From Petrimonas sp. IBARAKI (GTDB lineage Bacteria > Bacteroidota > Bacteroidia > Bacteroidales > Dysgonomonadaceae): a DNA stretch of 64,000 nucleotides. Each line of letters starts with the position of its first letter. Position 1 is the first letter of the stretch. A model generated the notes under the pieces. That model made no database searches, was not told the origin of the DNA, and saw only the letters and a list, made by a program, of their open reading frames with translations. A program made the translations under genes and the position numbers. The DNA is taken from NCBI GenBank assembly GCA_002356435.2, contig AP018040.2, positions 3,038,001 to 3,102,000 on the forward strand, read 5' to 3'. This document shows, one piece after another, positions 1 through 64,000 of this stretch.

Positions 1-2
1 GG

Positions 3-1703
3 AATTATGAAAAAGGCTATCTTGTTCATGAAAATAAAGGAAAAATGGGAGACCTGATCTTAAAATTAGATGTAAAACCAATCGATTGGCTTACCTTAAC
101 AACAAATCTTAAAATTGATTATAACGATCGGTCCAGGGGTATTTATAGGGATTCTAAAACCAGTTATCAAAATTTAGGGCTGAATTATGCAAGTATGGAA
201 AAGACTTCTGACTTTGGATATACGTGGAACGGTATCTTAAATTTTGACAAAATATTTAGAGATACGCACAAGATAATGAGTACTGCTGTGGTGGAAGCAA
301 TTCAGGAAAAAGATGAATGGGTGGGTGCCTCTTCTCAAAATATTCCCGCACAGTATATGGATTATCATTTTCTTCAATCGGGAATAATAAATAGAGATAT
401 TTGGTCGGGATACGAGAAAACCACATTATTATCTTATATGTTCAGAACTCAATATGAATATATGGGAAAATACTTATTCAATTTTGCAGTTCGAACAGAC
501 GGATCTTCCCGGTTGGCTGAAGGTAACAAATGGAGAACTTTCCCATCCATGTCGATGGCATGGGTGTTGACTGAAGAGGAATTTATGAAAAATCAGTCCC
601 TTTTTACGGTTCTCAAGCTGAGAGGCAGCTACGGTGAAGTAGGAAATCAAGCCATATCAGCTTATCAAACACTTACTACTTTAACACAAGGCGCTTATAG
701 TTGGGCAGGAAATGGAATTTATACCTGGCAACCAAGCGGAATAGCCAACAAGAGGCTGGGATGGGAGGTTTCAAAAACATGGAATACTGGACTTGATTTT
801 AACATCTTAAAAAATAAATTATCAGGGGGTATTGAACTATACAGCACTATTAATGAAGATCTTCTTATGCAGCGATCAATACCTCAGAGCACGGGATTCA
901 GTAATATTTGGCAAAATATTGGCAAAACATCCAATAAAGGGGTCGAAATATCCTTATCTTCCGAATTGATTTCAAGAAAAGAATTCAAGTGGAACATCAG
1001 CTCCATGACTTCAAGGAATTGGAACAAAATCATAGATTTAGCCGATGGGAAAGACAACAGAGGAAATCGATGGTTTATAGGTCATCCGATCAGTGTTATC
1101 TGGGATCATAAAAAGACGGGGATTTGGCAAATTGAAGAAGCTGAGGAAGCAAAAAAATACAAAATGGAGCCCGGGGAAATAAAATTAATCGACAGAGACG
1201 GTGACCTTGCTTTCACAGATAACGACCGGTTTATTCTGGGACAAAAAGAACCAAAGTGGATTACCTCTCTTCAAAACAATTTGAAATATAAAAATATTGA
1301 CTTTTCATTCAATATCGTTGGCCAATTTGGCCATCTTATCACTGCAAGCAATTACACTCAAGAATGGAATGCTGACAAAATGATGATTGACGCTGTTGAC
1401 TGGTGGACACCACTTAACCCGACAAATGATTGGCCGAGGGCGCACACGGCTCAGTCACACAAATTTAACGGCACGTTGTCGATTTTTAACGGCGATTTCA
1501 TAAAAATGCAAAATATCTCCTTAGGATATGATCTTAGTAGCTTTTTCTCCAAAGTTGACCTAAAAAAACTAAGGATCTATTTCCAGGCAAGCAATCCCTT
1601 TTACTTTTACAAATCTTGTCCTCCTGATGTTAATCCGGAACAACCAAACACAATGTACACAATTCCATCATCCTACGTGATGGGTATTAATTTAAATTTT
1701 TAA
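3..1703 (+). CDS. SusC-family TonB-dependent outer-membrane transporter, 5'-truncated by the window edge
   Basis: This is the C-terminal 566 residues of a SusC/RagA-type TonB-dependent receptor that imports oligosaccharides or other large ligands across the outer membrane with a SusD partner. The frame is open from the first bases, so the ATG at 45 is only an internal methionine and the signal peptide, plug and early barrel lie outside the window. Visible barrel motifs are typical of the family: a YMFRTQYEYMGKYLFNFAVR-type strand, RTDGSSRLAEG, LRGSYGEVGNQ, and a C-terminal strand ending in phenylalanine (VMGINLNF). The susD gene follows after 22 bases, so the two are co-transcribed. The substrate cannot be told from sequence. 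The region is AT-rich compared with the housekeeping genes further in. Confidence 0.93.
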   Translation, partial: NYEKGYLVHENKGKMGDLILKLDVKPIDWLTLTTNLKIDYNDRSRGIYRDSKTSYQNLGLNYASMEKTSDFGYTWNGILNFDKIFRDTHKIMSTAVVEAIQEKDEWVGASSQNIPAQYMDYHFLQSGIINRDIWSGYEKTTLLSYMFRTQYEYMGKYLFNFAVRTDGSSRLAEGNKWRTFPSMSMAWVLTEEEFMKNQSLFTVLKLRGSYGEVGNQAISAYQTLTTLTQGAYSWAGNGIYTWQPSGIANKRLGWEVSKTWNTGLDFNILKNKLSGGIELYSTINEDLLMQRSIPQSTGFSNIWQNIGKTSNKGVEISLSSELISRKEFKWNISSMTSRNWNKIIDLADGKDNRGNRWFIGHPISVIWDHKKTGIWQIEEAEEAKKYKMEPGEIKLIDRDGDLAFTDNDRFILGQKEPKWITSLQNNLKYKNIDFSFNIVGQFGHLITASNYTQEWNADKMMIDAVDWWTPLNPTNDWPRAHTAQSHKFNGTLSIFNGDFIKMQNISLGYDLSSFFSKVDLKKLRIYFQASNPFYFYKSCPPDVNPEQPNTMYTIPSSYVMGINLNF

Positions 1704-1725
1704 AATACTTTATAAACAGAAAAAT

Positions 1726-3588
1726 ATGAAAAAGTTAGTTTTCTTTATATTTGCATTAACTCTTTTTGGATGTCAAGATTTTTTAAAAGAAGAATCCAAG
1801 AGCCAGATGACCGAAAATTACTATGAGACAGAGCAGGGGTTATATGAAGGAGTTGGTGGTGTATATACTGTATGCAGAGCATTATACCAACATCACATGT
1901 TTCGTCTTAATTACTTTGGTGATTTGGTTGAAAACGCTTCATCAATGAATAATTCCTACGATCAGGCAGCAAACGTTAGCTGGGATTCATTAAACGATGT
2001 CTTTGCGAATTTACATAAAGGTATTATGATTATTAATCGCCTTGAGAAGATTATTGGTGAGAATCCGGACAATCAAACAAAAGAAATTTATCTGGCAGAA
2101 ATAAGGTTATTAAGGGCTTTCTTTTACCAAATTCAAGTAGAGGCATGGGGCAAGTACGGCCATTTCCAAGATAAGGTTTATACAGAATATGACCCGGAGA
2201 TGCTTAATATAAATCAACAGTCTGTTGAGTTTTTCTATACACAAATTCTGAAAGATGTAAATTATGCGATTGAGAAATTACCAATAAAAGCGGAAGTCAA
2301 AGAAATCGGAAAACTCACACAAGGAGCAGCTAAAGCACTAAAAGCAAGATTCTTATTGGCAATTTCTGGATATTCGAACTCTGAATATAGCTCACAACCG
2401 GAATACAATTTACATTCAAAATTAGGATATGCTTCGATTGAAAGCCTTTATACCGAGGCTAAGAATTTAGCGTTAAGTGTAATTAGCGATTATGGCTATA
2501 AAATGGAAAATGAATATAGCGAAGTTTTCAATGCATACAACAAAACAAGCGATGAAATTATATGGGCTGTACAATGGACAACCGATAAGATGTTCAACGA
2601 TCCTGCTCAATATTTTCACAGACCTGGGATAGGCCGCACAAGCGAAACATCCGTAATGCATATAAACAATAACGGAACAACAACCGCCTCCACAAAATCG
2701 CTGGTTGTCACCCGAATAAACACTGATGGAAAAACACTTAAATACTCAATGCCTTCTCACTCAATGTTTTACGGCAGAGAATACAGGCATATAATGCCTA
2801 ATTTTCATTGGATAACCATGTATGCGGATAACGATAAACGTAAGCTTGCCAATTTTGAAACGTTGTACGTAAAAATTGATGACGACAAGGCTCCTCCTGT
2901 AAACATTACAGATACAGTATGTTATATGCCAATAAGAGCAATTACCGCTGAAGAAGATAAAAGATATAGCGACTGGGTGGCTTCAGGAGATCCCCATGCT
3001 TATTTTTTAGATGGATTAAACGAAGTATTTGATATGGATGATCCTTCGTCCGAATACTATGGGGGGCCTCTTAAACATAGAAGCAGATACTACAGCCTGA
3101 AAAAGTTTTATGACAGATCGAGGACCGAAATGGGTAAACAGGAGACTGGAAATGCAAATGCAATATTGATAAGACTACCGGAAATGCACTTAATCGTGGC
3201 AGAGTGCAACTGGAAGCTTAACTTAGGAGATGAGTCTGTTTATGCTGCTCTCAAACCTATATGGGAAAGATCCTTTACGAACTTGGCTGATGCTGATGTT
3301 TATAAAAAAGGAGTTATTGATATTGATTTTATAATAGATGAATATCAAAGAGAATTGGGTATGGAGTTCAACAACTTTTTCATTTTGAAAAGAACACGCA
3401 AACTAGTAGACAGAATCAAAAAATACAATCCTAAAAGCAGAGAAGAAACTGTTGATAATATTCAAAGATGGAAAGACTACGTCAATGATAGTCACTATAT
3501 AAAGCCTCTTCCTCAAAATCAGGTCAATAATTTCAGAAACATAACAAAAGATATGTTGCCTCCCGGGTATGATTACGGATCAATGTAA
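1726..3588 (+). CDS. SusD/RagB-family surface glycan-binding lipoprotein
   Basis: SusD proteins sit on the outer-membrane surface as the lid of the SusC transporter and help capture the substrate. The protein (620 aa) starts with a lipoprotein signal peptide whose lipobox ends LTLFGC, making Cys16 the lipidated residue, followed by QDFLKEES, a usual SusD beginning. The TPR-like alpha-helical core is suggested by EIRLLRAFFYQIQVEAWG, a family hallmark near residue 130. The C-terminal part has the usual PLPQNQVN stretch before the end. It directly follows susC and precedes a DUF6807 lipoprotein gene, so it belongs to the same PUL. The substrate is unknown; the function call rests on family membership. 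Confidence 0.93.
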   Translation: MKKLVFFIFALTLFGCQDFLKEESKSQMTENYYETEQGLYEGVGGVYTVCRALYQHHMFRLNYFGDLVENASSMNNSYDQAANVSWDSLNDVFANLHKGIMIINRLEKIIGENPDNQTKEIYLAEIRLLRAFFYQIQVEAWGKYGHFQDKVYTEYDPEMLNINQQSVEFFYTQILKDVNYAIEKLPIKAEVKEIGKLTQGAAKALKARFLLAISGYSNSEYSSQPEYNLHSKLGYASIESLYTEAKNLALSVISDYGYKMENEYSEVFNAYNKTSDEIIWAVQWTTDKMFNDPAQYFHRPGIGRTSETSVMHINNNGTTTASTKSLVVTRINTDGKTLKYSMPSHSMFYGREYRHIMPNFHWITMYADNDKRKLANFETLYVKIDDDKAPPVNITDTVCYMPIRAITAEEDKRYSDWVASGDPHAYFLDGLNEVFDMDDPSSEYYGGPLKHRSRYYSLKKFYDRSRTEMGKQETGNANAILIRLPEMHLIVAECNWKLNLGDESVYAALKPIWERSFTNLADADVYKKGVIDIDFIIDEYQRELGMEFNNFFILKRTRKLVDRIKKYNPKSREETVDNIQRWKDYVNDSHYIKPLPQNQVNNFRNITKDMLPPGYDYGSM

Positions 3589-3634
3589 AGCGTTAATTCA
3601 TTAGAACTATCTATCAAATTTTATAATTTAGAAA

Positions 3635-4657
3635 ATGAAAAAAATAGTTAAAGCCCTAATCATTGCAGCGCTGATAATGCATGTAAGCTGCCAAGGCACT
3701 TCAACAAACGTCAGGTTTAATGTCAGCGAAGAAAAAAAGGCAGTTGAGGTATACGTAAACGATATTTATTTTACATCGTTTATTTATCCGGAAAACCTGG
3801 AAAAGCCATGTCTTTATCCTATAAAAACACCCTCCGGAAAATTTATCACAAGAGGGTTTCCCTTGAATCCAAGGCCTTTTGAGAGAACCGATCATCCACA
3901 TCACATTGGATTATGGTTTAATTTCGGGGATGTAAACGGACTTGATTTCTGGAATAACTCCTATTCCATAAAACCGGAAGATAAAGATAAATATGGGATA
4001 ATTTTGTTTGATAAAGTTATTGAAGCAGATAACCGGAAAGGGAGATTGGTTGTTCAATCAAAATGGACAGATAATAATGGAAGTATTTTATTGAATGAAA
4101 AGACGACCTACATCTTTGAAGGGCTGAAAAACGATATCAGGACGATTGAAAGAGTTACAGAACTGACAGCAAATAAGGAAGTAACTTTTACAGGGAACAA
4201 AGAAGGGCTGATCGGTTTGAGGGTAGACAGAACTTTCGAGGAACCGACTCAAAAAGCTGAGAAGTTTTTAGATGCAAACGGAAATGTAACAGAAACTCCG
4301 GCCCTGAATAACGAAGGTGTAAATGGATTCTACAGAAATGCAGAAGGTTTAACAGGGGGAGACGTCTGGGGAAAAAGGAGCAAATGGGTTGCTTTAAAAG
4401 CTGATAAGGAAGGCGAAACAATCACCATCGTTATCATGGACAATAAAAACAACCCTAATTATCCGGCATGGTCTCACGCAAGAGGTTATGGATTATTTGC
4501 AGCCAACAATCTGGGGGGAAAGGTTGTGGATAAGAATTCGGACCCGGTTGAATTGAAGTTGTCCAGCGGTGAGAAAGTAACTTTTAAACACAAGGTTATT
4601 ATTGCCGGAGATATGAGTGATCAGGAAATAAACAGGTTTTCTGACGATTTTAATTGA
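3635..4657 (+). CDS. DUF6807 (PmoA-like) lipoprotein
   Basis: This 340-residue protein carries a lipoprotein signal peptide (lipobox ending HVSC, Cys20) and then a beta-rich domain that I recognise as the DUF6807 family, often labelled 'methane oxygenase PmoA' in databases although methane oxidation is not implied. Family marks are the histidine-rich FERTDHPHHIGLWFNFGDVN stretch near residue 90 and the SKWVALKAD and NPNYPAWSHARGYGLFAANN blocks in the second half. The clustered histidines could bind a metal or a sugar; this is inference. It is the last gene of the left-hand PUL, 46 bases after susD, and is followed by a hairpin terminator. The family is common in Bacteroidota sugar loci, but its enzymatic role is, as far as I know, poorly established. 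Confidence 0.75.
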   Translation: MKKIVKALIIAALIMHVSCQGTSTNVRFNVSEEKKAVEVYVNDIYFTSFIYPENLEKPCLYPIKTPSGKFITRGFPLNPRPFERTDHPHHIGLWFNFGDVNGLDFWNNSYSIKPEDKDKYGIILFDKVIEADNRKGRLVVQSKWTDNNGSILLNEKTTYIFEGLKNDIRTIERVTELTANKEVTFTGNKEGLIGLRVDRTFEEPTQKAEKFLDANGNVTETPALNNEGVNGFYRNAEGLTGGDVWGKRSKWVALKADKEGETITIVIMDNKNNPNYPAWSHARGYGLFAANNLGGKVVDKNSDPVELKLSSGEKVTFKHKVIIAGDMSDQEINRFSDDFN

Positions 4658-4686
4658 CCGTGGATTACACATCGTTCACGTAATCA

Positions 4687-4718
4687 AAAAGCCAGAAGCG
4701 AAGATGCTCCTGGCTTTT
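4687..4718 (+). terminator. Intrinsic terminator closing the left PUL
   Basis: A nine-base inverted repeat (AAAAGCCAG and CTGGCTTTT) lies 30 bases after the DUF6807 stop codon. The loop region can extend the stem by three more pairs (AGC/GCT). The A-run before and T-run after the stem make it a plausible bidirectional intrinsic terminator. Confidence 0.75.
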
Positions 4719-4852
4719 AACTTAATTTAAACCGGATTAAGAATAACGGATGGAAATTCAGTGTAATTTTAGCTGATTTTTATCCGGCAGAACATCTACC
4801 CTTTAAAATCGTAGAGACCATTAAAAAACAACGGTAATTCTCTTCTTTTTTT

Positions 4853-5938
4853 ATGAATGCAATAGCACTTTACTGGATTGCTTTTATAGCCATCTTCATC
4901 ATTGTGTATGGAATAGACCTCTACGTGACTTCCCACCGCCAAAGAACAATTAGTGTGAAATCATCCTTAACCTGGACAGCCGTATGGATTTCCGTAGCAA
5001 TAGCATTTGGAGCTTCTCTTTATTTTCTCTTCCCTCAGAATCCGGAAAGCACGGTGCGAACCGGTCCTGTAATGATGACAAAATTTATCTCGGGGTATTT
5101 GACGGAATATTCGTTATCCGTGGATAATCTTTTCGTATTTATACTGATCTTTTCAATGATGGGCATTCATCCGAAAAACCAACCAAAGTTACTGAAACTG
5201 GGAATTTTGATTTCGGTTGTACTAAGAATTCTTTTTATACTGGTGGGAATGGAACTGGTAGAACGCTTTCACTGGATTATCTACATATTTGGTGTTGTTT
5301 TGATTTGGACGGCATACAAGATGGCTTTTTCGAAAGAAGATGAAAACGTAAATCCCAAATCGAACATTCTGTACAAGGGAGCTTCCAGGTTATTCCCCAT
5401 CGATCCCGACATACATTCGCCTCATTTTTTCACTCAAATAAACGGAAAAATCCACTTAACCAATATTTTTCTTGCCTTGCTTGTTATCGGCTCCACCGAC
5501 ATCTTGTTTGCTGTTGACTCTATTCCGGCTATTATCGGCGTTATAAAAGAAGGTATAAACAACGTCCTTACACTCAGTGAAGAGAACTTTCTTGCCATTT
5601 CTTCCAATGTTTTCGCAGTGATGGGCTTAATATCGCTTTTTTTCGCGTTGAAAGGAATTATGGGAATGTTCCGTTACTTGAAAACAGGTGTGAGTTTCAT
5701 TCTCTTGTTTATAGGCATGAAAATGCTGCTGAGTTCCGTGCATTCGGTAGGAGAATTTTTTGCACACCATTCATGGGTCTCGCTAGCGGTTATCATCGGT
5801 ACGTTGATTATTTCTATCCTTTTATCCATGCTGATTTCCGAACGAAAAGAATCCGATAAGCTTCAGGAAGCTGTGCAGAAATTGAAAGAAGAAATGGAGG
5901 AGTCGAAACCCAAACATGTGGGAAAATTTATGCATTAG
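4853..5938 (+). CDS. TerC/Alx-family integral membrane protein
   Basis: This 361-residue polytopic membrane protein belongs to the TerC family, which includes the tellurium-resistance protein TerC and the E. coli Alx/YgdQ group, linked to metal (especially Mn) homeostasis. Family signatures are visible: EYSLSVDNLFVFILIF in the third membrane segment (about residue 83) and GSTDILFAVDSIPAI near residue 215, both with conserved acidic residues inside membrane helices. Eight or nine hydrophobic segments can be counted, and the C-terminus is a charged helix (about residues 330-360). It stands alone after a terminator and before the hydG promoter, so it is probably a single-gene unit. The ion handled is not evident. 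Confidence 0.88.
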   Translation: MNAIALYWIAFIAIFIIVYGIDLYVTSHRQRTISVKSSLTWTAVWISVAIAFGASLYFLFPQNPESTVRTGPVMMTKFISGYLTEYSLSVDNLFVFILIFSMMGIHPKNQPKLLKLGILISVVLRILFILVGMELVERFHWIIYIFGVVLIWTAYKMAFSKEDENVNPKSNILYKGASRLFPIDPDIHSPHFFTQINGKIHLTNIFLALLVIGSTDILFAVDSIPAIIGVIKEGINNVLTLSEENFLAISSNVFAVMGLISLFFALKGIMGMFRYLKTGVSFILLFIGMKMLLSSVHSVGEFFAHHSWVSLAVIIGTLIISILLSMLISERKESDKLQEAVQKLKEEMEESKPKHVGKFMH

Positions 5939-5993
5939 TTGATTTTCCAGTACAGAACACGAGAAAGTTCTGTGATTGATGGAATAAATTTTG

Positions 5994-6001
5994 TAATTTT
6001 G
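5994..6001 (+). promoter_or_regulatory. -7 element of the hydGFE promoter
   Basis: TAATTTTG fits the Bacteroidota -7 consensus TAnnTTTG. A TTG at 5976-5978 is only 15 bases upstream, so the -33 element is weak. Transcription would begin near 6008, making the ATG at 6028 a better start than the in-frame GTG at 6013. Confidence 0.6.
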
Positions 6002-6027
6002 CAGTTCACCTTGTGAATAAACATTTT

Positions 6028-7449
6028 ATGAAATTTACCCCGGAAAAATACGCCATTCCCGATGCACCGATGCAACCCTTCATCGATACAGGCGAGATCT
6101 GGGATTTCCTCAACAAAACAATCTCCACACCCGTCAAGGTGAAAGAAGTGGTTGAAAAATCACTCGCAAAAAGCAGGCTGAATCTCGAAGAAGTGGCCAT
6201 ACTTATCAATGCTACCGATCCGGGGTCGGTACAACTCATTAAGGAGGGAGCCAAGGAACTTAAGAAAAAAATTTACGGGAACCGAATCGTGCTGTTCGCA
6301 CCTCTTTATGTGGGCAATAAGTGCTCCAACAATTGTGCTTACTGCGGATTTAAGGCTTCTAACAGGGATGCCGTTCGTAAAACGCTCTCAGACAAAGAAC
6401 TGGTAAAAGAGATAGAAGTACTGGAAGATAATGGACAAAAGCGATTGATTCTCGTTTACGGCGAACATGCGCAATACAGCCCTGAATTCATTGCCCAAAC
6501 TGTAAAAATCGCATACAGCGTGAAGAAAGGCAACGGCGAAATCCGCCGTGTAAACATTAACGCGGCCCCACTAGACATAGAAGGGTTCCATACGGTGAAA
6601 GAAGCCGGTATCGGCACCTATCAGGTGTTTCAGGAAACCTATCACCGCGAAGCATACAAGACCTATCATTTACGCGGTAAAAAGGCTGATTTCGACTACC
6701 GCCTGACTTCACTCGACCGGGCGTTGGAAGCCGGACTGGACGATGTGGGGATAGGTGCACTTTTCGGATTGTACGACTGGAGGTTCGAGGTGATGGGGCT
6801 GGTTCGCCACACCAATCATCTGGAGGCATGCTACAACGTAGGGCCACACACCATTTCGTTCCCCCGGATCAAAGACGCATCAATGCTTGATTTGGGCGAT
6901 GAATATTTCGTGTCGGACGAAGATTTTACCCGGTTGGTAGCTATACTCCGGTTGGCTGTTCCATACACGGGAATGATTCTTACCGCCCGCGAACCCGCGG
7001 AGCTTCGTAACCAACTGATTCAGTTCGGGGTATCGCAAATCGACGGTGGAACAAAAATTGAATTGGGCAGTTACGCTGAAAAGGAGCAAAACCATGATCT
7101 CAAAAAAGGGCAATTCCGTATAAACGACGACCGATCACTCAACGAAATCATCGACGAGTTGCTTCAGCAGGATATGCTACCGTCCTTCTGTACGGCCTGC
7201 TACCGTCTGGGACGTACGGGTGAACACTTTATGGAGTTCTCCGTTCCCGGCTTCATCAAACGGTTCTGCACTCCCAACGCAATACTCACGCTGGCCGAAT
7301 ACCTGATGGACTATGCACCGGAGCACACCGCAGAAAAGGGATGGGACGTGATTGAAAAAAACATTCACGAACTCAACGAAAATGTACAACATCAGGTACG
7401 TGAAAGAATAGAAAAAATAAAACGGGGAGAACGGGATTTGTATTTTTAA
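6028..7449 (+). CDS. hydG: [FeFe]-hydrogenase H-cluster maturase HydG (radical SAM tyrosine lyase)
   Basis: HydG cleaves tyrosine with radical chemistry to p-cresol and dehydroglycine, which yields the CO and CN ligands of the [FeFe]-hydrogenase active site. The radical SAM cluster motif CSNNCAYC gives Cys99, Cys103 and Cys106 (numbered from this start). The auxiliary cluster motif CX2CX22C, diagnostic of HydG against thiamine synthase ThiH, is present as Cys388, Cys391 and Cys414. The length (473 aa) is normal. The ATG is preferred over an in-frame GTG 15 bases upstream because the -7 promoter element would put the transcript start almost on the GTG, and because homologues as I remember them begin MKF. 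hydF follows after 8 bases. Confidence 0.96.
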   Translation: MKFTPEKYAIPDAPMQPFIDTGEIWDFLNKTISTPVKVKEVVEKSLAKSRLNLEEVAILINATDPGSVQLIKEGAKELKKKIYGNRIVLFAPLYVGNKCSNNCAYCGFKASNRDAVRKTLSDKELVKEIEVLEDNGQKRLILVYGEHAQYSPEFIAQTVKIAYSVKKGNGEIRRVNINAAPLDIEGFHTVKEAGIGTYQVFQETYHREAYKTYHLRGKKADFDYRLTSLDRALEAGLDDVGIGALFGLYDWRFEVMGLVRHTNHLEACYNVGPHTISFPRIKDASMLDLGDEYFVSDEDFTRLVAILRLAVPYTGMILTAREPAELRNQLIQFGVSQIDGGTKIELGSYAEKEQNHDLKKGQFRINDDRSLNEIIDELLQQDMLPSFCTACYRLGRTGEHFMEFSVPGFIKRFCTPNAILTLAEYLMDYAPEHTAEKGWDVIEKNIHELNENVQHQVRERIEKIKRGERDLYF

Positions 7450-7457
7450 TTGGGGAA

Positions 7458-8635
7458 ATGACCAATTCCAGACCACATATCGGCATTTTTGGCCGCCGGA
7501 ACACCGGTAAAAGCTCACTGATCAACCTGCTCACGGGGCAGGAGACCGCTATAATATCCGACATACCCGGCACGACGACCGACCCGGTAAAGAAATCGGT
7601 CGAGATTCTTGGAATCGGCCCAGTAGTATTGGTGGATACCGCCGGAATTGATGATGCGGGTGAATTAGGAAGAAAGCGCATCGACAAATCACTCGATGCG
7701 ATAAAGAAAGTGGACTGCGCCGTGTTACTGATTGCGGGAAATCAGTTTGGACAGTACGAACTGGAGCTTATTCGGCACTTTGGGAAATTCGGTATCCCCT
7801 ACCTCATCCTTCACAACAAAAGCGACCTGTCAAAAATTGCTGCCCTCACAAAAACCGCAATAAAACACCACAGCGATGCCACGGTTCTCGATTTCAGTGC
7901 AAAAGATCCGGGAGATTCGGAGAAAATAATTGATGCACTAAAGAAAATAATACCCGGGGAAAGCCAACAACACAGAACGCTTATAGGCGATCTGGTAAAA
8001 CCGAAGGACACAGTATTGTTCATAACTCCCATTGACAGCGAAGCTCCCGAAGGACGACTGATCCTGCCGCAAAACCAGGCCATACGCGATGCTCTGGATA
8101 ACCATTGCATTGCAGTAGTGGTAAAAGAGACCGAGTTGGACGATTTTCTGAAGCTAGGTATACCTCCAGCGCTTGTTGTTACCGACAGTCAGGCCTTTGG
8201 CTATGTGGCAACACGCATTCCCGAAAACGTTCCGTTAACAAGCTTCAGCATCCTGTTTGCCCGACAAAAAGGCGATTTCAATGACTACCTGCAAGGCACT
8301 CCTCACCTGTCTAAACTAAAAGACGGGGATAATATCCTTATGTTGGAAAGCTGCACTCATCAAACCAACTGCGACGATATCGGACGGGTGAAGATACCGC
8401 AACTCCTCCGGAACTTCACCGGTAAAAACCTATCGTTCACCGTTGTAGGCGGATTGTCGGAGATTGCACCCATCGATTATTCTCTCGTCATCCAATGTGG
8501 GGGATGCATGGTTACACGCAAACAACTGATAAACCGGATAAAACCGTTCACGGAAAAGGACATTCCAGTCACCAATTACGGAATGGTCCTCGCGTATGTA
8601 AACGGTATTTTTGAACGGGCAACGAGAATGTTTTT

Positions 8636-8639
<4 letters not shown>
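7458..8639 (+). CDS. hydF: [FeFe]-hydrogenase H-cluster maturation GTPase HydF
   Basis: HydF is the GTPase scaffold on which the two-iron subcluster is assembled before transfer to the hydrogenase. The N-terminal Ras-like G domain shows the P-loop GRRNTGKSS (Lys18, Ser19), the switch DIPGTTTDP, DTAG and the NKSD base-recognition motif. The C-terminal [4Fe-4S] region shows ESCTHQTNC followed about 45 residues later by QCGGC. In many HydF proteins the last motif reads HCGGC, so the histidine is replaced by glutamine here; variation at this ligand position is known in the family. The protein (393 aa) has the usual length. The stop overlaps the hydE start by four bases, which suggests translational coupling. 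Confidence 0.95.
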
Positions 8640-11148
<2,509 letters not shown>

Positions 11149-11272
11149 GAATTTAAGTGTATCTTTTGAAAATAACTAACAAATAGAAATAATCGCGTTT
11201 CTAAATGACAAAAGAAATGTAAAAATTAAAACTCCTAATAACCAACAAAATGACGACTTTCAGTTCAAAGAA

Positions 11273-12337
11273 TTAATAATGCGCGTTTTCTATTTTCGAC
11301 CGATGGCAAACCAATACATTTTGTTTACTGCCGTGCCAGTTATGAAAACCGTTTCCCTGGCAATCCTTGAAACGCCTGCAATCTTTGCATTGACCCACGC
11401 GCATCCAGTTCCTGTCGCGAAAAGAGTTGAAACGTTGTTCCCATACGTCGTTGAAATTATCGGTGTAAATGTTTCCCTGTGAAAAAGAGCGATCGATATT
11501 GGGACAAGCCGATATGGAGCCGTCAATGAGGATAGAGCCGATATTGATACCCGCCCTGCAGAAATAGAAACTCTCCCGGACTTTCCATTCGTATTTCCCC
11601 ACAAATCCTTCGCAACTAAACTTCACATCGATATCGCCCTCATTCTCCCTCAACTCCCGAATAAAATCCATCAAATAAACAAATTCCTCATCCGAGAGCG
11701 ACAACTCCTCGTTTTGGACCGCCCGTCCTATCGGAATAATGGTAAATAGCCGCCATGCCTTCACCTTGTGGCTTTTAAGAAACTCCTTGATTAGGGAAAG
11801 TTCCGAAATATTTTTTTTGTTGACACACGTGACCACATCGAAGTTTAACCGGAGCGAACGGACTGCCAGGTCGATTGCCGCGACCGCCCTGTCGAAACTT
11901 CGCGGATTGTTTCGCAACCAGTTGTGTGACTCCGGCATCCCGTCCAAGCTGATGGTAAGCGCTCCCAAACCGGCGTTGAGTAACGAATTATGTACCGCTT
12001 CATCGTAAAAATACCCGTTAGAAACCATGGACCAGCGCATTCCGCGCCGGCGGATTTCACGTCCGCACGCAGGCAGATCTTTTCTCAGTAACGGTTCACC
12101 GCCGGTAACGACAACCATCAGGTTTTTTGCAGGGTTTTTAATGGTGTCAAGAGCTTTCAGAAAATCTTCCATCGGCATATCCCGATAGTTACTTTGCTTT
12201 GAACAATCGCTTCCGCAATGCAAACAATCCAGGTTGCACCGGGTCGTGCACTCCCAGAAAAGGTAGCTAAGCTCGTGGCGCCGCGTTTCAACCGCTTTGA
12301 ACTTCCGGAACAAGGCGCGTTTAACAGACGGAATCAT
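11273..12337 (-). CDS. Radical SAM/SPASM enzyme of the rSAM/lipoprotein system
   Basis: This 354-residue radical SAM enzyme has the N-terminal cluster motif ECTTRCNLDCLHCG (Cys30, Cys34, Cys37 region), the VVVTGGEPLLRKDL block that binds SAM, and SLDG. A C-terminal SPASM-type domain holds further cysteines: YFCRAG, SACPNIDRSF, QCKDCRRFKDCQGNG and LVCHRS, enough for auxiliary iron-sulfur clusters. SPASM enzymes usually modify peptides or proteins. The gene overlaps by four bases a small lipoprotein gene with the CYGTP lipobox context, which fits the families I recall as TIGR04133 (enzyme) and TIGR04134 (lipoprotein). The likely, but unproven, inference is that the enzyme modifies that lipoprotein. 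The enzyme itself has no signal peptide, so modification would have to precede export. Confidence 0.85.
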   Translation of the reverse strand: MIPSVKRALFRKFKAVETRRHELSYLFWECTTRCNLDCLHCGSDCSKQSNYRDMPMEDFLKALDTIKNPAKNLMVVVTGGEPLLRKDLPACGREIRRRGMRWSMVSNGYFYDEAVHNSLLNAGLGALTISLDGMPESHNWLRNNPRSFDRAVAAIDLAVRSLRLNFDVVTCVNKKNISELSLIKEFLKSHKVKAWRLFTIIPIGRAVQNEELSLSDEEFVYLMDFIRELRENEGDIDVKFSCEGFVGKYEWKVRESFYFCRAGINIGSILIDGSISACPNIDRSFSQGNIYTDNFNDVWEQRFNSFRDRNWMRVGQCKDCRRFKDCQGNGFHNWHGSKQNVLVCHRSKIENAHY

Positions 12338-12699
12338 TTCCCGTTTTCCAGTTTAATATCGAGGTAGATTTTATCTTTCACGATAGAGACGAGGCTGTCT
12401 TTCCTGATAAATGTTCCGTTGTCGACTCCATCCACATCTTCGAAACTGATTTGAAGCTGATCCGATTTGACGGTGTAAAAAGAAAACATCCCCTTGTCGT
12501 CGGTCACCGTATGTTGCAATGAGGCCGCCGAAACTTTGATGCCTTTAATGGGTTCGCCGGTTGTTTTGGAAACTACTTTGCCTTCTACAAACACATCCAA
12601 GCCAAAATCCTGCGGCGTACCGTAACAAGCCTGAAATATAAAAAGCGCTGTTGTAAAACTCAATCCGCCCACAATGTTTCTTATCCAATTTTGCCTCAT
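12334..12699 (-). CDS. Radical SAM-associated putative lipoprotein
   Basis: This 121-residue protein has a signal peptide ending FIFQAC, with Cys25 as the predicted lipidation site, followed at once by YGTPQDF. The mature part begins with a carboxypeptidase-regulatory-like beta domain (VEGKVVSKTTGEPIKGIKVS; about residues 38-100) and contains the acidic stretch FEDVDGVDNGTF. I recognise the CYGTP start and the paired radical SAM gene as the rSAM/lipoprotein pair found in Bacteroidota. The overlap with the enzyme gene indicates translational coupling. Only one cysteine besides none in the mature chain is seen, so cysteine thioether chemistry other than at Cys25 is unlikely. The role is unknown. 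Confidence 0.8.
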   Translation of the reverse strand: MRQNWIRNIVGGLSFTTALFIFQACYGTPQDFGLDVFVEGKVVSKTTGEPIKGIKVSAASLQHTVTDDKGMFSFYTVKSDQLQISFEDVDGVDNGTFIRKDSLVSIVKDKIYLDIKLENGK

Positions 12700-12802
12700 A
12701 ATGCTATTTTTTAGGTTATCAAATTTGAGACTGACCTCGTTTTATTCAGATGCAGTTTTAAGAAAAACGCTGCGCCAGACAAGGTTAAATTTTATTAATT
12801 GC

Positions 12803-13480
12803 TCAACGTCCAAGCAAATCGGGACGCAACCGTTTTGTACGTTCATGCGCCTGTTCCAGCCGCCATTCTGCAATTTTACGTTCGTGCCCCGAAAGAAGCA
12901 CATCGGGTACACGCCAGCCCTTGTATTCCGCGGGACGGGTATAAACGGGGGGTGCCAGCAAATTGTCCTGAAACGAATCGGAGAGTGCCGACTGCTCATC
13001 ACCAATAGCCCCGGGGATTACCCGGACAACGGCATCGGCAATCATGGCTGCGGCGAGTTCCCCTCCGGTAAGCACAAAATCGCCGATGGATATTTCACGG
13101 GTTACCAGGTGTTCCCGTACCCGGTAATCCACACCCTTGTAGTGCCCGCAAAGTATGATAAGGTTCTCCAGAAGCGACAATTCGTTGGCGGTTTTTTGCG
13201 AAAACTGTTCGCCATCGGGCGTAGTGAAAATCACCTCATCGTAATCGCGCTGCGATTTCAGGTGACTGATACAGCGGTCTATCGGTTCGATTTGCAACAC
13301 CATCCCCGCTTCGCCTCCAAAAGGGTAATCGTCCACACGACGGTGCTTGTCGAGCGTGTAATCACGCAGGTTGTGCAGGCCGAACTGCACCAGTCCTTTA
13401 TCTTGCGCCCGCTTTAGAATGGAACAATTAAGCGCTCCTTCTATCATTTCCGGCAAAACAGTAATTATATCGATTCGCAT
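12803..13480 (-). CDS. trmD: tRNA (guanine-N1-)-methyltransferase TrmD
   Basis: TrmD methylates G37 next to the anticodon of tRNAs reading CNN codons, preventing +1 frameshifts. The 225-residue protein shows the SPOUT trefoil-knot motifs [15 protein letters not shown] (about residues 110-124) and [12 protein letters not shown] (about 132-143), the SAM-binding site of TrmD. The start [15 protein letters not shown] is canonical. It lies 11 bases after the outer-membrane beta-barrel gene on the same strand and about 100 bases before the rSAM-associated lipoprotein gene, so all four genes may share a transcript. Essential housekeeping gene. Confidence 0.97.
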
Positions 13481-13491
13481 AGGGGTATGGG

Positions 13492-15957
13492 TTAAGAGCC
13501 TGTACCGGTTCCTTCCTGTGAACTACCGCCCTGCAAAACGTCCTCGTTGGTAATGGTGCGCTGAACTTTCCTTACCGAAGATTTCAAGTCTCCGAAACGG
13601 TACGTCAGGCTCAGGCGGAAAGTGCGCATCGGGTTTTGAAAATTCATTTTCTGAACGAATCCTTCACCCGTTGTTGTCAGCTTGAAATCGCGGTACTTGT
13701 GAAAGGGAGTGGTTGTATTAAGGGAAACATCCAGCTTTTTGTTAAAGAAACTTTTCATGGCGCTGAACGAATAGAAATAAAAGGCCGATTGGGTGGTTTG
13801 CAGTTGTATGTTGCTCGTAAATATTCCTCCGTTTGCACTCAGCCTCACGTCTTTGGGCAATGTGAATGTTATCCCTCCGAAACCGCGACCCGAAAATCCG
13901 CTGTTCCTTACCCCGGCATTCTCCGTGCTTTGAATATCGGTATAACTGAGGGAGCCGTTCACGTTCATCCGGATAACCGGTGTGGGCGTCCAACTAAGAT
14001 ATCCATCAAGCCCTATTGATTGATTTCTCCCGATATTATCGTAGGTATTGTGAGTTACCCCTTCTCGGCCTTGATATTCATCTATAAATATTCTTGATGT
14101 GATGGCGTTTTGGGTAAACGAATAGCTAAGCGTGGCGTTGAAGTTCACTTTTTGTGAAAACGAACCGTAATTGATATTAAGATTATGGGTCTGTTCCGCG
14201 TCCAGGTTAGGATTTCCGTAACGGATGTTGTTGGGATCAGAATCGTTTATATAGGGATTCAGATACCAGATACCCGGGCGTGATATCCGCATATTGTAAC
14301 CCCACCGCAGGGTTTTCGTCATTCCCAACTGATAGGAGAAAGCGGCAGAAGGAACCATATCGAAGAAATCGGAATGTACAACCGTATCGGTTTGCACGCT
14401 CATAAAATGTATCTTCTGGGCAGTGTTTTCTCCCCGAAGCCCCAGCTTCAAACCGAATTTTCCAGCTTTTAATCCGTATCCGGCATATCCCGATGCAATC
14501 CGTTGTTCGTGGTCGAGGTCATTCTTACGGCTTTTATCCTCTTCCCATTGCCCTCCGTCATCCGGATTCAGGAAAGTATTGTCACCCCGGCTGGAGTTAT
14601 CGCGAAATATATACTTCAATCCCACTTCTATGCTGTGTTTGTCGGTAAGAGGATTCACGTAATCGACTTGTCCAGTGTGCTCTTTACCTCCGGCATTGTT
14701 GATGCTCTTCATGCGATAGCCCTTAGGGTAAAAATAATTGACAACCTGACTGTATTCACTTTCGTACTCACTGTCGTTGGGGTTTCTTTCAAAACGGTAG
14801 GAAACAGTAAGTAACTCGCCTTTCTTTTTAAAAGTCCGCTGATAATCGGTTGTCAGTGTAAATGACCCGAAATGGTTTATCGAATTATTATTCAACAGGT
14901 ACGAATAATCCCTCGCGCCTTGAGAAAGGACATCTTGTGATGAATTGGAATGAAATTTCCCCCCAAATTGTCCGACAGAAACGTTAAACAGATTCAGTGT
15001 ATCAGGCTCGTAGCTAAGCTGCGTATTGTAAAACAGTCCACCTCCGTAGTTTTTGGAAGTTCCGTCCTGTGTCAACTCATTTACCGGACTTGGAGCCATT
15101 TCTTCCCGGGTAAGTGATGTTTTTGCCTCCGGCCTGTTGTGGTAAAAATAACTTCCGTTTCCGGTAAGTCCGAACTTGCCGTATTTTAACGACAGATAGG
15201 CATTGCCACCATATCCCCCAAACGTATCGCCGTTGGCTCCAACAGAACCCGAATAGCCTTCGTCTACCCGTTTATCGGTAATGATGTTTATGATTCCACC
15301 CACGCCTTCGGCATCGTATCGTGCTCCGGGATCGGTAATCACTTCCACGTCCTTTATACTGTTTGCCGGCATGCTTTTCAACACTTGCGACGGGTTGTTC
15401 GAAATCATGTTTGACGGTTTCCCGTTCAGGTATATCTTAAAGCTTGATGAACCTTTCAGCTGGATATTATCTTCACCGTCGACCGTTACCAGGGGTACCT
15501 TACGAAGCAAATCCAACACGTTAGAGGTAGATGATTCGGGATCGTCTTTGGCGCTGTAGGTAAGTTTATCGATTTCCACCTTTACCAACGGACGCTGTGC
15601 GGTTACACTGATTTCAGACAACTCGGTAGAGCTTTCCGACATTTCAATTTGCCCGAGATTGACCTGCAATTCTCCGTTTTTCACCTCCACGCTGCGGTTG
15701 AAATTATTCATCCCTACAAACTGAAACGTGAATATATAGTCTCCGGCCTGCAGCGTAGTGGTGAAATTTCCGCTGTCGTCGGTAGCAAACTTTTTGATGG
15801 ATTTTTGTGGTACCGCTTTACTGGCAACCGAAACAGTGGCGTAAGGGAGTGGTTGTTTATCATTCGCACTTACCAGTTGTCCTTTCACATTAGTGCCCTC
15901 CGCATAGACCACAACGGAAGCTAGCAGGAGAATCAGTGATAATAGAGTTTGTTTCAT
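13492..15957 (-). CDS. Outer-membrane beta-barrel protein with TonB-receptor plug and carboxypeptidase-regulatory domain
   Basis: This 821-residue protein has a signal peptide ([19 protein letters not shown]), a CarboxypepD_reg-like domain (about residues 22-105; [20 protein letters not shown]), a TonB-plug region ([40 protein letters not shown]) and a large barrel of the outer-membrane family-3 type found in Bacteroidota. Such proteins resemble TonB-dependent receptors but are not SusC members and lack a SusD neighbour; the ligand is unknown. An in-frame ATG at 16002 would extend the protein by 15 residues, but a -7 element at 15981-15988 lies inside that extension, so MKQ is the likely start. 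trmD follows after 11 bases. Confidence 0.88.
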
Positions 15958-15980
15958 AAAGGTACTTATTAAAATTTTAG

Positions 15981-16009
15981 CAAAAGTAGTTAATAAATTC
16001 AAGAGGCAA
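15981..16009 (-). promoter_or_regulatory. Promoter of the outer-membrane protein gene
   Basis: On the minus strand TTG (16009-16007) is followed after 18 bases by TACTTTTG (15988-15981), matching the Bacteroidota consensus. It places the transcript start near 15974 and rules out the upstream ATG at 16002. Confidence 0.7.
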
Positions 16010-16157
16010 CCTATAAAAGCACCCCCGTTACGATAATTTAGTAAAGGCAGTATTCTTTGATGCTTCTTTTTGCATTTTTAAACATTGGACTTGCTCTTAC
16101 CCTGTTTAGACGCAATATTGTCCGGTTTTCTTACACTAATAGCGTTAAAAAAATTCT

Positions 16158-16165
16158 TACTTTTG
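16158..16165 (+). promoter_or_regulatory. -7 element before the split lysO genes
   Basis: TACTTTTG matches TAnnTTTG; no good -33 TTG is seen at the right distance. The transcript would start near 16172, so the true start of the first gene is the ATG at 16186, not the in-frame ATG at 16057. Confidence 0.55.
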
Positions 16166-16185
16166 CAATTAAAAACAAAAGTCGT

Positions 16186-16467
16186 ATGCTCAACATTATC
16201 CTCATCATACTATCGGGCATTGTCGTGGGATATTTTGCCAGAAAACTCCCGCAAGTGAAGCATGTGGGATCCGTTATAAGCCTGATCATTATGTTGCTGT
16301 TATTTTTCCTGGGCGTTTCGGTAGGTGCAAATGAACAAGTAGTGACAAATTTCAGTACCATCGGCCTTGACGCATTGATCATTAGTTTCGGGGCGACTGT
16401 GGGAACTGTTCTCTGTGCCTGGCTGGTGTACTCGACGTTTTTCAGAAGAAAGGGTAAAAATTCATGA
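16186..16467 (+). CDS. LysO-type lysine exporter, N-terminal half encoded separately
   Basis: This 93-residue membrane protein has three hydrophobic segments (starting MLNIILIILSGIVVGYF, SLIIMLLLFFLGVSVGAN and a C-terminal one). It corresponds to the N-terminal part of LysO (YbjE, DUF340), the L-lysine exporter, which is a single chain of about 300 residues in E. coli. The GVSVGAN motif is typical. The gene ends in a four-base overlap with the gene for the C-terminal half, so the two are translated together and probably form one transporter. This two-gene form is, as I recall, usual in Bacteroidales rather than a new break. The upstream extension of the frame to 16057 contains the promoter and is not coding. 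Confidence 0.8.
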   Translation: MLNIILIILSGIVVGYFARKLPQVKHVGSVISLIIMLLLFFLGVSVGANEQVVTNFSTIGLDALIISFGATVGTVLCAWLVYSTFFRRKGKNS

Positions 16468-17066
16468 AGCAATCCCTTATCTATCTTCTGCTTTTTGCCC
16501 TGGGTGTCATTCTTGCTCTTTGGGGACACATCCCCGACGTGTTGCTGAAAGACGATATCTCGAAATGGATTCTTTACGGACTGTTATTTTTTGTTGGGGT
16601 ACAGATAGGTTCCGGCAAAAACATGTTTACGGCCGTGAAGCGATTCGGGTTCAAGATCGCCCTAGTACCCGTTGCCACCACCGTTGGAACGTTTGCAGGA
16701 GCTGCACTAACGAGCCTTTTGCTCCCGGAAAGGAGCTTGATCGATTGCCTGAGTGTAGGGGCTGGATTTGCATACTATTCGCTATCGAGCATCCTCATCT
16801 CCGAGTTTCGTGGAGCTGAACTGGGTACGGTAGCCTTGTTGGCTAACATCATGCGTGAGTTTATTGTCCTGGTTTTTACGCCGTGGCTGGTAAAATATTT
16901 CGGAAAACTATCCCCTATTTGCGCCGGTGGCGCGACCACCATGGACACAACCTTACCCATGATCACCAAATATTCGGGATCCGACTATGTGGTTGTGGCA
17001 CTTTTCCACGGAATGGTCATCGATTTTTCCGTACCTTTGTGGGTCAGTTTTTTCCTTACCTTGTAA
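16464..17066 (+). CDS. LysO-type lysine exporter, C-terminal half (DUF340)
   Basis: This 200-residue integral membrane protein matches the C-terminal part of the LysO exporter. The conserved stretch GAGFAYYSLSSILISEF and GGATTMDTTLPMIT with its acidic residue near residue 158 are typical of the family and likely line the transport path. FFVGVQIG echoes the FLGVSVG motif of the partner, which suggests the two halves are internal-repeat relatives. The start overlaps the stop of the N-terminal half (ATGA). Lysine export is the family function; the substrate is inferred. A metallophosphoesterase gene follows after 6 bases. Confidence 0.85.
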   Translation: MKQSLIYLLLFALGVILALWGHIPDVLLKDDISKWILYGLLFFVGVQIGSGKNMFTAVKRFGFKIALVPVATTVGTFAGAALTSLLLPERSLIDCLSVGAGFAYYSLSSILISEFRGAELGTVALLANIMREFIVLVFTPWLVKYFGKLSPICAGGATTMDTTLPMITKYSGSDYVVVALFHGMVIDFSVPLWVSFFLTL

Positions 17067-17072
17067 AAGATA

Positions 17073-18185
17073 ATGAAATCATTTTTTCTAACCATACTCT
17101 TTTTCTATGTAACGGCCAACGTATATGCAGCTATCAGGATATACCAGCTTATTCCGGCAAATGCGTGGGTCAGAATTGTCGTAATGGGTATTTTTCTGCT
17201 TGGATTTGCCAGCCTGCTTATTTTTTTCCGGTTTGGCGAGGCTATGCCTGTGGGAACTGCCGGCTTCTTCTATCGGTTCGGGACATCATGGATGATCGCC
17301 TTCCTGTATGTTTTCATGCTCATTCTCTTTGTCGATTTATTCAGGATCATCAACTGGGTTGCACCTATTGCCGACAAAGAAACTGTTCGTGGCATTTTTC
17401 ATCACAACGCGCTAACTGCCGTTACAGGTTTGGGGCTTACGGCGTTGATACTTTTGTACGGTAACTGGCAATATCACAACAAAAAACGTTCTCACATAAC
17501 CATCAAAACCGAAAAAATCGATAAACCGATGAGAATTGTCGGTATCAGCGATTTACACCTGGGATACACCATTTCAAAGAAAGAGCTGAGCAGATGGGTG
17601 GAGATGATCAATGCTGAAAATCCAGACATGGTTATTATTGGCGGAGACTTGGTTGACAACCAGTTGCGACCCGTATGGATGCATTCGCTCGACAGGGAAT
17701 TGCTGAAAATTAAAGCACCCTTGGGAGTCTATGCCTGTACCGGTAATCACGAATACATCTCGGGTATTAAAAACAGTGCAGATTTTTACACCCGGTCGGG
17801 AATCACGCTATTGCGTGACTCCGTGCTTCAAACGAATGGGTTAACAATCATCGGACGAGAAGATCATTCCCGGAAGAACCGAAAGACATTGCCGGAACTG
17901 ATAAAAAACAGTGACAACCGGACTTTTTCTATCCTGCTCAATCATCAGCCTTACTATCTGGATGAGGCAGTGCGGGAAGGAATCGATTTTCAGTTCTCCG
18001 GACATACACATCGGGGACAGGTCTTTCCAGCTTCGTTGATAACAGATAAAATTTTCGAACTCTCTCAAGGGTATATTCAAAAGAAGAATACCCATTTCTA
18101 CGTTTCTTCAGGCTTGGGCATTTGGGGCGGAAAGTTCCGCATTGGCACCCGCTCGGAGTACCTGGTACTGGATTTGGAGAATTAA
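17073..18185 (+). CDS. Membrane-anchored metallophosphoesterase (copy 1)
   Basis: This 370-residue protein has about four N-terminal membrane helices (residues 1-140) followed by a calcineurin-like phosphoesterase domain facing the cytoplasm or periplasm. All metal-binding motifs are present: SDLHLG (about residue 160), GGDLVDN, CTGNHEY, LNHQP and SGHTHRGQ. The family includes YkuE-like enzymes acting on lipid or nucleotide phosphates; the substrate is unknown here. The next gene is a paralogue with the same architecture, so this is a tandem duplication. It follows the split lysO genes closely (6 bases) and is probably co-transcribed. Confidence 0.9.
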   Translation: MKSFFLTILFFYVTANVYAAIRIYQLIPANAWVRIVVMGIFLLGFASLLIFFRFGEAMPVGTAGFFYRFGTSWMIAFLYVFMLILFVDLFRIINWVAPIADKETVRGIFHHNALTAVTGLGLTALILLYGNWQYHNKKRSHITIKTEKIDKPMRIVGISDLHLGYTISKKELSRWVEMINAENPDMVIIGGDLVDNQLRPVWMHSLDRELLKIKAPLGVYACTGNHEYISGIKNSADFYTRSGITLLRDSVLQTNGLTIIGREDHSRKNRKTLPELIKNSDNRTFSILLNHQPYYLDEAVREGIDFQFSGHTHRGQVFPASLITDKIFELSQGYIQKKNTHFYVSSGLGIWGGKFRIGTRSEYLVLDLEN

Positions 18186-18200
18186 ATTGTTTACTTTTTT

Positions 18201-19334
18201 ATGCGTTCACTTATCGTCGCACTCATTATACATTTCACGCTCAACATCCTTGTTTTCCTGAAGGGTTGGGATGTTTTTAAAACGAAAAAACTCCTCCGGA
18301 CTTTTTGGATGGTTATTTTCGCCTTCGAACTTTTGGTGTATCTTACGGGATTTGCATTCTACCGCCATCTCCCTCCTGAAATTATCCATCCCATCCGCAT
18401 GATGGGGACCAGCTGGATGCTTTTCCTGCTATACCTGGGGGGCCTGGTATTGATAGGTGACTTTCTGTACCTGGCGTCCCGGAAGAAACTCACCCGTCCC
18501 AAAGAATTATTGAACCAGCCAGCAAAAATGAAACTCACCCTCTTTCTCTCCTCCTTTGCAGTGGTAATACTCACGTTGTCTTATGGCAATTACAAATTTA
18601 ACCATCCAGAGGTACGACAGGTGGATATACAGGTTGGTAAATCAGCTGGAAAAATGGACTCCGTGAGGATTGCGATGGTTGGCGACTTACATTTGGGATA
18701 CCTGATCAACCGGGATGACGCACAAAGAATGGTGGATTTAATCATGGAGCAGGAACCCGATTTGATCCTTTTTGTGGGGGATATCCTCGACTCTAGCATC
18801 GAACCCGTTCAGGGACAAAGGATGGACGAGGAACTCCGGCGGCTGCAGGCGCCTCTGGGCGTATATTCCTGCACGGGCAACCACGAATACCGTTACGAAG
18901 CCGAACGAAAAATACAATGGTTGAACGATGCGGGCATAAAAATGCTGCGCGATTCGGCTGTCCTGATTGACAGCGCTTTTTATGTGGTTGGACGTGAAGA
19001 TTTTGTGTTCTCCGACCGGTTGCCTTTATCCGAAATTTTGAACCGGCAAAACGTGAATGTATCAAAACCGGTCATCGTCCTGAACCACAGCCCCAACGAC
19101 CTTGACGAAGAGGTCAATGCCGGAGCCGACATTGCGCTATACGGACACACCCACCACGGACAGGCTTTTCCCGGAAATATTGCCACACGCTTAGTTTTTG
19201 AAGTGGCATACGGGTATGCCCGGAAAGGGAACACACATATCTATGTAACCTCGGGACTGGGATTAGCTGGCCCGCAATACCGCATAGGCACGGTTTCGGA
19301 AGTAGTGGTATTGAATGTGAAATTTGAGAAGTAA
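18201..19334 (+). CDS. Membrane-anchored metallophosphoesterase (copy 2)
   Basis: This 377-residue protein repeats the plan of its upstream neighbour: four N-terminal hydrophobic helices, then a calcineurin-like domain with GDLHLG, VGDILDS, CTGNHEY, LNHSP and YGHTHHGQ. Shared blocks such as APLGVYSCTGNHEYR (copy 1 has APLGVYACTGNHEYI) and the GRED motif show descent from a duplication, while the membrane part has diverged strongly. The second metal motif has lost one glycine (VGD instead of GGD) but keeps the aspartate, so activity is expected. It ends 4 bases from a convergent gene, without an obvious terminator between them. Confidence 0.9.
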   Translation: MRSLIVALIIHFTLNILVFLKGWDVFKTKKLLRTFWMVIFAFELLVYLTGFAFYRHLPPEIIHPIRMMGTSWMLFLLYLGGLVLIGDFLYLASRKKLTRPKELLNQPAKMKLTLFLSSFAVVILTLSYGNYKFNHPEVRQVDIQVGKSAGKMDSVRIAMVGDLHLGYLINRDDAQRMVDLIMEQEPDLILFVGDILDSSIEPVQGQRMDEELRRLQAPLGVYSCTGNHEYRYEAERKIQWLNDAGIKMLRDSAVLIDSAFYVVGREDFVFSDRLPLSEILNRQNVNVSKPVIVLNHSPNDLDEEVNAGADIALYGHTHHGQAFPGNIATRLVFEVAYGYARKGNTHIYVTSGLGLAGPQYRIGTVSEVVVLNVKFEK

Positions 19335-19337
19335 GTT

Positions 19338-19895
19338 TCAAAACGTAACTTTCAGCGACAAGCCGGCAGAAGTGTTGGCCTGTCCCAGATAGTTGTGCGT
19401 ATCAATAAAAGGATTCAATTCGACTTTTACAGAACTCAAGTTCCCGCGAAGATCCTGAATATACATATTGTTTACTTTTGCCACCCTTACCGCATCGACA
19501 ATAGCCCATACATCGAGCGCGATGGTAGCAGCCAACCCGGTAAGCATTATCGCCACACCGGCAGGGTTTGTTTCATACTCCGTGAAAGATCCAAACTGGT
19601 TGTAGGTTGTAACTTCATCGTACGACATTAATGCTCCGGCAACAGTAATGCCTGACAGAGCTATTGAACCTCCTAAAAAAGCAAGGCCACGACCTGTTTC
19701 CCCACTAAGCATCTGTCCTAATCCCGGAATAAAGAAAGAGGCAAGCCCCATAACCGCGGGATTATTCGGATCTCCGGGTTGTGGCATGTACATTTTATAA
19801 TCGTATTTTTGTTTGTTGATTTTGTAGGTTTGCGCATGCGCATTAAAAGAAAAGCATCCGAAAAGGATTAATGCTGCAACAATTAATGATTTCAT
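19338..19895 (-). CDS. Secreted/membrane protein of unknown function (TM2-like glycine-rich segment)
   Basis: I do not recognise a characterised family. The 185-residue protein has a signal peptide (cleavage after FNAHAQ, about residue 21), a glycine-rich hydrophobic stretch (GLASFFIPGLGQMLSGETG, about 50-68) resembling the TM2/DUF5683 type in Bacteroidota, two further membrane-like helices (about 72-92 and 108-130), and a beta-like C-terminal end closing in VTF. It could sit in the inner or outer membrane. It converges with the metallophosphoesterase genes and has its own start 45 bases from the 3' end of the zinc-ribbon protein gene. Confidence 0.7.
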   Translation of the reverse strand: MKSLIVAALILFGCFSFNAHAQTYKINKQKYDYKMYMPQPGDPNNPAVMGLASFFIPGLGQMLSGETGRGLAFLGGSIALSGITVAGALMSYDEVTTYNQFGSFTEYETNPAGVAIMLTGLAATIALDVWAIVDAVRVAKVNNMYIQDLRGNLSSVKVELNPFIDTHNYLGQANTSAGLSLKVTF

Positions 19896-19940
19896 AATAT
19901 CGATTTTTTTTAAAAATATGCTCTTTATTGTTTTAATCCG

Positions 19941-20783
19941 CTAAGACGGATAATTGATTTGTATGGATTGGATAATTCTTTCTGCTGCCTGTTCTGCAAC
20001 TTTATCGTCTCTTCTGCTTAAAACCATCACTTGCCAATAATTTAAATCCTTCACTATTCCTATATTTATAAAAGCAATGTGATATCCGTTCTGGGTATAT
20101 GTCCCTCGCTGGATAAATCCGGGAAGGTTACGGACAGAATAACTGTCTTCTGAATATACGAAGTTGGTAACTCCTTGCATACCCTTAACTTCGTTAACTG
20201 CACCGTCAGCAGCACCTTGCATATTCAGTTCGCCAATCTCGGCTGGATTGTATTTTGCCTCAATCACCCCTACCTTAAATTGATTGTCATTGGACGTTTC
20301 AAATGTTTCCATCTTCTCCAGCATTCTTTTTATATTCTCGGGCAACAGGGGTGGTGTCGAAGATTTCAGCTCCCAGGGTGTTTCAAGAGTTAACTGATAA
20401 GTTCCGTAGGTTTTCTTTACCCATTGTTCCGAGAGTACCTTTTCATCGGTTTTTTTGTTGTTCTTAAGTGCAGTGACAGCCGCACTACCAAGCCATGAAC
20501 CGACAGCCGCAAAAATTGTGGTTATTACTACGATAAGAATTTTCTCCTTCAGAGATCTCGATTTGAGTATCTTGCCTTTCTTTATCGGTATTGCGGGTGG
20601 CAATTGATCTTCTGTGAAACAGGCGTTTCGTTTAAAATCTTCAAATGTTCCGCCGGGATTTCTTCGCTGCCATTGGGTGAAATTATTGTCGAGCTTCTGT
20701 CCGCACGATGTACAGAATACCACATATTCCGATTTCATCTCGTTACGATTGCCGCAGTTGTTGCATTGTAGGTAGTGTATCAT
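19941..20783 (-). CDS. Zinc-ribbon membrane-anchored protein of unknown function
   Basis: The 280-residue protein begins with a zinc ribbon (CNNCG near residue 7 and CTSCGQK near residue 29), followed by a basic linker, one membrane helix (about residues 86-107, ILIVVITTIFAAVGSWLGSAA) and an extracytoplasmic domain of about 170 residues with no motif I can name. The topology suggests a cytoplasmic metal-binding or interaction module joined to a periplasmic domain. A -7 element overlaps the end of murF, so it is probably transcribed on its own. The function is unknown. Confidence 0.75.
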   Translation of the reverse strand: MIHYLQCNNCGNRNEMKSEYVVFCTSCGQKLDNNFTQWQRRNPGGTFEDFKRNACFTEDQLPPAIPIKKGKILKSRSLKEKILIVVITTIFAAVGSWLGSAAVTALKNNKKTDEKVLSEQWVKKTYGTYQLTLETPWELKSSTPPLLPENIKRMLEKMETFETSNDNQFKVGVIEAKYNPAEIGELNMQGAADGAVNEVKGMQGVTNFVYSEDSYSVRNLPGFIQRGTYTQNGYHIAFINIGIVKDLNYWQVMVLSRRDDKVAEQAAERIIQSIQINYPS

Positions 20784-20800
20784 GTCGTGTTTCTTCTTTA

Positions 20801-20808
20801 CAAATTTA
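20801..20808 (-). promoter_or_regulatory. -7 element for the zinc-ribbon gene
   Basis: TAAATTTG on the minus strand fits TAnnTTTG and overlaps the last codons of murF. The start codon is 18 bases downstream. No clear -33 TTG was found. Confidence 0.45.
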
Positions 20809-22119
20809 CAAAAATGGTATAACTTTCTCCAGTTGGACCGAGTGTGACCCTTTTAGCAGGACATAATACCCGGCTAAAGGATGTCGTTCCAACTCCTCAA
20901 TCAATTGTTCCACTCGCTCAAAAACGAACGTATTTTTCATTGTGATGCTCCCAGTTACTCCGTCGGTAAATACAGAACCAACCAGGTAAATTTTATCGAA
21001 TGACTGCCCGTGCAGATAGTCCAACATTTTCCTGTGTTCAACTTCGGCTATAGGTCCCAATTCTTTCATCTCACCCAAAATGACCGCCTTAGGTAAATCG
21101 GATTTGATTTTTGAGAAAAATTCAAGCATGGCTTTCATGCTTGTGGGGTTAGCATTGTAAGCATCAATAATAAGGTCGTTGTGCTGAGTACGTTCAAATT
21201 GCGAACGGTTGTTTTTAGGCTCGTAAGCTTCGAGGGCGCTACTGATAAGCTCGGCATTGATGCCAAAATATTTACCTATGGCTGCAGCAGCCAGGGCATT
21301 ATCGAGGTTATACTCTCCCACGAGATGAGTTTTCACACGGTGAGGGTGTTCAAAAAAATTCCAATCGAAATGCAAGAATGGTGTTTCAGCCGACAATGTA
21401 CCCGACACAAACAAGCCAGGGTTATCACGTCCGTACAAAATCCTGTCCATTCCTTCCGATTTTTCGCTCAACGTTGAATTATCTTTGTTCACAAACACCT
21501 TGCCTTCGTGTTCACGGATAAAATCGTAAAGTTCGCATTTGGTCTTGATTACATTTTCCAACGACCCGAATCCTTCAATGTGGGCTTTTCCGATGTTGGT
21601 GATCAATCCGATATTGGGTTCGGCGATCTCACATAATTCACGGATTTCGCCTGGATGATTGGCGCCCATCTCAATGACACCAATTTCGTGCGACTTATTT
21701 ATCGACAATAATGTGAGAGGCACACCGATGTGGTTATTGAAGTTTCCCTGGGTAAAAGCAACCTTAAACTCCTTGGAAAGGATGGTGGCAATCAACTCCT
21801 TCGTGGTCGTCTTTCCGTTTGTGCCCGTAATACCCACAATGGTTATCTTTAGCTTCTTCCGGTGAAAATTGGCCAACTTTTGCAAAGTTTCCAGTACATT
21901 TTCCACCACAATTACGCGAGGGTTTTCTGGTTTGTCATTTTCCCACTCATCTACAACGGCGTAAGCACAGCCTTTTTCAATGGCACTTTCGGCAAATTGG
22001 TTGCCGTTAAAGCGCTCACCTTTGAGTGCAAAGAAAATAGAATCGTGCGGACAAACCCGGGAATCGGTAGTAACTACCGGATGTTTTTTATAGATTTCGT
22101 ATAATGCGGAAATTTCCAT
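20806..22119 (-). CDS. murF: UDP-N-acetylmuramoyl-tripeptide--D-alanyl-D-alanine ligase MurF
   Basis: MurF adds D-Ala-D-Ala to the UDP-MurNAc-tripeptide, the last cytoplasmic step of peptidoglycan precursor synthesis. The Mur ligase ATP motif GITGTNGKTTTKELI is present near residue 105, followed by FNNHIGVPLTLL, IGVIEMGANHPGEI, and NAYNANPTSMKAML in the C-terminal domain. From MEISALYEIY the protein is 437 residues, the usual size. The frame is open 51 bases further upstream, but that would run into the coding region of the C1B peptidase, so the shorter start is chosen. It lies 16 bases after the peptidase stop codon. Confidence 0.94.
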   Translation of the reverse strand: MEISALYEIYKKHPVVTTDSRVCPHDSIFFALKGERFNGNQFAESAIEKGCAYAVVDEWENDKPENPRVIVVENVLETLQKLANFHRKKLKITIVGITGTNGKTTTKELIATILSKEFKVAFTQGNFNNHIGVPLTLLSINKSHEIGVIEMGANHPGEIRELCEIAEPNIGLITNIGKAHIEGFGSLENVIKTKCELYDFIREHEGKVFVNKDNSTLSEKSEGMDRILYGRDNPGLFVSGTLSAETPFLHFDWNFFEHPHRVKTHLVGEYNLDNALAAAAIGKYFGINAELISSALEAYEPKNNRSQFERTQHNDLIIDAYNANPTSMKAMLEFFSKIKSDLPKAVILGEMKELGPIAEVEHRKMLDYLHGQSFDKIYLVGSVFTDGVTGSITMKNTFVFERVEQLIEELERHPLAGYYVLLKGSHSVQLEKVIPFL

Positions 22120-22135
22120 AATGTTCCTTCTGAAC

Positions 22136-23302
22136 TTATATTTTTTTCGCCGTCTCTTTTGGGAGTGCATCTTTGTGAATAACGATGCTCAACGTTTTGT
22201 AACGAACAAAAGCTTCCGACGCATACCACACTCCATCGTAGGGCCCTGTTTTTCCCCACGAATTTTTCACCAGGTAATATTTGGTGCCGTTCTGATCGTT
22301 AGCAATGCCGTAAATATGCATGCCGTGATCGTCTGTAGTCTGATAGTTATCGTACGCCAACTGTCGCATTTCCTGCGTGATATTTTTTTCTTTCAGCACT
22401 TCAGAGCCCACCTTTCCGGCAATGGTTGAGCGTCTCTCACGTTCCGGCAAACCCAGCCATTTTGCCTGATCGGTCCCGGCATTTTCTGCTGCATTTTCAT
22501 CAGGCACAATGGCTATACCCTGACGCGAAAACCCGCCTTCGCTCACATCCGATGCCCAGGCAACCGTATAACCCTTCATAATGGCATTATCGATGGCCGC
22601 CATCATTTCATCCACCGGCAGATTGTATGAATTTGCCCAACGCCAGTTGTCGGGCACTTCAAGGGGAAAAGATGCATAAAACGGATGATGCTTGAATGAA
22701 GTTATTGAAATGTAATCGTTCCGATCCAGCCCTAGAAAGTCTTTGAACGATTGCGGTGTGTAGGTCTTCCCGTTATAAGTGAACGAAGCGGGTTTTTCTT
22801 TCAGATAAGCATCCAGGATACCGCAAAATCCTTTGTTCCATACTGTTGAAACAGTATTGTTTCCGATGATTCCTTTCATATAACTACTCAATACCTTGTC
22901 CATTTCACCGTGGTCGTGGCGTTCCGCTCTGTCGATCAAACCGGTATAAGCATCATCGGGAACAATTCCGTATTCATCGAGCGTTTCTATCACATCAGCA
23001 AACGATCCACCGGGTGCAAAATTCAGGTGTCCGTGTGTCCGTACATACTTCTCGGCTTTGTCTTCGTAGTTTCTTCTTACGATATACATCTCCGAGAGGT
23101 CGAATGTACCTTTTCCTTTCCGCAATAGTTCAGATTCCAGGAAGCTCACTCCCGAAAAGCTCCAGCAGGTGCTTGTGCTTGCCTGATTTTTTACCGATGT
23201 TATAGGGTTTTCTTTAACTACAGTAAATGTGTAAACTGATTTTTGGGAGAAAAGAGAAACCGAAATAAAAAGAGCAACAACAATTAAAGTTAACTTATGC
23301 AT
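22136..23302 (-). CDS. C1B (bleomycin hydrolase/PepC-like) cysteine aminopeptidase, secreted
   Basis: This is a papain-fold aminopeptidase of family C1B. The catalytic triad is visible: Cys in STCWSFSG (about residue 46), His in DDHGMHIYG (about 325) and Asn in VKNSWG (about 348). A signal peptide (MHKLTLIVVALFISVSLFSQ) distinguishes it from cytosolic PepC and suggests periplasmic or secreted action on peptides, common in peptide-fermenting Bacteroidales. The start MHKL is preferred over an in-frame ATG 36 bases upstream, because it gives a proper signal peptide and lies 34 bases behind a -7 promoter element. Length from this start is 388 residues. Confidence 0.92.
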   Translation of the reverse strand: MHKLTLIVVALFISVSLFSQKSVYTFTVVKENPITSVKNQASTSTCWSFSGVSFLESELLRKGKGTFDLSEMYIVRRNYEDKAEKYVRTHGHLNFAPGGSFADVIETLDEYGIVPDDAYTGLIDRAERHDHGEMDKVLSSYMKGIIGNNTVSTVWNKGFCGILDAYLKEKPASFTYNGKTYTPQSFKDFLGLDRNDYISITSFKHHPFYASFPLEVPDNWRWANSYNLPVDEMMAAIDNAIMKGYTVAWASDVSEGGFSRQGIAIVPDENAAENAGTDQAKWLGLPERERRSTIAGKVGSEVLKEKNITQEMRQLAYDNYQTTDDHGMHIYGIANDQNGTKYYLVKNSWGKTGPYDGVWYASEAFVRYKTLSIVIHKDALPKETAKKI

Positions 23303-23335
23303 ACGACAATTTTTTGGGTTGTAATATTTAATGTA

Positions 23336-23343
23336 CAAAGTTA
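23336..23343 (-). promoter_or_regulatory. -7 element of the C1B peptidase promoter
   Basis: TAACTTTG on the minus strand matches TAnnTTTG. The in-frame upstream ATG at 23338 overlaps this element and so cannot be used from this promoter. Confidence 0.6.
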
Positions 23344-23407
23344 ACTTAAAAAGAGAGATGGGGCTTTATTTTTGGGGCAATAAATAGCTAAAAAAGCAAA
23401 AAAAACG

Positions 23408-23415
23408 TACCTTTG
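23408..23415 (+). promoter_or_regulatory. -7 element of the promoter for the 149-aa protein and RNase H
   Basis: TACCTTTG fits TAnnTTTG, 26 bases before the ATG. The -33 element is not evident. Confidence 0.55.
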
Positions 23416-23440
23416 GCGAAGAATCGAAAACTGAATTTAT

Positions 23441-23890
23441 ATGAACGACCTACAACCCAAAAAGAGAAGAAGCAGGAAATGGTTCGGACGGTTTATCGGA
23501 ATCATCCTGATTGCGTTCACCATATTTGTATATGTGCGTTATTATTATGTTTTTGGCACGGGCGTTAAATCAGGTGAATTGAATTACCTGGTATATAAAG
23601 GGGTGATTTTCAAGACATACGAAGGGAAACTTATCCAGACCGGATTCAGGGCAGACAAACCGGGAGGACTACAATCCAACCAATTCGATTTTTCGGTAGA
23701 AAACAAGGAGATCGCCGAAAAGTTGATGCTCTCAAGTGGGAAGAACGTACAACTGCATTACAAGGAATTTTTTGCACCCATCCCCTGGCGCGGCTACACG
23801 AAGTTCATAGTTGACAGCATCATTTCCATCGAAGATCCCCACCCCGATCTCCAGCATGAGATTGCACCGTATGTTTTAGACACGATGTAA
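23441..23890 (+). CDS. Single-pass membrane protein of unknown function (Bacteroidota-specific type)
   Basis: The 149-residue protein has a basic N-terminus (KKRRSRKWFGR), one membrane helix (about residues 19-38, IIGIILIAFTIFVYVRYYYVF region) and an extracytoplasmic domain with GELNYLVYKGVIFKTYEGKL and a C-terminal DSIISIE. I recall close relatives in Bacteroidales that carry an unfounded '6-phosphogluconate dehydrogenase' label; nothing here supports that enzyme. The RNase H gene follows after 7 bases, so the two are probably co-transcribed. The function is unknown. Confidence 0.8.
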   Translation: MNDLQPKKRRSRKWFGRFIGIILIAFTIFVYVRYYYVFGTGVKSGELNYLVYKGVIFKTYEGKLIQTGFRADKPGGLQSNQFDFSVENKEIAEKLMLSSGKNVQLHYKEFFAPIPWRGYTKFIVDSIISIEDPHPDLQHEIAPYVLDTM

Positions 23891-23897
23891 CGAGGTA

Positions 23898-24521
23898 ATG
23901 GCTAAAAAGAAATTCTATGTAGTTTGGCAGGGTGTTCAGCCGGGAATTTACTCGTCGTGGGACGAGTGCAAGGCACAGGTGACGGGTTTTGAACAGGCCC
24001 GGTACAAATCATTTGAAACGAAGGAAGAAGCAGATGCGGCTTTCAACGACAATCCCTGGAAGCACATCGGAAAAACAGGCCCCAAAAACCGGAAAATAGC
24101 CACGTCTCAAGAAAAGTATCTTACGGAAAGTATCGCGGTGGATGCTGCCTGCAGTGGAAATCCCGGATTAATGGAATACCGGGGTGTTTTTGTCGCAGAC
24201 GGAGTTGAGATTTTTCACGTTGGACCCCTGAAAGACGGCACCAACAATATCGGCGAGTTTTTAGCTATCGTTCACGCACTGGCATTGTTGAAACATAAAA
24301 ACAGCAAACTGCCGGTTTATTCCGATAGCGTGAATGCCATGAAGTGGGTGGTCAGAAAAAAGTGCAACACCAAGTTAGAAAAAACCAAGTATAACCAACC
24401 CATTTTCGAGCTTATCACCCGGGCCGAGAAGTGGTTATCGGAAAACACGTATGAAAACCCGGTTATCAAATGGGAAACCAACAACTGGGGGGAAATTCCG
24501 GCAGATTTTGGAAGAAAATAA
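23898..24521 (+). CDS. Ribonuclease HI with N-terminal viroplasmin (hybrid-binding) domain
   Basis: This enzyme cleaves RNA in RNA-DNA hybrids. Residues 1-50 (FYVVWQGVQPGIYSSWDECK) form a caulimovirus viroplasmin-like hybrid-binding domain as in eukaryotic RNase H1. The catalytic domain follows with the four acidic positions visible: Asp in IAVDAACSGNPG, Glu in NNIGEFLAI, Asp in VYSDSVNAM and the final Asp in PADFGRK. The last motif replaces the usual His-loop arrangement with a C-terminal ADFGRK, typical of the Bacteroidota form. Length 207 aa. It converges with tatD, only 28 bases apart. Confidence 0.92.
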   Translation: MAKKKFYVVWQGVQPGIYSSWDECKAQVTGFEQARYKSFETKEEADAAFNDNPWKHIGKTGPKNRKIATSQEKYLTESIAVDAACSGNPGLMEYRGVFVADGVEIFHVGPLKDGTNNIGEFLAIVHALALLKHKNSKLPVYSDSVNAMKWVVRKKCNTKLEKTKYNQPIFELITRAEKWLSENTYENPVIKWETNNWGEIPADFGRK

Positions 24522-24549
24522 TCCAGCCAGCCAGCCGCCTCATCACCCG

Positions 24550-25254
24550 TCAATCCTCCTCTTCTTCCTCTTCTTCCGGATCAAAAGGCTTGGGTGCTTT
24601 TAGCGTTGGGAAAATACGGTGTATATTTTGTGCAATTTTTTCGGCAAACTCTTCGAGCTCCATATTCACTGCCTGGGCAGCCTGAGCATACACGTCACGG
24701 ATATCCATAAAATCCTCATCGGTTTCGCAAAAAAGGCTTTCGATGGGAATAAGCTCCATAGATTCCACATTTATATCGTCACCTACTGAAAAGTAGAAAC
24801 CTTCCCGAACCAGTCGCTTGGTCAGTTCCGGTTTACCCCGGTATCCGTGCAAAATCCACGGTTGGGCGGGGTTGGCTTCGTCGCGCACACGTAACAACTC
24901 TTCCCACGCTTTCACACAATGGATAATCAGCGGCTTTTCCAATTTTTCCGATAAGACGATGTGTTCCTTGAACACAGGGATCTGAACATCGAAGGAAGGG
25001 CCTTTCAGTTTATCCAAACCGGTTTCGCCGATGGCAACTATGCGTGGGTCTCCCACAATTTCTTTCAAGTAAATCATCTGATTTTCGCTGTCTTCGGAAT
25101 ACCAGGGATGGATTCCACAGGAAAAAGCATGGCGGTCGTTCGTTTCTTTGGCTACTTCAAACTCAAGGGGGTACACATCGAGGATACACGAGTGATAGGG
25201 ATCATCGGTGTCCTCCAAAAGAATCTGGTGGGTGTGGACGTCGTATAGTTCCAT
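24550..25254 (-). CDS. tatD: TatD-family metal-dependent hydrolase
   Basis: TatD-family proteins are TIM-barrel metal hydrolases, some shown to be DNases. Motifs visible are DVHTHQ at the N-terminus, CGIHPWY, IGETGLDKL (normally IGEIGLD), LIIHCVKAWEE and LHGYRGKPEL. The protein is 234 residues, somewhat shorter than the 260 typical for TatD, and belongs to the diverged Bacteroidota branch. In the C-terminal region SLFCETDED replaces the usual LETDAP, keeping the acidic metal ligand. The end is an unusual polyacidic tail, DPEEEEEEED. It is the last gene of the metK-to-tatD run, 9 bases after yidD. Confidence 0.85.
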   Translation of the reverse strand: MELYDVHTHQILLEDTDDPYHSCILDVYPLEFEVAKETNDRHAFSCGIHPWYSEDSENQMIYLKEIVGDPRIVAIGETGLDKLKGPSFDVQIPVFKEHIVLSEKLEKPLIIHCVKAWEELLRVRDEANPAQPWILHGYRGKPELTKRLVREGFYFSVGDDINVESMELIPIESLFCETDEDFMDIRDVYAQAAQAVNMELEEFAEKIAQNIHRIFPTLKAPKPFDPEEEEEEED

Positions 25255-25263
25255 ATAAATTGT

Positions 25264-25539
25264 TTACTCTGCTTTCGGTTTGTCTTGCTGCTTTTTAGCC
25301 CTGGGTTCCGGCACCGGGTCATATCCCGATCCGCCCCATGGATTACAGCTTAAAATGCGTTTTGCAGACAAATACGTTCCTTTAAAAGGCCCGTGTTTTT
25401 TAAGCGCGTCTATGGTGTATTGCGAGCAAGTGGGCGTATACCGGCAACTGGGCGGCAAGAGTGGCGAAATGGCATACCGGTAAAAATAAACTGGTGCGAG
25501 AAGCAGGTGTGTAAGCATATTTTTTAAGAACTTCAGCAT
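25264..25539 (-). CDS. yidD: Membrane protein insertion efficiency factor YidD
   Basis: YidD is a small membrane-associated protein that assists YidC-dependent membrane protein insertion. The 91-residue sequence has an N-terminal hydrophobic/amphipathic helix ([17 protein letters not shown]) and the diagnostic cysteine motif [20 protein letters not shown] followed by [14 protein letters not shown]. The start overlaps the 3' end of rnpA by 7 bases, the common arrangement in bacteria, where rnpA and yidD are neighbours. Confidence 0.95.
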
Positions 25540-25943
25540 TCTTCCTTTTCCTCTTTTAGTTTATTCGATATCTCCCGCAGGGACCTGCACACGCTTTTTT
25601 CCACCTTGTCATAACCGGAAATTTCGTCTTTCACGTAAACAAATGCTATGTCAACCCGATGATTTTCCGTCAACAAATGGGATAGAAGCAAGCCTTTGTT
25701 TACCCGGTAAGCTTCTCTCACCAATCTTTTCATCCGATTGCGAGCTGTTGCCCGTTTCAATCTCTTTTTGGGTATACTTATCAGGACGGAAACAGTTTCT
25801 GGGGCAATACACTCGTATTCATAAAAGACCACCTTAAATGGATATACAAGAAAGGACCTGCCACGAGCAAAAAGAATTGAAATCCTTTTATTGCCGGTTA
25901 CACGTTCCTCTTTTTTGAAAGTAAAACGTTGTCCTTCAACCAT
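25533..25943 (-). CDS. rnpA: Ribonuclease P protein component RnpA
   Basis: RnpA is the protein subunit of RNase P, which matures tRNA 5' ends. The sequence [15 protein letters not shown] at the start and the basic RNR motif ([18 protein letters not shown], about residues 78-95) are diagnostic. The start MVEGQRFTF is preferred over an in-frame ATG 27 bases upstream because family members normally begin just before the FxF-K-xERL motif. The length from this start is 136 residues. In this phylum rnpA lies after hemD rather than next to rpmH, as here. Confidence 0.94.
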
Positions 25944-26077
25944 AGATAACAGCATTTCCTCCGAAAGCAATTATTGTTACAAAGATAGTTGTTTTTTGCA
26001 ATTGATTGTATTGCTAAGGAAATAAAAAAATAGAAATTTAGCCTGTAGTTTAATTGTCCGTCAGGCCAATCTAAAAA

Positions 26078-26842
26078 TCAGGCGTGTTTTTTGTGATTTT
26101 CTTTCAGAAAAGCGTCAAGCGCCATACTCATCGACGGATATTCCGGCGTAGGAGCTTCACAATCGAGCCGTAACCCTTCGTCTAAGATAGCTTTTGCAGT
26201 GGTCGCACCAAAACAACCAATGCTCATATCACCCTGTTTAAAATCGGGAAAATTTTTCAATAAAGATTGTACACCGATGGGGCTAAAGAAGACAATCATA
26301 TCGGTGTCGAGCACTTCACCTTCCTCATAATCATTACTCACCGTACGATACATAATACTTGGAGTAAACTTCAGCTTTTTTGAAGTCAGGTAATTCAGCA
26401 CCTCTTCATTATGCTCTTCTGGAACCGGGACAAGCAGATTTTCCTTTGAGTGTTTGGTAAAAGCGGTGTTCAACCCTTCTATTTTTCCCGTCTGACTGAA
26501 AAATATTTTTCTTTTTCGATAAACAATGTATTTTTGCAGGTAAAGCGCCACGGTTTCGGATATACAAAAATACTTCATCGATTCAGGCATGGTTATTTTT
26601 TGCTCCTCGCAAAGGGAGAAGAAATTATCTACTGCCGTACGCGAGGTCATGACAATACCCGTGAAATCGAGTATGTTTATACGTTGATGACGAAATTCCT
26701 TCAGGGATACTCTCTCCACTTTTATAAAAGGCCTGAATTGGAATTCCACATGAAATTTTTCTCCCAATTCGAAATAAGGAGACTTTCCGTTACTGGGTTG
26801 AGGTTGTGATATAAGGACTCTTTTTACTTTGCGTACAGCCAT
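26078..26842 (-). CDS. hemD: Uroporphyrinogen-III synthase
   Basis: HemD cyclises hydroxymethylbilane to uroporphyrinogen III in tetrapyrrole synthesis. The 254-residue protein shows the family pattern of two Rossmann-like domains: IVMTSRTAVDNFF (about residues 63-75), a middle linker, and DMIVFFSPIGVQSLLKNFPDF with IGCFGATTAKAILDEG in the second half. Sequence conservation in HemD is low, so the call relies on these motifs and on the typical Bacteroidota context between a DUF4271 gene and rnpA. No other haem genes are in the window. A gap of about 134 bases separates it from rnpA. Confidence 0.88.
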   Translation of the reverse strand: MAVRKVKRVLISQPQPSNGKSPYFELGEKFHVEFQFRPFIKVERVSLKEFRHQRINILDFTGIVMTSRTAVDNFFSLCEEQKITMPESMKYFCISETVALYLQKYIVYRKRKIFFSQTGKIEGLNTAFTKHSKENLLVPVPEEHNEEVLNYLTSKKLKFTPSIMYRTVSNDYEEGEVLDTDMIVFFSPIGVQSLLKNFPDFKQGDMSIGCFGATTAKAILDEGLRLDCEAPTPEYPSMSMALDAFLKENHKKHA

Positions 26843-26848
26843 AACGAA

Positions 26849-27712
26849 TTAATTACCTGCGATATTTACTAAAGAAACCACCCCCTTGTAAAGCAGAAAA
26901 AAAGGGACGATTTCAATGGCGCAAAGGTACAAAAAATAATTAAGCAAACCCACTTTGTTTTTAGCAAAAACATTTAACAGATTCCAGAAAACCACCATCA
27001 TTATAATAAAAAAAATTATAATTAGTAAAAAAAGAGCTATTTTTGCATACCCCGGCACAAACACAAAGAACATTGCCGGAATAAAAATAAGCACTCCCAT
27101 TAGTTCAACTACCCTGAAATACTTTTCTGTCCACTCACTTATACCCCATTCAATAAAAATATAACCTATCAACTTGTATACTAAATATTTTATACTGAGA
27201 AAAAGCAGAATACCGAGAAAAACAGCCAGAAAGACCAACACCATGTTTTTAACGGATAAGCCGGAAATACCTTTATCCCAAAAAAAAGTAAAAAAAACGA
27301 CAGTTAAAATCAGGATGGTTTGAAAAATCAAAAAAAACTCGCTCCAGATTCCGGTTGTAGTAATCTCTTCCTTAAAGATTGTCCGTCTTCGCATTCCTCC
27401 CGAAAAGATATTTCTGAAGTTAGCCACCAACGTAAGGCCTTCTCTGTTAAACCAGAAAGCAACAATAACAAAACAGAATGTAAAGAAGAGAAAAAAAACG
27501 CTATGAACGGTTTGAGAAAAGGGAAGAAGCGCTCCGGAAAATCCCTCCGGCATTTGCCCCGATGAAACCGAGAAAGTAGAACTGTCGACATTAAAAAAAA
27601 GCCCGGTGTTATCTGTAGGAATATACTCAAACGACAAAAATCCGACCCGAATTGAATCGGATGATTGTCCAATAACGTCATCTACCGGTATTTGGGGAAT
27701 TCTTTCGGGCAC
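26849..27712 (-). CDS. DUF4271 polytopic membrane protein
   Basis: The 287-residue protein has about six or seven membrane helices from residue 65 onward (LPFSQTVHSVFFLFFTFCFV, ILTVVFFTFFW, MVLVFLAVFLGILLFLS and others) after a short non-hydrophobic N-terminal part. It matches the DUF4271 family, which in Bacteroidales is regularly encoded just before hemD, as it is here with a 6-base gap. The stop and start spacing suggests translational coupling with hemD. The role is unknown; the conserved linkage is the main clue. Confidence 0.83.
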   Translation of the reverse strand: MPERIPQIPVDDVIGQSSDSIRVGFLSFEYIPTDNTGLFFNVDSSTFSVSSGQMPEGFSGALLPFSQTVHSVFFLFFTFCFVIVAFWFNREGLTLVANFRNIFSGGMRRRTIFKEEITTTGIWSEFFLIFQTILILTVVFFTFFWDKGISGLSVKNMVLVFLAVFLGILLFLSIKYLVYKLIGYIFIEWGISEWTEKYFRVVELMGVLIFIPAMFFVFVPGYAKIALFLLIIIFFIIMMVVFWNLLNVFAKNKVGLLNYFLYLCAIEIVPFFLLYKGVVSLVNIAGN

Positions 27713-27734
27713 ACCTTACAAATTTTCAACAAAA

Positions 27735-28346
27735 TTACAATTCTTTTTTGTCATATTTGGTAAAAGAGGGGTTCCATGTCTCACCATTTTGCAGGTAATC
27801 AATCGCTTTTTCCGGAGAGTCAACAACCTGCCATAAATTACGATAATTGTGATGAAGAAATTTTTCGCAGATCATTTTATCAAACATCGCCAGTAAAGGA
27901 TCGTAATAACCGTTTATATTGAGAATAACAACTGCATTTTTGTAGAGTCCCAACTGCTTCCACGTGAGAATCTCCGCTAACTCTTCCAATGTCCCGAATC
28001 CGCCTGGCAGCGCAACGGCAGCATCGGATTGCTTAGCCATCAAAAATTTACGCTCGTGCATCGATTCGGTAACAACCAGCTCCGATAACTGAGGATGGCA
28101 CCACCCCGAATCGATCATAAATTGTGGAATAATCCCTTTTACTTTTCCCCCGTTCTCCAGCACACTATCGTTTACTGCCCCCATCAATCCCTGTTTTCCA
28201 CCACCGGTTATACACGTGATGTCGTTATTTGCCAAGACTTTTCCCAATTGCCGGGCAATATCGAAATACGCTTCTCCAATGTGAGGGCTCGAAGCGCAGT
28301 AAACAACCACCTCTCTGATATTTTTTTCAGATAAATTCCGTTTCAT
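27735..28346 (-). CDS. LOG-family protein (TIGR00730, cytokinin-riboside phosphoribohydrolase-like)
   Basis: The 203-residue Rossmann-fold protein has the LOG signature PGGFGTLEELAEIL (about residues 115-128) and the N-terminal VVVYCASSPHIGEAYFD and TGGGKQGLMGAV motifs. Family members hydrolyse nucleoside 5'-monophosphates to base and ribose 5-phosphate; in bacteria the physiological substrate is uncertain. It lies 6 bases after metK and 22 bases before the DUF4271 gene, so it is probably in the same transcript as metK. Confidence 0.9.
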   Translation of the reverse strand: MKRNLSEKNIREVVVYCASSPHIGEAYFDIARQLGKVLANNDITCITGGGKQGLMGAVNDSVLENGGKVKGIIPQFMIDSGWCHPQLSELVVTESMHERKFLMAKQSDAAVALPGGFGTLEELAEILTWKQLGLYKNAVVILNINGYYDPLLAMFDKMICEKFLHHNYRNLWQVVDSPEKAIDYLQNGETWNPSFTKYDKKEL

Positions 28347-28352
28347 TTTTTA

Positions 28353-29657
28353 TTATAACCCAAATTCTTTCTGAATTACATCCACATAATCCAGTTTTTC
28401 CCAGGTAAAAAGCTCGACTTCCTTGACGACTGTCTCCGGCATATAACGAGATTCAAATTTCTTCGTAACAATTTCCGGTTGACGGCCCATATGTCCGTAG
28501 GAAGCCGTTTCCAAATATATCGGATTACGAAGTTTCAACCGGTTCTCAATAGCCTTAGGACGCATATCGAACAGGGTTTTTACTTTTTCGGCGATTTCAG
28601 CATCAGCCATATCTACCCTACTCTTCCCGAAGGTATTCACATAAATGTTCATAGGATGTGCCACACCGATGGCGTACGAAACCTGTATCAATACTTCAGA
28701 TGCCACTCCCGCAGCAACCAGGTTTTTGGCGATATGGCGTGCCGCATAAGCTGCTGAACGATCCACTTTAGACGGATCCTTCCCGGAAAATGCACCGCCG
28801 CCGTGCGACGCTTTCCCTCCGTAAGTATCCACGATGATTTTGCGTCCGGTCAATCCCGTATCTCCGTGCGGGCCACCGATAACGAATTTTCCGGTAGGAT
28901 TTATGTGGTACTTTATCTTATCGTCGAAAAGTTTATGAATGTCCCGGGTATGTTTATACTTCTCACGGACACGCGGAATCAGAATCGTTTTCACATCATT
29001 GGCTATTTGTTGCTGCATGGCCGCATCCGCCTTTAAAACCGCCTCCCTTGTATTACTTTCGGGATAAATAAACTCATCGTGCTGAGTGGAAATCACGATT
29101 GTATCAATGCGGACAGGAGTTCCGTCCGGGGAATACTCAATGGTAACCTGCGATTTGGCATCGGGACGGAGGTAGGGCATCAGTTCCAGTTCGTTTTTCC
29201 GGATGTTAGCCAATTCGCGCAACAATGCGTGGCTCAAATCCAATGCCAACGGCATATAGTTATCGGTTTCCGCTGTTGCATAACCAAACATCATCCCCTG
29301 ATCACCGGCGCCCTGGTCCATCGGGTCTGCTTTGCCGTCAACCCCCCGGTTTATGTCGTCGGATTGTTCGTGGATGCTCGAAAAAACACCACACGATTTA
29401 GCTTCAAACTGGTATTCGCTTTTGGTGTAGCCGATACCGGCAATAACCTTACGCGCCACCTCAGCAACATCCACATACGTATTTGATTTAACTTCACCGG
29501 CAAGAACAACCTGACCGGTTGTCACCAACGTTTCGCAAGCTACTTTCGAGTTAGGGTCATATGCCAGAAACTCGTCCAGCAAAGCATCCGATATCTGATC
29601 GGCTACTTTATCGGGGTGTCCCTCGGACACCGATTCGGAGGTAAAGAAATAATTCAT
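28353..29657 (-). CDS. metK: S-adenosylmethionine synthetase MetK
   Basis: MetK makes S-adenosylmethionine from methionine and ATP. Signatures are [20 protein letters not shown] at the N-terminus, [14 protein letters not shown] near residue 120, and [18 protein letters not shown] near residue 290. The protein (434 aa) is longer than the 384-aa E. coli enzyme, with an insertion between residues about 200 and 240 that I associate with the Bacteroidota form. The start is preceded by a 235-base leader holding a SAM-II-type riboswitch, so the gene is probably shut down by its own product. The radical SAM enzymes elsewhere in the window consume that product. Confidence 0.97.
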
Positions 29658-29828
29658 TTTTTAAGATAAAAGGACCAAAATCAACATTGAGGATGCTAGG
29701 CTATTTGATTTTTAAACCATAAAAGTACTGTTATCCCAAACCTTTGATTATCGGCTTTGTGATTAATAAAATTTACGTAACCAGTCGGGAGAGAAAAGGA
29801 AGTGCATGCAAGAAAAAATAGCGAACAG

Positions 29829-29884
29829 CTGGGCGTTTTAGCATTTTTTTCTGTGGTTGCAAGCAGTTCAAATCTGTCCACACG
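29829..29884 (-). ncRNA. SAM-II riboswitch in the metK leader
   Basis: On the minus strand the leader contains the features of the SAM-II (metA) aptamer in the right order: a P1 stem TGTGG/CCACA (29882-29878 with 29856-29852), the AGATTTG loop start, CTTGCAA just before the 3' side of P1, an A-rich linker, and ATGCTAAAACG at the end. The published SAM-II example has the same order of GAUUU, UUGCAAG, an A-rich segment and GCUAAA. It begins about 8 bases after the predicted transcript start. The distance to the metK start codon (about 170 bases) is long for a switch thought to mask the ribosome site, so the readout may differ. A covariance search with Rfam RF00521 would settle it. Confidence 0.82.
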
Positions 29885-29898
29885 ATTATTTTCGGATG

Positions 29899-29906
29899 CA
29901 AAGATA
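29899..29906 (-). promoter_or_regulatory. -7 element of the metK promoter
   Basis: TATCTTTG on the minus strand fits TAnnTTTG and sits immediately upstream of the riboswitch. No well-spaced -33 TTG was found. Confidence 0.6.
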
Positions 29907-29953
29907 GGAAATAATTGGCAAATAGCGTGTTGCCAAAGGTTAAAAAGTATTAT

Positions 29954-30562
29954 TTATAACAACACCCCCATCTTCACCAACTCTTCCTTCAGGTTCATTT
30001 CCGGAACAAGATGTATAGTCCTAAAGCCCAATAGTCTGGCAGTATCTATGTTGTGTGCATTATCATCGATAAACAACGTCTCTTCAGGGTCTATACTGAA
30101 TCGATCCAATAAAATATAATACAATTTCGGGTCGGGTTTTACGATTTTCTCGTCACCCGAAACCACCATTCCTTTTAAATAGTTGAAGAATTCATACCGC
30201 TCCATGGCCACGGGAATGGTCTCGGCCGACCAGTTGGTCAGTCCGTAGGTGTTGTAATTTTTGCTCAGGAGCTTCACCAACCGGGAGTTTTCACTAATCT
30301 CACCACCCAGCATTTCTGCCCACCGGCCATAATACATCGCAATTTCATTCTTGTATTGAGGAAACTCCTGCTGCTTTTCAGCTGTTGCGAGTGCGACAGG
30401 ACGGCCGGCATCCTGAAGGACGTTCCACGGATACGTGCAAACATTGTTCAGAAAATACTCCATCTCGGCACGGTCTTCAAAAATCTTACTGTAAAGATAT
30501 ACAGGATTCCAGTCGATTAACACTCCACCAAAATCGAAAACGATGTTTTTAATTTGCTCCAT
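29954..30562 (-). CDS. HAD-superfamily (YihX-like) phosphatase
   Basis: The 202-residue protein is a haloacid-dehalogenase-type hydrolase of subfamily IA. Motif I is VFDFGGVLIDWNP, with the nucleophile Asp and the DxGGV pattern of the YihX group (the second Asp of DxD is replaced by glycine, usual in this group); motif II is the Thr/Asn in GLTNWS, motif III the Lys in EKIVKPDPKLY, and motif IV FIDDNAHNID. It probably dephosphorylates small sugar phosphates or nucleotides. It has its own promoter and no close co-oriented neighbour upstream. Confidence 0.9.
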   Translation of the reverse strand: MEQIKNIVFDFGGVLIDWNPVYLYSKIFEDRAEMEYFLNNVCTYPWNVLQDAGRPVALATAEKQQEFPQYKNEIAMYYGRWAEMLGGEISENSRLVKLLSKNYNTYGLTNWSAETIPVAMERYEFFNYLKGMVVSGDEKIVKPDPKLYYILLDRFSIDPEETLFIDDNAHNIDTARLLGFRTIHLVPEMNLKEELVKMGVLL

Positions 30563-30588
30563 TGTTTTGCCTTAATTGCGATAAAATG

Positions 30589-30617
30589 CAAAAATAGTGC
30601 TTTTTCTTTACATCCAA
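30589..30617 (-). promoter_or_regulatory. Promoter of the HAD phosphatase gene
   Basis: Minus-strand TTG (30617-30615), 18-base spacer, TATTTTTG (30596-30589). This agrees well with the Bacteroidota consensus, 27 bases before the start codon. Confidence 0.7.
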
Positions 30618-30694
30618 CGCTTTCTTCAAGTCCTAAAATTTCGGATAATTAGTTAAAGGAAGGATTCCCGTATGCTTCATCAAGGATATTTTCC

Positions 30695-30702
30695 TATTTT
30701 TG
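30695..30702 (+). promoter_or_regulatory. -7 element of the NlpC/P60 gene promoter
   Basis: TATTTTTG, 42 bases before the start codon. A nine-codon open frame (30717-30743) ends directly in front of the ATG; it may be chance. Confidence 0.55.
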
Positions 30703-30743
30703 CACAACAAAAAAAAATGAGCTCACACAAAAAGACGGAATGA

Positions 30744-31718
30744 ATGCATAAAAAAACTGTACTGCTGACACTTCTTGCCGTCCTAATGGTTTCCTGCGGA
30801 GTAAAAAAAACAACCGTAACGCCCAGTAAAAAACTCACAGGCACCGGACAGGAGGTCATCAATTATGGAATGCGGTACCTGAACAAACCGTACCGGTTTG
30901 CCGGAAAAGGGCCACATGCATTTGATTGTTCGGGCTTCACCTCATTTGTTTTCAGGGAGTTTGGGTACAGGCTGAGCACGAGTTCGGCAGGACAAGACCG
31001 ACAGATGCCCAGCATCAGGCAGCGAGAGCATCTACAGGTGGGTGATCTAGTCTTCTTCGAGGGACGTGCACGCAACGGTAGAGTCGGACACGTAGGTATC
31101 GTGAAAGAATTGCTTCCGGGCGGAGAGTTTCGCTTTCTCCACGCATCAACCACAAGTGGAGTTATTGTCTCTCTTTCCACCGAACCTTATTACGCATCCC
31201 GTTACCTGCGTGGCGGAAGAATCCTGCAAGAAAACAATGCGTTGGCTATAGCTGAAAAAGTTCCGCGAGAAAAGCCCAAACAGGTAAAAAAAGGCGACAC
31301 CCGGAGAAATGCTTTCACCTCGGCTAAAGCCAAGGAACAGGTTTTAATCGAAGCACCTAAGACAAAAAGCGAAAAAGAGACAGCTGACATCCCACAAAAT
31401 CCCGAAACAAAGGAACTTATTGTTCATTCCCGCCCTGTAAATCAATCTCTCCCCAATTTACCTAAAAACAAACAGGGACAGGAAGAAGTCATAAAGCCGG
31501 CAGTTCAGACAATGGTGCGTCCCGATACAATTTCCGTCCCGGAACCTGCTGAAACAAAAATCATTGAAAATAAACCTATTACACACCCGGTAAAACCGGG
31601 TGAAACACTTTACTCCATCTCCCGGAAATACAACTGCTCCGTAGCACAACTAAGGGACTGGAATCCACAGCTTGGAACGGTTTTAAAGCCGGGTGAAAAA
31701 CTTGTCATCAGGCCCTGA
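30744..31718 (+). CDS. NlpC/P60 cell-wall hydrolase lipoprotein with LysM domain
   Basis: The 324-residue lipoprotein (lipobox ending LMVSC, Cys18) carries an NlpC/P60 endopeptidase domain (about residues 35-150) with the catalytic Cys in HAFDCSGFTSFVF, His in RVGHVGIV and a third polar residue in FLHAST. A long Lys/Pro/Glu-rich linker (about 165-275) leads to a C-terminal LysM domain (PVKPGETLYSISRKYNCSVA), which binds peptidoglycan. It likely cleaves peptide stems between D-Glu and the diamino acid. It is transcribed alone, divergently from the HAD gene. Confidence 0.92.
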   Translation: MHKKTVLLTLLAVLMVSCGVKKTTVTPSKKLTGTGQEVINYGMRYLNKPYRFAGKGPHAFDCSGFTSFVFREFGYRLSTSSAGQDRQMPSIRQREHLQVGDLVFFEGRARNGRVGHVGIVKELLPGGEFRFLHASTTSGVIVSLSTEPYYASRYLRGGRILQENNALAIAEKVPREKPKQVKKGDTRRNAFTSAKAKEQVLIEAPKTKSEKETADIPQNPETKELIVHSRPVNQSLPNLPKNKQGQEEVIKPAVQTMVRPDTISVPEPAETKIIENKPITHPVKPGETLYSISRKYNCSVAQLRDWNPQLGTVLKPGEKLVIRP

Positions 31719-31753
31719 ACAACGGGTGACTCCAGATTTCAGCAGGACAAATG

Positions 31754-31785
31754 TTTTGGCTGATGGCGAATTTTGCGTATTTTTG
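31754..31785 (+). promoter_or_regulatory. Promoter of prfB
   Basis: TTTTG (31754-31758), 19-base spacer, TATTTTTG (31778-31785). The start codon is 51 bases downstream. Confidence 0.75.
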
Positions 31786-31835
31786 CACCCTGAAAAAAAG
31801 GTAAAAACCAATTCAATCATTCAATCTCAAAAAAT

Positions 31836-32949
31836 ATGATAACTGCAGACCAACTTAAAAATGTGTTGGAGCGCGAGCAAGCGCTGAGGGGGTATCTTTG
31901 ACATCGATGCAAAGACTATCCAACTCGAAGAAGAAGAACTGAAAACACAAGCTCCCGATTTCTGGAACGACAATAAAGCTGCCGAAGCCCAGATGAAAAT
32001 CGTGCGTGAACTGAAAGGCTGGCTCAATGCCTACGACAAGGTAAAATCGGCCACCGAGGAGTTACAATTGGCATTCGATTTTGTTAAAGAAGGCATAGTC
32101 AGCGAAGAAGAGGTAGACACCAATTACGGCCGGGCACTCGAACTGATCGAAAACCTGGAGCTGAAAAACATGCTCCGTCGCGAAGAGGATCAATTGGGTG
32201 CGGTATTGAAAATAAACGCCGGAGCCGGCGGGACCGAAAGCCAGGACTGGGCGTCGATGTTGTTCCGCATGTATCAGCGCTGGTGCGAAAGCAAAGGGTA
32301 CAAAACTACTGTAACCAACTGGCAGGACGGCGACGACGCCGGTATAAAAACAGCCACCCTACAAGTGGAAGGCGACATTGCCTATGGCTTTCTGAAAAGC
32401 GAGAACGGTGTACATCGGCTGGTCAGGGTTTCCCCATACAACGCGCAGGGCAAGCGCATGACGTCGTTTGCATCGGTCTTTGTGGTACCATTGGTGGATG
32501 ATAGCATCGAAATTTACGTAAACCCGGCCAATATTTCCTGGGATACCTTCCGATCATCGGGAGCAGGCGGACAGAACGTAAACAAGGTAGAAACCGGTGT
32601 ACGGCTACATTACCTCTACAAGGATCCGGACACAGGCGAGGAGCAGGAAATTGTTATCGAGAATACCGAGAGTCGCTCACAAATGGGAAACCGTGAGAAC
32701 GCCATGCGGTTGCTAAAGTCACAACTCTATGAAATCGAACTCGAAAAACGCCGGACGGCACAAGCACAAATCGAAGCAGGAAAAAAGAAAATAGAATGGG
32801 GTTCACAAATCCGCAGTTATGTCTTCGACGACCGGCGGGTAAAAGATCACCGCACCAATTACCAGACTTCAGATGTCACCGGCGTAATGGACGGCGACCT
32901 GGATGATTTCATCAAAGCATACCTTATGGAGTTTGGAGGGGAAGCGTAA
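31836..32949 (+). CDS. prfB: Peptide chain release factor 2 with programmed +1 frameshift
   Basis: RF2 terminates translation at UGA and UAA. Reading from the ATG gives MITADQLKNVLEREQALRGYL and then an in-frame UGA at 31899-31901. The site is the classical autoregulatory frameshift: a Shine-Dalgarno-like AGGGGG, then CTT TGA C. A +1 shift (join 31836-31898, 31900-32949) continues as DIDAKTIQLEEEEL and gives 370 residues. The peptidyl-hydrolysis loop is present as SSGAGGQNVNKVETG. The anticodon-like tripeptide region reads VSPYNAQGKRMTSFA, that is SPY rather than the SPF of E. coli RF2. When RF2 is scarce, the UGA pause favours the shift, so the gene senses its own product. Confidence 0.95.
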
Positions 32950-32959
32950 AACGATTGGA

Positions 32960-33748
32960 CTACAGATCATATATTTCCTTCTCAATAGAGAGCCCAAAAA
33001 GGGCGAAATCGTATTTTACAGGATCACATGCATCCAATAGTCGGAGGTTTTCGGTGAGTTCCACAGCTGTTCTCCAGTCTGTTTGCCGCCGTGTGACTAA
33101 ACCCAGGCGACGAGCTGTTCTGTCCACATGCAGGTCAACGGGACAAATCAGCACTGCCGGTTGAATCCTTTTCCATAAACCGAAATCCACACCTTTTCCA
33201 TCGCAACGCACCATCCAGCGAAGGAACATATTGAGCCGCTTGCAGGTTGAATTTCTTTCCGGGGATGCCACGTGTTTCCGGGTGCGCCCGGGTGCATCGG
33301 GAGCATTGAAGAAGTATTGCCCGAAATGAATCAACGCACCCTCCATGTCCGTAAACCCGGTTTCAGGGAGAAAGGCTTCTTCCAGGCTTTCACTCTCTTT
33401 ATAATGCCGGTGTAGAAAATCCACGAACCAGAGTAAATCGGTATCGTTAAATGTACGGTGCCTGAATCCCAGCAGCTGTTTCAAATCGGATTCGGAATGG
33501 TGCAAAATAAATTCGTGGGGCTTGCCGTCGAATCGCCGTGCCAGCTCCATGGATTTCTGAATAATCGTTTTCCGTTGTCCCCAAGCGAACGTAGCGGCAA
33601 AAAAGCCCATAATTTCAATGTCCTGCTTCAAGGTGAACTGGTGCGGCACAAAGATTGGATCGTTTTCAATAAATGATGTCCTGTTGTAAAAGTCGGCCTT
33701 CCGGTCGAGGAAATCTTTCAGGTTCTTCTGTAAAATAAGCATGTGCAT
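32960..33748 (-). CDS. TIGR02757 (DUF2400) family protein
   Basis: The protein (about 262 residues) belongs to the TIGR02757 family found across Bacteroidota and some spirochaetes and proteobacteria. Typical stretches are FLDRKADFYNRTSFIENDPIFVPH near the start, DIEIMGFFAATFAWGQRKTII, and the C-terminal PVDLHVDRTARRLGL, which resembles the metal/DNA-contacting loop of helix-hairpin-helix DNA glycosylases; a DNA-repair-like role is only inference. The start at 33748 (MHML) or 33742 (MLIL) is preferred over 33766 because a -7 element at 33764-33771 overlaps the longest form. It converges with prfB. Confidence 0.85.
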   Translation of the reverse strand: MHMLILQKNLKDFLDRKADFYNRTSFIENDPIFVPHQFTLKQDIEIMGFFAATFAWGQRKTIIQKSMELARRFDGKPHEFILHHSESDLKQLLGFRHRTFNDTDLLWFVDFLHRHYKESESLEEAFLPETGFTDMEGALIHFGQYFFNAPDAPGRTRKHVASPERNSTCKRLNMFLRWMVRCDGKGVDFGLWKRIQPAVLICPVDLHVDRTARRLGLVTRRQTDWRTAVELTENLRLLDACDPVKYDFALFGLSIEKEIYDL

Positions 33749-33763
33749 CGGAATAAAACACCA

Positions 33764-33771
33764 CAAAAGTA
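33764..33771 (-). promoter_or_regulatory. -7 element for the TIGR02757 gene
   Basis: TACTTTTG on the minus strand, divergent from and 22 bases away from the -7 element of the protease gene. No well-spaced -33 TTG. Confidence 0.5.
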
Positions 33772-33793
33772 ATCTTATTTATTAAAAACGTCT

Positions 33794-33801
33794 TAAATTT
33801 G
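33794..33801 (+). promoter_or_regulatory. -7 element of the T9SS protease promoter
   Basis: TAAATTTG fits TAnnTTTG. It overlaps the ATG at 33799, so that start is not used and the ATG at 33829 is chosen. Confidence 0.55.
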
Positions 33802-33828
33802 CAACGGTCAATCTTAATTACGAACAGT

Positions 33829-36087
33829 ATGCCCATACCTAAAAATATTCAAACAATCCTCATTCCATTCCTGTTATCACTCCTTACTTCTTCCGGTTTT
33901 GCCCAGATAAGCCACGGCGGGCGACCGCTACCTGTAAATGCCAGTGCATATACCCGAAACCTGCAAAGACTGGAGACTCCCTTTGTTGAAATGCCATCGT
34001 TTGATGTTCAGCAAGCGATGCTACGCTCAGAAGCCGAAGGCAAAAAGTTTAAAAGCCTGGAGTTTGCCCACAAATTTCACGTATTTCTTCGTCCCGATAA
34101 CTCAGGTGTCACTTTCAATACGTTAGACAACAGAAAAATATGGCGGGTGGGGATCCGGTCGAGAAAAGCATACTCCCTGAATATTCTTTTTTCGAAATTC
34201 CGTTTACCCGAAGGAGCGAACGTGTTTGTGTACAACGCCGACCAATCTGAGGTCTTGGGATCATACACCCAGGAAAACAATACCGAATTAAACCTCCTTC
34301 CCGTCCAGCCCATCGCCGGTGATGAGATCATCGTGGAGTACCAGGAGCCGTTGGATGCCGCTTTTAAAGGAGAGATAGAGATCGGAGAAGTGAATCACGA
34401 TTTCCGCGGACTGTTTAGAGCAACGGAACCCAGAGATCCCCGGCAGTCCTGCCATCCCAACCTGGTCTGTTACCCCGAAGATGTTCAGCCCGGCAGTGGC
34501 GTAGTGGCTCTTATTATCAATGGAACCACTTATTGCACCGGATCGCTCGTGAATAATTCGGCTGAAGACGGATCTCCATACCTGCTAACGGCTACACATT
34601 GTATCAACAGAGACTACGACCCCGCCTTTTTGGCAAACCGCAGGTACGATATGGTCGCAGGAAGCATCGTGGCCTTTTTCGCCAATCAATCTCCGGTTTG
34701 TGATAAAGAAATACGTGGGCCGTTACAAATGACCATGGCTTCTGCCGATTCGGTCCTAATCAGTGAACGATACGACATCTCCCTGTTGAAATTCAAGCAA
34801 ACTCCCCCGAAAGAATACCAGCCTTATTATTTAGGATGGAACGTCAGCGCTTCTCCCCAACCTCCTTTTCACGGAATCCATCATCCGAATGGAGGTACAA
34901 AGAAGGTAGCCATTGAAAATGATCCATTGGCAATTGGCTCTTTCGATGACCCGAGATACAACATGGAACCCAACGGGCACTGGGCTGTTCGCGCATGGGA
35001 TGTGGCCGCAACGGAAGAGGGATCGTCGGGCTCTCCCTTGCTGGACAAGGAGAAAAGAGTCCTGGGGGCACTTACTGGCGGTGAGTCGCAATGCTCGTCT
35101 CCCCCAGGCCCTGATGTCTACTCATCGTTATACAAGGCATGGAACATTACCGGTTCGTTAGGAAATCCGAATTCATTGAAAAGTTATCTGGACCCGGGAA
35201 ACTCCCAGTTTCAACAAATTGACGGATTCAATCCCTACCTGAACCAACCCTACACCCGGAGTTCCAATTATGTGGCCACCGATTCCGTTATTCAATCGTA
35301 CTACAACTCTGTGCCGATGTTTGCGACAAACAACACGTTTGGATATAACGAGTTTGCTGAAGAATTTTACGCATCCACACCCGCCCGGCTCAATGGTGTT
35401 TTTGTTACTTCTCCCATCACAAACAACATTCAAAACCTAAACATTCGGATCAAAATCTATGCTGACAACAACGGATCGCCCGGTACACTCCTGCACGAAA
35501 CATCGCTCAGCTATTCGTTCCGTTATTATCAGGCTGGAAATTTCTACGAAACTTACCGCGATATGAGGAACAACGTAGAAAACTACGTAAAGTTCTCTGA
35601 TCCAGTGGAAGTGTCCGGAAAGTTTTTTATCTCATACACCGATGTAAGCCCGGTACCCAATGGATTTTCCCTGCTGAATGTACAACCTAGGAAAATTGGA
35701 TCGGGAATCGTATCCACTGCGTGGATGAAAAATGCAACGGGCTGGGTAAGGTCTTCCGAGAACATCGAAAATCCCATCAACACTTCGTTGCTAATTACCC
35801 CCTACGTGATTGGTACAGGACTGACTGCCCCGGATGATCCTTCACAAAAAGAAACAGAGATAAAAGCCTACTACAACAAAGCGGTAAACAGAATTTTTAT
35901 TGAATCAAACAAAGATCTGATCGCGTGGGAAATTTTCTATGTATCAGGACAAAAAGTCTTTGAAGAAAAGGCCGAAAGCAGTATCAACAGAGCCTCCTTC
36001 TCCGTTGGTCATTTGGCCAAAGGGGTTTATATCGTAAAAGTGAATGTTGACGGAATAAATAAAAGCTTAAAGGTGTTGGTAAGATAA
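33829..36087 (+). CDS. Secreted trypsin-like serine protease with type IX secretion C-terminal signal
   Basis: This 752-residue protein has a signal peptide (PKNIQTILIPFLLSLLTSSGFAQ), a pro-region, and a trypsin-fold domain resembling lysyl endopeptidase (about residues 215-460). The catalytic triad is visible as His in LTATHCINRDY, Asp in RYDISLLKF and Ser in EEGSSGSPLLDKE; paired cysteines around GTTYCTGSLV and ECQ/QCSS-type sites fit disulfides. After a beta-sandwich region the last 75 residues look like a T9SS type A sorting domain (KAYYNKAVNRIFIES, GQKVFEE, LAKGVYIVKVN, ending SLKVLVR). The enzyme is therefore exported by the type IX system and probably attached to the surface or released to degrade protein. 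Confidence 0.9.
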   Translation: MPIPKNIQTILIPFLLSLLTSSGFAQISHGGRPLPVNASAYTRNLQRLETPFVEMPSFDVQQAMLRSEAEGKKFKSLEFAHKFHVFLRPDNSGVTFNTLDNRKIWRVGIRSRKAYSLNILFSKFRLPEGANVFVYNADQSEVLGSYTQENNTELNLLPVQPIAGDEIIVEYQEPLDAAFKGEIEIGEVNHDFRGLFRATEPRDPRQSCHPNLVCYPEDVQPGSGVVALIINGTTYCTGSLVNNSAEDGSPYLLTATHCINRDYDPAFLANRRYDMVAGSIVAFFANQSPVCDKEIRGPLQMTMASADSVLISERYDISLLKFKQTPPKEYQPYYLGWNVSASPQPPFHGIHHPNGGTKKVAIENDPLAIGSFDDPRYNMEPNGHWAVRAWDVAATEEGSSGSPLLDKEKRVLGALTGGESQCSSPPGPDVYSSLYKAWNITGSLGNPNSLKSYLDPGNSQFQQIDGFNPYLNQPYTRSSNYVATDSVIQSYYNSVPMFATNNTFGYNEFAEEFYASTPARLNGVFVTSPITNNIQNLNIRIKIYADNNGSPGTLLHETSLSYSFRYYQAGNFYETYRDMRNNVENYVKFSDPVEVSGKFFISYTDVSPVPNGFSLLNVQPRKIGSGIVSTAWMKNATGWVRSSENIENPINTSLLITPYVIGTGLTAPDDPSQKETEIKAYYNKAVNRIFIESNKDLIAWEIFYVSGQKVFEEKAESSINRASFSVGHLAKGVYIVKVNVDGINKSLKVLVR

Positions 36088-36098
36088 CCGGATTTTAC

Positions 36099-37889
36099 TC
36101 ACTCCTCCTCTTCGGAGTAGTTTTCCACCAATACATCGCGGTAGTAATTAAAAACAGATGATTGTGAGAGAATTCCCTTGTAAATTCCATTGTCATCAAC
36201 AACCGGTAAGTTCCATGCTTTAGTATCTTCGAAAGTATTCATCACTTTCTCCATCGGAGTGTCGATCTTGATCTCTGCCGGCGAACCTACCATAAATTTC
36301 TTCACCTTGAAAGTATCGTAAAGCTCCGGACGAAACATAATATTCCGGATATCGTTCAACAACACAAGCCCTTGTAGTGTTCCATCATCGTTCACCACCG
36401 GAAAGATATTTCTCTGGCTGCTTGATATCACTTTTACCATATCGCCTAACGTCATCTCGGGATGAACAATAGGGATATTGGTTTCCAGCATATCCTCGAC
36501 CTTCAGGAAAGTGAGGACTGCTTTATCCTTATGGTGCGTGATCAGTTCACCTCTTTTCGCCAGACGCATTGCGTAAATATTGTGTTTTTCAAAAACTACT
36601 ATGGTCGCATAAGAGCAAATAGAGACAATCATCAGCGGTAGAAACAGCTCATACCCTCCCGTAAGTTCTGCGATGAGAAACGTTCCGGTAAGCGGTGCAT
36701 GCATTACTCCGGCCATCACCCCAGCCATCCCCATCAGTGCAAAATTTTCCTGCGGAAGATAAGTCACTAATCCCAGTTCGTTCATCGTATAAGAATAGAT
36801 AAAGCCCAAAATACAACCCATAAACAACGTGGGCGCAAAGACTCCTCCGGTACCTCCTCCACCGTTGGTAGCACTGGTTGCAAAGGTTTTAAAGAATAAT
36901 ATCAATCCTAGAAAAACAACTATTCCCCACCGGCTTTGGGCGTTATAAAAGAAACTACCGTTTAACAGTTCATTGAATTTATGGCCTCCGGCCAGGAGCG
37001 TCTCAATGGAATTATATCCTTCTCCAAACAAAGGCGGAAACAGAAAAATAAGTATACTGAGGGAGACACCGCCCAAAGCAAACCGTGTCCAGGGTTTCAG
37101 CCTGGAAAATACATCCTCGCTCCAGCTCATGGTTCGGGTGACATAAAGCGAGAGAAACCCACAAATAATCCCCAACAGTATTACATAAGGAATCCGCTGA
37201 AGGGTAAAAGCTTCCACCTGTGAGTAGGCAAACATCGCATCCGTCCCGGTAAGGATATACGATATGGTAGTGGCCGTAACAGCGGTTACCAACAATGGAA
37301 GTATAGACGATAACGTTAAATCAAGCAAAAGCACCTCAATCACAAAAAGAATTCCCGCAATAGGAGCCTTGAATATTCCGGCTATGGCGCCCGCAGCCCC
37401 ACAACCTACAAGCAACATCAGGTTCCGCTGATCGAGTTTAAAAAATCGCCCCACATTCGATCCGATAGCCGATCCTGTTAACACAATAGGAGCCTCCGCT
37501 CCTACCGATCCGCCAAAACCAATAGTGATGGAACTTGCTACCAGCGAGGTGTACATGTTGTGAGGTTTGATCCGGCTTTTTCGTTGTGAGATAGAGAAAA
37601 GAATTTTTGTTACTCCGTGGCTGATATCGTCTTTGACCCAATACTTGACAAATAATCCGGCCAGCAAAATCCCGATGATAGGATAAACCAGGTACAAATA
37701 ATTGGCTCCGGTTTGCGAAAAATTATTCGTAAGGAACAACTCTACAAAATGGATGGACAATTTCAGCAAATAAGCTGCCAGTGCGGTAAGAATACCTACA
37801 ATAAAACAGGCAAACAGCAAGAAATGGCGTTCCTTGATGTTTATCTTCCTCCAATTATGTATTTTATTGTATATTTCACTGACAATCAT
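36099..37889 (-). CDS. ClC-family chloride channel/transporter with CBS domains
   Basis: The 596-residue protein has about ten membrane helices followed by two CBS domains (about residues 450-580: VEDMLETNIPIVHPEMTLGDM and VKKFMVGSPAEIKID). The ClC ion-path motifs are recognisable: GFGGSVGAEAPIVLTG, with the gating glutamate of GxExP in GAEAP (about residue 131), and GGGTGGVFAPTLFMG, the GxFxP motif. The first motif (GSGIP in E. coli ClcA) is replaced by SHGVTKIL. It could be an exchanger or a channel; the sequence does not decide. Gene tsaC lies next downstream on the other side of its start, 9 bases away on the same strand. Confidence 0.92.
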   Translation of the reverse strand: MIVSEIYNKIHNWRKINIKERHFLLFACFIVGILTALAAYLLKLSIHFVELFLTNNFSQTGANYLYLVYPIIGILLAGLFVKYWVKDDISHGVTKILFSISQRKSRIKPHNMYTSLVASSITIGFGGSVGAEAPIVLTGSAIGSNVGRFFKLDQRNLMLLVGCGAAGAIAGIFKAPIAGILFVIEVLLLDLTLSSILPLLVTAVTATTISYILTGTDAMFAYSQVEAFTLQRIPYVILLGIICGFLSLYVTRTMSWSEDVFSRLKPWTRFALGGVSLSILIFLFPPLFGEGYNSIETLLAGGHKFNELLNGSFFYNAQSRWGIVVFLGLILFFKTFATSATNGGGGTGGVFAPTLFMGCILGFIYSYTMNELGLVTYLPQENFALMGMAGVMAGVMHAPLTGTFLIAELTGGYELFLPLMIVSICSYATIVVFEKHNIYAMRLAKRGELITHHKDKAVLTFLKVEDMLETNIPIVHPEMTLGDMVKVISSSQRNIFPVVNDDGTLQGLVLLNDIRNIMFRPELYDTFKVKKFMVGSPAEIKIDTPMEKVMNTFEDTKAWNLPVVDDNGIYKGILSQSSVFNYYRDVLVENYSEEEE

Positions 37890-37898
37890 ACTACTAAA

Positions 37899-38462
37899 TT
37901 ACTTTCGGATAATACTGATTGTGCCGTTTTTAGACAGTTTAACAATACCCGAAGGTTGGGCTTTGTTCTTGTCTTTTTGCCGGTAAGTGACAATATAATC
38001 CACTGCGTTTTTTATCTCTTCCGAAATCTCCTTGAAAGTTGAAGGTGAGGCTTCTCCACTTAGGTTGGCTGATGTAGACACAATAGGCTTGCGAAACTGT
38101 TTGCAAAGTTCGGCAGAAAAGAGTTCCGAGGTAATCCGGATCCCGACGGATCCGTCTTCCGCAATAAGGTTGGCTGCCAGATTTCTGGCGCCGTCGTATA
38201 TAATGGTAAGCGGTTTGTCGGCGAGGTCTATCAGGTCCCACGCTATGTCAGGGACATCCGTGATATAATTCTGCAGTTTTACCGGATTTTCCATCAACAC
38301 CAGCATCGACTTTGAATCGTCTCGTTTCTTTATTTCGTAAACCCGTTTTACAGCATCTTCGTTGGTGGCATCGCATCCGATTCCCCAGATCGTGTCGGTA
38401 GGGTACAAAATCACACCGCCCTTCCGCAACACTTCACATGCTTTCTTAATGTCTTCCTGCAT
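37899..38462 (-). CDS. tsaC: Threonylcarbamoyl-AMP synthase (Sua5/YciO/YrdC family)
   Basis: TsaC makes threonylcarbamoyl-AMP from threonine, bicarbonate and ATP for t6A37 modification of tRNAs reading ANN codons. The 187-residue single-domain protein has the signature GGVILYPTDTIWGIGCDATN (about residues 14-33), KKRDDSKSMLVLM and the late PIVSTSANLSGEASPS. It lacks the C-terminal Sua5 domain, so it is the short YrdC/TsaC type. YciO-type paralogues are similar and cannot be fully excluded. It is first in line with the ClC gene downstream and is preceded by the GNAT gene with a 4-base gap. Confidence 0.9.
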   Translation of the reverse strand: MQEDIKKACEVLRKGGVILYPTDTIWGIGCDATNEDAVKRVYEIKKRDDSKSMLVLMENPVKLQNYITDVPDIAWDLIDLADKPLTIIYDGARNLAANLIAEDGSVGIRITSELFSAELCKQFRKPIVSTSANLSGEASPSTFKEISEEIKNAVDYIVTYRQKDKNKAQPSGIVKLSKNGTISIIRK

Positions 38463-38466
38463 ACAC

Positions 38467-38994
38467 TTACTTGTTAATTTTTTGCATTACTATTACATCG
38501 GTAAACGAGCGGTTTAGAGAAATCCAGTCCCGCAGAACGGCAGTTTCTTCATAATTCGCTTTTTCAAACAAGGCCCGGCTTGGTATATTTCCTGCAGGGA
38601 CAAAAGCGTAAAGCTGGCGGAGTTTTAAATGGCTGAAGGCATAATCCTCCATGCATAACAATGCCTGCAACGCATGTCCTTTTTTTCGAAAATTTTCGTC
38701 CACCAAAATCCCAACTCCGGCCCGGCCGTTCAGGGGATCAAAATCGTACAGGTCAATCGTGCCTGCCGCCTTGTTACTTTCCTTCTCCACAATCATCATC
38801 CGAAGTTGCCGGGCCTGATAAATATCTTGCCGGGCATCCGCCAGGTATTGCCGGAGGGCAAATCGGGAAAAAGGTGTTAGGGTAGATCCGTTTTTCCACA
38901 GCCTGGTGTCGTTTTCCCATTGGTAAAGAAGATCGAGATCTTCGGGTTCCAACGGCCTTAAAAAGAGGGTGTCTCTGATAAAAAAGTCTCTCAT
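38467..38994 (-). CDS. GNAT-family N-acetyltransferase (RimJ/RimL-like)
   Basis: The 175-residue protein shows the GNAT fold: LRPLEPEDLDLLYQWENDTRLW at the N-terminus, IVEKESNKAAGTIDLYDFD, and the acetyl-CoA loop region GILVDENFRKKGHALQAL (about residues 96-113), followed by LYAFVPAGNIPSRALFEKANY. It resembles acetyltransferases acting on protein N-termini, antibiotics or small amines (SpeG-like). The substrate is unknown. The start overlaps by 4 bases the stop of the small membrane protein gene upstream. Confidence 0.9.
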   Translation of the reverse strand: MRDFFIRDTLFLRPLEPEDLDLLYQWENDTRLWKNGSTLTPFSRFALRQYLADARQDIYQARQLRMMIVEKESNKAAGTIDLYDFDPLNGRAGVGILVDENFRKKGHALQALLCMEDYAFSHLKLRQLYAFVPAGNIPSRALFEKANYEETAVLRDWISLNRSFTDVIVMQKINK

Positions 38995-39425
38995 TTCACG
39001 CCTTCACTTTCCCCGACAACGGTTTCCAACTCTTGACAAGAAGGTTTGCAAAACATATAAACAATAAAAGAAATTACCGCAAGCCAGATAAAATTTTTGC
39101 TCTGCGACAGGGCATATAGAAAAATATTTCCCGCCGTCACCGCGTTAACGATATACATTCTCAACAACCAGGCATCTTTGTAGTACTTCATCGTCCTAGC
39201 CTTGCCGGTTCCCTTTGGAATTTTCTTTACTTTTTCGGCAAACAGCTTAAGTGCGACGGGAATGAGCAATAACGTTATCCCGATGGCATACATTTCGGCA
39301 GTCATCGTTACGCGAACCGGTGTTCCAAAGCCTATGACCCTAAAGATCACAATTAAAAAGAAAACGGCCAAAACAACTATACTGATGTAATAATGCCTGT
39401 TTAACTCCCTGATGGTTTTTGTCAT
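38991..39425 (-). CDS. Four-helix membrane protein of unknown function
   Basis: I do not recognise this 144-residue protein. It has four hydrophobic segments (about residues 13-32, 37-58, 92-108 and 113-129: [70 protein letters not shown]) with a basic cytoplasmic-type loop rich in Lys between the second and third, and an acidic end. It overlaps recR upstream and the GNAT gene downstream by 4 bases each, so its translation is coupled to both. The position suggests constant expression with recR; the job is unknown. Confidence 0.78.
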
Positions 39426-40048
39426 TTTAATTTATACGATTCGTCAAATGGTGTCCTGTTTAAAATAGACCTGCCCAACGTTATCTCATCGGCATACTCA
39501 ATCTCATCACCGACCGCTACACCTCGCGCAATAATGCTCACTTTCACATCGTAAGGGTGTAGCTTCCGGAAAATATAAAAGTTGGTCGTGTCTCCCTCCA
39601 TGGTCGCACTCAGTGCTAAAATCACCTCTTTCACACCGCCCTGTTTAACACGTTCTTCCAACCCGGTAATTTGCAGGTCAGACGGGCCTATTCCATCGAT
39701 GGGCGAAATAATTCCTCCCAACACGTGATACAACCCTTTGAACTGAGTAGTATTCTCAATGGCCATCACCTCGCGAATATTCTCTACGACACAAAGGGTT
39801 GAAGCATCTCTCGATTTGTCGGAGCAGATGCCACAGACTTCACTGTCGGAAATATTGTGACAGTTGCGGCAGTACTTTACGTCCTGTTTTAATGTAACCA
39901 GGGCTTGCGCAAATTCCTCAACCTGTGAATCTTCTTGCCTTAGCAAATGTAAAACAAGCCTTAGTGCTGTCTTTCTGCCGATACCGGGCAATTTTGCAAA
40001 TTCGTTGACTGCATTTTCTAGTAAAGCTGAAGGATATTGCGAGTTCAT
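39422..40048 (-). CDS. recR: Recombination mediator RecR
   Basis: RecR works with RecF and RecO to load RecA at gaps. The 208-residue protein shows the helix-hairpin-helix [20 protein letters not shown], the four-cysteine zinc finger [16 protein letters not shown] (about residues 57-72), and the Toprim domain ([32 protein letters not shown]). It is the first gene of a chain of overlapping genes (recR, membrane protein, GNAT) continuing to tsaC. A -7 element lies 27 bases before its start. Confidence 0.96.
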
Positions 40049-40074
40049 TAATTTTAATAAGCTAATTCAAACCA

Positions 40075-40082
40075 CAAATATA
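40075..40082 (-). promoter_or_regulatory. -7 element of the recR promoter
   Basis: TATATTTG on the minus strand fits TAnnTTTG; the predicted transcript start is near 40068, 20 bases before the recR ATG. No matching -33 TTG. Confidence 0.5.
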
Positions 40083-40093
40083 CGAACATTTTT

Positions 40094-40265
40094 GTTAAGC
40101 GAGTGCAGAGCAAATTTATTTGATTTGCCGAGCGCAGAATTGAAAATCGAGGAGCGAAGGCGACTCAAATAGTCTGATGAAATCGAACTATTTCGTTAAG
40201 CGAGAGCAGGATTGAAAATAAAAGAGCCAAGGTGTTACAAATAGTTTGTCTTCAGCGAACTATCA
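40094..40265. repeat. Degenerate tandem intergenic repeat between recR and serC
   Basis: Within the 351-base gap between recR and serC, two diverged copies of one unit stand side by side. Copy A (40094-40194) and copy B (40195-40265) both begin GTTAAGCGAG and share GCAGxATTGAAAAT, a GAGC-AAGG segment, CAAATAGT and CGAACTAT. Copy B lacks about 30 bases after the first ten. No reading frame explains the pattern. Similar GCGAG-GCAG blocks occur, as I recall, in other Bacteroidales intergenic regions. Confidence 0.6.
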
Positions 40266-40304
40266 GGGTTCTCCGGCAAGTGAAATTATTTTCAGCTTTT
40301 CGCA

Positions 40305-40334
40305 TTGAAACTTACAAATAAACTTCTATCTTTG
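40305..40334 (+). promoter_or_regulatory. Promoter of serC
   Basis: TTG (40305-40307), 19-base spacer, TATCTTTG (40327-40334): a full match to the Bacteroidota consensus. The 5' leader to the serC start is about 59 bases. Confidence 0.78.
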
Positions 40335-40399
40335 TTCTGAATTTGATTGAAACTTAAACCACATAACCTTTAAATACAAAACATTAAAAATTATTTTTT

Positions 40400-41467
40400 A
40401 TGAAAATTTATAATTTTAGCGCCGGTCCATCTATTTTACCGCAGTCGACAATTGAGAACACGGCAGAAGCTGTGAAAAATTTCAATGGAATCGGCCTGTC
40501 CATTCTTGAAATCAGTCACCGGTCCAAAGATTTTCAGGCAGTTATTGACGAGGCTGTGGCTCTTTTTAAGGAACTGTTAGACATTCCCGAAGGATACTCA
40601 GTACTGTTCCTCGGTGGAGGTGCAAGCATGCAGTTCTGTATGGTTCCCTATAACCTGTTGGAGAAAAAGGCAGCCTACCTGAATACAGGAACATGGGCCA
40701 GCAAAGCACTTAAGGAGGCTAAACTGTTTGGGGAGATAGTAGAGGTTGCTTCTTCCAAGGAAGCGCTTTTCAACTATATTCCAAAAGATTATACTGTTCC
40801 TGCGGATGCTGATTATTTTCACATTACCACCAATAACACCATCTACGGAACCGAGATCCGGAAAGATATTGACAGCCCGGTACCCCTGGTTGCCGATATG
40901 TCTTCCGATATTTTCTCCCGTCCGCTCGATGTATCCAAGTACGGTTTAATTTACGGCGGAGCACAAAAGAACCTGGCACCGGCTGGTGTCACCTTTGTTA
41001 TTGTAAAGGAAGAACTCTTGGGAAAAGTCACCCGTCCGATTCCGACCATGCTGGACTATCGCACACACATCAAAGAAGGCTCCATGTTCAATACGCCTCC
41101 CGTATTGCCTATTTATTCAGCGATGGAAACTCTTCGTTGGCTGAAAGGCCTGGGAGGTCTGGCAGCAATGGAAAAGATCAATCTCGAAAAAGCAGCCCTG
41201 CTGTACGATGCCATCGACAGCAGTAAAATATTTACTGGAACGGCAAAAGAAGAAGACCGCTCCATCATGAACGTATGCTTCGTGATGAAAGACGAATACA
41301 AAGAACTTGAACCCGAGTTCCAGAAATTTGCTACTGAAAGAGGAATGTCGGGCATCAAGGGACACCGCTCAATCGGAGGGTTCCGCGCGTCAATCTACAA
41401 CGCAATGCCAAAATCAGGCGTACAAGCCCTGGTTGACTGCATGAAAGAATTCGAAAGGAACCATTAG
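40400..41467 (+). CDS. serC: Phosphoserine aminotransferase
   Basis: SerC transaminates 3-phosphohydroxypyruvate to phosphoserine and also serves pyridoxal phosphate synthesis in some bacteria. The start [19 protein letters not shown] is canonical. PLP-binding Lys lies in [15 protein letters not shown] (about residue 193), with [10 protein letters not shown] and [18 protein letters not shown] as further family blocks, and the C-terminal [16 protein letters not shown]. The length (355 aa) is normal. serA follows 119 bases downstream, separated by a hairpin, so the two form the core of a serine biosynthesis unit. Confidence 0.97.
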
Positions 41468-41492
41468 TTGTTTCTTGTAAAGCCACACAATT

Positions 41493-41530
41493 AACGTACC
41501 GGATAATCAAAACCTTTTATCCGGTACGTT
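41493..41530 (+). terminator. Perfect hairpin between serC and serA
   Basis: A 14-base perfect inverted repeat (AACGTACCGGATAA and TTATCCGGTACGTT) with a 10-base loop. No T-run follows, so it may be a partial terminator, attenuator or mRNA-stability element that sets the serC:serA ratio. Confidence 0.55.
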
Positions 41531-41586
41531 GAAACCTATCCCCGCGTTTTTTAATTTAATCACAGACTTATTAAACCACAACTATT

Positions 41587-42519
41587 ATGAAATTTTTAAT
41601 TGCAACCGAAAAACCCTTTGCGCCAGCTGCAGTTAAACAAATCAGGGAAATTATTGAAAATGCAGGCCATGAAACTGTTTTGCTGGAGAAATACACGGAC
41701 AAAAACGAACTTCTACATGCTGTATCAACCGCAGATGCGATGATTGTCCGCAGTGACGTTGTCGATAAAGAAGTACTGGATGCGGCCGGAAACCTGAAAA
41801 TTGTCGTCCGCGCCGGAGCCGGATACGACAACGTTGATCTTCATGCAGCCACCGCCAACAATATTTGCGTGATGAATACACCCGGGCAAAACTCCAATGC
41901 TGTAGCCGAACTGGTTTTCGGTATGCTTCTCTATCTTGCCCGTTGCAGTTTTGACGGATCTACCGGTTCGGAACTCAAAGGGAAAAGACTGGGTCTTCAC
42001 GCTTTCGGATACATTGGAAAACAGGTCGCAAAGATCGCCAACGGCTTCGGAATGGAAGTGTTGGCCTACTCCCCTTCGCTGGCCCTCAATCCTGAAAAGG
42101 GAAAAGCATTCAACGTAACCGCTGTGCAATCGCCCGGTGAGTTGTATGAGAAAAGTGAAATCATATCGCTCCACATGCCGGCAAACGACCAAACCAGGGG
42201 TAGTATTGATTACGATTTATTGAGCAAGTTACCGCAAAAAGGCATCGTGATCAATACTGCACGCAAAGAGGTGGTAAACGAAGCCGACATGTTACGTATC
42301 ATGGAAGAACGGCCGGGGTTCAAATACGCTACCGATATTAAACCGGTGAATCACGATAAAATGGCGCGAAAGTTTGGTAACCGCTACCTGGCATCTGCCA
42401 AAAAATGCGGGGCACAAACCAGTGAAGCCAACGTAAACGCAGGGCTTGCCGCAGCAGAACAAATCGTAAAATTCTTTGCCGATGGAGATGAAACGTTCAG
42501 GGTAAATCCGATAAAATAA
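41587..42519 (+). CDS. serA: D-3-phosphoglycerate dehydrogenase, lysine-type
   Basis: SerA oxidises 3-phosphoglycerate, the first step of serine synthesis. The 310-residue protein is the short form without an ACT domain. The N-terminal substrate domain has IVRAGAGYDNVDLHAA, the NAD domain has LGLHAFGYIGKQVAKIA (about residues 133-149), and the catalytic Arg is in NTARKEVVNEADM. Where most relatives have TPHIG with a catalytic histidine, this one reads ASAKKCGAQTSEAN, so a lysine takes the histidine position. This matches the lysine-type class (type IIIK) that I recall from Entamoeba and Bacteroidetes, so activity is expected. A terminator follows. Confidence 0.93.
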   Translation: MKFLIATEKPFAPAAVKQIREIIENAGHETVLLEKYTDKNELLHAVSTADAMIVRSDVVDKEVLDAAGNLKIVVRAGAGYDNVDLHAATANNICVMNTPGQNSNAVAELVFGMLLYLARCSFDGSTGSELKGKRLGLHAFGYIGKQVAKIANGFGMEVLAYSPSLALNPEKGKAFNVTAVQSPGELYEKSEIISLHMPANDQTRGSIDYDLLSKLPQKGIVINTARKEVVNEADMLRIMEERPGFKYATDIKPVNHDKMARKFGNRYLASAKKCGAQTSEANVNAGLAAAEQIVKFFADGDETFRVNPIK

Positions 42520-42530
42520 AAGCAACCTAT

Positions 42531-42570
42531 ATCCCGATAACGAATTTTTATCGGGATTTTTATTTTTTTA
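42531..42570 (+). terminator. Intrinsic terminator after serA
   Basis: A 10-base stem (ATCCCGATAA and TTATCGGGAT) followed by a T-rich run (TTTTATTTTTTT). It separates the serine genes from the blaI promoter. Confidence 0.88.
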
Positions 42571-42590
42571 ACCATAAATAATTCAAAAAG

Positions 42591-42629
42591 TTGTCTTCAT
42601 TTACGATATATTCGTACTTTTGTATCGTA
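42591..42629 (+). promoter_or_regulatory. blaI promoter with overlapping operator palindrome
   Basis: TTG (42591-42593), 21-base spacer and TACTTTTG (42615-42622) form the promoter. An inverted repeat TACGA-tatat-TCGTA (42602-42616) lies between -33 and -7, and a third arm TATCGTA (42623-42629) repeats the TACGATA half-site in inverse orientation across the -7. BlaI/MecI repressors bind TAC(A/G)-type dyads across promoters, so this is the likely autoregulatory operator. Confidence 0.65.
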
Positions 42630-42653
42630 GTAAATTTATCAATTGAAAAAGAT

Positions 42654-43016
42654 ATGGAAAGATTAACACCTCAGGAAGAAAACATTATGCTCCACGTGTG
42701 GCAAATTGGCGAATGTGCCATAAAAGATGTCCACGACAGGCTCGAGGAGCCTAAATTACCCTACACCACCGTGGCTTCAGTATTCAACAACCTTGAGAAC
42801 AAGGGTTATCTCAATAAATCACGTTCCGGCAACATGAAAGTTTTCACCCCAAGGATCTCGGAAGCGACGTACAAAAGACATTTTCTGTCGGGAGTAGTGA
42901 AAAGCTATTTCGATAATTCGTATAAAGAACTGGTGTCGTTCTTTGCCAAGGAGCAGAAAATTTCGTCCGAGGAACTGGAAGAAATTATTCGTCTGATTGA
43001 GAAAAAACAGAAATAG
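42654..43016 (+). CDS. BlaI/MecI/CopY-family transcriptional repressor
   Basis: This 120-residue winged-helix repressor matches the BlaI family: LTPQEENIMLHVWQIGECAIKDV at the start, the recognition helix YTTVASVFNNLENKGYLNKS (about residues 37-56), and a C-terminal dimerisation helix (SYKELVSFFAKEQKISSEE). Family members are inactivated when a paired M56 membrane peptidase triggers their cleavage. The frame is open further upstream to 42591, but that region is the promoter. The next gene, 74 bases downstream, is an M56 peptidase, which supports a sensor-repressor pair. It may control the whole 42.6-48.7 kb cluster. Confidence 0.9.
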   Translation: MERLTPQEENIMLHVWQIGECAIKDVHDRLEEPKLPYTTVASVFNNLENKGYLNKSRSGNMKVFTPRISEATYKRHFLSGVVKSYFDNSYKELVSFFAKEQKISSEELEEIIRLIEKKQK

Positions 43017-43090
43017 CTTCATCAGATAACAGACCGCTTCGCTCCTAACCGTCTCGTGTCTGTGCTCTGAAGTCTGAAATCAAACGCAAA

Positions 43091-44785
43091 ATGGAAACGC
43101 AATTTTTCATATACCTGGCCAAAGTAAACGGAGCTTTGCTGCTTTTTTACCTGCTGTATATTGCGGTTTTTCGGCACGATACGTTCATCCGGCTACGGAG
43201 GTCGTACCTATTGTCGGCTGTTCTGTTTTCGTTGCTTTATCCTCTTTTTACAGTAGATTCCCTGGGTGGATTATTTTCAATCTTGCAGTCACGTCAACCC
43301 GTGGAAGCGACTATTGAACTCGGTGAACCTACCGCTCTTCTGCTGGAAAGTGACGCTGCCGGATTTACGGTTCCATGGAGGTTTATTGTTCAAAGCATAC
43401 TTCTTTTAGGAAGCCTTTTTTTTGCTTTCCGGTTGATCATGCAAGTCGTTTCCATTGTCCGGATCCGGCGCCGGTGCCGGGAAGAGGTTATTTCGGGATA
43501 CAAAATCCTAAACGCTTCACACGAAATAACTCCCTTCTCGTTTTTCAAATGGATAATCGTAAATACGGATGCACACTCCGAAGAAGAGCTACAGCAGATC
43601 CTCATCCACGAAAGCACCCATGTCCGCCAATGGCATTCGGCAGATGTGTTGTTGGGTGAGTTGCTTTCCGTCTTTTTCTGGTGGAATCCGGCAGTCTGGC
43701 TGTTGAAGCGCGAAATCGTCATCAACCTCGAATACCTGGCCGATAACGATGTGCTTCAACACGGTGTAAACAGCAGGGAATACCAATACCACCTGCTCAA
43801 ACTGACTTATCACGAAACGGCCGTTCCGTTAAGTAATCACTTTAATGTATCACAATTAAAACAGCGTATCACGATGATGAACAAAACCCAATCGCCGGCA
43901 GTGAAGCTGGCCAAGTACCTGACTGTAATTCCGCTGGTTCTGCTGCTGATAACCTTGAACAGTTGTTTGAGTAAAGAAAAGCAAACCGACGAAAAATCGA
44001 ACGATCAAACGGAAGAATTACAAAACTCTTCCAGTAAGAACGATATCAAAGCAGATGTTAGTGAAGGTTATGTACCACCTGTAACCGACAGTCAAGAAGA
44101 GATTTTTTCAGTAGTGGAAGAGCAACCGCTTTATCCCGGCGGAAACGCCGCCATGATGAAATTCCTGAGCAACAATATAAAATATCCGGTGGCAGCGCAG
44201 GAGAAAGGGACTCAAGGACGTGTCATCACCAATTTTGTGGTGGAAAAAGACGGTAGCCTGTCCGATATCCAAGTAATTCGTGGTGTTGACCCGTCACTGG
44301 ATGCGGAAGCTTTACGTGTACTAAAAACCATGCCTAAATGGAAACCTGGAAAGCAGAAGGGCGAAGAAGTGAGGGTACGCTTCACGCTTCCGGTAGTTTT
44401 CCGCTTGCAGTCTCCTCCTCCGCCGCCACCACCGCCACCAACACCTGTAAAGGAAAGTGGTTCCAATGACGTTTTCGTTGTGGTAGAAAAACAACCTGAA
44501 TTCCCCGGTGGAAACGCTGCCATGATGAAATTCCTGAGCGACAACATAAAGTATCCGGCGGAAGCACAGGAAAAAGGAATACACGGACGTATAATTACTA
44601 ATTTTGTGGTGGAAAAGGACGGTAGCCTCAACGAAGTGAAAGTGGTTCGTGGTGTCGATCCCTTGCTGGACGCGGAAGCCGTTAGGGTTATTCAGTCGAT
44701 GCCCAACTGGAAACCGGGAACACAAAAAGGAGAGACAGTAAGAGTAAGGTATACGTTACCCGTTTTTTTTAGGTTGCAACAATAA
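43091..44785 (+). CDS. BlaR1-like M56 membrane metallopeptidase with two TonB C-terminal domains
   Basis: The 564-residue protein starts with four membrane helices of the BlaR1/MecR1 type (about residues 1-125 and a last one near 285). The cytoplasmic loop carries the zinc motif HESTHVRQWHS (His173) and the downstream LEYLADND (ligand Glu/Asp). After the last membrane helix come two repeats of the TonB/TolA C-terminal domain (about 336-440 and 460-564; PGGNAAMMKFLS, GRVITNFVVEKDGS, MPKWKPG), joined by a proline run (PPPPPPPPPTP, about residues 440-452). The architecture suggests a periplasmic sensor or energy-coupling module linked to intramembrane proteolysis of the repressor. It follows blaI and precedes a longer paralogue by 12 bases. 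Confidence 0.9.
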   Translation: METQFFIYLAKVNGALLLFYLLYIAVFRHDTFIRLRRSYLLSAVLFSLLYPLFTVDSLGGLFSILQSRQPVEATIELGEPTALLLESDAAGFTVPWRFIVQSILLLGSLFFAFRLIMQVVSIVRIRRRCREEVISGYKILNASHEITPFSFFKWIIVNTDAHSEEELQQILIHESTHVRQWHSADVLLGELLSVFFWWNPAVWLLKREIVINLEYLADNDVLQHGVNSREYQYHLLKLTYHETAVPLSNHFNVSQLKQRITMMNKTQSPAVKLAKYLTVIPLVLLLITLNSCLSKEKQTDEKSNDQTEELQNSSSKNDIKADVSEGYVPPVTDSQEEIFSVVEEQPLYPGGNAAMMKFLSNNIKYPVAAQEKGTQGRVITNFVVEKDGSLSDIQVIRGVDPSLDAEALRVLKTMPKWKPGKQKGEEVRVRFTLPVVFRLQSPPPPPPPPPTPVKESGSNDVFVVVEKQPEFPGGNAAMMKFLSDNIKYPAEAQEKGIHGRIITNFVVEKDGSLNEVKVVRGVDPLLDAEAVRVIQSMPNWKPGTQKGETVRVRYTLPVFFRLQQ

Positions 44786-44797
44786 GAGGCTGAACAA

Positions 44798-47311
44798 ATG
44801 GAAGCACTTATCGCATACATCATTAAAGTTAACATAGCACTGATATTTTTTTATTTGCTGTATGTTATTTTCTTGAAAAAAGACACATTTTTTGCTTTCA
44901 GGCGCTATTTTATTTTAGCAGCGACAGTGTTTTCATTTGTTTACCCGTTTATTACCGTATCTGCCTGGGAAAATATAATTTCATTTGAAAAACCACAGAA
45001 ATACACTACTCAGGTAACGGTGGAAGATCCTGCTTTTGCCGTTGTTTTGGCAGACGAAGTTCAAACAGCGGAACCTGTCAACACGATTAACATTAACTGG
45101 TGGCAGGTTTTACTTCTCTTATTGTCCGCAGGAGTAGTCTTCTTCTTAGCTCGTTTTACCTGGCAACTGGTCAGTATTTTACAGATAAAACACAAAAGCA
45201 TCAGGAAGAATATTGATGGGATGGAGGTATTCGACTTATACGATGAAATAACACCGTTTTCTTTCTTCCGATGGATCTTCATCCACCTCGACTCACATTC
45301 CGACACCGAAATTAAACAGATACTTCTGCACGAACAAACGCATGCACGCCAATGGCATTCTGTTGATATTATTCTCATGGAGTTGCTTTGCGTATTTTTA
45401 TGGTGGAACCCCATCATCTGGCTGATGAAGAGGGAAACAGCCATTAACCTGGAACATCTGGCCGACAACGGTGTTTTGCGAAAAGGAGTAAACAGCCGCG
45501 ATTATCAATATTATCTTCTACGCCTTACCTACCACCAAAATGCTACCCGGATTGTAAACAATTTTAATGTATCACTTTTAAAACAACGTATCACGATGAT
45601 GAACAAAACCAAATCGCCGGCACGAAAGCTGGTAAAATACCTGATTGCCCTGCCATTGGCGCTTCTTTTAATGGCAGGCAACAGTGTTTACGCCCAAAAC
45701 CAAAGAGAGAGTGAAATCTTTACAGAAGTAGAGAAATATCCTGAATTCCCGGGAGGGAACCAGGCATTTATGAAGTATCTTGTCGAAAGCATCAAGTATC
45801 CGGTTAAAGCTCAGGAAAACAACGAACAAGGCAGAGTTATCACCAACTTTGTGGTAGAAAAGGACGGAAGTATTTCCAATATTAAAGTCATCCGTGGAGT
45901 AACTGCCGCGCTGGATGCCGAAGCCGTGAGGTTGCTGAACTCCATGCCTAATTGGCAATCTGGCGAACATCAGGGTAAACCCGCCAGGGTACGGTTTACC
46001 TTGCCGATTGTCTTCAGGTTACAAGGCGGCAGCGCAGGGAAGAGCCAGAGCCCTGTAACGCCGGTTTCTGCAGATGTCAATGAAAAAGGAAAAATCCTGG
46101 ACGAAGTGGTCGTTGTAGGCTATGGGCCAACCCATCGAGAATCGATACCTTCCCCACAGGAATTTGCCGAATCAAAAGATAACGAACTCTTTATTGTTGT
46201 GGAAGTCCAGCCGCAATATCCCGGTGGAGATATAACCATGAACAAATTCATTTCTGACAACTTACAATATCCAAAAATTGCACAAGAAAATGGAATTCAA
46301 GGACGAGTAATCACTCAGTTTATTGTTGAAAAAGACGGAAGCCTTTCCGATATCCAGGTTGTTCGTGGTGTAGATCCATCGTTAGACAAAGAAGCTATAC
46401 GTCTTATTCGCTTAATGCCTGAGTGGATCCCCGGAACGCAGCGTGGAAACAAAGTAAGGGTAAGATATACGTTGCCTGTTACATTCCGGTTGTCGGATGA
46501 AGCACCAACCGTCGAGGCCGCTAAGGGTGTTCAAGGGAAACTGAATGATCCTGTAATAAAGATTGGAAGCAGTGACGCAACTTTTGTTGTAGTTGAAGAA
46601 CAGCCCGAATTTCCGGGTGGAAACGCAGCCATGATGAACTTCATTACCGAAAACATCCGTTATCCGAAAGAGGTACACGAAAAAGGAATTCAGGGACGTG
46701 TAATCACCAAGTTCATAGTGAGGAAAGATGGCAGTATAGACAGCGTACAAATCGCACGGGGGGTTGACCCGTTACTGGATGCCGAGGCCATCCGGGTAGT
46801 GGAATCGATGCCAACGTGGAAGCCGGGCAAGCAACGCGGACAACCCGTAAACGTAATGTTTACCCTGCCTGTCGTTTTCAGGTTGGATAAAAAGACGGAG
46901 GATGGCATTCAAAAAAGTCAAACCTCATCGAAAAATGTACAAAACCCTGAATTTCCGGGAGGAGAAAATGCTTATATGAAGTTCTTATCGGATAACATTA
47001 AGTATCCCGTTATTGCACAGGAGAACGGTATCCAGGGGTTTATAGATGCCGTGTTCAACATCGATACAAAGGGAAAAGTCACTTTTGTTAAATTCAATAG
47101 ATCCGTTGACCCGTCCTTGGACAAGGAAGTTAAACGCGTGATAGAATTAATGCCTGACTGGATCCCAGGCAAGTTTAATGGAGCAGCGACAAGCATTACG
47201 AGTGGAGCCTCCTTTGTTTTCCGCCTGCAAGGCGATGGCGTTGATGAGTATAAAGGCCCAACTCCCAGCAACGCAATAGTTGTTGTAGGATACGGAAGTT
47301 CGAAGAAATAA
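44798..47311 (+). CDS. BlaR1-like M56 membrane metallopeptidase with four TonB C-terminal domains and SusC-like VVVVGYG motifs
   Basis: This 837-residue paralogue has the same four-helix M56 core with HEQTHARQWHS (His178) and LEHLADNG. The extracytoplasmic part holds four TonB C-terminal repeats (about residues 304-409, 463-568, 593-700 and 715-812), the fourth diverged (GFIDAVFNIDTKGKVTF instead of GRVITxFxVxKDGS). Between repeats 1 and 2 lies LDEVVVVGYGPTHRES (about 432-447), and the last residues are NAIVVVGYGSSKK. Both copies match the DEVVVVGYG motif found before the plug of SusC proteins, present in the SusC gene of this window. I know no function for this motif in an M56 protein; a link between TonB box recognition and sensing is inference. 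Confidence 0.88.
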   Translation: MEALIAYIIKVNIALIFFYLLYVIFLKKDTFFAFRRYFILAATVFSFVYPFITVSAWENIISFEKPQKYTTQVTVEDPAFAVVLADEVQTAEPVNTININWWQVLLLLLSAGVVFFLARFTWQLVSILQIKHKSIRKNIDGMEVFDLYDEITPFSFFRWIFIHLDSHSDTEIKQILLHEQTHARQWHSVDIILMELLCVFLWWNPIIWLMKRETAINLEHLADNGVLRKGVNSRDYQYYLLRLTYHQNATRIVNNFNVSLLKQRITMMNKTKSPARKLVKYLIALPLALLLMAGNSVYAQNQRESEIFTEVEKYPEFPGGNQAFMKYLVESIKYPVKAQENNEQGRVITNFVVEKDGSISNIKVIRGVTAALDAEAVRLLNSMPNWQSGEHQGKPARVRFTLPIVFRLQGGSAGKSQSPVTPVSADVNEKGKILDEVVVVGYGPTHRESIPSPQEFAESKDNELFIVVEVQPQYPGGDITMNKFISDNLQYPKIAQENGIQGRVITQFIVEKDGSLSDIQVVRGVDPSLDKEAIRLIRLMPEWIPGTQRGNKVRVRYTLPVTFRLSDEAPTVEAAKGVQGKLNDPVIKIGSSDATFVVVEEQPEFPGGNAAMMNFITENIRYPKEVHEKGIQGRVITKFIVRKDGSIDSVQIARGVDPLLDAEAIRVVESMPTWKPGKQRGQPVNVMFTLPVVFRLDKKTEDGIQKSQTSSKNVQNPEFPGGENAYMKFLSDNIKYPVIAQENGIQGFIDAVFNIDTKGKVTFVKFNRSVDPSLDKEVKRVIELMPDWIPGKFNGAATSITSGASFVFRLQGDGVDEYKGPTPSNAIVVVGYGSSKK

Positions 47312-47376
47312 ACGGCATCAGCTGATTTGAGGCCGGCAGATGCTCATATCTCAATCTCTTGTTAATCTGTTCTCGA

Positions 47377-47414
47377 AAACCGGAGAAAGTGTGCAGAGTA
47401 GCTTTCTCCGGTTT
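47377..47414 (+). terminator. Hairpin between the M56 gene and the TPR gene
   Basis: A 13-base perfect stem (AAACCGGAGAAAG and CTTTCTCCGGTTT) with a 12-base loop. The T-run is weak, so termination may be partial. Confidence 0.6.
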
Positions 47415-47440
47415 AAACATAAACACTTAACTCACCGCTT

Positions 47441-48748
47441 ATGAAAACCGAATTTGCAATTTCAGTTGTTTTGACGATGGTGTCGGTTTCCGTATCGGCA
47501 CAAACGCTAACGGCACACGATTTCATGCAACAATATCGTTACCGGGAAGCCATTGAATGGCTCGAAACCCAGCCCGAAACCGCTGAAAATCTGTTATTGA
47601 AAGCTGAAAGCCACGAAAGACTCTACAACCATACCGATGCCCTGCCCGTTTACGAACGTCTCTTACTGAATAACCCCGATGATGTAGCACTGTTGATCTC
47701 TGCCGCAGAATGTGCATCGCAAGCCGGAGACACAGAATCGGCACTAAAATATTGGATAAAAGCAGACAGTCTATCGCCTGAAAATCTGTTTTTTCAGACT
47801 AAAAAAGCGATAGCATATTATCGGAACGGTAATTGGCAGGAAACCATCGAGAGCACACAAACGGTTTTCCAGTCAGACTCAATTCCGCTGCTTCTGCGAA
47901 TGACGGGTGATGCGTTTCAAAACATCCACGAACCCATTTGGGCAAACTATTTTTACACGAAAGCATACGAGAAAAATCCGTCCGATCATCTTTCGCTTAG
48001 CCGTATTTGCGAATATTTTTACGCCATGGAAGAAGACGGATACGACACGGTAGCGGTTATGACCGAAAAATACCTGAACGAAATTAATCCGAACCAAAAA
48101 ACCATCGGACAACTTAACGGAATGGCAAACTATTCCTCCGGAAGGTTCGACAAAGCGATAGATCGCCTGAAAGCAATTGTGGAAATAGGCGACAGCTCCT
48201 ACACCACCACCTATTTTCTGGGGATGAGCAATTACGCCAAGGGTTGGTACTACGAAGCCGTGAAATGGCTCGGCAAAGCTTATGATCTTAATCGCAATGA
48301 TGTGAATATGTTCTACTATTACGGAACAGCGCTCGGGCGAACAAAAAACCGGGAAAGAGCCGTGGAGATATTACAGGAAGGTATGGACAAGATAGATAAG
48401 ATGTCAGGAATGCTGCCTGATTTCGACATATCGATAGCGGAGGCCTATCAAAATACGAACGATCACGCCAAGGCAATACAATATTACTTTTCCGCATATA
48501 AGCGCCAGCCCGACCGGCACAATCTTTTGTATAGCATCGCACATGCTTACGACACGGCAAAAGATTACAAAAACGCCATCACCACCTACGAACGTTTCCT
48601 GAAAACTGCCCCCAAAGATTTCGATGTCGCCAGCTTCGCCATCGCCAAAGACGAAAAAATGAACGCAGAAAACATTTATTACATAGTCAGTTTCAAGCGC
48701 ATAAAGGAATTGCGGGAGCAGTTATTTATGCAGTCGGGAAATAAATAA
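47441..48748 (+). CDS. Secreted TPR-repeat protein
   Basis: The 435-residue protein has a signal peptide (MKTEFAISVVLTMVSVSVSAQ) and is built of tetratricopeptide repeats (for example ALPVYERLLLNNPDDVALLIS, SALKYWIKADSLSPENLFFQ, AIQYYFSAYKRQPDRHNLLY and AITTYERFLKTAPKDFDVAS), about ten in all. TPR arrays bind proteins; the partner is unknown. It follows the two M56 genes after a hairpin and may act in the same envelope process. It is convergent with the PBP gene, 26 bases apart. Confidence 0.85.
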   Translation: MKTEFAISVVLTMVSVSVSAQTLTAHDFMQQYRYREAIEWLETQPETAENLLLKAESHERLYNHTDALPVYERLLLNNPDDVALLISAAECASQAGDTESALKYWIKADSLSPENLFFQTKKAIAYYRNGNWQETIESTQTVFQSDSIPLLLRMTGDAFQNIHEPIWANYFYTKAYEKNPSDHLSLSRICEYFYAMEEDGYDTVAVMTEKYLNEINPNQKTIGQLNGMANYSSGRFDKAIDRLKAIVEIGDSSYTTTYFLGMSNYAKGWYYEAVKWLGKAYDLNRNDVNMFYYYGTALGRTKNRERAVEILQEGMDKIDKMSGMLPDFDISIAEAYQNTNDHAKAIQYYFSAYKRQPDRHNLLYSIAHAYDTAKDYKNAITTYERFLKTAPKDFDVASFAIAKDEKMNAENIYYIVSFKRIKELREQLFMQSGNK

Positions 48749-48774
48749 CTGTAACCCGGACTCTTTGTTCTCTG

Positions 48775-51162
48775 CTAATTAAACAAATCGTCAATTCCTT
48801 CGCTCTGTTCTATCGGATCCTCGTCCAGGTAGAAATCGGATGAATAGCGTTGTGTATCGTAGCAAGGCTGGAAATCTGCGGGAATATCAAATTTCCCGTT
48901 ATCGGAATATTTCAGCTCGGGATTGGCATATACCCGCTGGTAGAACAATCCGTGAATGGGCAGTGCAGCAGTAGCTCCCTGTCCGTAAGCCATACGGTCG
49001 AAGTGAATGGAAGGTTCCTCCCCGCCTACCCAGGCCGATGCTACTATCTCGGGTGTGAACGACATAAACCACGCATCGGAATTGTTGTTGGTCGTTCCGG
49101 TTTTGGCTCCCATCTCCCCTTTCAGGTTGTACAGACGGCGCAACCGGCCTCCCGTACCTCCGTCAACTACTGCCTTGAGCATGTCGAGCATCTTATAGGA
49201 AGTCGTTTCGCTGAAAATCTCCTGCATCCGGGGAACAAAGTTGGCCACCACGTTTCCGTAAGAATCCTCGATACGGGTAACCAACAGCGGTTCAACACGA
49301 ATCCCGCGGTTGACGAACGCCGTGTACGCACCGGCCATCTCATACACCGAAGCATCATTTGGCCCTAGCGCCAGCGAGACGACCGGATCGGCAGGAGTTT
49401 TCAACCCGAAAGATTTCAGCATCCGGGCGAACGCGTAAGGAGAAAACAGACTCATCAAATAGGCAGTCACCCAGTTATCCGAGTTTTGCAAGCCCCATTT
49501 TATGGTAACAAAATGTCCAAGCGCTCCACGTGTGTTTCGGGGGCTCCACGGCTGTCCGTTTTCAGCCATGATGGTTATTGGTCCGTGAACCATCCCGTCG
49601 CAGGGGCTCAATCCTTCTTCCATAGCCAACGTATAGAGATACGGCTTTATGGTTGAACCGATTTGCCGTTTACCGCTACTTACCATATCGTACTTGAAAT
49701 GCGCGAAGTCGGGGCCGCCCACATACGCTTTCACATGTCCCGTAACCGGGTTCATCGCTACAAATCCAGCCCTGAGAAAACCTTTGTGGTACCGGATGGA
49801 ATCCCACGGCGTCATCGTGGTATCTATCTCTCCCTTCCAGGAAAAGACTTTCATATCCACGGGAGTATCTTTGAAATTACTCAGGATCTTTTCATCACTC
49901 CAGTTTTGTTTTTTTAAAATCCGGTAGCGGTCCGTCTGCTTCATGGCCGTCTGCATAAATTTTTCGACATCGTTTGCCACGCTGTTGGAGTAAGGAGCAT
50001 ATTTTTTACCCCGCTTCTCGGCCGCAAACTGGGGCTGCAGGTATTGTAAATGTTCACGAACGGCCTGTTCGGCGTATTTCTGCATGCGCGAGTCGATGGT
50101 GGAATAGATTTTCAACCCATCCGTATAGACGTTATAATTTGAACCGTCTGGCTTCTTGTTTTTGTTGCACCAACCGAATAACGGATCGGTCTCCCACGCG
50201 AGCGAATCTTCTGTAAACTGCTGTCCTTGCCAGGATGCATAGTTTTTCCTTTCGGGCTTCACCGCCATCATCATTTTTGCCAGATGCTGGCGATAGTAGG
50301 GAGCGGGAATAGCAACGTGGTCGGCACGGTTGAAATCCAGTTCGATGGGGAGTTTCTGTATCGAATCGGCTTCCTGCAGGGTCAGGTGTCCAGCCTTTCT
50401 CATTTGGGCAAGCACCACATCGCGGCGCTCTTTGGTCACGTTTTCTCTCCTGACCGGGTTGTAAAGCGATGAATTCTTCAACATACCCACAAGCATAGCC
50501 GACTCCTGTATGTTCAGATCGATGGGGCGTTTATTGAAATAAGTACGTGCCGCTGATTCAATCCCTACTGCATTGTAGTTGAAATCGTATTTATTGAGGT
50601 AAAGATTGATGATCTCGTCTTTGGTATAAAAACGCTCCAGTTTCGTAGCGATCACCCACTCGATGGGTTTCTGAAACACACGCTGAAGTTTATTGTTGGC
50701 TTTTGGAGAATAGAGCAATTTTGCCAGCTGTTGGGTGATGGTACTTCCTCCGCCGCTGCTTTCATCCTGAAGCAACAATGTCTTAAAAACAGCCCTTCCT
50801 AAACCGATAAAATCAATTCCCGAATGGTTATAATACCGCCTGTCTTCAGTGGCAACCAATGCATGAATAAGGTATGGCGACAATTCATTATAACTTACAA
50901 AAATCCGGTTTTCGTCACTTTGAGAATAAGTAAACAAGAGTTGGTCGTCCGACGAAATTACCTGCGAGGCATATTTATCGATCGGATTTTCCAGTTCATC
51001 GATACGCGGCAGGTATCCAATCAATCCGGATGACATCAGCAGGAAAGCAACAACATTTACAGCAATGAAAAGAAAGAACAATCGCCATAGCCATTTGACA
51101 ATATCGTTTTTAGGCGGCATTGTCTTGTTTGTTTTTTTATTCGAAACCGATTTTTTCCCCAT
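48775..51162 (-). CDS. Class A penicillin-binding protein (PBP1A-type)
   Basis: This 795-residue bifunctional enzyme polymerises and cross-links peptidoglycan. It has one N-terminal membrane helix (about residues 20-45), a glycosyltransferase domain with ATEDRRYYNHSGIDFIG (catalytic Glu) and GGGSTITQQLAKLL, and a transpeptidase domain with the SxxK serine in GSTIKPYLYT, the SxN-type LQNSDNW, and KTGTTNNNSDAWF. It lies on the minus strand between the TPR protein and the tldD/pmbA pair, and a -7 element 47 bases upstream suggests its own promoter. The gene symbol is not assigned because Bacteroidota encode several PBP1-type proteins. Confidence 0.94.
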   Translation of the reverse strand: MGKKSVSNKKTNKTMPPKNDIVKWLWRLFFLFIAVNVVAFLLMSSGLIGYLPRIDELENPIDKYASQVISSDDQLLFTYSQSDENRIFVSYNELSPYLIHALVATEDRRYYNHSGIDFIGLGRAVFKTLLLQDESSGGGSTITQQLAKLLYSPKANNKLQRVFQKPIEWVIATKLERFYTKDEIINLYLNKYDFNYNAVGIESAARTYFNKRPIDLNIQESAMLVGMLKNSSLYNPVRRENVTKERRDVVLAQMRKAGHLTLQEADSIQKLPIELDFNRADHVAIPAPYYRQHLAKMMMAVKPERKNYASWQGQQFTEDSLAWETDPLFGWCNKNKKPDGSNYNVYTDGLKIYSTIDSRMQKYAEQAVREHLQYLQPQFAAEKRGKKYAPYSNSVANDVEKFMQTAMKQTDRYRILKKQNWSDEKILSNFKDTPVDMKVFSWKGEIDTTMTPWDSIRYHKGFLRAGFVAMNPVTGHVKAYVGGPDFAHFKYDMVSSGKRQIGSTIKPYLYTLAMEEGLSPCDGMVHGPITIMAENGQPWSPRNTRGALGHFVTIKWGLQNSDNWVTAYLMSLFSPYAFARMLKSFGLKTPADPVVSLALGPNDASVYEMAGAYTAFVNRGIRVEPLLVTRIEDSYGNVVANFVPRMQEIFSETTSYKMLDMLKAVVDGGTGGRLRRLYNLKGEMGAKTGTTNNNSDAWFMSFTPEIVASAWVGGEEPSIHFDRMAYGQGATAALPIHGLFYQRVYANPELKYSDNGKFDIPADFQPCYDTQRYSSDFYLDEDPIEQSEGIDDLFN

Positions 51163-51208
51163 AGTTAATTTGAAACCGCTTGGTTCTTGATTTTGACAGA
51201 TTTTGCCG

Positions 51209-51216
51209 CAAAATTA
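51209..51216 (-). promoter_or_regulatory. -7 element of the PBP gene promoter
   Basis: TAATTTTG on the minus strand fits TAnnTTTG, 47 bases before the start codon. The -33 region has no TTG at the right distance. Confidence 0.55.
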
Positions 51217-51273
51217 CACAAAACCGTTGAATAAGTCGTCACTATTGGTGTTAAAAAGACCGAAGAGCCCTAC

Positions 51274-52593
51274 TTACAGCCCGCTAAAATCAACCCCTTC
51301 GAAGACCAGCGAAGGAATACGCCACGACGAATTTAACCGCGGGTCGTTTCCGGTTTCCGCAAGTGAGTTCCACAACGTGATCATGTTTCCGGTAACGTTC
51401 ATTTCCGAAAGCGGCAAGGTAAGTTTACCTTTTTCGATAAGAAAGCCCTCGATCCCGTACGAAAAATCTCCGGTTGAACTGTTGCTGTTCCCCCCGTTGA
51501 ATCCGGTAACAAGGATGCCGTGGGCCACATCGGAAATCAGGCCGTTCAGGTCTTTATTTCCCAGCTGCATGACCAGAATGGACGGATTGGCGACGGTTGG
51601 ATCCACATCCATTTTTTTGGCGTTGTAGGTGTCGATGTAATAGGTCTTCAGTACTCCTTTATCGAAAACACTCCGGCGTTCTGTGGCTACACCCTCACTA
51701 TCGAAATACCGGGCTCCGGACGCACCGATAAGGTGGGGCTCATCCAGGAGTGTAAACTTGTCACTGCCCACTTTCTGCCCGAGCTTATCCAGCAGGAATG
51801 AGTTTTTCTGCTGCAAGGCGGAACCAAAAATAGCACTCAGCATCGGACGAAGCAACTGCCCTGAATTCATCGGATCGACCACCATAGTGTATCTGCCCGA
51901 CTTCGTTTTCTTCTGCCCGATTTTCTGCAGGGTGCGCTCCAATGCTTTTTGGCCTACTCCTTCCTTTACCAGTTTATCGAGATAGAGTGATGATTCGTAC
52001 CAATAAGACGACGGACGGGCTTCGCCCTCACCTTTCACGGCTACACTTGCCGAGAGTGAGTACCACGATTGTTGGGTTTCACCTTCGAATCCATTGCTGG
52101 TTATCTGATAACTAAAGCCGTCTCCGTCACCATACGACGATTCCACCGAAATTATTCGAGGATCCTTACCCAAGGCTTCTTCGGCAATTGCCTGTGCCAA
52201 GGCAACCTTATTGTCCGGATTTACAGCGCTGAACTGCGGATCAAGCAGCTGCAGGTCGGGCTTTCCTCCTTTGTAATAACGGGAGGCATCGGGAAGTACG
52301 CGCGCCTCGTCTTCAGCCAGGTACCGCGTGGATTCTACCCCGTTTCTGATAAACGATTCCAGTTCTTTCTTATCCAGCCGGTTGGTGGAATATGTTCCGT
52401 AACGTCCGTCTACATAAAGGAACAAGCTCATCCTGCTTTCCGAGGCTTGCTGCAGTTTATCCATCTGAGCATCACGAAGTTCAAAAGATGTGTTTGACCC
52501 CGAGTATAGTGATACTTTTGCTGCCTGGCAACCGTTCTTCAGGGCATAGTCCATGGCCCATTGTGCCAATTTTTTATTTTCGTTTGATATCAT
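51274..52593 (-). CDS. PmbA/TldE-like metalloprotease subunit
   Basis: The 439-residue protein is the smaller, PmbA/TldE-type partner of TldD; the pair forms a zinc protease that in E. coli matures peptides such as microcin B17. Typical stretches are ISNENKKLAQWAMDYALKNG at the start and GGNSNSSTGDFSYGIEGFLIEKGKLTLP near the C-terminus. The metal motif HExxxH is absent here, as in all TldE-type subunits. No signal peptide is visible. Its start overlaps the tldD stop by 4 bases, which supports co-production of the two subunits. Confidence 0.92.
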   Translation of the reverse strand: MISNENKKLAQWAMDYALKNGCQAAKVSLYSGSNTSFELRDAQMDKLQQASESRMSLFLYVDGRYGTYSTNRLDKKELESFIRNGVESTRYLAEDEARVLPDASRYYKGGKPDLQLLDPQFSAVNPDNKVALAQAIAEEALGKDPRIISVESSYGDGDGFSYQITSNGFEGETQQSWYSLSASVAVKGEGEARPSSYWYESSLYLDKLVKEGVGQKALERTLQKIGQKKTKSGRYTMVVDPMNSGQLLRPMLSAIFGSALQQKNSFLLDKLGQKVGSDKFTLLDEPHLIGASGARYFDSEGVATERRSVFDKGVLKTYYIDTYNAKKMDVDPTVANPSILVMQLGNKDLNGLISDVAHGILVTGFNGGNSNSSTGDFSYGIEGFLIEKGKLTLPLSEMNVTGNMITLWNSLAETGNDPRLNSSWRIPSLVFEGVDFSGL

Positions 52594-54110
52594 GACTCTC
52601 CTCCTACCGTTAATTTACTTACCAATGCCGACGGCATGCCACAGGTAACCGGACACGACTGTCCGTCTTTTCCACAAGTCCACGTGCCGTTATCTATTTT
52701 GTCGTTATCGGCTACCATAGTAATATCAGCCAATGCTTTCGGCCCGTTACCGATGATGTTAATGTCCTTGATGGGTTGGGTTAATTTTCCGTTTTCGATA
52801 AGGTACCCCGATTTTACGAAGAACGTGAAGTCACCCGCGCCGATCTGCACTTGGCCGTTGGTGAATTTATCAACAAAGATACCGTTCTTTACCGAAGCGA
52901 TAATGTCGGACTCCTTCACATTTCCTGCCTCCATGTACGTTGCGCGCATGCGTGGTATAGGCATGTTCCGGAACGATTCACGACGGCCGTTTCCGGTGGA
53001 AGCGATCCCATAATGACTGGCGCTGATGCGGTCGTGCAGGTAGCTGGTAAGGATACCGTCCTTCACAATGTAGGTTTTCTGTCCGTATGTACCCTCATCG
53101 TCAATATTTATCGACCCGCGGTTAAACGGGATGGTTCCGTCATCCACCACACTGATATGTTCGTTGCATATCTTCTTGTTGAGTTGTTCGGAAAAAATGG
53201 AAATATTCTTCCGGTTAAAATCAGCTTCAAACGCGTGCCCGATAGCTTCGTGCAACAAAATCCCCGATCCGCCGGACCCCATAACCACCGGCATCTCTCC
53301 CCCTTTGGGTTTGATGGCTTTGAACAAGATGGAAGTGTTTTCCACGGCTTCTCGGGCGATTACATCGATAATGTCATCCGACAGGAATTCGAACCCTTTC
53401 CGGTAAGCTCTCGCCGAATGACTGTTCTCAAACCTCCCGTTTTCTTCCATAATACAAACCGCGCTCAATGTTACCATCGGACGGTAATCGTAATAACTCA
53501 CTCCCTCTGAGTTACAAAACAGTATGTGCGAAGTGCTGTCGTTGAGCGACGCCGATACTTTTTGCACCCGTTTATCGAGCGCAAAAATCTTATCGTTCAG
53601 TTTTTGCAGGTAGGGTGTTTTCTCTTTCAGTGCTACACCTTCCCACGGGGTGGAGATTGCGTAGCAATTTGCTTTCAACGGCCTCTCAGTCAACGAAACC
53701 GGTTTCGTCTTCACACTGCTGCTGGCAATTCGCGCAGCTGTCCGGGCAGCTTTCAGCATTTCCTCGAGAGTAACGTTCTCGATGTAGGCATATCCGGTTT
53801 GATCTCCGGAAAGGACACGCACACCCATTCCAAAATCGATGTTAGAGTTACTCCGGTTTACCGCACCGTCTTGAAGTGCTACGCTATTGGTAAACGTATG
53901 CTCAAAAAACAAATCGGCATAGTCGCCGCCTTTCTCCAGTGCTGCCGTCAACGTTTTACGAACATCGGCATGGGTTATACCAAAATGTTGCATCGCTGAT
54001 GAAACCGGCGCAGCTTCCTTATTTCCAGTCAAATCGGATGCGAACGTGGGTGCAGCCACAGCCCCGGCAAGAGCCAGACCGCCAGTCCTGATAAAATTTC
54101 GTCTGTCCAT
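52590..54110 (-). CDS. tldD: TldD-like metalloprotease subunit with twin-arginine signal
   Basis: The 506-residue protein is the catalytic TldD subunit. The zinc motif is seen in LLHEAIGHAFEADF (HExxxH, about residue 281), followed by KNISIFSEQLNKKI and the C-terminal cysteine-containing stretch CGKDGQSCPVTCGMP. Unlike the cytosolic E. coli protein, it begins with MDRRNFIRTGGLALAGAVAAPTFA, a twin-arginine signal peptide with RRNFI and an alanine-rich end. This predicts export by the Tat system, while its overlapping partner gene shows no signal peptide. Either the partner is co-exported (hitch-hiking) or the signal is relic; this is not resolved. Confidence 0.92.
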   Translation of the reverse strand: MDRRNFIRTGGLALAGAVAAPTFASDLTGNKEAAPVSSAMQHFGITHADVRKTLTAALEKGGDYADLFFEHTFTNSVALQDGAVNRSNSNIDFGMGVRVLSGDQTGYAYIENVTLEEMLKAARTAARIASSSVKTKPVSLTERPLKANCYAISTPWEGVALKEKTPYLQKLNDKIFALDKRVQKVSASLNDSTSHILFCNSEGVSYYDYRPMVTLSAVCIMEENGRFENSHSARAYRKGFEFLSDDIIDVIAREAVENTSILFKAIKPKGGEMPVVMGSGGSGILLHEAIGHAFEADFNRKNISIFSEQLNKKICNEHISVVDDGTIPFNRGSINIDDEGTYGQKTYIVKDGILTSYLHDRISASHYGIASTGNGRRESFRNMPIPRMRATYMEAGNVKESDIIASVKNGIFVDKFTNGQVQIGAGDFTFFVKSGYLIENGKLTQPIKDINIIGNGPKALADITMVADNDKIDNGTWTCGKDGQSCPVTCGMPSALVSKLTVGGES

Positions 54111-54364
54111 AAAGTAGATTTATTGTTGGTTTATTCTTCAAATATGATGTAAAAGTACGCAATAATTTATTATTAGACGTAAACCACAAGGATTTCATTA
54201 CATCCATATTCCTGTTGAGCTTTTACTCCATACCCCTGCTATCGTTTCCGTAAAGCAGTATCTCCTCATGTTTAATGTTTATTTCACTTTTCAAGGTTTT
54301 AATTTCATTTCCCCCACTTTTTTTGTTTATTTTGTATTTCATTTTGTAAAAATTTGCAAAATAA

Positions 54365-54898
54365 ATGAGAAAAGAAAACATCGCATCCCTCTATAACCGT
54401 TACGTGGACGATTTGTACACGTATGCCCTCTATCTTGGTTTTGAGAAAGGGATCATTATGGATGCTATTCACGATGTATTTTGTAAATTTGCGGCCGATG
54501 AAAAGCAGCTTCAAGATGTTTCAAACCTGAAATTTTATCTTTTCAAATCACTGAAAAACAGAATATACGATATTTATAAAGCGCAAAAAAAATATATTGG
54601 ATTATCAACCATTGACGCGCAGGATGCGCCTTTCAATATCCAGGTTACCATCGAGGACCGGCTTATCGACAAAGAAGAGCAGCAACAGATAAAAGACCAA
54701 CTCTCGGAAATGCTTGACAGCCTTACCGAACGTCAACGTGAAGTGGTTTACCTACGTTATGTTCAGGAATACGATTATGTACAAATCTCCGAATTGCTGA
54801 ACATCAGTATCCACGGATGCCGGAAACTTCTCTCAAAAGCCATGCAAAACCTACGTGAAAAGTACGGTGCACTCGTTTTCCTTTTTCTCTTTTCTTAA
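54365..54898 (+). CDS. ECF-type RNA polymerase sigma factor of a PUL
   Basis: The 177-residue protein has the ECF sigma-70 layout: region 2 (YNRYVDDLYTYALYLGFEKGIIMDAIHDVFCKF, in two parts) and region 4 (LTERQREVVYLRYVQEYDYVQIS and SIHGCRKLLSKAMQNLREK, the DNA-binding helix-turn-helix). It precedes a FecR-type anti-sigma gene and an STN-containing SusC by design, so it should be released when the transporter meets its substrate and then transcribe the uptake genes. No good TAnnTTTG element is seen before its own start. The C-terminus is unusually hydrophobic (LVFLFLFS). Confidence 0.92.
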   Translation: MRKENIASLYNRYVDDLYTYALYLGFEKGIIMDAIHDVFCKFAADEKQLQDVSNLKFYLFKSLKNRIYDIYKAQKKYIGLSTIDAQDAPFNIQVTIEDRLIDKEEQQQIKDQLSEMLDSLTERQREVVYLRYVQEYDYVQISELLNISIHGCRKLLSKAMQNLREKYGALVFLFLFS

Positions 54899-55014
54899 CG
54901 CAAAAGTGTTAAAATTATAGGATTTTTCAAAAACAAGGGGATAAATTTTTCCCGTAGTCGTCTATTTAATGAACGCGCTTCTAACTGGTTGAAGTCGCAT
55001 GAAATGAATTTACG

Positions 55015-56202
55015 ATGCCAAATTATACACGACATACCGATTTTCTAAAAGACAAGCAGTTCATCCGCTGGCAATTAGCGCCGGATGAGGAGCTGGAAGC
55101 GCATTGGGAAGGCTTTATCAAACAAAACCCGGAGTTAAAAATTGCCTTACAGCAAGCCATTGACTACCTTAAAACAACCGGACTGAACAAAAGCACCTTA
55201 AACGAGGATGAACGTATACGTTTGTTGAATGAAATTCAATCCACCGTCGAACGATCGTTGAAAAGAATAAAAAGCCGCCGGCTTATTCAACTCTCCGTTG
55301 CTTCCTGCGCAGCTATTACCTTACTTATTATTGGATTAAACCACTTTGTTTTCCAAAAAAAGGGAACCCTGTTTTCACCGGAACAAGAACTCATTGTTGG
55401 AAGTCTGTTAAACAACGAAGACATTCAACTGATTACTGACGAGAAATCGCTATCGTTCCAAAATGATGTGCAAATGGAGTTCGATGAAAGCGGAAAAGCA
55501 AAAATTACACAGGGGAACAATGGAGGAAAAACTGCAGAATTAACTGGGAGCAAACAAAATACACTAATCGTCCCATACGGAAAACGCTCCACACTTACCC
55601 TTTCCGACGGGAGTAAAGTGTGGCTCAATTCCGGTTCCGTACTTGAATTTCCGGCCCAATTTACCGAAAACAAACGGGAGATCCGGCTAGCGTCGGGAGA
55701 AATGTATATTGAAGTAGCACCCGACAGCCAAAAACCGTTTCACGTAAGCACTTCCGATTTTAACGTAAAGGTGTACGGCACCAAGTTCAATATCTCCGCT
55801 TATGCCGATTCCCCACGATCGGTAGTGTTGGTGGAAGGCAAAGTGAGTCTGAAACCCATAAATAAAAAGGAAACTTTCTTATCGCCCAGCGAACAGGCTG
55901 TTTATTCAGATAACGGAACCTTCAACACGCAAAAAGTAGATGTAAATCAGTTTATCAGCTGGAAAAATGGTTACCTGGAATTCGATAAAACCCCTATGAC
56001 AGAAGTACTGAAACAGATCGGAAGATACTACAACCTCTCTTTTGACTTCGATAACGATGTGAACCTACAGAAGCGGACCTGTACCGGAAAAATTTATCTC
56101 TCAGAAAACCTGGATAACATAATGGCCACGGTAGGACTGCTGTCCTCAACTAAATACATAAAAGACAACGATCAAGTATTCATAATTAACGAATCCAATT
56201 AA
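55015..56202 (+). CDS. FecR-type anti-sigma factor
   Basis: The 395-residue inner-membrane protein has a cytoplasmic N-terminal part (about residues 1-88) that would bind the sigma factor, one membrane helix (about 89-111, LIQLSVASCAAITLLIIGLNHFVF), a FecR periplasmic domain (about 185-285: YGKRSTLTLSDGSKVWLNSGS, VEVAPDSQKPFHV-like) and a C-terminal DUF4974 domain (about 318-393, LEFDKTPMTEVLKQIGRYYNLSF), which has the secretin/TonB short domain fold and contacts the SusC STN domain. It is the middle part of the sigma/anti-sigma/transporter relay. A gap of 127 bases with a partial hairpin precedes susC. Confidence 0.94.
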   Translation: MPNYTRHTDFLKDKQFIRWQLAPDEELEAHWEGFIKQNPELKIALQQAIDYLKTTGLNKSTLNEDERIRLLNEIQSTVERSLKRIKSRRLIQLSVASCAAITLLIIGLNHFVFQKKGTLFSPEQELIVGSLLNNEDIQLITDEKSLSFQNDVQMEFDESGKAKITQGNNGGKTAELTGSKQNTLIVPYGKRSTLTLSDGSKVWLNSGSVLEFPAQFTENKREIRLASGEMYIEVAPDSQKPFHVSTSDFNVKVYGTKFNISAYADSPRSVVLVEGKVSLKPINKKETFLSPSEQAVYSDNGTFNTQKVDVNQFISWKNGYLEFDKTPMTEVLKQIGRYYNLSFDFDNDVNLQKRTCTGKIYLSENLDNIMATVGLLSSTKYIKDNDQVFIINESN

Positions 56203-56249
56203 ACTTTAAGCCTATGTACAGCAATAGATGATAATAACAAAAACCAAAA

Positions 56250-56278
56250 GCCGAACGATACTGGGAATACCGTCCGGC
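56250..56278. repeat. Imperfect inverted repeat between fecR and susC
   Basis: GCCGAACGATA and TACCGTCCGGC flank a 7-base loop. The plus-strand RNA has two A-C mismatches, while the minus-strand RNA would pair fully with two G-U pairs. It may be a weak attenuator between the regulators and the transporter, or a remnant. Confidence 0.35.
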
Positions 56279-56329
56279 CAGATTGAATTTAATTACCTGG
56301 ATTATTAATAATTAAAATCGTACAAAGAT

Positions 56330-59300
56330 ATGAATAAACATTGTATTGAGGGGAGAGAACCCCTCAATAATTTAAAACACGTTCTAAAAATCATGAGAAT
56401 AACCCTGTCCTTCTTGTTTTTTTGCATACTGTTCTCTTCAGCGTCAAACAGTTATTCTCAGGAATTTACCATCAAGTCAAAAACGGCTTCTATAAAAGAA
56501 GTGTGTAAGGAGATCGAAAAGGAAAGTGATTATGTTTTCATTTTCTCGGATAACTGTGAGAAGCTGATTGACAAGCAAGTAAACGTTGAAGCTAACTCAA
56601 AAGATGTGACGGAAGTTCTGAATGCAGTATTATCCAGCACAGGGCTCACGTATAAAATATTGGATAAACAAATTGTTGTCTATAAATCCACAGAATCTGC
56701 TCCGTCTGTAGCTGTTGAACAACCGGACATCAATATTATTCAACAACCGGCTAAGAAGCAAATAACCGGTAAAGTCGTAGATGCACAAGGAGATGCCATA
56801 ATTGGAGCAAACATTATTGAAACCGGGACAACCAATGGAACCGTTACCGATATAGATGGAAAATTTTCGCTTAACGTAGAAAATAACTCTTACATTAATA
56901 TTTCTTATATCGGATACCTGGAGCAAAGTATAGCCACCGAAGGAAGATCCGTTTTTAACATTACCCTTTTAGAAGATACAAAAGCGTTGGACGAAGTGGT
57001 TGTTGTAGGCTATGGAACTATAAGAAGAGAAGAGCTAACAAATGCTGTTTCCAGTGTAAAATCAGAGGATTTTGTAAAAGGATCTATTACAGATGCAGCA
57101 CAATTAATTAAAGGGCAGGTAGCCGGGGTGAATATTATAAATCCTGATGCAAATCCAACAGGCACCTCCCAAATTGTTTTGCGTGGAGTTACAACATTAG
57201 CCTCAGGAACTCAGCCTTTGATAGTTATAGACGGGGTACCAGGCTCTCTTTCAGATGTTTCGCCTGATGATATAGAGTCAATTGATATTTTGAAAGATGG
57301 ATCGGCTGCAGCAATATACGGCACAAGGGGTACAAATGGAGTTATTTTAATTACAACAAAAAAAGTAAGAGGTGAAACTCCCACAACAATTGAGTTGAAT
57401 AGTTATGTTACAACTCAGACTATTACTAAACAACTTGAATTTATGAATGCTGAACAATATCGTTCATTGGTTTCCCAGAAAAAGCCAGGAGCTATAGATT
57501 ACGGTTCAAACACGAATTGGGTTGATGAAATTTTCCGTACACCATTCTCACACACTCATAATATTAGTCTGAAAGGTGGAAATTCTAACGCTAATTATAT
57601 TATGAATATAAACTACAAAGCACTACAAGGATTAATGCTGCGATCAGATAATGATGTACTTACAGCTCGCATTGAAGCAAATCATTCGATGTTTAACGGT
57701 AAATTACGCATTAATGGGAGTATAATCGGATTTGATCAAAAATATTTTTCCGGTGGTGATGGTTATAGTTGGAGAGGTGACGTTTATAGAAATGCACTTA
57801 TTTACAATCCGACCGACCCTATAAAAAATGAAAATGATAAATGGACAGAACATCCGGACATGAATAATTATGCAAATCCTCTCGGACTAATTTATGAAAC
57901 CGAAGGAGAAATAAATATTACTAACTTTAGACCGTTTGGAACAATTACATATTATCCTACAGAAAACCTTAATTTGAAAATTTTAGGTTCAAAAGATATC
58001 TTCAATCGTACAGCCGGATATGCGGAGTCGTTCGATCACTTAAATAGTATTAGAGAGAACCGAACCGGTTTTGCATCAAGAGGAACTAACAGAAATGTTA
58101 ATGATTTGTTAGAATTTACAATAAATCACTCAAGTTCACTCGGTAGTCATAATCTCAATTTATTGGGTGGTTACAGTTTTCAACAAAATGTGTATGAGTT
58201 TTATTGGATGAATAACTTTGATTTTCCGAGCGATCAATACTCTTACAACAATATGTCAGACGGAAAGGCTTTGACTGCGGGGAGGGCTGGAATGGATTCC
58301 TACAAAGAATCATCAAAAATAGTAAGCTACTTTGCACGAGCTAATTACAGTTTTGCAAATAAATATATGCTTATGGCCAGCTTAAGATATGAGGGATCTT
58401 CTAAGTTTGGAGAAGACCATAAATGGGGTGCCTTTCCTGCAGTTTCAGGCGGCTGGAATTTGCTAAATGAACCTTTTATGCAAAATAACAAACTACCTTT
58501 TTCTCAATTGAAGATCAGAGCTGGTTTCGGCATAACGGGAACAGCCCCTTCAAGTACTTATCAGTCTTTGAGTAGATTGACATACGGGAATAGATATTTA
58601 TTTGAAAGAGAATGGATTCCAGTTATTTACCCATCATCAAATGCCAATCCTGAATTAAAATGGGAGACTAAGGAAGAGATCAATTTAGGTCTTGATTTCG
58701 GTTTTTTCGAAGACAGACTTTCCGGCACATTTGATTTATATAAAAGAACAACCAAAGACCTTCTCTGGAATTACAATGTAGCAACTCCCCCTTATTTATA
58801 CGGGAGTGTATTAGCAAATGCTGGTTCTATGGAAAATAAGGGTTTAGAGATTCAATTAAATGCCAATCCAATCAAATCAGATGAATTTACTTGGAATACG
58901 TCATTAAATTACTCGACAAATTCTAATAAATTACTATCCCTGTCTAATGAAAAATTCCAATTGAAAAGTGGTTATTTTTATACTGGAAGTACGGGGGAGC
59001 CTATTCAAACTAATACTCATAGAGTCGAAGAAGGCAAAGCTATTGGAAATTTTTGGGGATTTAAGACTATAGATATAGATGAGGAGGGTTATTGGATTAT
59101 TGAAGACAGAAACGGGAATCCAAAACCAATTTCCGAACAACAACCTGATGACAAACAGGTTATAGGGAATGGCCTACCTAAACATTATCTAGGTTGGAAT
59201 AATACATTTTTTTACAAAAACTTTGATTTGGATGTCACGATGAGGGGGGCTTTTAAGTACCAGATCCTAAACATGACTAAAATGTTTTTTGCCGTTCCTG

Positions 59301-59641
59301 TAAGTTTAACCAGAGGAAATGTAATGACAAATACATACGACAATATATTTAACAAAAGGCCCTTGAATGATTTTCAAGAACTTCAATATGTAAGCTATTA
59401 CATAGAAAATGGGGACTACTGGAAAATAGATAACATTACATTAGGTTACACTTTCGACATAAAGAATAAACCTATAAAAAACCTCCGTTTATACTTATCT
59501 GGTTCTAATATGTTTACGTTTACCTCCTACAGTGGAATTGATCCTGAAGTCAATAGCCTTGGCCTAGATCCAGGATTAGATCAACGGGACAGATACCCTT
59601 CAACAAGGTCATTTACTTTTGGAATATCATTGAAATTTTAA
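56330..59641 (+). CDS. SusC-family TonB-dependent transporter with N-terminal STN signalling domain
   Basis: The 1103-residue outer-membrane transporter has a signal sequence (about residues 22-44), an STN (secretin/TonB N-terminal) domain (about 45-120, SIKEVCKEIEKESDYVFIFS), a CarboxypepD_reg domain (about 147-222, ITGKVVDAQGDAIIGANIIE), the family motif ALDEVVVVGYGTIRREE at about 222-238, a plug domain (PLIVIDGVPG, YGTRGTNGVILITTK) and a C-terminal barrel ending TFGISLKF. The STN domain marks it as a sensing transporter acting with the FecR protein two genes upstream. susD follows after 11 bases. The substrate is likely a glycan handled by the two glycosidase-like genes downstream. Confidence 0.96.
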   Translation: MNKHCIEGREPLNNLKHVLKIMRITLSFLFFCILFSSASNSYSQEFTIKSKTASIKEVCKEIEKESDYVFIFSDNCEKLIDKQVNVEANSKDVTEVLNAVLSSTGLTYKILDKQIVVYKSTESAPSVAVEQPDINIIQQPAKKQITGKVVDAQGDAIIGANIIETGTTNGTVTDIDGKFSLNVENNSYINISYIGYLEQSIATEGRSVFNITLLEDTKALDEVVVVGYGTIRREELTNAVSSVKSEDFVKGSITDAAQLIKGQVAGVNIINPDANPTGTSQIVLRGVTTLASGTQPLIVIDGVPGSLSDVSPDDIESIDILKDGSAAAIYGTRGTNGVILITTKKVRGETPTTIELNSYVTTQTITKQLEFMNAEQYRSLVSQKKPGAIDYGSNTNWVDEIFRTPFSHTHNISLKGGNSNANYIMNINYKALQGLMLRSDNDVLTARIEANHSMFNGKLRINGSIIGFDQKYFSGGDGYSWRGDVYRNALIYNPTDPIKNENDKWTEHPDMNNYANPLGLIYETEGEINITNFRPFGTITYYPTENLNLKILGSKDIFNRTAGYAESFDHLNSIRENRTGFASRGTNRNVNDLLEFTINHSSSLGSHNLNLLGGYSFQQNVYEFYWMNNFDFPSDQYSYNNMSDGKALTAGRAGMDSYKESSKIVSYFARANYSFANKYMLMASLRYEGSSKFGEDHKWGAFPAVSGGWNLLNEPFMQNNKLPFSQLKIRAGFGITGTAPSSTYQSLSRLTYGNRYLFEREWIPVIYPSSNANPELKWETKEEINLGLDFGFFEDRLSGTFDLYKRTTKDLLWNYNVATPPYLYGSVLANAGSMENKGLEIQLNANPIKSDEFTWNTSLNYSTNSNKLLSLSNEKFQLKSGYFYTGSTGEPIQTNTHRVEEGKAIGNFWGFKTIDIDEEGYWIIEDRNGNPKPISEQQPDDKQVIGNGLPKHYLGWNNTFFYKNFDLDVTMRGAFKYQILNMTKMFFAVPVSLTRGNVMTNTYDNIFNKRPLNDFQELQYVSYYIENGDYWKIDNITLGYTFDIKNKPIKNLRLYLSGSNMFTFTSYSGIDPEVNSLGLDPGLDQRDRYPSTRSFTFGISLKF

Positions 59642-59652
59642 AAAGTCGACAA

Positions 59653-61266
59653 ATGAAAAAAAGATATTATATAATAATTGCTGTTATTGTGCTATTAATC
59701 AACAATACGGCTTGCAATGATTTAACTGAAACTGTATATTCTGATTTAACTGAAGTAGGATATAGTTATTCACCGGATGAAATTTATAGTGTAATAGGGC
59801 CAGTATATCAGAATATGAGGGGAATGCATTCTCACTCTGGATTTTCCATCATGCAAGAGTCCACTACCGATATTCTGGTTATGCCGGCCAATGCGTCGGG
59901 ATGGGATGATGGAGGAATTTACAAAAAAATGCACTTACACACATGGAACGCAGAAGCACCCCAAGTCAGGAACTTATGGTCCTTACTTTACAGGGGAGTA
60001 TTACATTCAAACAGGATCATCGAACAGTTGGAAAAAGAAATAGTTCCTGTCCCTTCTCATCTTACGAAGGAATCATTTATTGCAGAAATAAAAGTAGCCA
60101 GGGCATTCTATTATTGGCTATTGATAGATAATTTCGGAGATGTTCCTTTTGTAACAACTACTTCTCAAGAACTCCCTACTATTACATCAAAAGATGAAAT
60201 ATTTCAGTCGATTGTAAATGATATAACTTCTTCGTTAGCTCAACTTAGTAGTGAAAACAACCCTCTAATGTATGGGCGTTTTAATAAATGGGCTGCAAAA
60301 ACTCTTTTGGCAAACTTATATTTAAATTCTATCGTTTATACAGGCAAAGCGGAATGGGATAGATGTCTTGCCGAATGCAATGATATAATTAATTCGGAAC
60401 TTTATCGATTGGAAGAAAATTATTCGGACTGTTTTCATCCTCATAATGAGAACTCTGCAGAAACTATCTTTGCCATACCCTATGATGCAATAAATGGTAG
60501 CGGACTGTATTTAAATTACACCTTTCATTCGGCAACAAGATACAAATACAATCTTGCGACTACTCCATGGGGGGCAGGATCAGCAAAAGCTATTTCACAA
60601 TTTATTGACACGTATGATCCTGATGATAGGCGGCTTGATGACACCTGGGAGCATGGACTTCAGTATGCTGCAGATGGTATTACTCCACTCATGTGTACTT
60701 ACGACAGAGCAGGACAGCAATTGAATTATTCTAAAGATTTACCTGACGGGTTGTACACTACTGAAGACGAGGGATACAGAATTAAAAAATACCTTCCTGA
60801 AATAGGAGGTCAATACAATATGAATAATGATGTTCCTTTTTTTAGGTATGCACAGGTTCTAATGATGAAGGCCGAATGTTTATTAAGAAAGGGGCAAGAC
60901 AACGAAGCAGCAACTATTGTAACGCAAGTAAGACAAAGAGCTTTCAAAAACATTCCTTCAAAAGCCATAATTTCAGCCGTACAACTAAAAGCTAATAGTA
61001 AATATAAATATGGTTATGTAGAGGATTATAAAATAATGGAGTATGGCGATATTTCTCCTATTGAATTTGGGGGGTTTTATGACGAGCTGGGTTACGAGTT
61101 TGCTTGCGAATGGATAAGAAGACGAGATATGATACGATTTGGCACGTATACAACAAAAAGTTGGCTATCTCATAAACCTGAAGGAAATAAAGCAAAAGTG
61201 TTCCCTATTCCACAAGTAGTCATTGATGCTAATCCAAATCTGACTCAGAACCCAGATTATCAATAA
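59653..61266 (+). CDS. SusD/RagB-family surface lipoprotein
   Basis: The 537-residue partner of the preceding SusC starts with a lipoprotein signal (lipobox ending NNTAC, Cys21). The family helix EIKVARAFYYWLLIDNFGDVPFV (about residues 146-168, shown in part) and KTLLANLYLNSIVYTG are typical, as is the C-terminal FPIPQVVIDANPNLTQNPDY ending. It binds glycan at the surface and closes the SusC barrel. A 42-base perfect palindrome lies just after the stop codon, separating the transporter genes from the glycosidase genes. Confidence 0.95.
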   Translation: MKKRYYIIIAVIVLLINNTACNDLTETVYSDLTEVGYSYSPDEIYSVIGPVYQNMRGMHSHSGFSIMQESTTDILVMPANASGWDDGGIYKKMHLHTWNAEAPQVRNLWSLLYRGVLHSNRIIEQLEKEIVPVPSHLTKESFIAEIKVARAFYYWLLIDNFGDVPFVTTTSQELPTITSKDEIFQSIVNDITSSLAQLSSENNPLMYGRFNKWAAKTLLANLYLNSIVYTGKAEWDRCLAECNDIINSELYRLEENYSDCFHPHNENSAETIFAIPYDAINGSGLYLNYTFHSATRYKYNLATTPWGAGSAKAISQFIDTYDPDDRRLDDTWEHGLQYAADGITPLMCTYDRAGQQLNYSKDLPDGLYTTEDEGYRIKKYLPEIGGQYNMNNDVPFFRYAQVLMMKAECLLRKGQDNEAATIVTQVRQRAFKNIPSKAIISAVQLKANSKYKYGYVEDYKIMEYGDISPIEFGGFYDELGYEFACEWIRRRDMIRFGTYTTKSWLSHKPEGNKAKVFPIPQVVIDANPNLTQNPDYQ

Positions 61267-61274
61267 ATTTAACA

Positions 61275-61316
61275 AATGTTTCTGAAAAGACCAAATTTGG
61301 TCTTTTCAGAAACATT
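61275..61316 (+). terminator. 42-base perfect palindrome after susD
   Basis: A perfect 21+21 base palindrome (AATGTTTCTGAAAAGACCAAA and its exact reverse complement) begins 9 bases after the susD stop codon. There is no T-run, but the long hairpin could stop transcription partly or protect the susCD mRNA, keeping transporter and enzyme levels different. Confidence 0.6.
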
Positions 61317-61333
61317 CTAACAACATGATTATA

Positions 61334-62989
61334 ATGAAAAACTACTATTTAAGAAATATTTTCATGTTCAGCGTCGGAGTCTTTTTTATTTTTGGATGTC
61401 ATGGAAAAACAGAGAAAAATATTGTAGAAAATGAAAAAGAAAGCTTTCTAAACTGGGAAAACTTTAAAGACTATATACAAAATTTCAATAAAGCTGATAA
61501 AGAATTATACATTCAATTTATTCCCAATAATAAAGCAGAAGATTTTCTCAAAAGAAATATTCCTTGGTTCGAGTGCCCTGATAAAGAGCTTGAAAAAACT
61601 TATTATTTTAGATGGTGGACTTATCGGAAACACATAAAAAAAACTCCTGAAGGTTTCGTTATAACAGAATTTCTTCCAGATGTAACATGGGCAGGAAAAT
61701 ATAATACAATCAATTGCCCTGCAGGACATCATTTTTACGAAGGACGCTGGCTGCATAATTCTACTTATTTACAGGATTACGCGAGATTTTGGTTTAAAGG
61801 AGGTGGAAGTGTACGTTCATATAGCTTTTGGGCTTCAAACTCAATTTTAGCTTTTGCTAGCGTGCATAATGAAAAAAAATTAATTACCGAATTGCTCCCT
61901 TTATTTATTAACAATTATGAATCATGGGAGAGAGAAAGATTATGTCCTGACGGATTATTTTGGCAAATTGATAATAGAGACGGAATGGAAGTGTCCATAG
62001 GAGGCTCAGGGAAAAGGGCAACCATCAATTCATATATGATTAGTGAAGCAGAGGCTATAGCGAAAATAGCAATGATAGAAGGAGATAAACTCCTTTCCGA
62101 TAAATACACCTACAAAATGACAAATCTAAAGACTTTGATGTTATCAAAGTTGTGGGACTCTGAACATAAATTTTTTAAAACACTTCCATTAAATATTGAA
62201 GAAATGGAAAAATGGAAAGATTCTCCTTATAGGAATACTTTTACACAATACTCGAACGAAGACCCAAAACTTGTGAATGTTCGTGAACTTCATGGGTATA
62301 CACCTTGGTATTTTGGCATTCCGGAAGAACAGCATTCAAATGCATGGGAATTCATACTAACGTCGGGAGGATTTAAAGCACCTTTTGGCCCAACGACAGC
62401 AGAACAAAATCATCCAGACTTCAAAGTTGTCTATGAAGGACATGAATGTCAATGGAACGGACCAAGCTGGCCATTCGCAACATCTATAACATTGAAAGCT
62501 ATGGCAAATTTGCTGCGGAAGTATAATCAAACAGTAATTTCAAAAGAGGATTTTTTCGACTTGCTTGGTACTTATTCAAATAGTCATCGACGAATAGATG
62601 AACGTGGACAAAAAATCTGTTGGATTGACGAAAATATCAATCCATATACAGGCGATTGGATTTCAAGAACGATGTTAAAAGCTCGAGAGCGCCAACCCAT
62701 AGAACGAGGTAAAGATTATAACCATTCAGCATTCTGCGACATTGTCATCAGTGATCTGATTGGTATCCAACCTTCTACATCTGATTCTTTGACAATACAT
62801 CCTCTTGTCCCTGAAAATTATTGGAATTGGTTTTGTTTAGATCGGGTAAAATATCACGACAAAATATTGACCATCATCTGGGATAAAAACGGAACAAAGT
62901 ATAAAAGAGATAAAGGCTTTTCTGTATATGTAAATGGTGAATTGAGACACAACTCAAAAAAAATTGATAAAATTATTATTCAAATCTAA
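61334..62989 (+). CDS. MGH1-like (alpha/alpha)6-barrel glycoside hydrolase, lipoprotein
   Basis: The 551-residue protein has a lipoprotein signal (lipobox ending IFGC, Cys22) and an (alpha/alpha)6-type glycosidase domain as in the mannosylglycerate hydrolase MGH1/GH63 group. Features are FRWWTYRKHI near the start, the central LHGYTPWYFGIPEE, FGPTTAEQNHPDF, the substrate-facing QWNGPSWPFATSITLKAM (about residues 373-390) and the C-terminal beta strands ending DKIIIQI. The exact substrate is unknown. The in-frame ATG 9 bases upstream (MIIMKN) is possible, but the chosen start gives a normal signal peptide. The next gene begins 4 bases later. Confidence 0.8.
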   Translation: MKNYYLRNIFMFSVGVFFIFGCHGKTEKNIVENEKESFLNWENFKDYIQNFNKADKELYIQFIPNNKAEDFLKRNIPWFECPDKELEKTYYFRWWTYRKHIKKTPEGFVITEFLPDVTWAGKYNTINCPAGHHFYEGRWLHNSTYLQDYARFWFKGGGSVRSYSFWASNSILAFASVHNEKKLITELLPLFINNYESWERERLCPDGLFWQIDNRDGMEVSIGGSGKRATINSYMISEAEAIAKIAMIEGDKLLSDKYTYKMTNLKTLMLSKLWDSEHKFFKTLPLNIEEMEKWKDSPYRNTFTQYSNEDPKLVNVRELHGYTPWYFGIPEEQHSNAWEFILTSGGFKAPFGPTTAEQNHPDFKVVYEGHECQWNGPSWPFATSITLKAMANLLRKYNQTVISKEDFFDLLGTYSNSHRRIDERGQKICWIDENINPYTGDWISRTMLKARERQPIERGKDYNHSAFCDIVISDLIGIQPSTSDSLTIHPLVPENYWNWFCLDRVKYHDKILTIIWDKNGTKYKRDKGFSVYVNGELRHNSKKIDKIIIQI

Positions 62990-62993
62990 TAAA

Positions 62994-64000
62994 ATGAACA
63001 AAAATCTCTTTTTTGTCTTATTATTCCTATCTACACCCTTACTTTCTTTTCGTCAGGAATGTTTAAAATCTTATTCCAGTATTTTTTTTGAACACTATAC
63101 TGTTTCTGATAGTATAATGAAGAGAATATATGAAGAAGTAAAAACCCCATATAAGTATGGGTTAGTAATGGTGCCTCCAGAAAATAAAATGATCGACAGT
63201 CCAAGTATTTTTAGATATGATAATTTATGGTACATGACATATATTGTATTCGATGGTAAAGGATACGAAACCTGGCTCGCTAAAAGCGATGATCTACTAA
63301 GTTGGAACACCCTAGGACGCATCATGTCCTTTTCAGAAAATTCTTGGGATTCTAATCAAAAAGCTGGATATATTGCTTTGCAGGATTACAAGTGGGAAGG
63401 TTCGTATGAAGTTCAAAAATACAATGATTATTATTGGATGTCATATTTGGGAGGTAAATCAGTTGGATATGAAGCAGGCACTTTAAAGATCGGAGTAGCG
63501 TTTACGCAAGATATTAAAGAAATACATGAATGGAATAAATTAGAAAAGCCTGTAATTTCGCCCAACGATAAAGATGCTAGGTGGTACGATAACCAAAGCA
63601 TTTTTAAGAGTACAATTATATGGGATAAGAACAAGTCGTTAGACTATCCGTTTATAATGTTCTATAATGCAAAAGGAGGGAATAAAACAAATACTGAGGC
63701 TGAAAGAATAGCTATGGCCGTTTCAAAGGATATGGTTAACTGGAAACGATTTGGTAACAATCCAATTATAGATCATGGCTCTGGTATCTCCGGCGATGCT
63801 TTTATTACAAAAATTAACAATATCTGGGTGATGTTTTACTTTGGAGCTTTCTGGAAGTCGGGGGCTTTCAACCGTTTTGCCTGTTCATATGATTTAATAA
63901 ATTGGACTTGTTGGGAAGGAAAAGATTTAATAAATTCCTCTGAAAATTTTGATAATCGCTATGCCCACAAACCTTTTGTTATAAAATACCAAGGAATTGT
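62994..64000 (+). CDS. Five-bladed beta-propeller glycosidase (GH43/GH117-like), truncated at the window end
   Basis: The gene starts 4 bases after the preceding stop and is still open at the last base, giving 335 codons. After a signal peptide (MNKNLFFVLLFLSTPLLSF) the sequence shows blade motifs of the furanosidase/propeller superfamily: KMIDSPSIFRYDNLWYMTYI (a DSPS aspartate with YMTY), WLAKSDDLLSWNTLG, SYEVQKYNDYYWMSYLGG, AVSKDMVNWKRFGNNPII, ISGDAFITKINNIWVMFYFG and SYDLINWTCW. The repeated SxDxxxW pattern marks successive blades. It probably removes a side sugar or end sugar from the PUL substrate. The family cannot be fixed without a database search. Confidence 0.8.
   Translation, partial: MNKNLFFVLLFLSTPLLSFRQECLKSYSSIFFEHYTVSDSIMKRIYEEVKTPYKYGLVMVPPENKMIDSPSIFRYDNLWYMTYIVFDGKGYETWLAKSDDLLSWNTLGRIMSFSENSWDSNQKAGYIALQDYKWEGSYEVQKYNDYYWMSYLGGKSVGYEAGTLKIGVAFTQDIKEIHEWNKLEKPVISPNDKDARWYDNQSIFKSTIIWDKNKSLDYPFIMFYNAKGGNKTNTEAERIAMAVSKDMVNWKRFGNNPIIDHGSGISGDAFITKINNIWVMFYFGAFWKSGAFNRFACSYDLINWTCWEGKDLINSSENFDNRYAHKPFVIKYQGI

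Follow-up and report, generated by a model that had tools for sequence, protein, structure and literature searches.

The closest described regulatory systems are the BlaR1/MecR1–BlaI systems, in which an M56 peptidase with an HExxH motif and a distal glutamate carries a beta-lactam sensor domain. The repressor gene lies directly upstream of the peptidase gene, and an operator-like site precedes the repressor. A second point of comparison is the TonB C-terminal domain (TonB_C) in complex with a receptor box (BtuB 2GSK, FhuA 2GRX, FoxA 6I97). According to passages of PMC5413942 and PMC6699858, the box adds as a parallel strand in the solved complexes. For the boxes of BtuB and FhuA, PMC5413942 reports binding at about 9–36 micromolar. 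In SusC-type receptors the Ton box stands after an NTE and is followed by plug and barrel. The box of one SusC protein, Bt1763, is DEVVVTG and was tested experimentally; passages of PMC7782687 state that its deletion or replacement by alanine impaired growth on levan as did loss of SusD. In MxcH-type receptors, which are transporters, a TonB_C-like stretch near the N-terminus and a receptor are joined in one NCBIfam model.

Here we analysed a window of 64,000 nt from Petrimonas sp. IBARAKI (contig AP018040.2, positions 3,038,001–3,102,000). It encodes an M56 protein, here called protein B, in which a single chain combines TonB_C domains with Ton boxes, whereas these two halves belong to two chains in the BtuB, FhuA and FoxA complexes with TonB.

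Operon and domain architecture of protein B

Protein B is encoded on the forward strand at 44798–47311, as are all genes and domains described below. The open reading frame and Pfam confirmed the initial annotation of an 837-residue M56 protein with four TonB_C domains. Peptidase_M56 scored 48.1 bits (cut-off 31), and the match covered residues 166–268 (45293–45601), with HEQTH at residues 178–182. The residues of an HExxH motif and the distal glutamate are zinc ligands. H178, E179, H182 and E219 of protein B were invariant across 18 aligned sequences, as is proper to an M56 peptidase. TonB_C scored 235.6 bits over four stretches (cut-off 24.6), and both the Pfam match and the TonB fold identify them as TonB C-terminal domains. 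The first is located at 45725–46015 (residues 310–406), the second at 46196–46486 (about 467–563), the third at 46586–46879 (about 597–694) and the fourth, which is divergent, at 46931–47221 (712–808). The motif DEVVVVGYG was found between the first and second domains (46100–46126, residues 435–443), and IVVVGYG, followed by SSKK, was found at 47276–47296 (residues 827–833), four residues before the stop. Both places agree with the initial annotation, which had put the motif between the first two repeats and at the extreme C-terminus.

Protein B shares M56, the adjacent repressor gene and the operator-like site with BlaR1/MecR1–BlaI, but it has TonB_C and Ton boxes in place of the beta-lactam sensor domain. 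Pfam gave no match to a penicillin-binding sensor domain at its C-terminus, where TonB_C is found instead, and the NCBIfam BlaR1 models, whose cut-offs are 400 and 1200, stayed far lower at 34.0 and 25.2. The box is shared with SusC-type receptors, but Pfam detected neither plug nor barrel after it in protein B, which is thus not a TonB-dependent receptor. Nor is protein B a TonB energy transducer with a single N-terminal anchor and ExbBD, as its N-terminal part is M56. The MxcH model has a cut-off of 925 and reached 75.8 bits, its best stretch covering model positions 9–102 of 792; MxcH-type proteins are transporters, whereas protein B would be a sensor. For protein B the domains, boxes, their conservation, the operon and the operator-like site are established at the level of sequence.

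The junction after the last membrane helix of protein B (residues about 285–306) reads, by eye, GNSVYA followed by QNQ and resembles a signal-peptidase site, as in many Dysgonomonadaceae proteins. The corresponding junction in protein A, the product of the preceding gene (43091–44785), reads as a lipobox-like NSC, also by eye. Because of these junctions, the periplasmic arm might be cut free.

Protein A is the tandem partner of protein B and consists, by open reading frame and Pfam, of M56 and two TonB_C domains with a proline-rich linker and no Ton box. Upstream of it lies a gene for a BlaI/CopY-type repressor of 120 aa (42654–43016), assigned from the reading frame and its relatives, with the NCBIfam models CopY_TcrY (3.2e-10) and BlaI_of_BCL (3.2e-7) both below their cut-offs. 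The repressor gene is preceded by a putative BlaI operator, TACGATATATTCGTA (TACGA-N5-TCGTA, 42602–42616), which is common to related operons. The operon of protein B therefore includes an adjacent BlaI-type repressor gene, identified by models that stay below cut-off, and a putative operator.

Of 151 distinct stretches upstream of BlaI-type genes that adjoin M56 genes, 91 contained exact TACGA-N5-TCGTA, whereas shuffles averaged 0.02. Split by locus group, the counts were 36/44, 6/33 (Dysgonomonas and neighbours, L106–L139, in which the operator is thus rare), 39/45 and 10/29. An AACTA/TAGTT palindrome stood instead in 17 of the 151 upstream stretches, L232–L248 and L137–L139 among them, and no stretch had both. 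The genome of the window contained five TACGA-N5-TCGTA sites, against two for a backwards control: one in the operon of protein B, one before an M16 peptidase gene, one before an efflux adaptor gene and two inside SusC-/SusD-like genes. An operator search revealed no regulon in six relatives, the backwards control being at least as frequent as TACGA-N5-TCGTA in all six genomes; operon-associated sites were present in four of them (G001, G042, G052, G092). Only two other intergenic targets were repeated. One was the M16 peptidase gene, with the operator 66 bases before it in the genome of the window and 55 bases in one congener (L252, L264). The other was the efflux adaptor gene, which was probably shared recently because two genera have it with no difference over the first 80 residues. 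The sites in the genome thus make the sensor's own operon its clearest target. Further downstream in the window, 54365–62989 encodes, one after another, an ECF sigma factor, FecR, an STN-containing SusC, SusD and an MGH1-like glycoside hydrolase and reads as an ordinary uptake locus under anti-sigma control.

Ton boxes among M56 relatives

The comparison sequence within the window was the Ton box DEVVVVGYG (56990–57016, forward strand) of the STN-type SusC (open reading frame 56330–59641). DEVVVVGYG of protein B also resembles the tested box DEVVVTG, and on these sequence grounds the motif is a Ton box. A degenerate DNA pattern, GTNGTNGTNGGNTAYGG, matched three places in the window (46109, 47279 and 56999) and none in 100 shuffles. 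Genome-wide, the exact VVVGYG DNA pattern matched 25 places, of which two were in the protein B gene and 23 were assigned to SusC-type receptors after inspection of the neighbouring residues by eye; as a control, the backwards pattern matched two places. The near identity of the coding DNA to the SusC gene proposed in the initial annotation held for 27 of 28 bases (46098–46125 against 56988–57015). We considered recent copying of the motif from the SusC gene and rejected it as unlikely, because the relatives retain the protein motif with different codons. The 32 VVVGYG copies, some of which repeat one gene, had 25 DNA spellings, and selection therefore appears to act on the protein.

Relatives were gathered in a family set (101 genomes, 87 with an M56 match), a set of named loci (the best 80 of 478 confirmed, from Dysgonomonadaceae, Bacteroides, Prevotella and others) and a phylum set (296 genomes, 95 with a match, 30 loci kept). 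Frames were taken from part of these matches, and removal of identical tails left 183 M56 reading frames. Among them, a truncated form of one gene still recurs at some loci, and one species is represented by two genomes. The loose motif was present in 26 of 91 frames with TonB_C only, one match being false because it sits inside a TonB_C strand (L161; counted here and masked in the analyses of representatives). It was present in 15 of 18 frames with TonB_C and NTE, in 3 of the 16 that combine TonB_C with plug pieces, in 2 of the 19 that have plug pieces alone and in 5 of 15 frames truncated at their end. It was absent from all 22 frames without any of these pieces, from the single frame with an NTE alone and from the single one with NTE and plug. 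The reversed motif occurred in one of the 183 proteins.

For the linkers, 165 complete frames longer than 330 aa were reduced to 134 representatives at 70 percent identity. The strict motif was found in linkers of 23 of 96 non-redundant proteins with TonB_C and in none of 38 without it; shuffled linkers gave 0.0 such proteins on average. For the loose motif the count was 31 of 96 proteins with TonB_C, against 0.06 in shuffled linkers; it was also found in 1 of the 20 that have just plug or NTE and in none of the 18 that lack all three. A weight matrix was built from the 23 SusC boxes of the genome. At a score of at least 12, it placed boxes in 28 of 56 proteins with at least two TonB_C domains, 5 of 40 with a single domain, 1 of the 20 that have just plug or NTE and none of the 18 without any of these. 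When each was shuffled 30 times, 2, 0, 0 and 0 proteins of these groups attained this score at least once. The motif is short, and a chance match or a simple valine-rich, low-complexity linker might be suspected, but the shuffled-linker counts refute this reading and the single reversed match also speaks against it, so that its probability is close to nil.

The same counts bear on another explanation. A Ton box is TonB's normal ligand (passages of PMC7782687, PMC5413942 and PMC6699858), and a real TonB driven by ExbBD might grip and pull the box of the M56 protein, which would then report Ton energy by force. One M56 protein without TonB_C, L229, has a plug piece and a clear box, as this explanation would allow. 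However, such proteins are rare, the loose linker motif occurring in one of the 38 representatives without TonB_C, and we consider a pulled box quite unlikely.

The Ton box tethered to TonB_C is conserved in many M56–TonB_C relatives. Among 51 close Dysgonomonadaceae relatives with TonB_C, 28 had a loose box and 23 did not. As in protein A, the chain stops directly at the last TonB_C strand in thirteen of these 23, and two others (L104 and L105) end in the box-like VVVVAYA or FIVMGY. Retention of the motif in relatives is thus frequent but not universal. Genes ending in VVVGY[GA]xK-stop gave three matches in the 101 family genomes, all at the ends of M56 genes. On an M56 tree of 126 representatives, the box changed 19 times and TonB_C only twice. 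A test of independent events on this tree had two independent pairs only and gave no support for a tie between box and TonB_C; the tie was not independently replicated because TonB_C changes so rarely. The expectation that the motif is conserved only where TonB_C is present was borne out as near confinement (23/96 against 0/38), but the tie rests on about two changes.

Of 35 boxes in the representatives, 18 were no more than 40 residues from the C-terminus and 11 stood between two TonB_C domains; three preceded the first TonB_C, one was elsewhere after TonB_C and two were in proteins without TonB_C. Close relatives had a C-terminal box, and Bacteroides and Dysgonomonas had a box between domains. 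Tethers were measured for 29 of the 35 boxes, each of which follows a TonB_C. The box was 11–29 residues from the last strand over all 29 and 14–20 residues from it in 26 of them, a length that would be enough for a parallel cross-over.

Receptor-side pieces recur in the family. In Proteiniphilum and others, a SusC-type NTE could be aligned inside the last TonB_C, directly before the box (M56–TonB_C–TonB_C–NTE–box). In L061, L140, L074 and Proteiniphilum loci the NTE was apparently inserted in the last TonB_C before its final strand. Mini plug modules, DIESISVLKD...YGEEGKNGVIxITxK, were seen in M56 proteins of L092, L122, L125, L128 and L139, some of which have more than one copy; the genome of the window itself encodes L139, a paralogue. 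Since NTE and mini plug modules recur, the M56 family combines TonB-side and receptor-side pieces repeatedly. It could be argued that the box is a leftover without function, from a 5' part of SusC (NTE and Ton box) that was copied into the family and is drifting; the NTE directly before the box in many relatives, as in SusC, and the mini plug modules in other M56 proteins are in line with such an origin. However, the motif recurs at different positions and, in aligned relatives, stays while the flanking linkers diverge, and it is kept with 25 spellings among 32 copies. A drifting remnant is thus improbable.

Predicted docking of the box and a proposed sensor

Two AlphaFold models were examined, one of the protein B arm and one of a Bacteroidaceae protein, using the best model of each job (pTM 0.34 and 0.55); strand partners were deduced from DSSP strand lengths. 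In protein B, the internal box was predicted as a strand at model residues 135–140 (protein residues 437–442), and the C-terminal box as a model strand at 525–530. The block of the C-terminal box had a pLDDT of 91; the internal box was less sure, with a block pLDDT of 79 in protein B and 62 in the Bacteroidaceae protein. Two inter-domain linkers lacking a box formed no strand (pLDDT 32–37). The last TonB_C strand was extended through RLQ or RLT in all three domains that precede a box and in none of three others.

As passages of PMC6699858 describe, FoxA pairs in parallel with TonB residues 332–337. In a structure comparison, residues 251–340 of 6i97_D aligned with model residues 298–396, and by our reading the equivalent of TonB 332–337 would lie near LPVVFR of the third TonB_C. 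The lengthening occurs at the stretch by which TonB holds Ton boxes in the solved complexes. Docking of the box in cis is thus predicted. The initial annotation had suggested that the motif could occupy the protein's own TonB domains; a box strand and a longer preceding TonB_C strand are predicted as it would require, but the pTM values of the two models speak against it. Support for self-capping of TonB_C by the tethered box comes from structure prediction.

The box of protein B might instead dock on TonB_C of its partner protein A, or of another protein B, the assembly being the sensor. All six distinct box-bearing tandem arrays had one gene without a box, in which TonB_C ends the protein (it comes first in four arrays and last in the other two), and one gene with it, and this arrangement allows docking between partners. 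However, both members lack a box in two further tandem arrays, a reading of the stretches L066, L071, L072 and L084 gave a box with a single M56 frame, and the lengthened strand was predicted within one chain in models of single chains. We regard docking on a partner as rather unlikely and return to docking in cis.

Protein B would be an M56 sensor protease of the inner membrane, with TonB_C and Ton boxes joined in the single chain of its periplasmic arm. In the most likely arrangement, each box is added as a further parallel strand to the edge by which the TonB_C before it binds receptors, and so the sensor would cap itself. The tethered box might be exchanged for free Ton boxes when SusC-type receptors are loaded, or might give way when the Ton system changes; rearrangement of the arm would follow, and the M56 site would fire. 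Removal of BlaI from TACGA-N5-TCGTA would raise expression of the operon and perhaps also of the M16 protease gene. We infer the membrane topology, the exchange, the signal, the cleavage of BlaI and the readout through BlaI. Taken as a whole, self-capping, exchange with receptor boxes, firing of M56 and removal of BlaI are the best explanation, and we consider the chances of its being right to be about even. Sensing of receptor load by protein B is plausible.

A search of the open-access literature, at the level of titles and a few passages, found no description of a tethered Ton box or of an M56–TonB_C–box architecture, as the initial annotation had supposed. Passages of a P. gingivalis paper with an M56 and a BlaI gene, and of an elastase paper, had no bearing on a tethered box. 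We know of no described sensor of the Ton-system load imposed by SusC-type receptors.

In Bacteroidota a common Ton system serves many SusC-type receptors, of which 23 in this genome alone have the exact VVVGYG box. It is possible, and we propose it tentatively, that protein B represents a new class of Bacteroidota sensor, in which an M56 protease gauges the number of free Ton boxes. Displacement of the tethered cap by boxes of substrate-loaded SusC-type receptors would lead to removal of BlaI, and demand on the Ton system would thereby be measured. If this is true, a widespread BlaR1-like family would gain a concrete ligand, the Ton boxes of receptors, and a testable competition mechanism.
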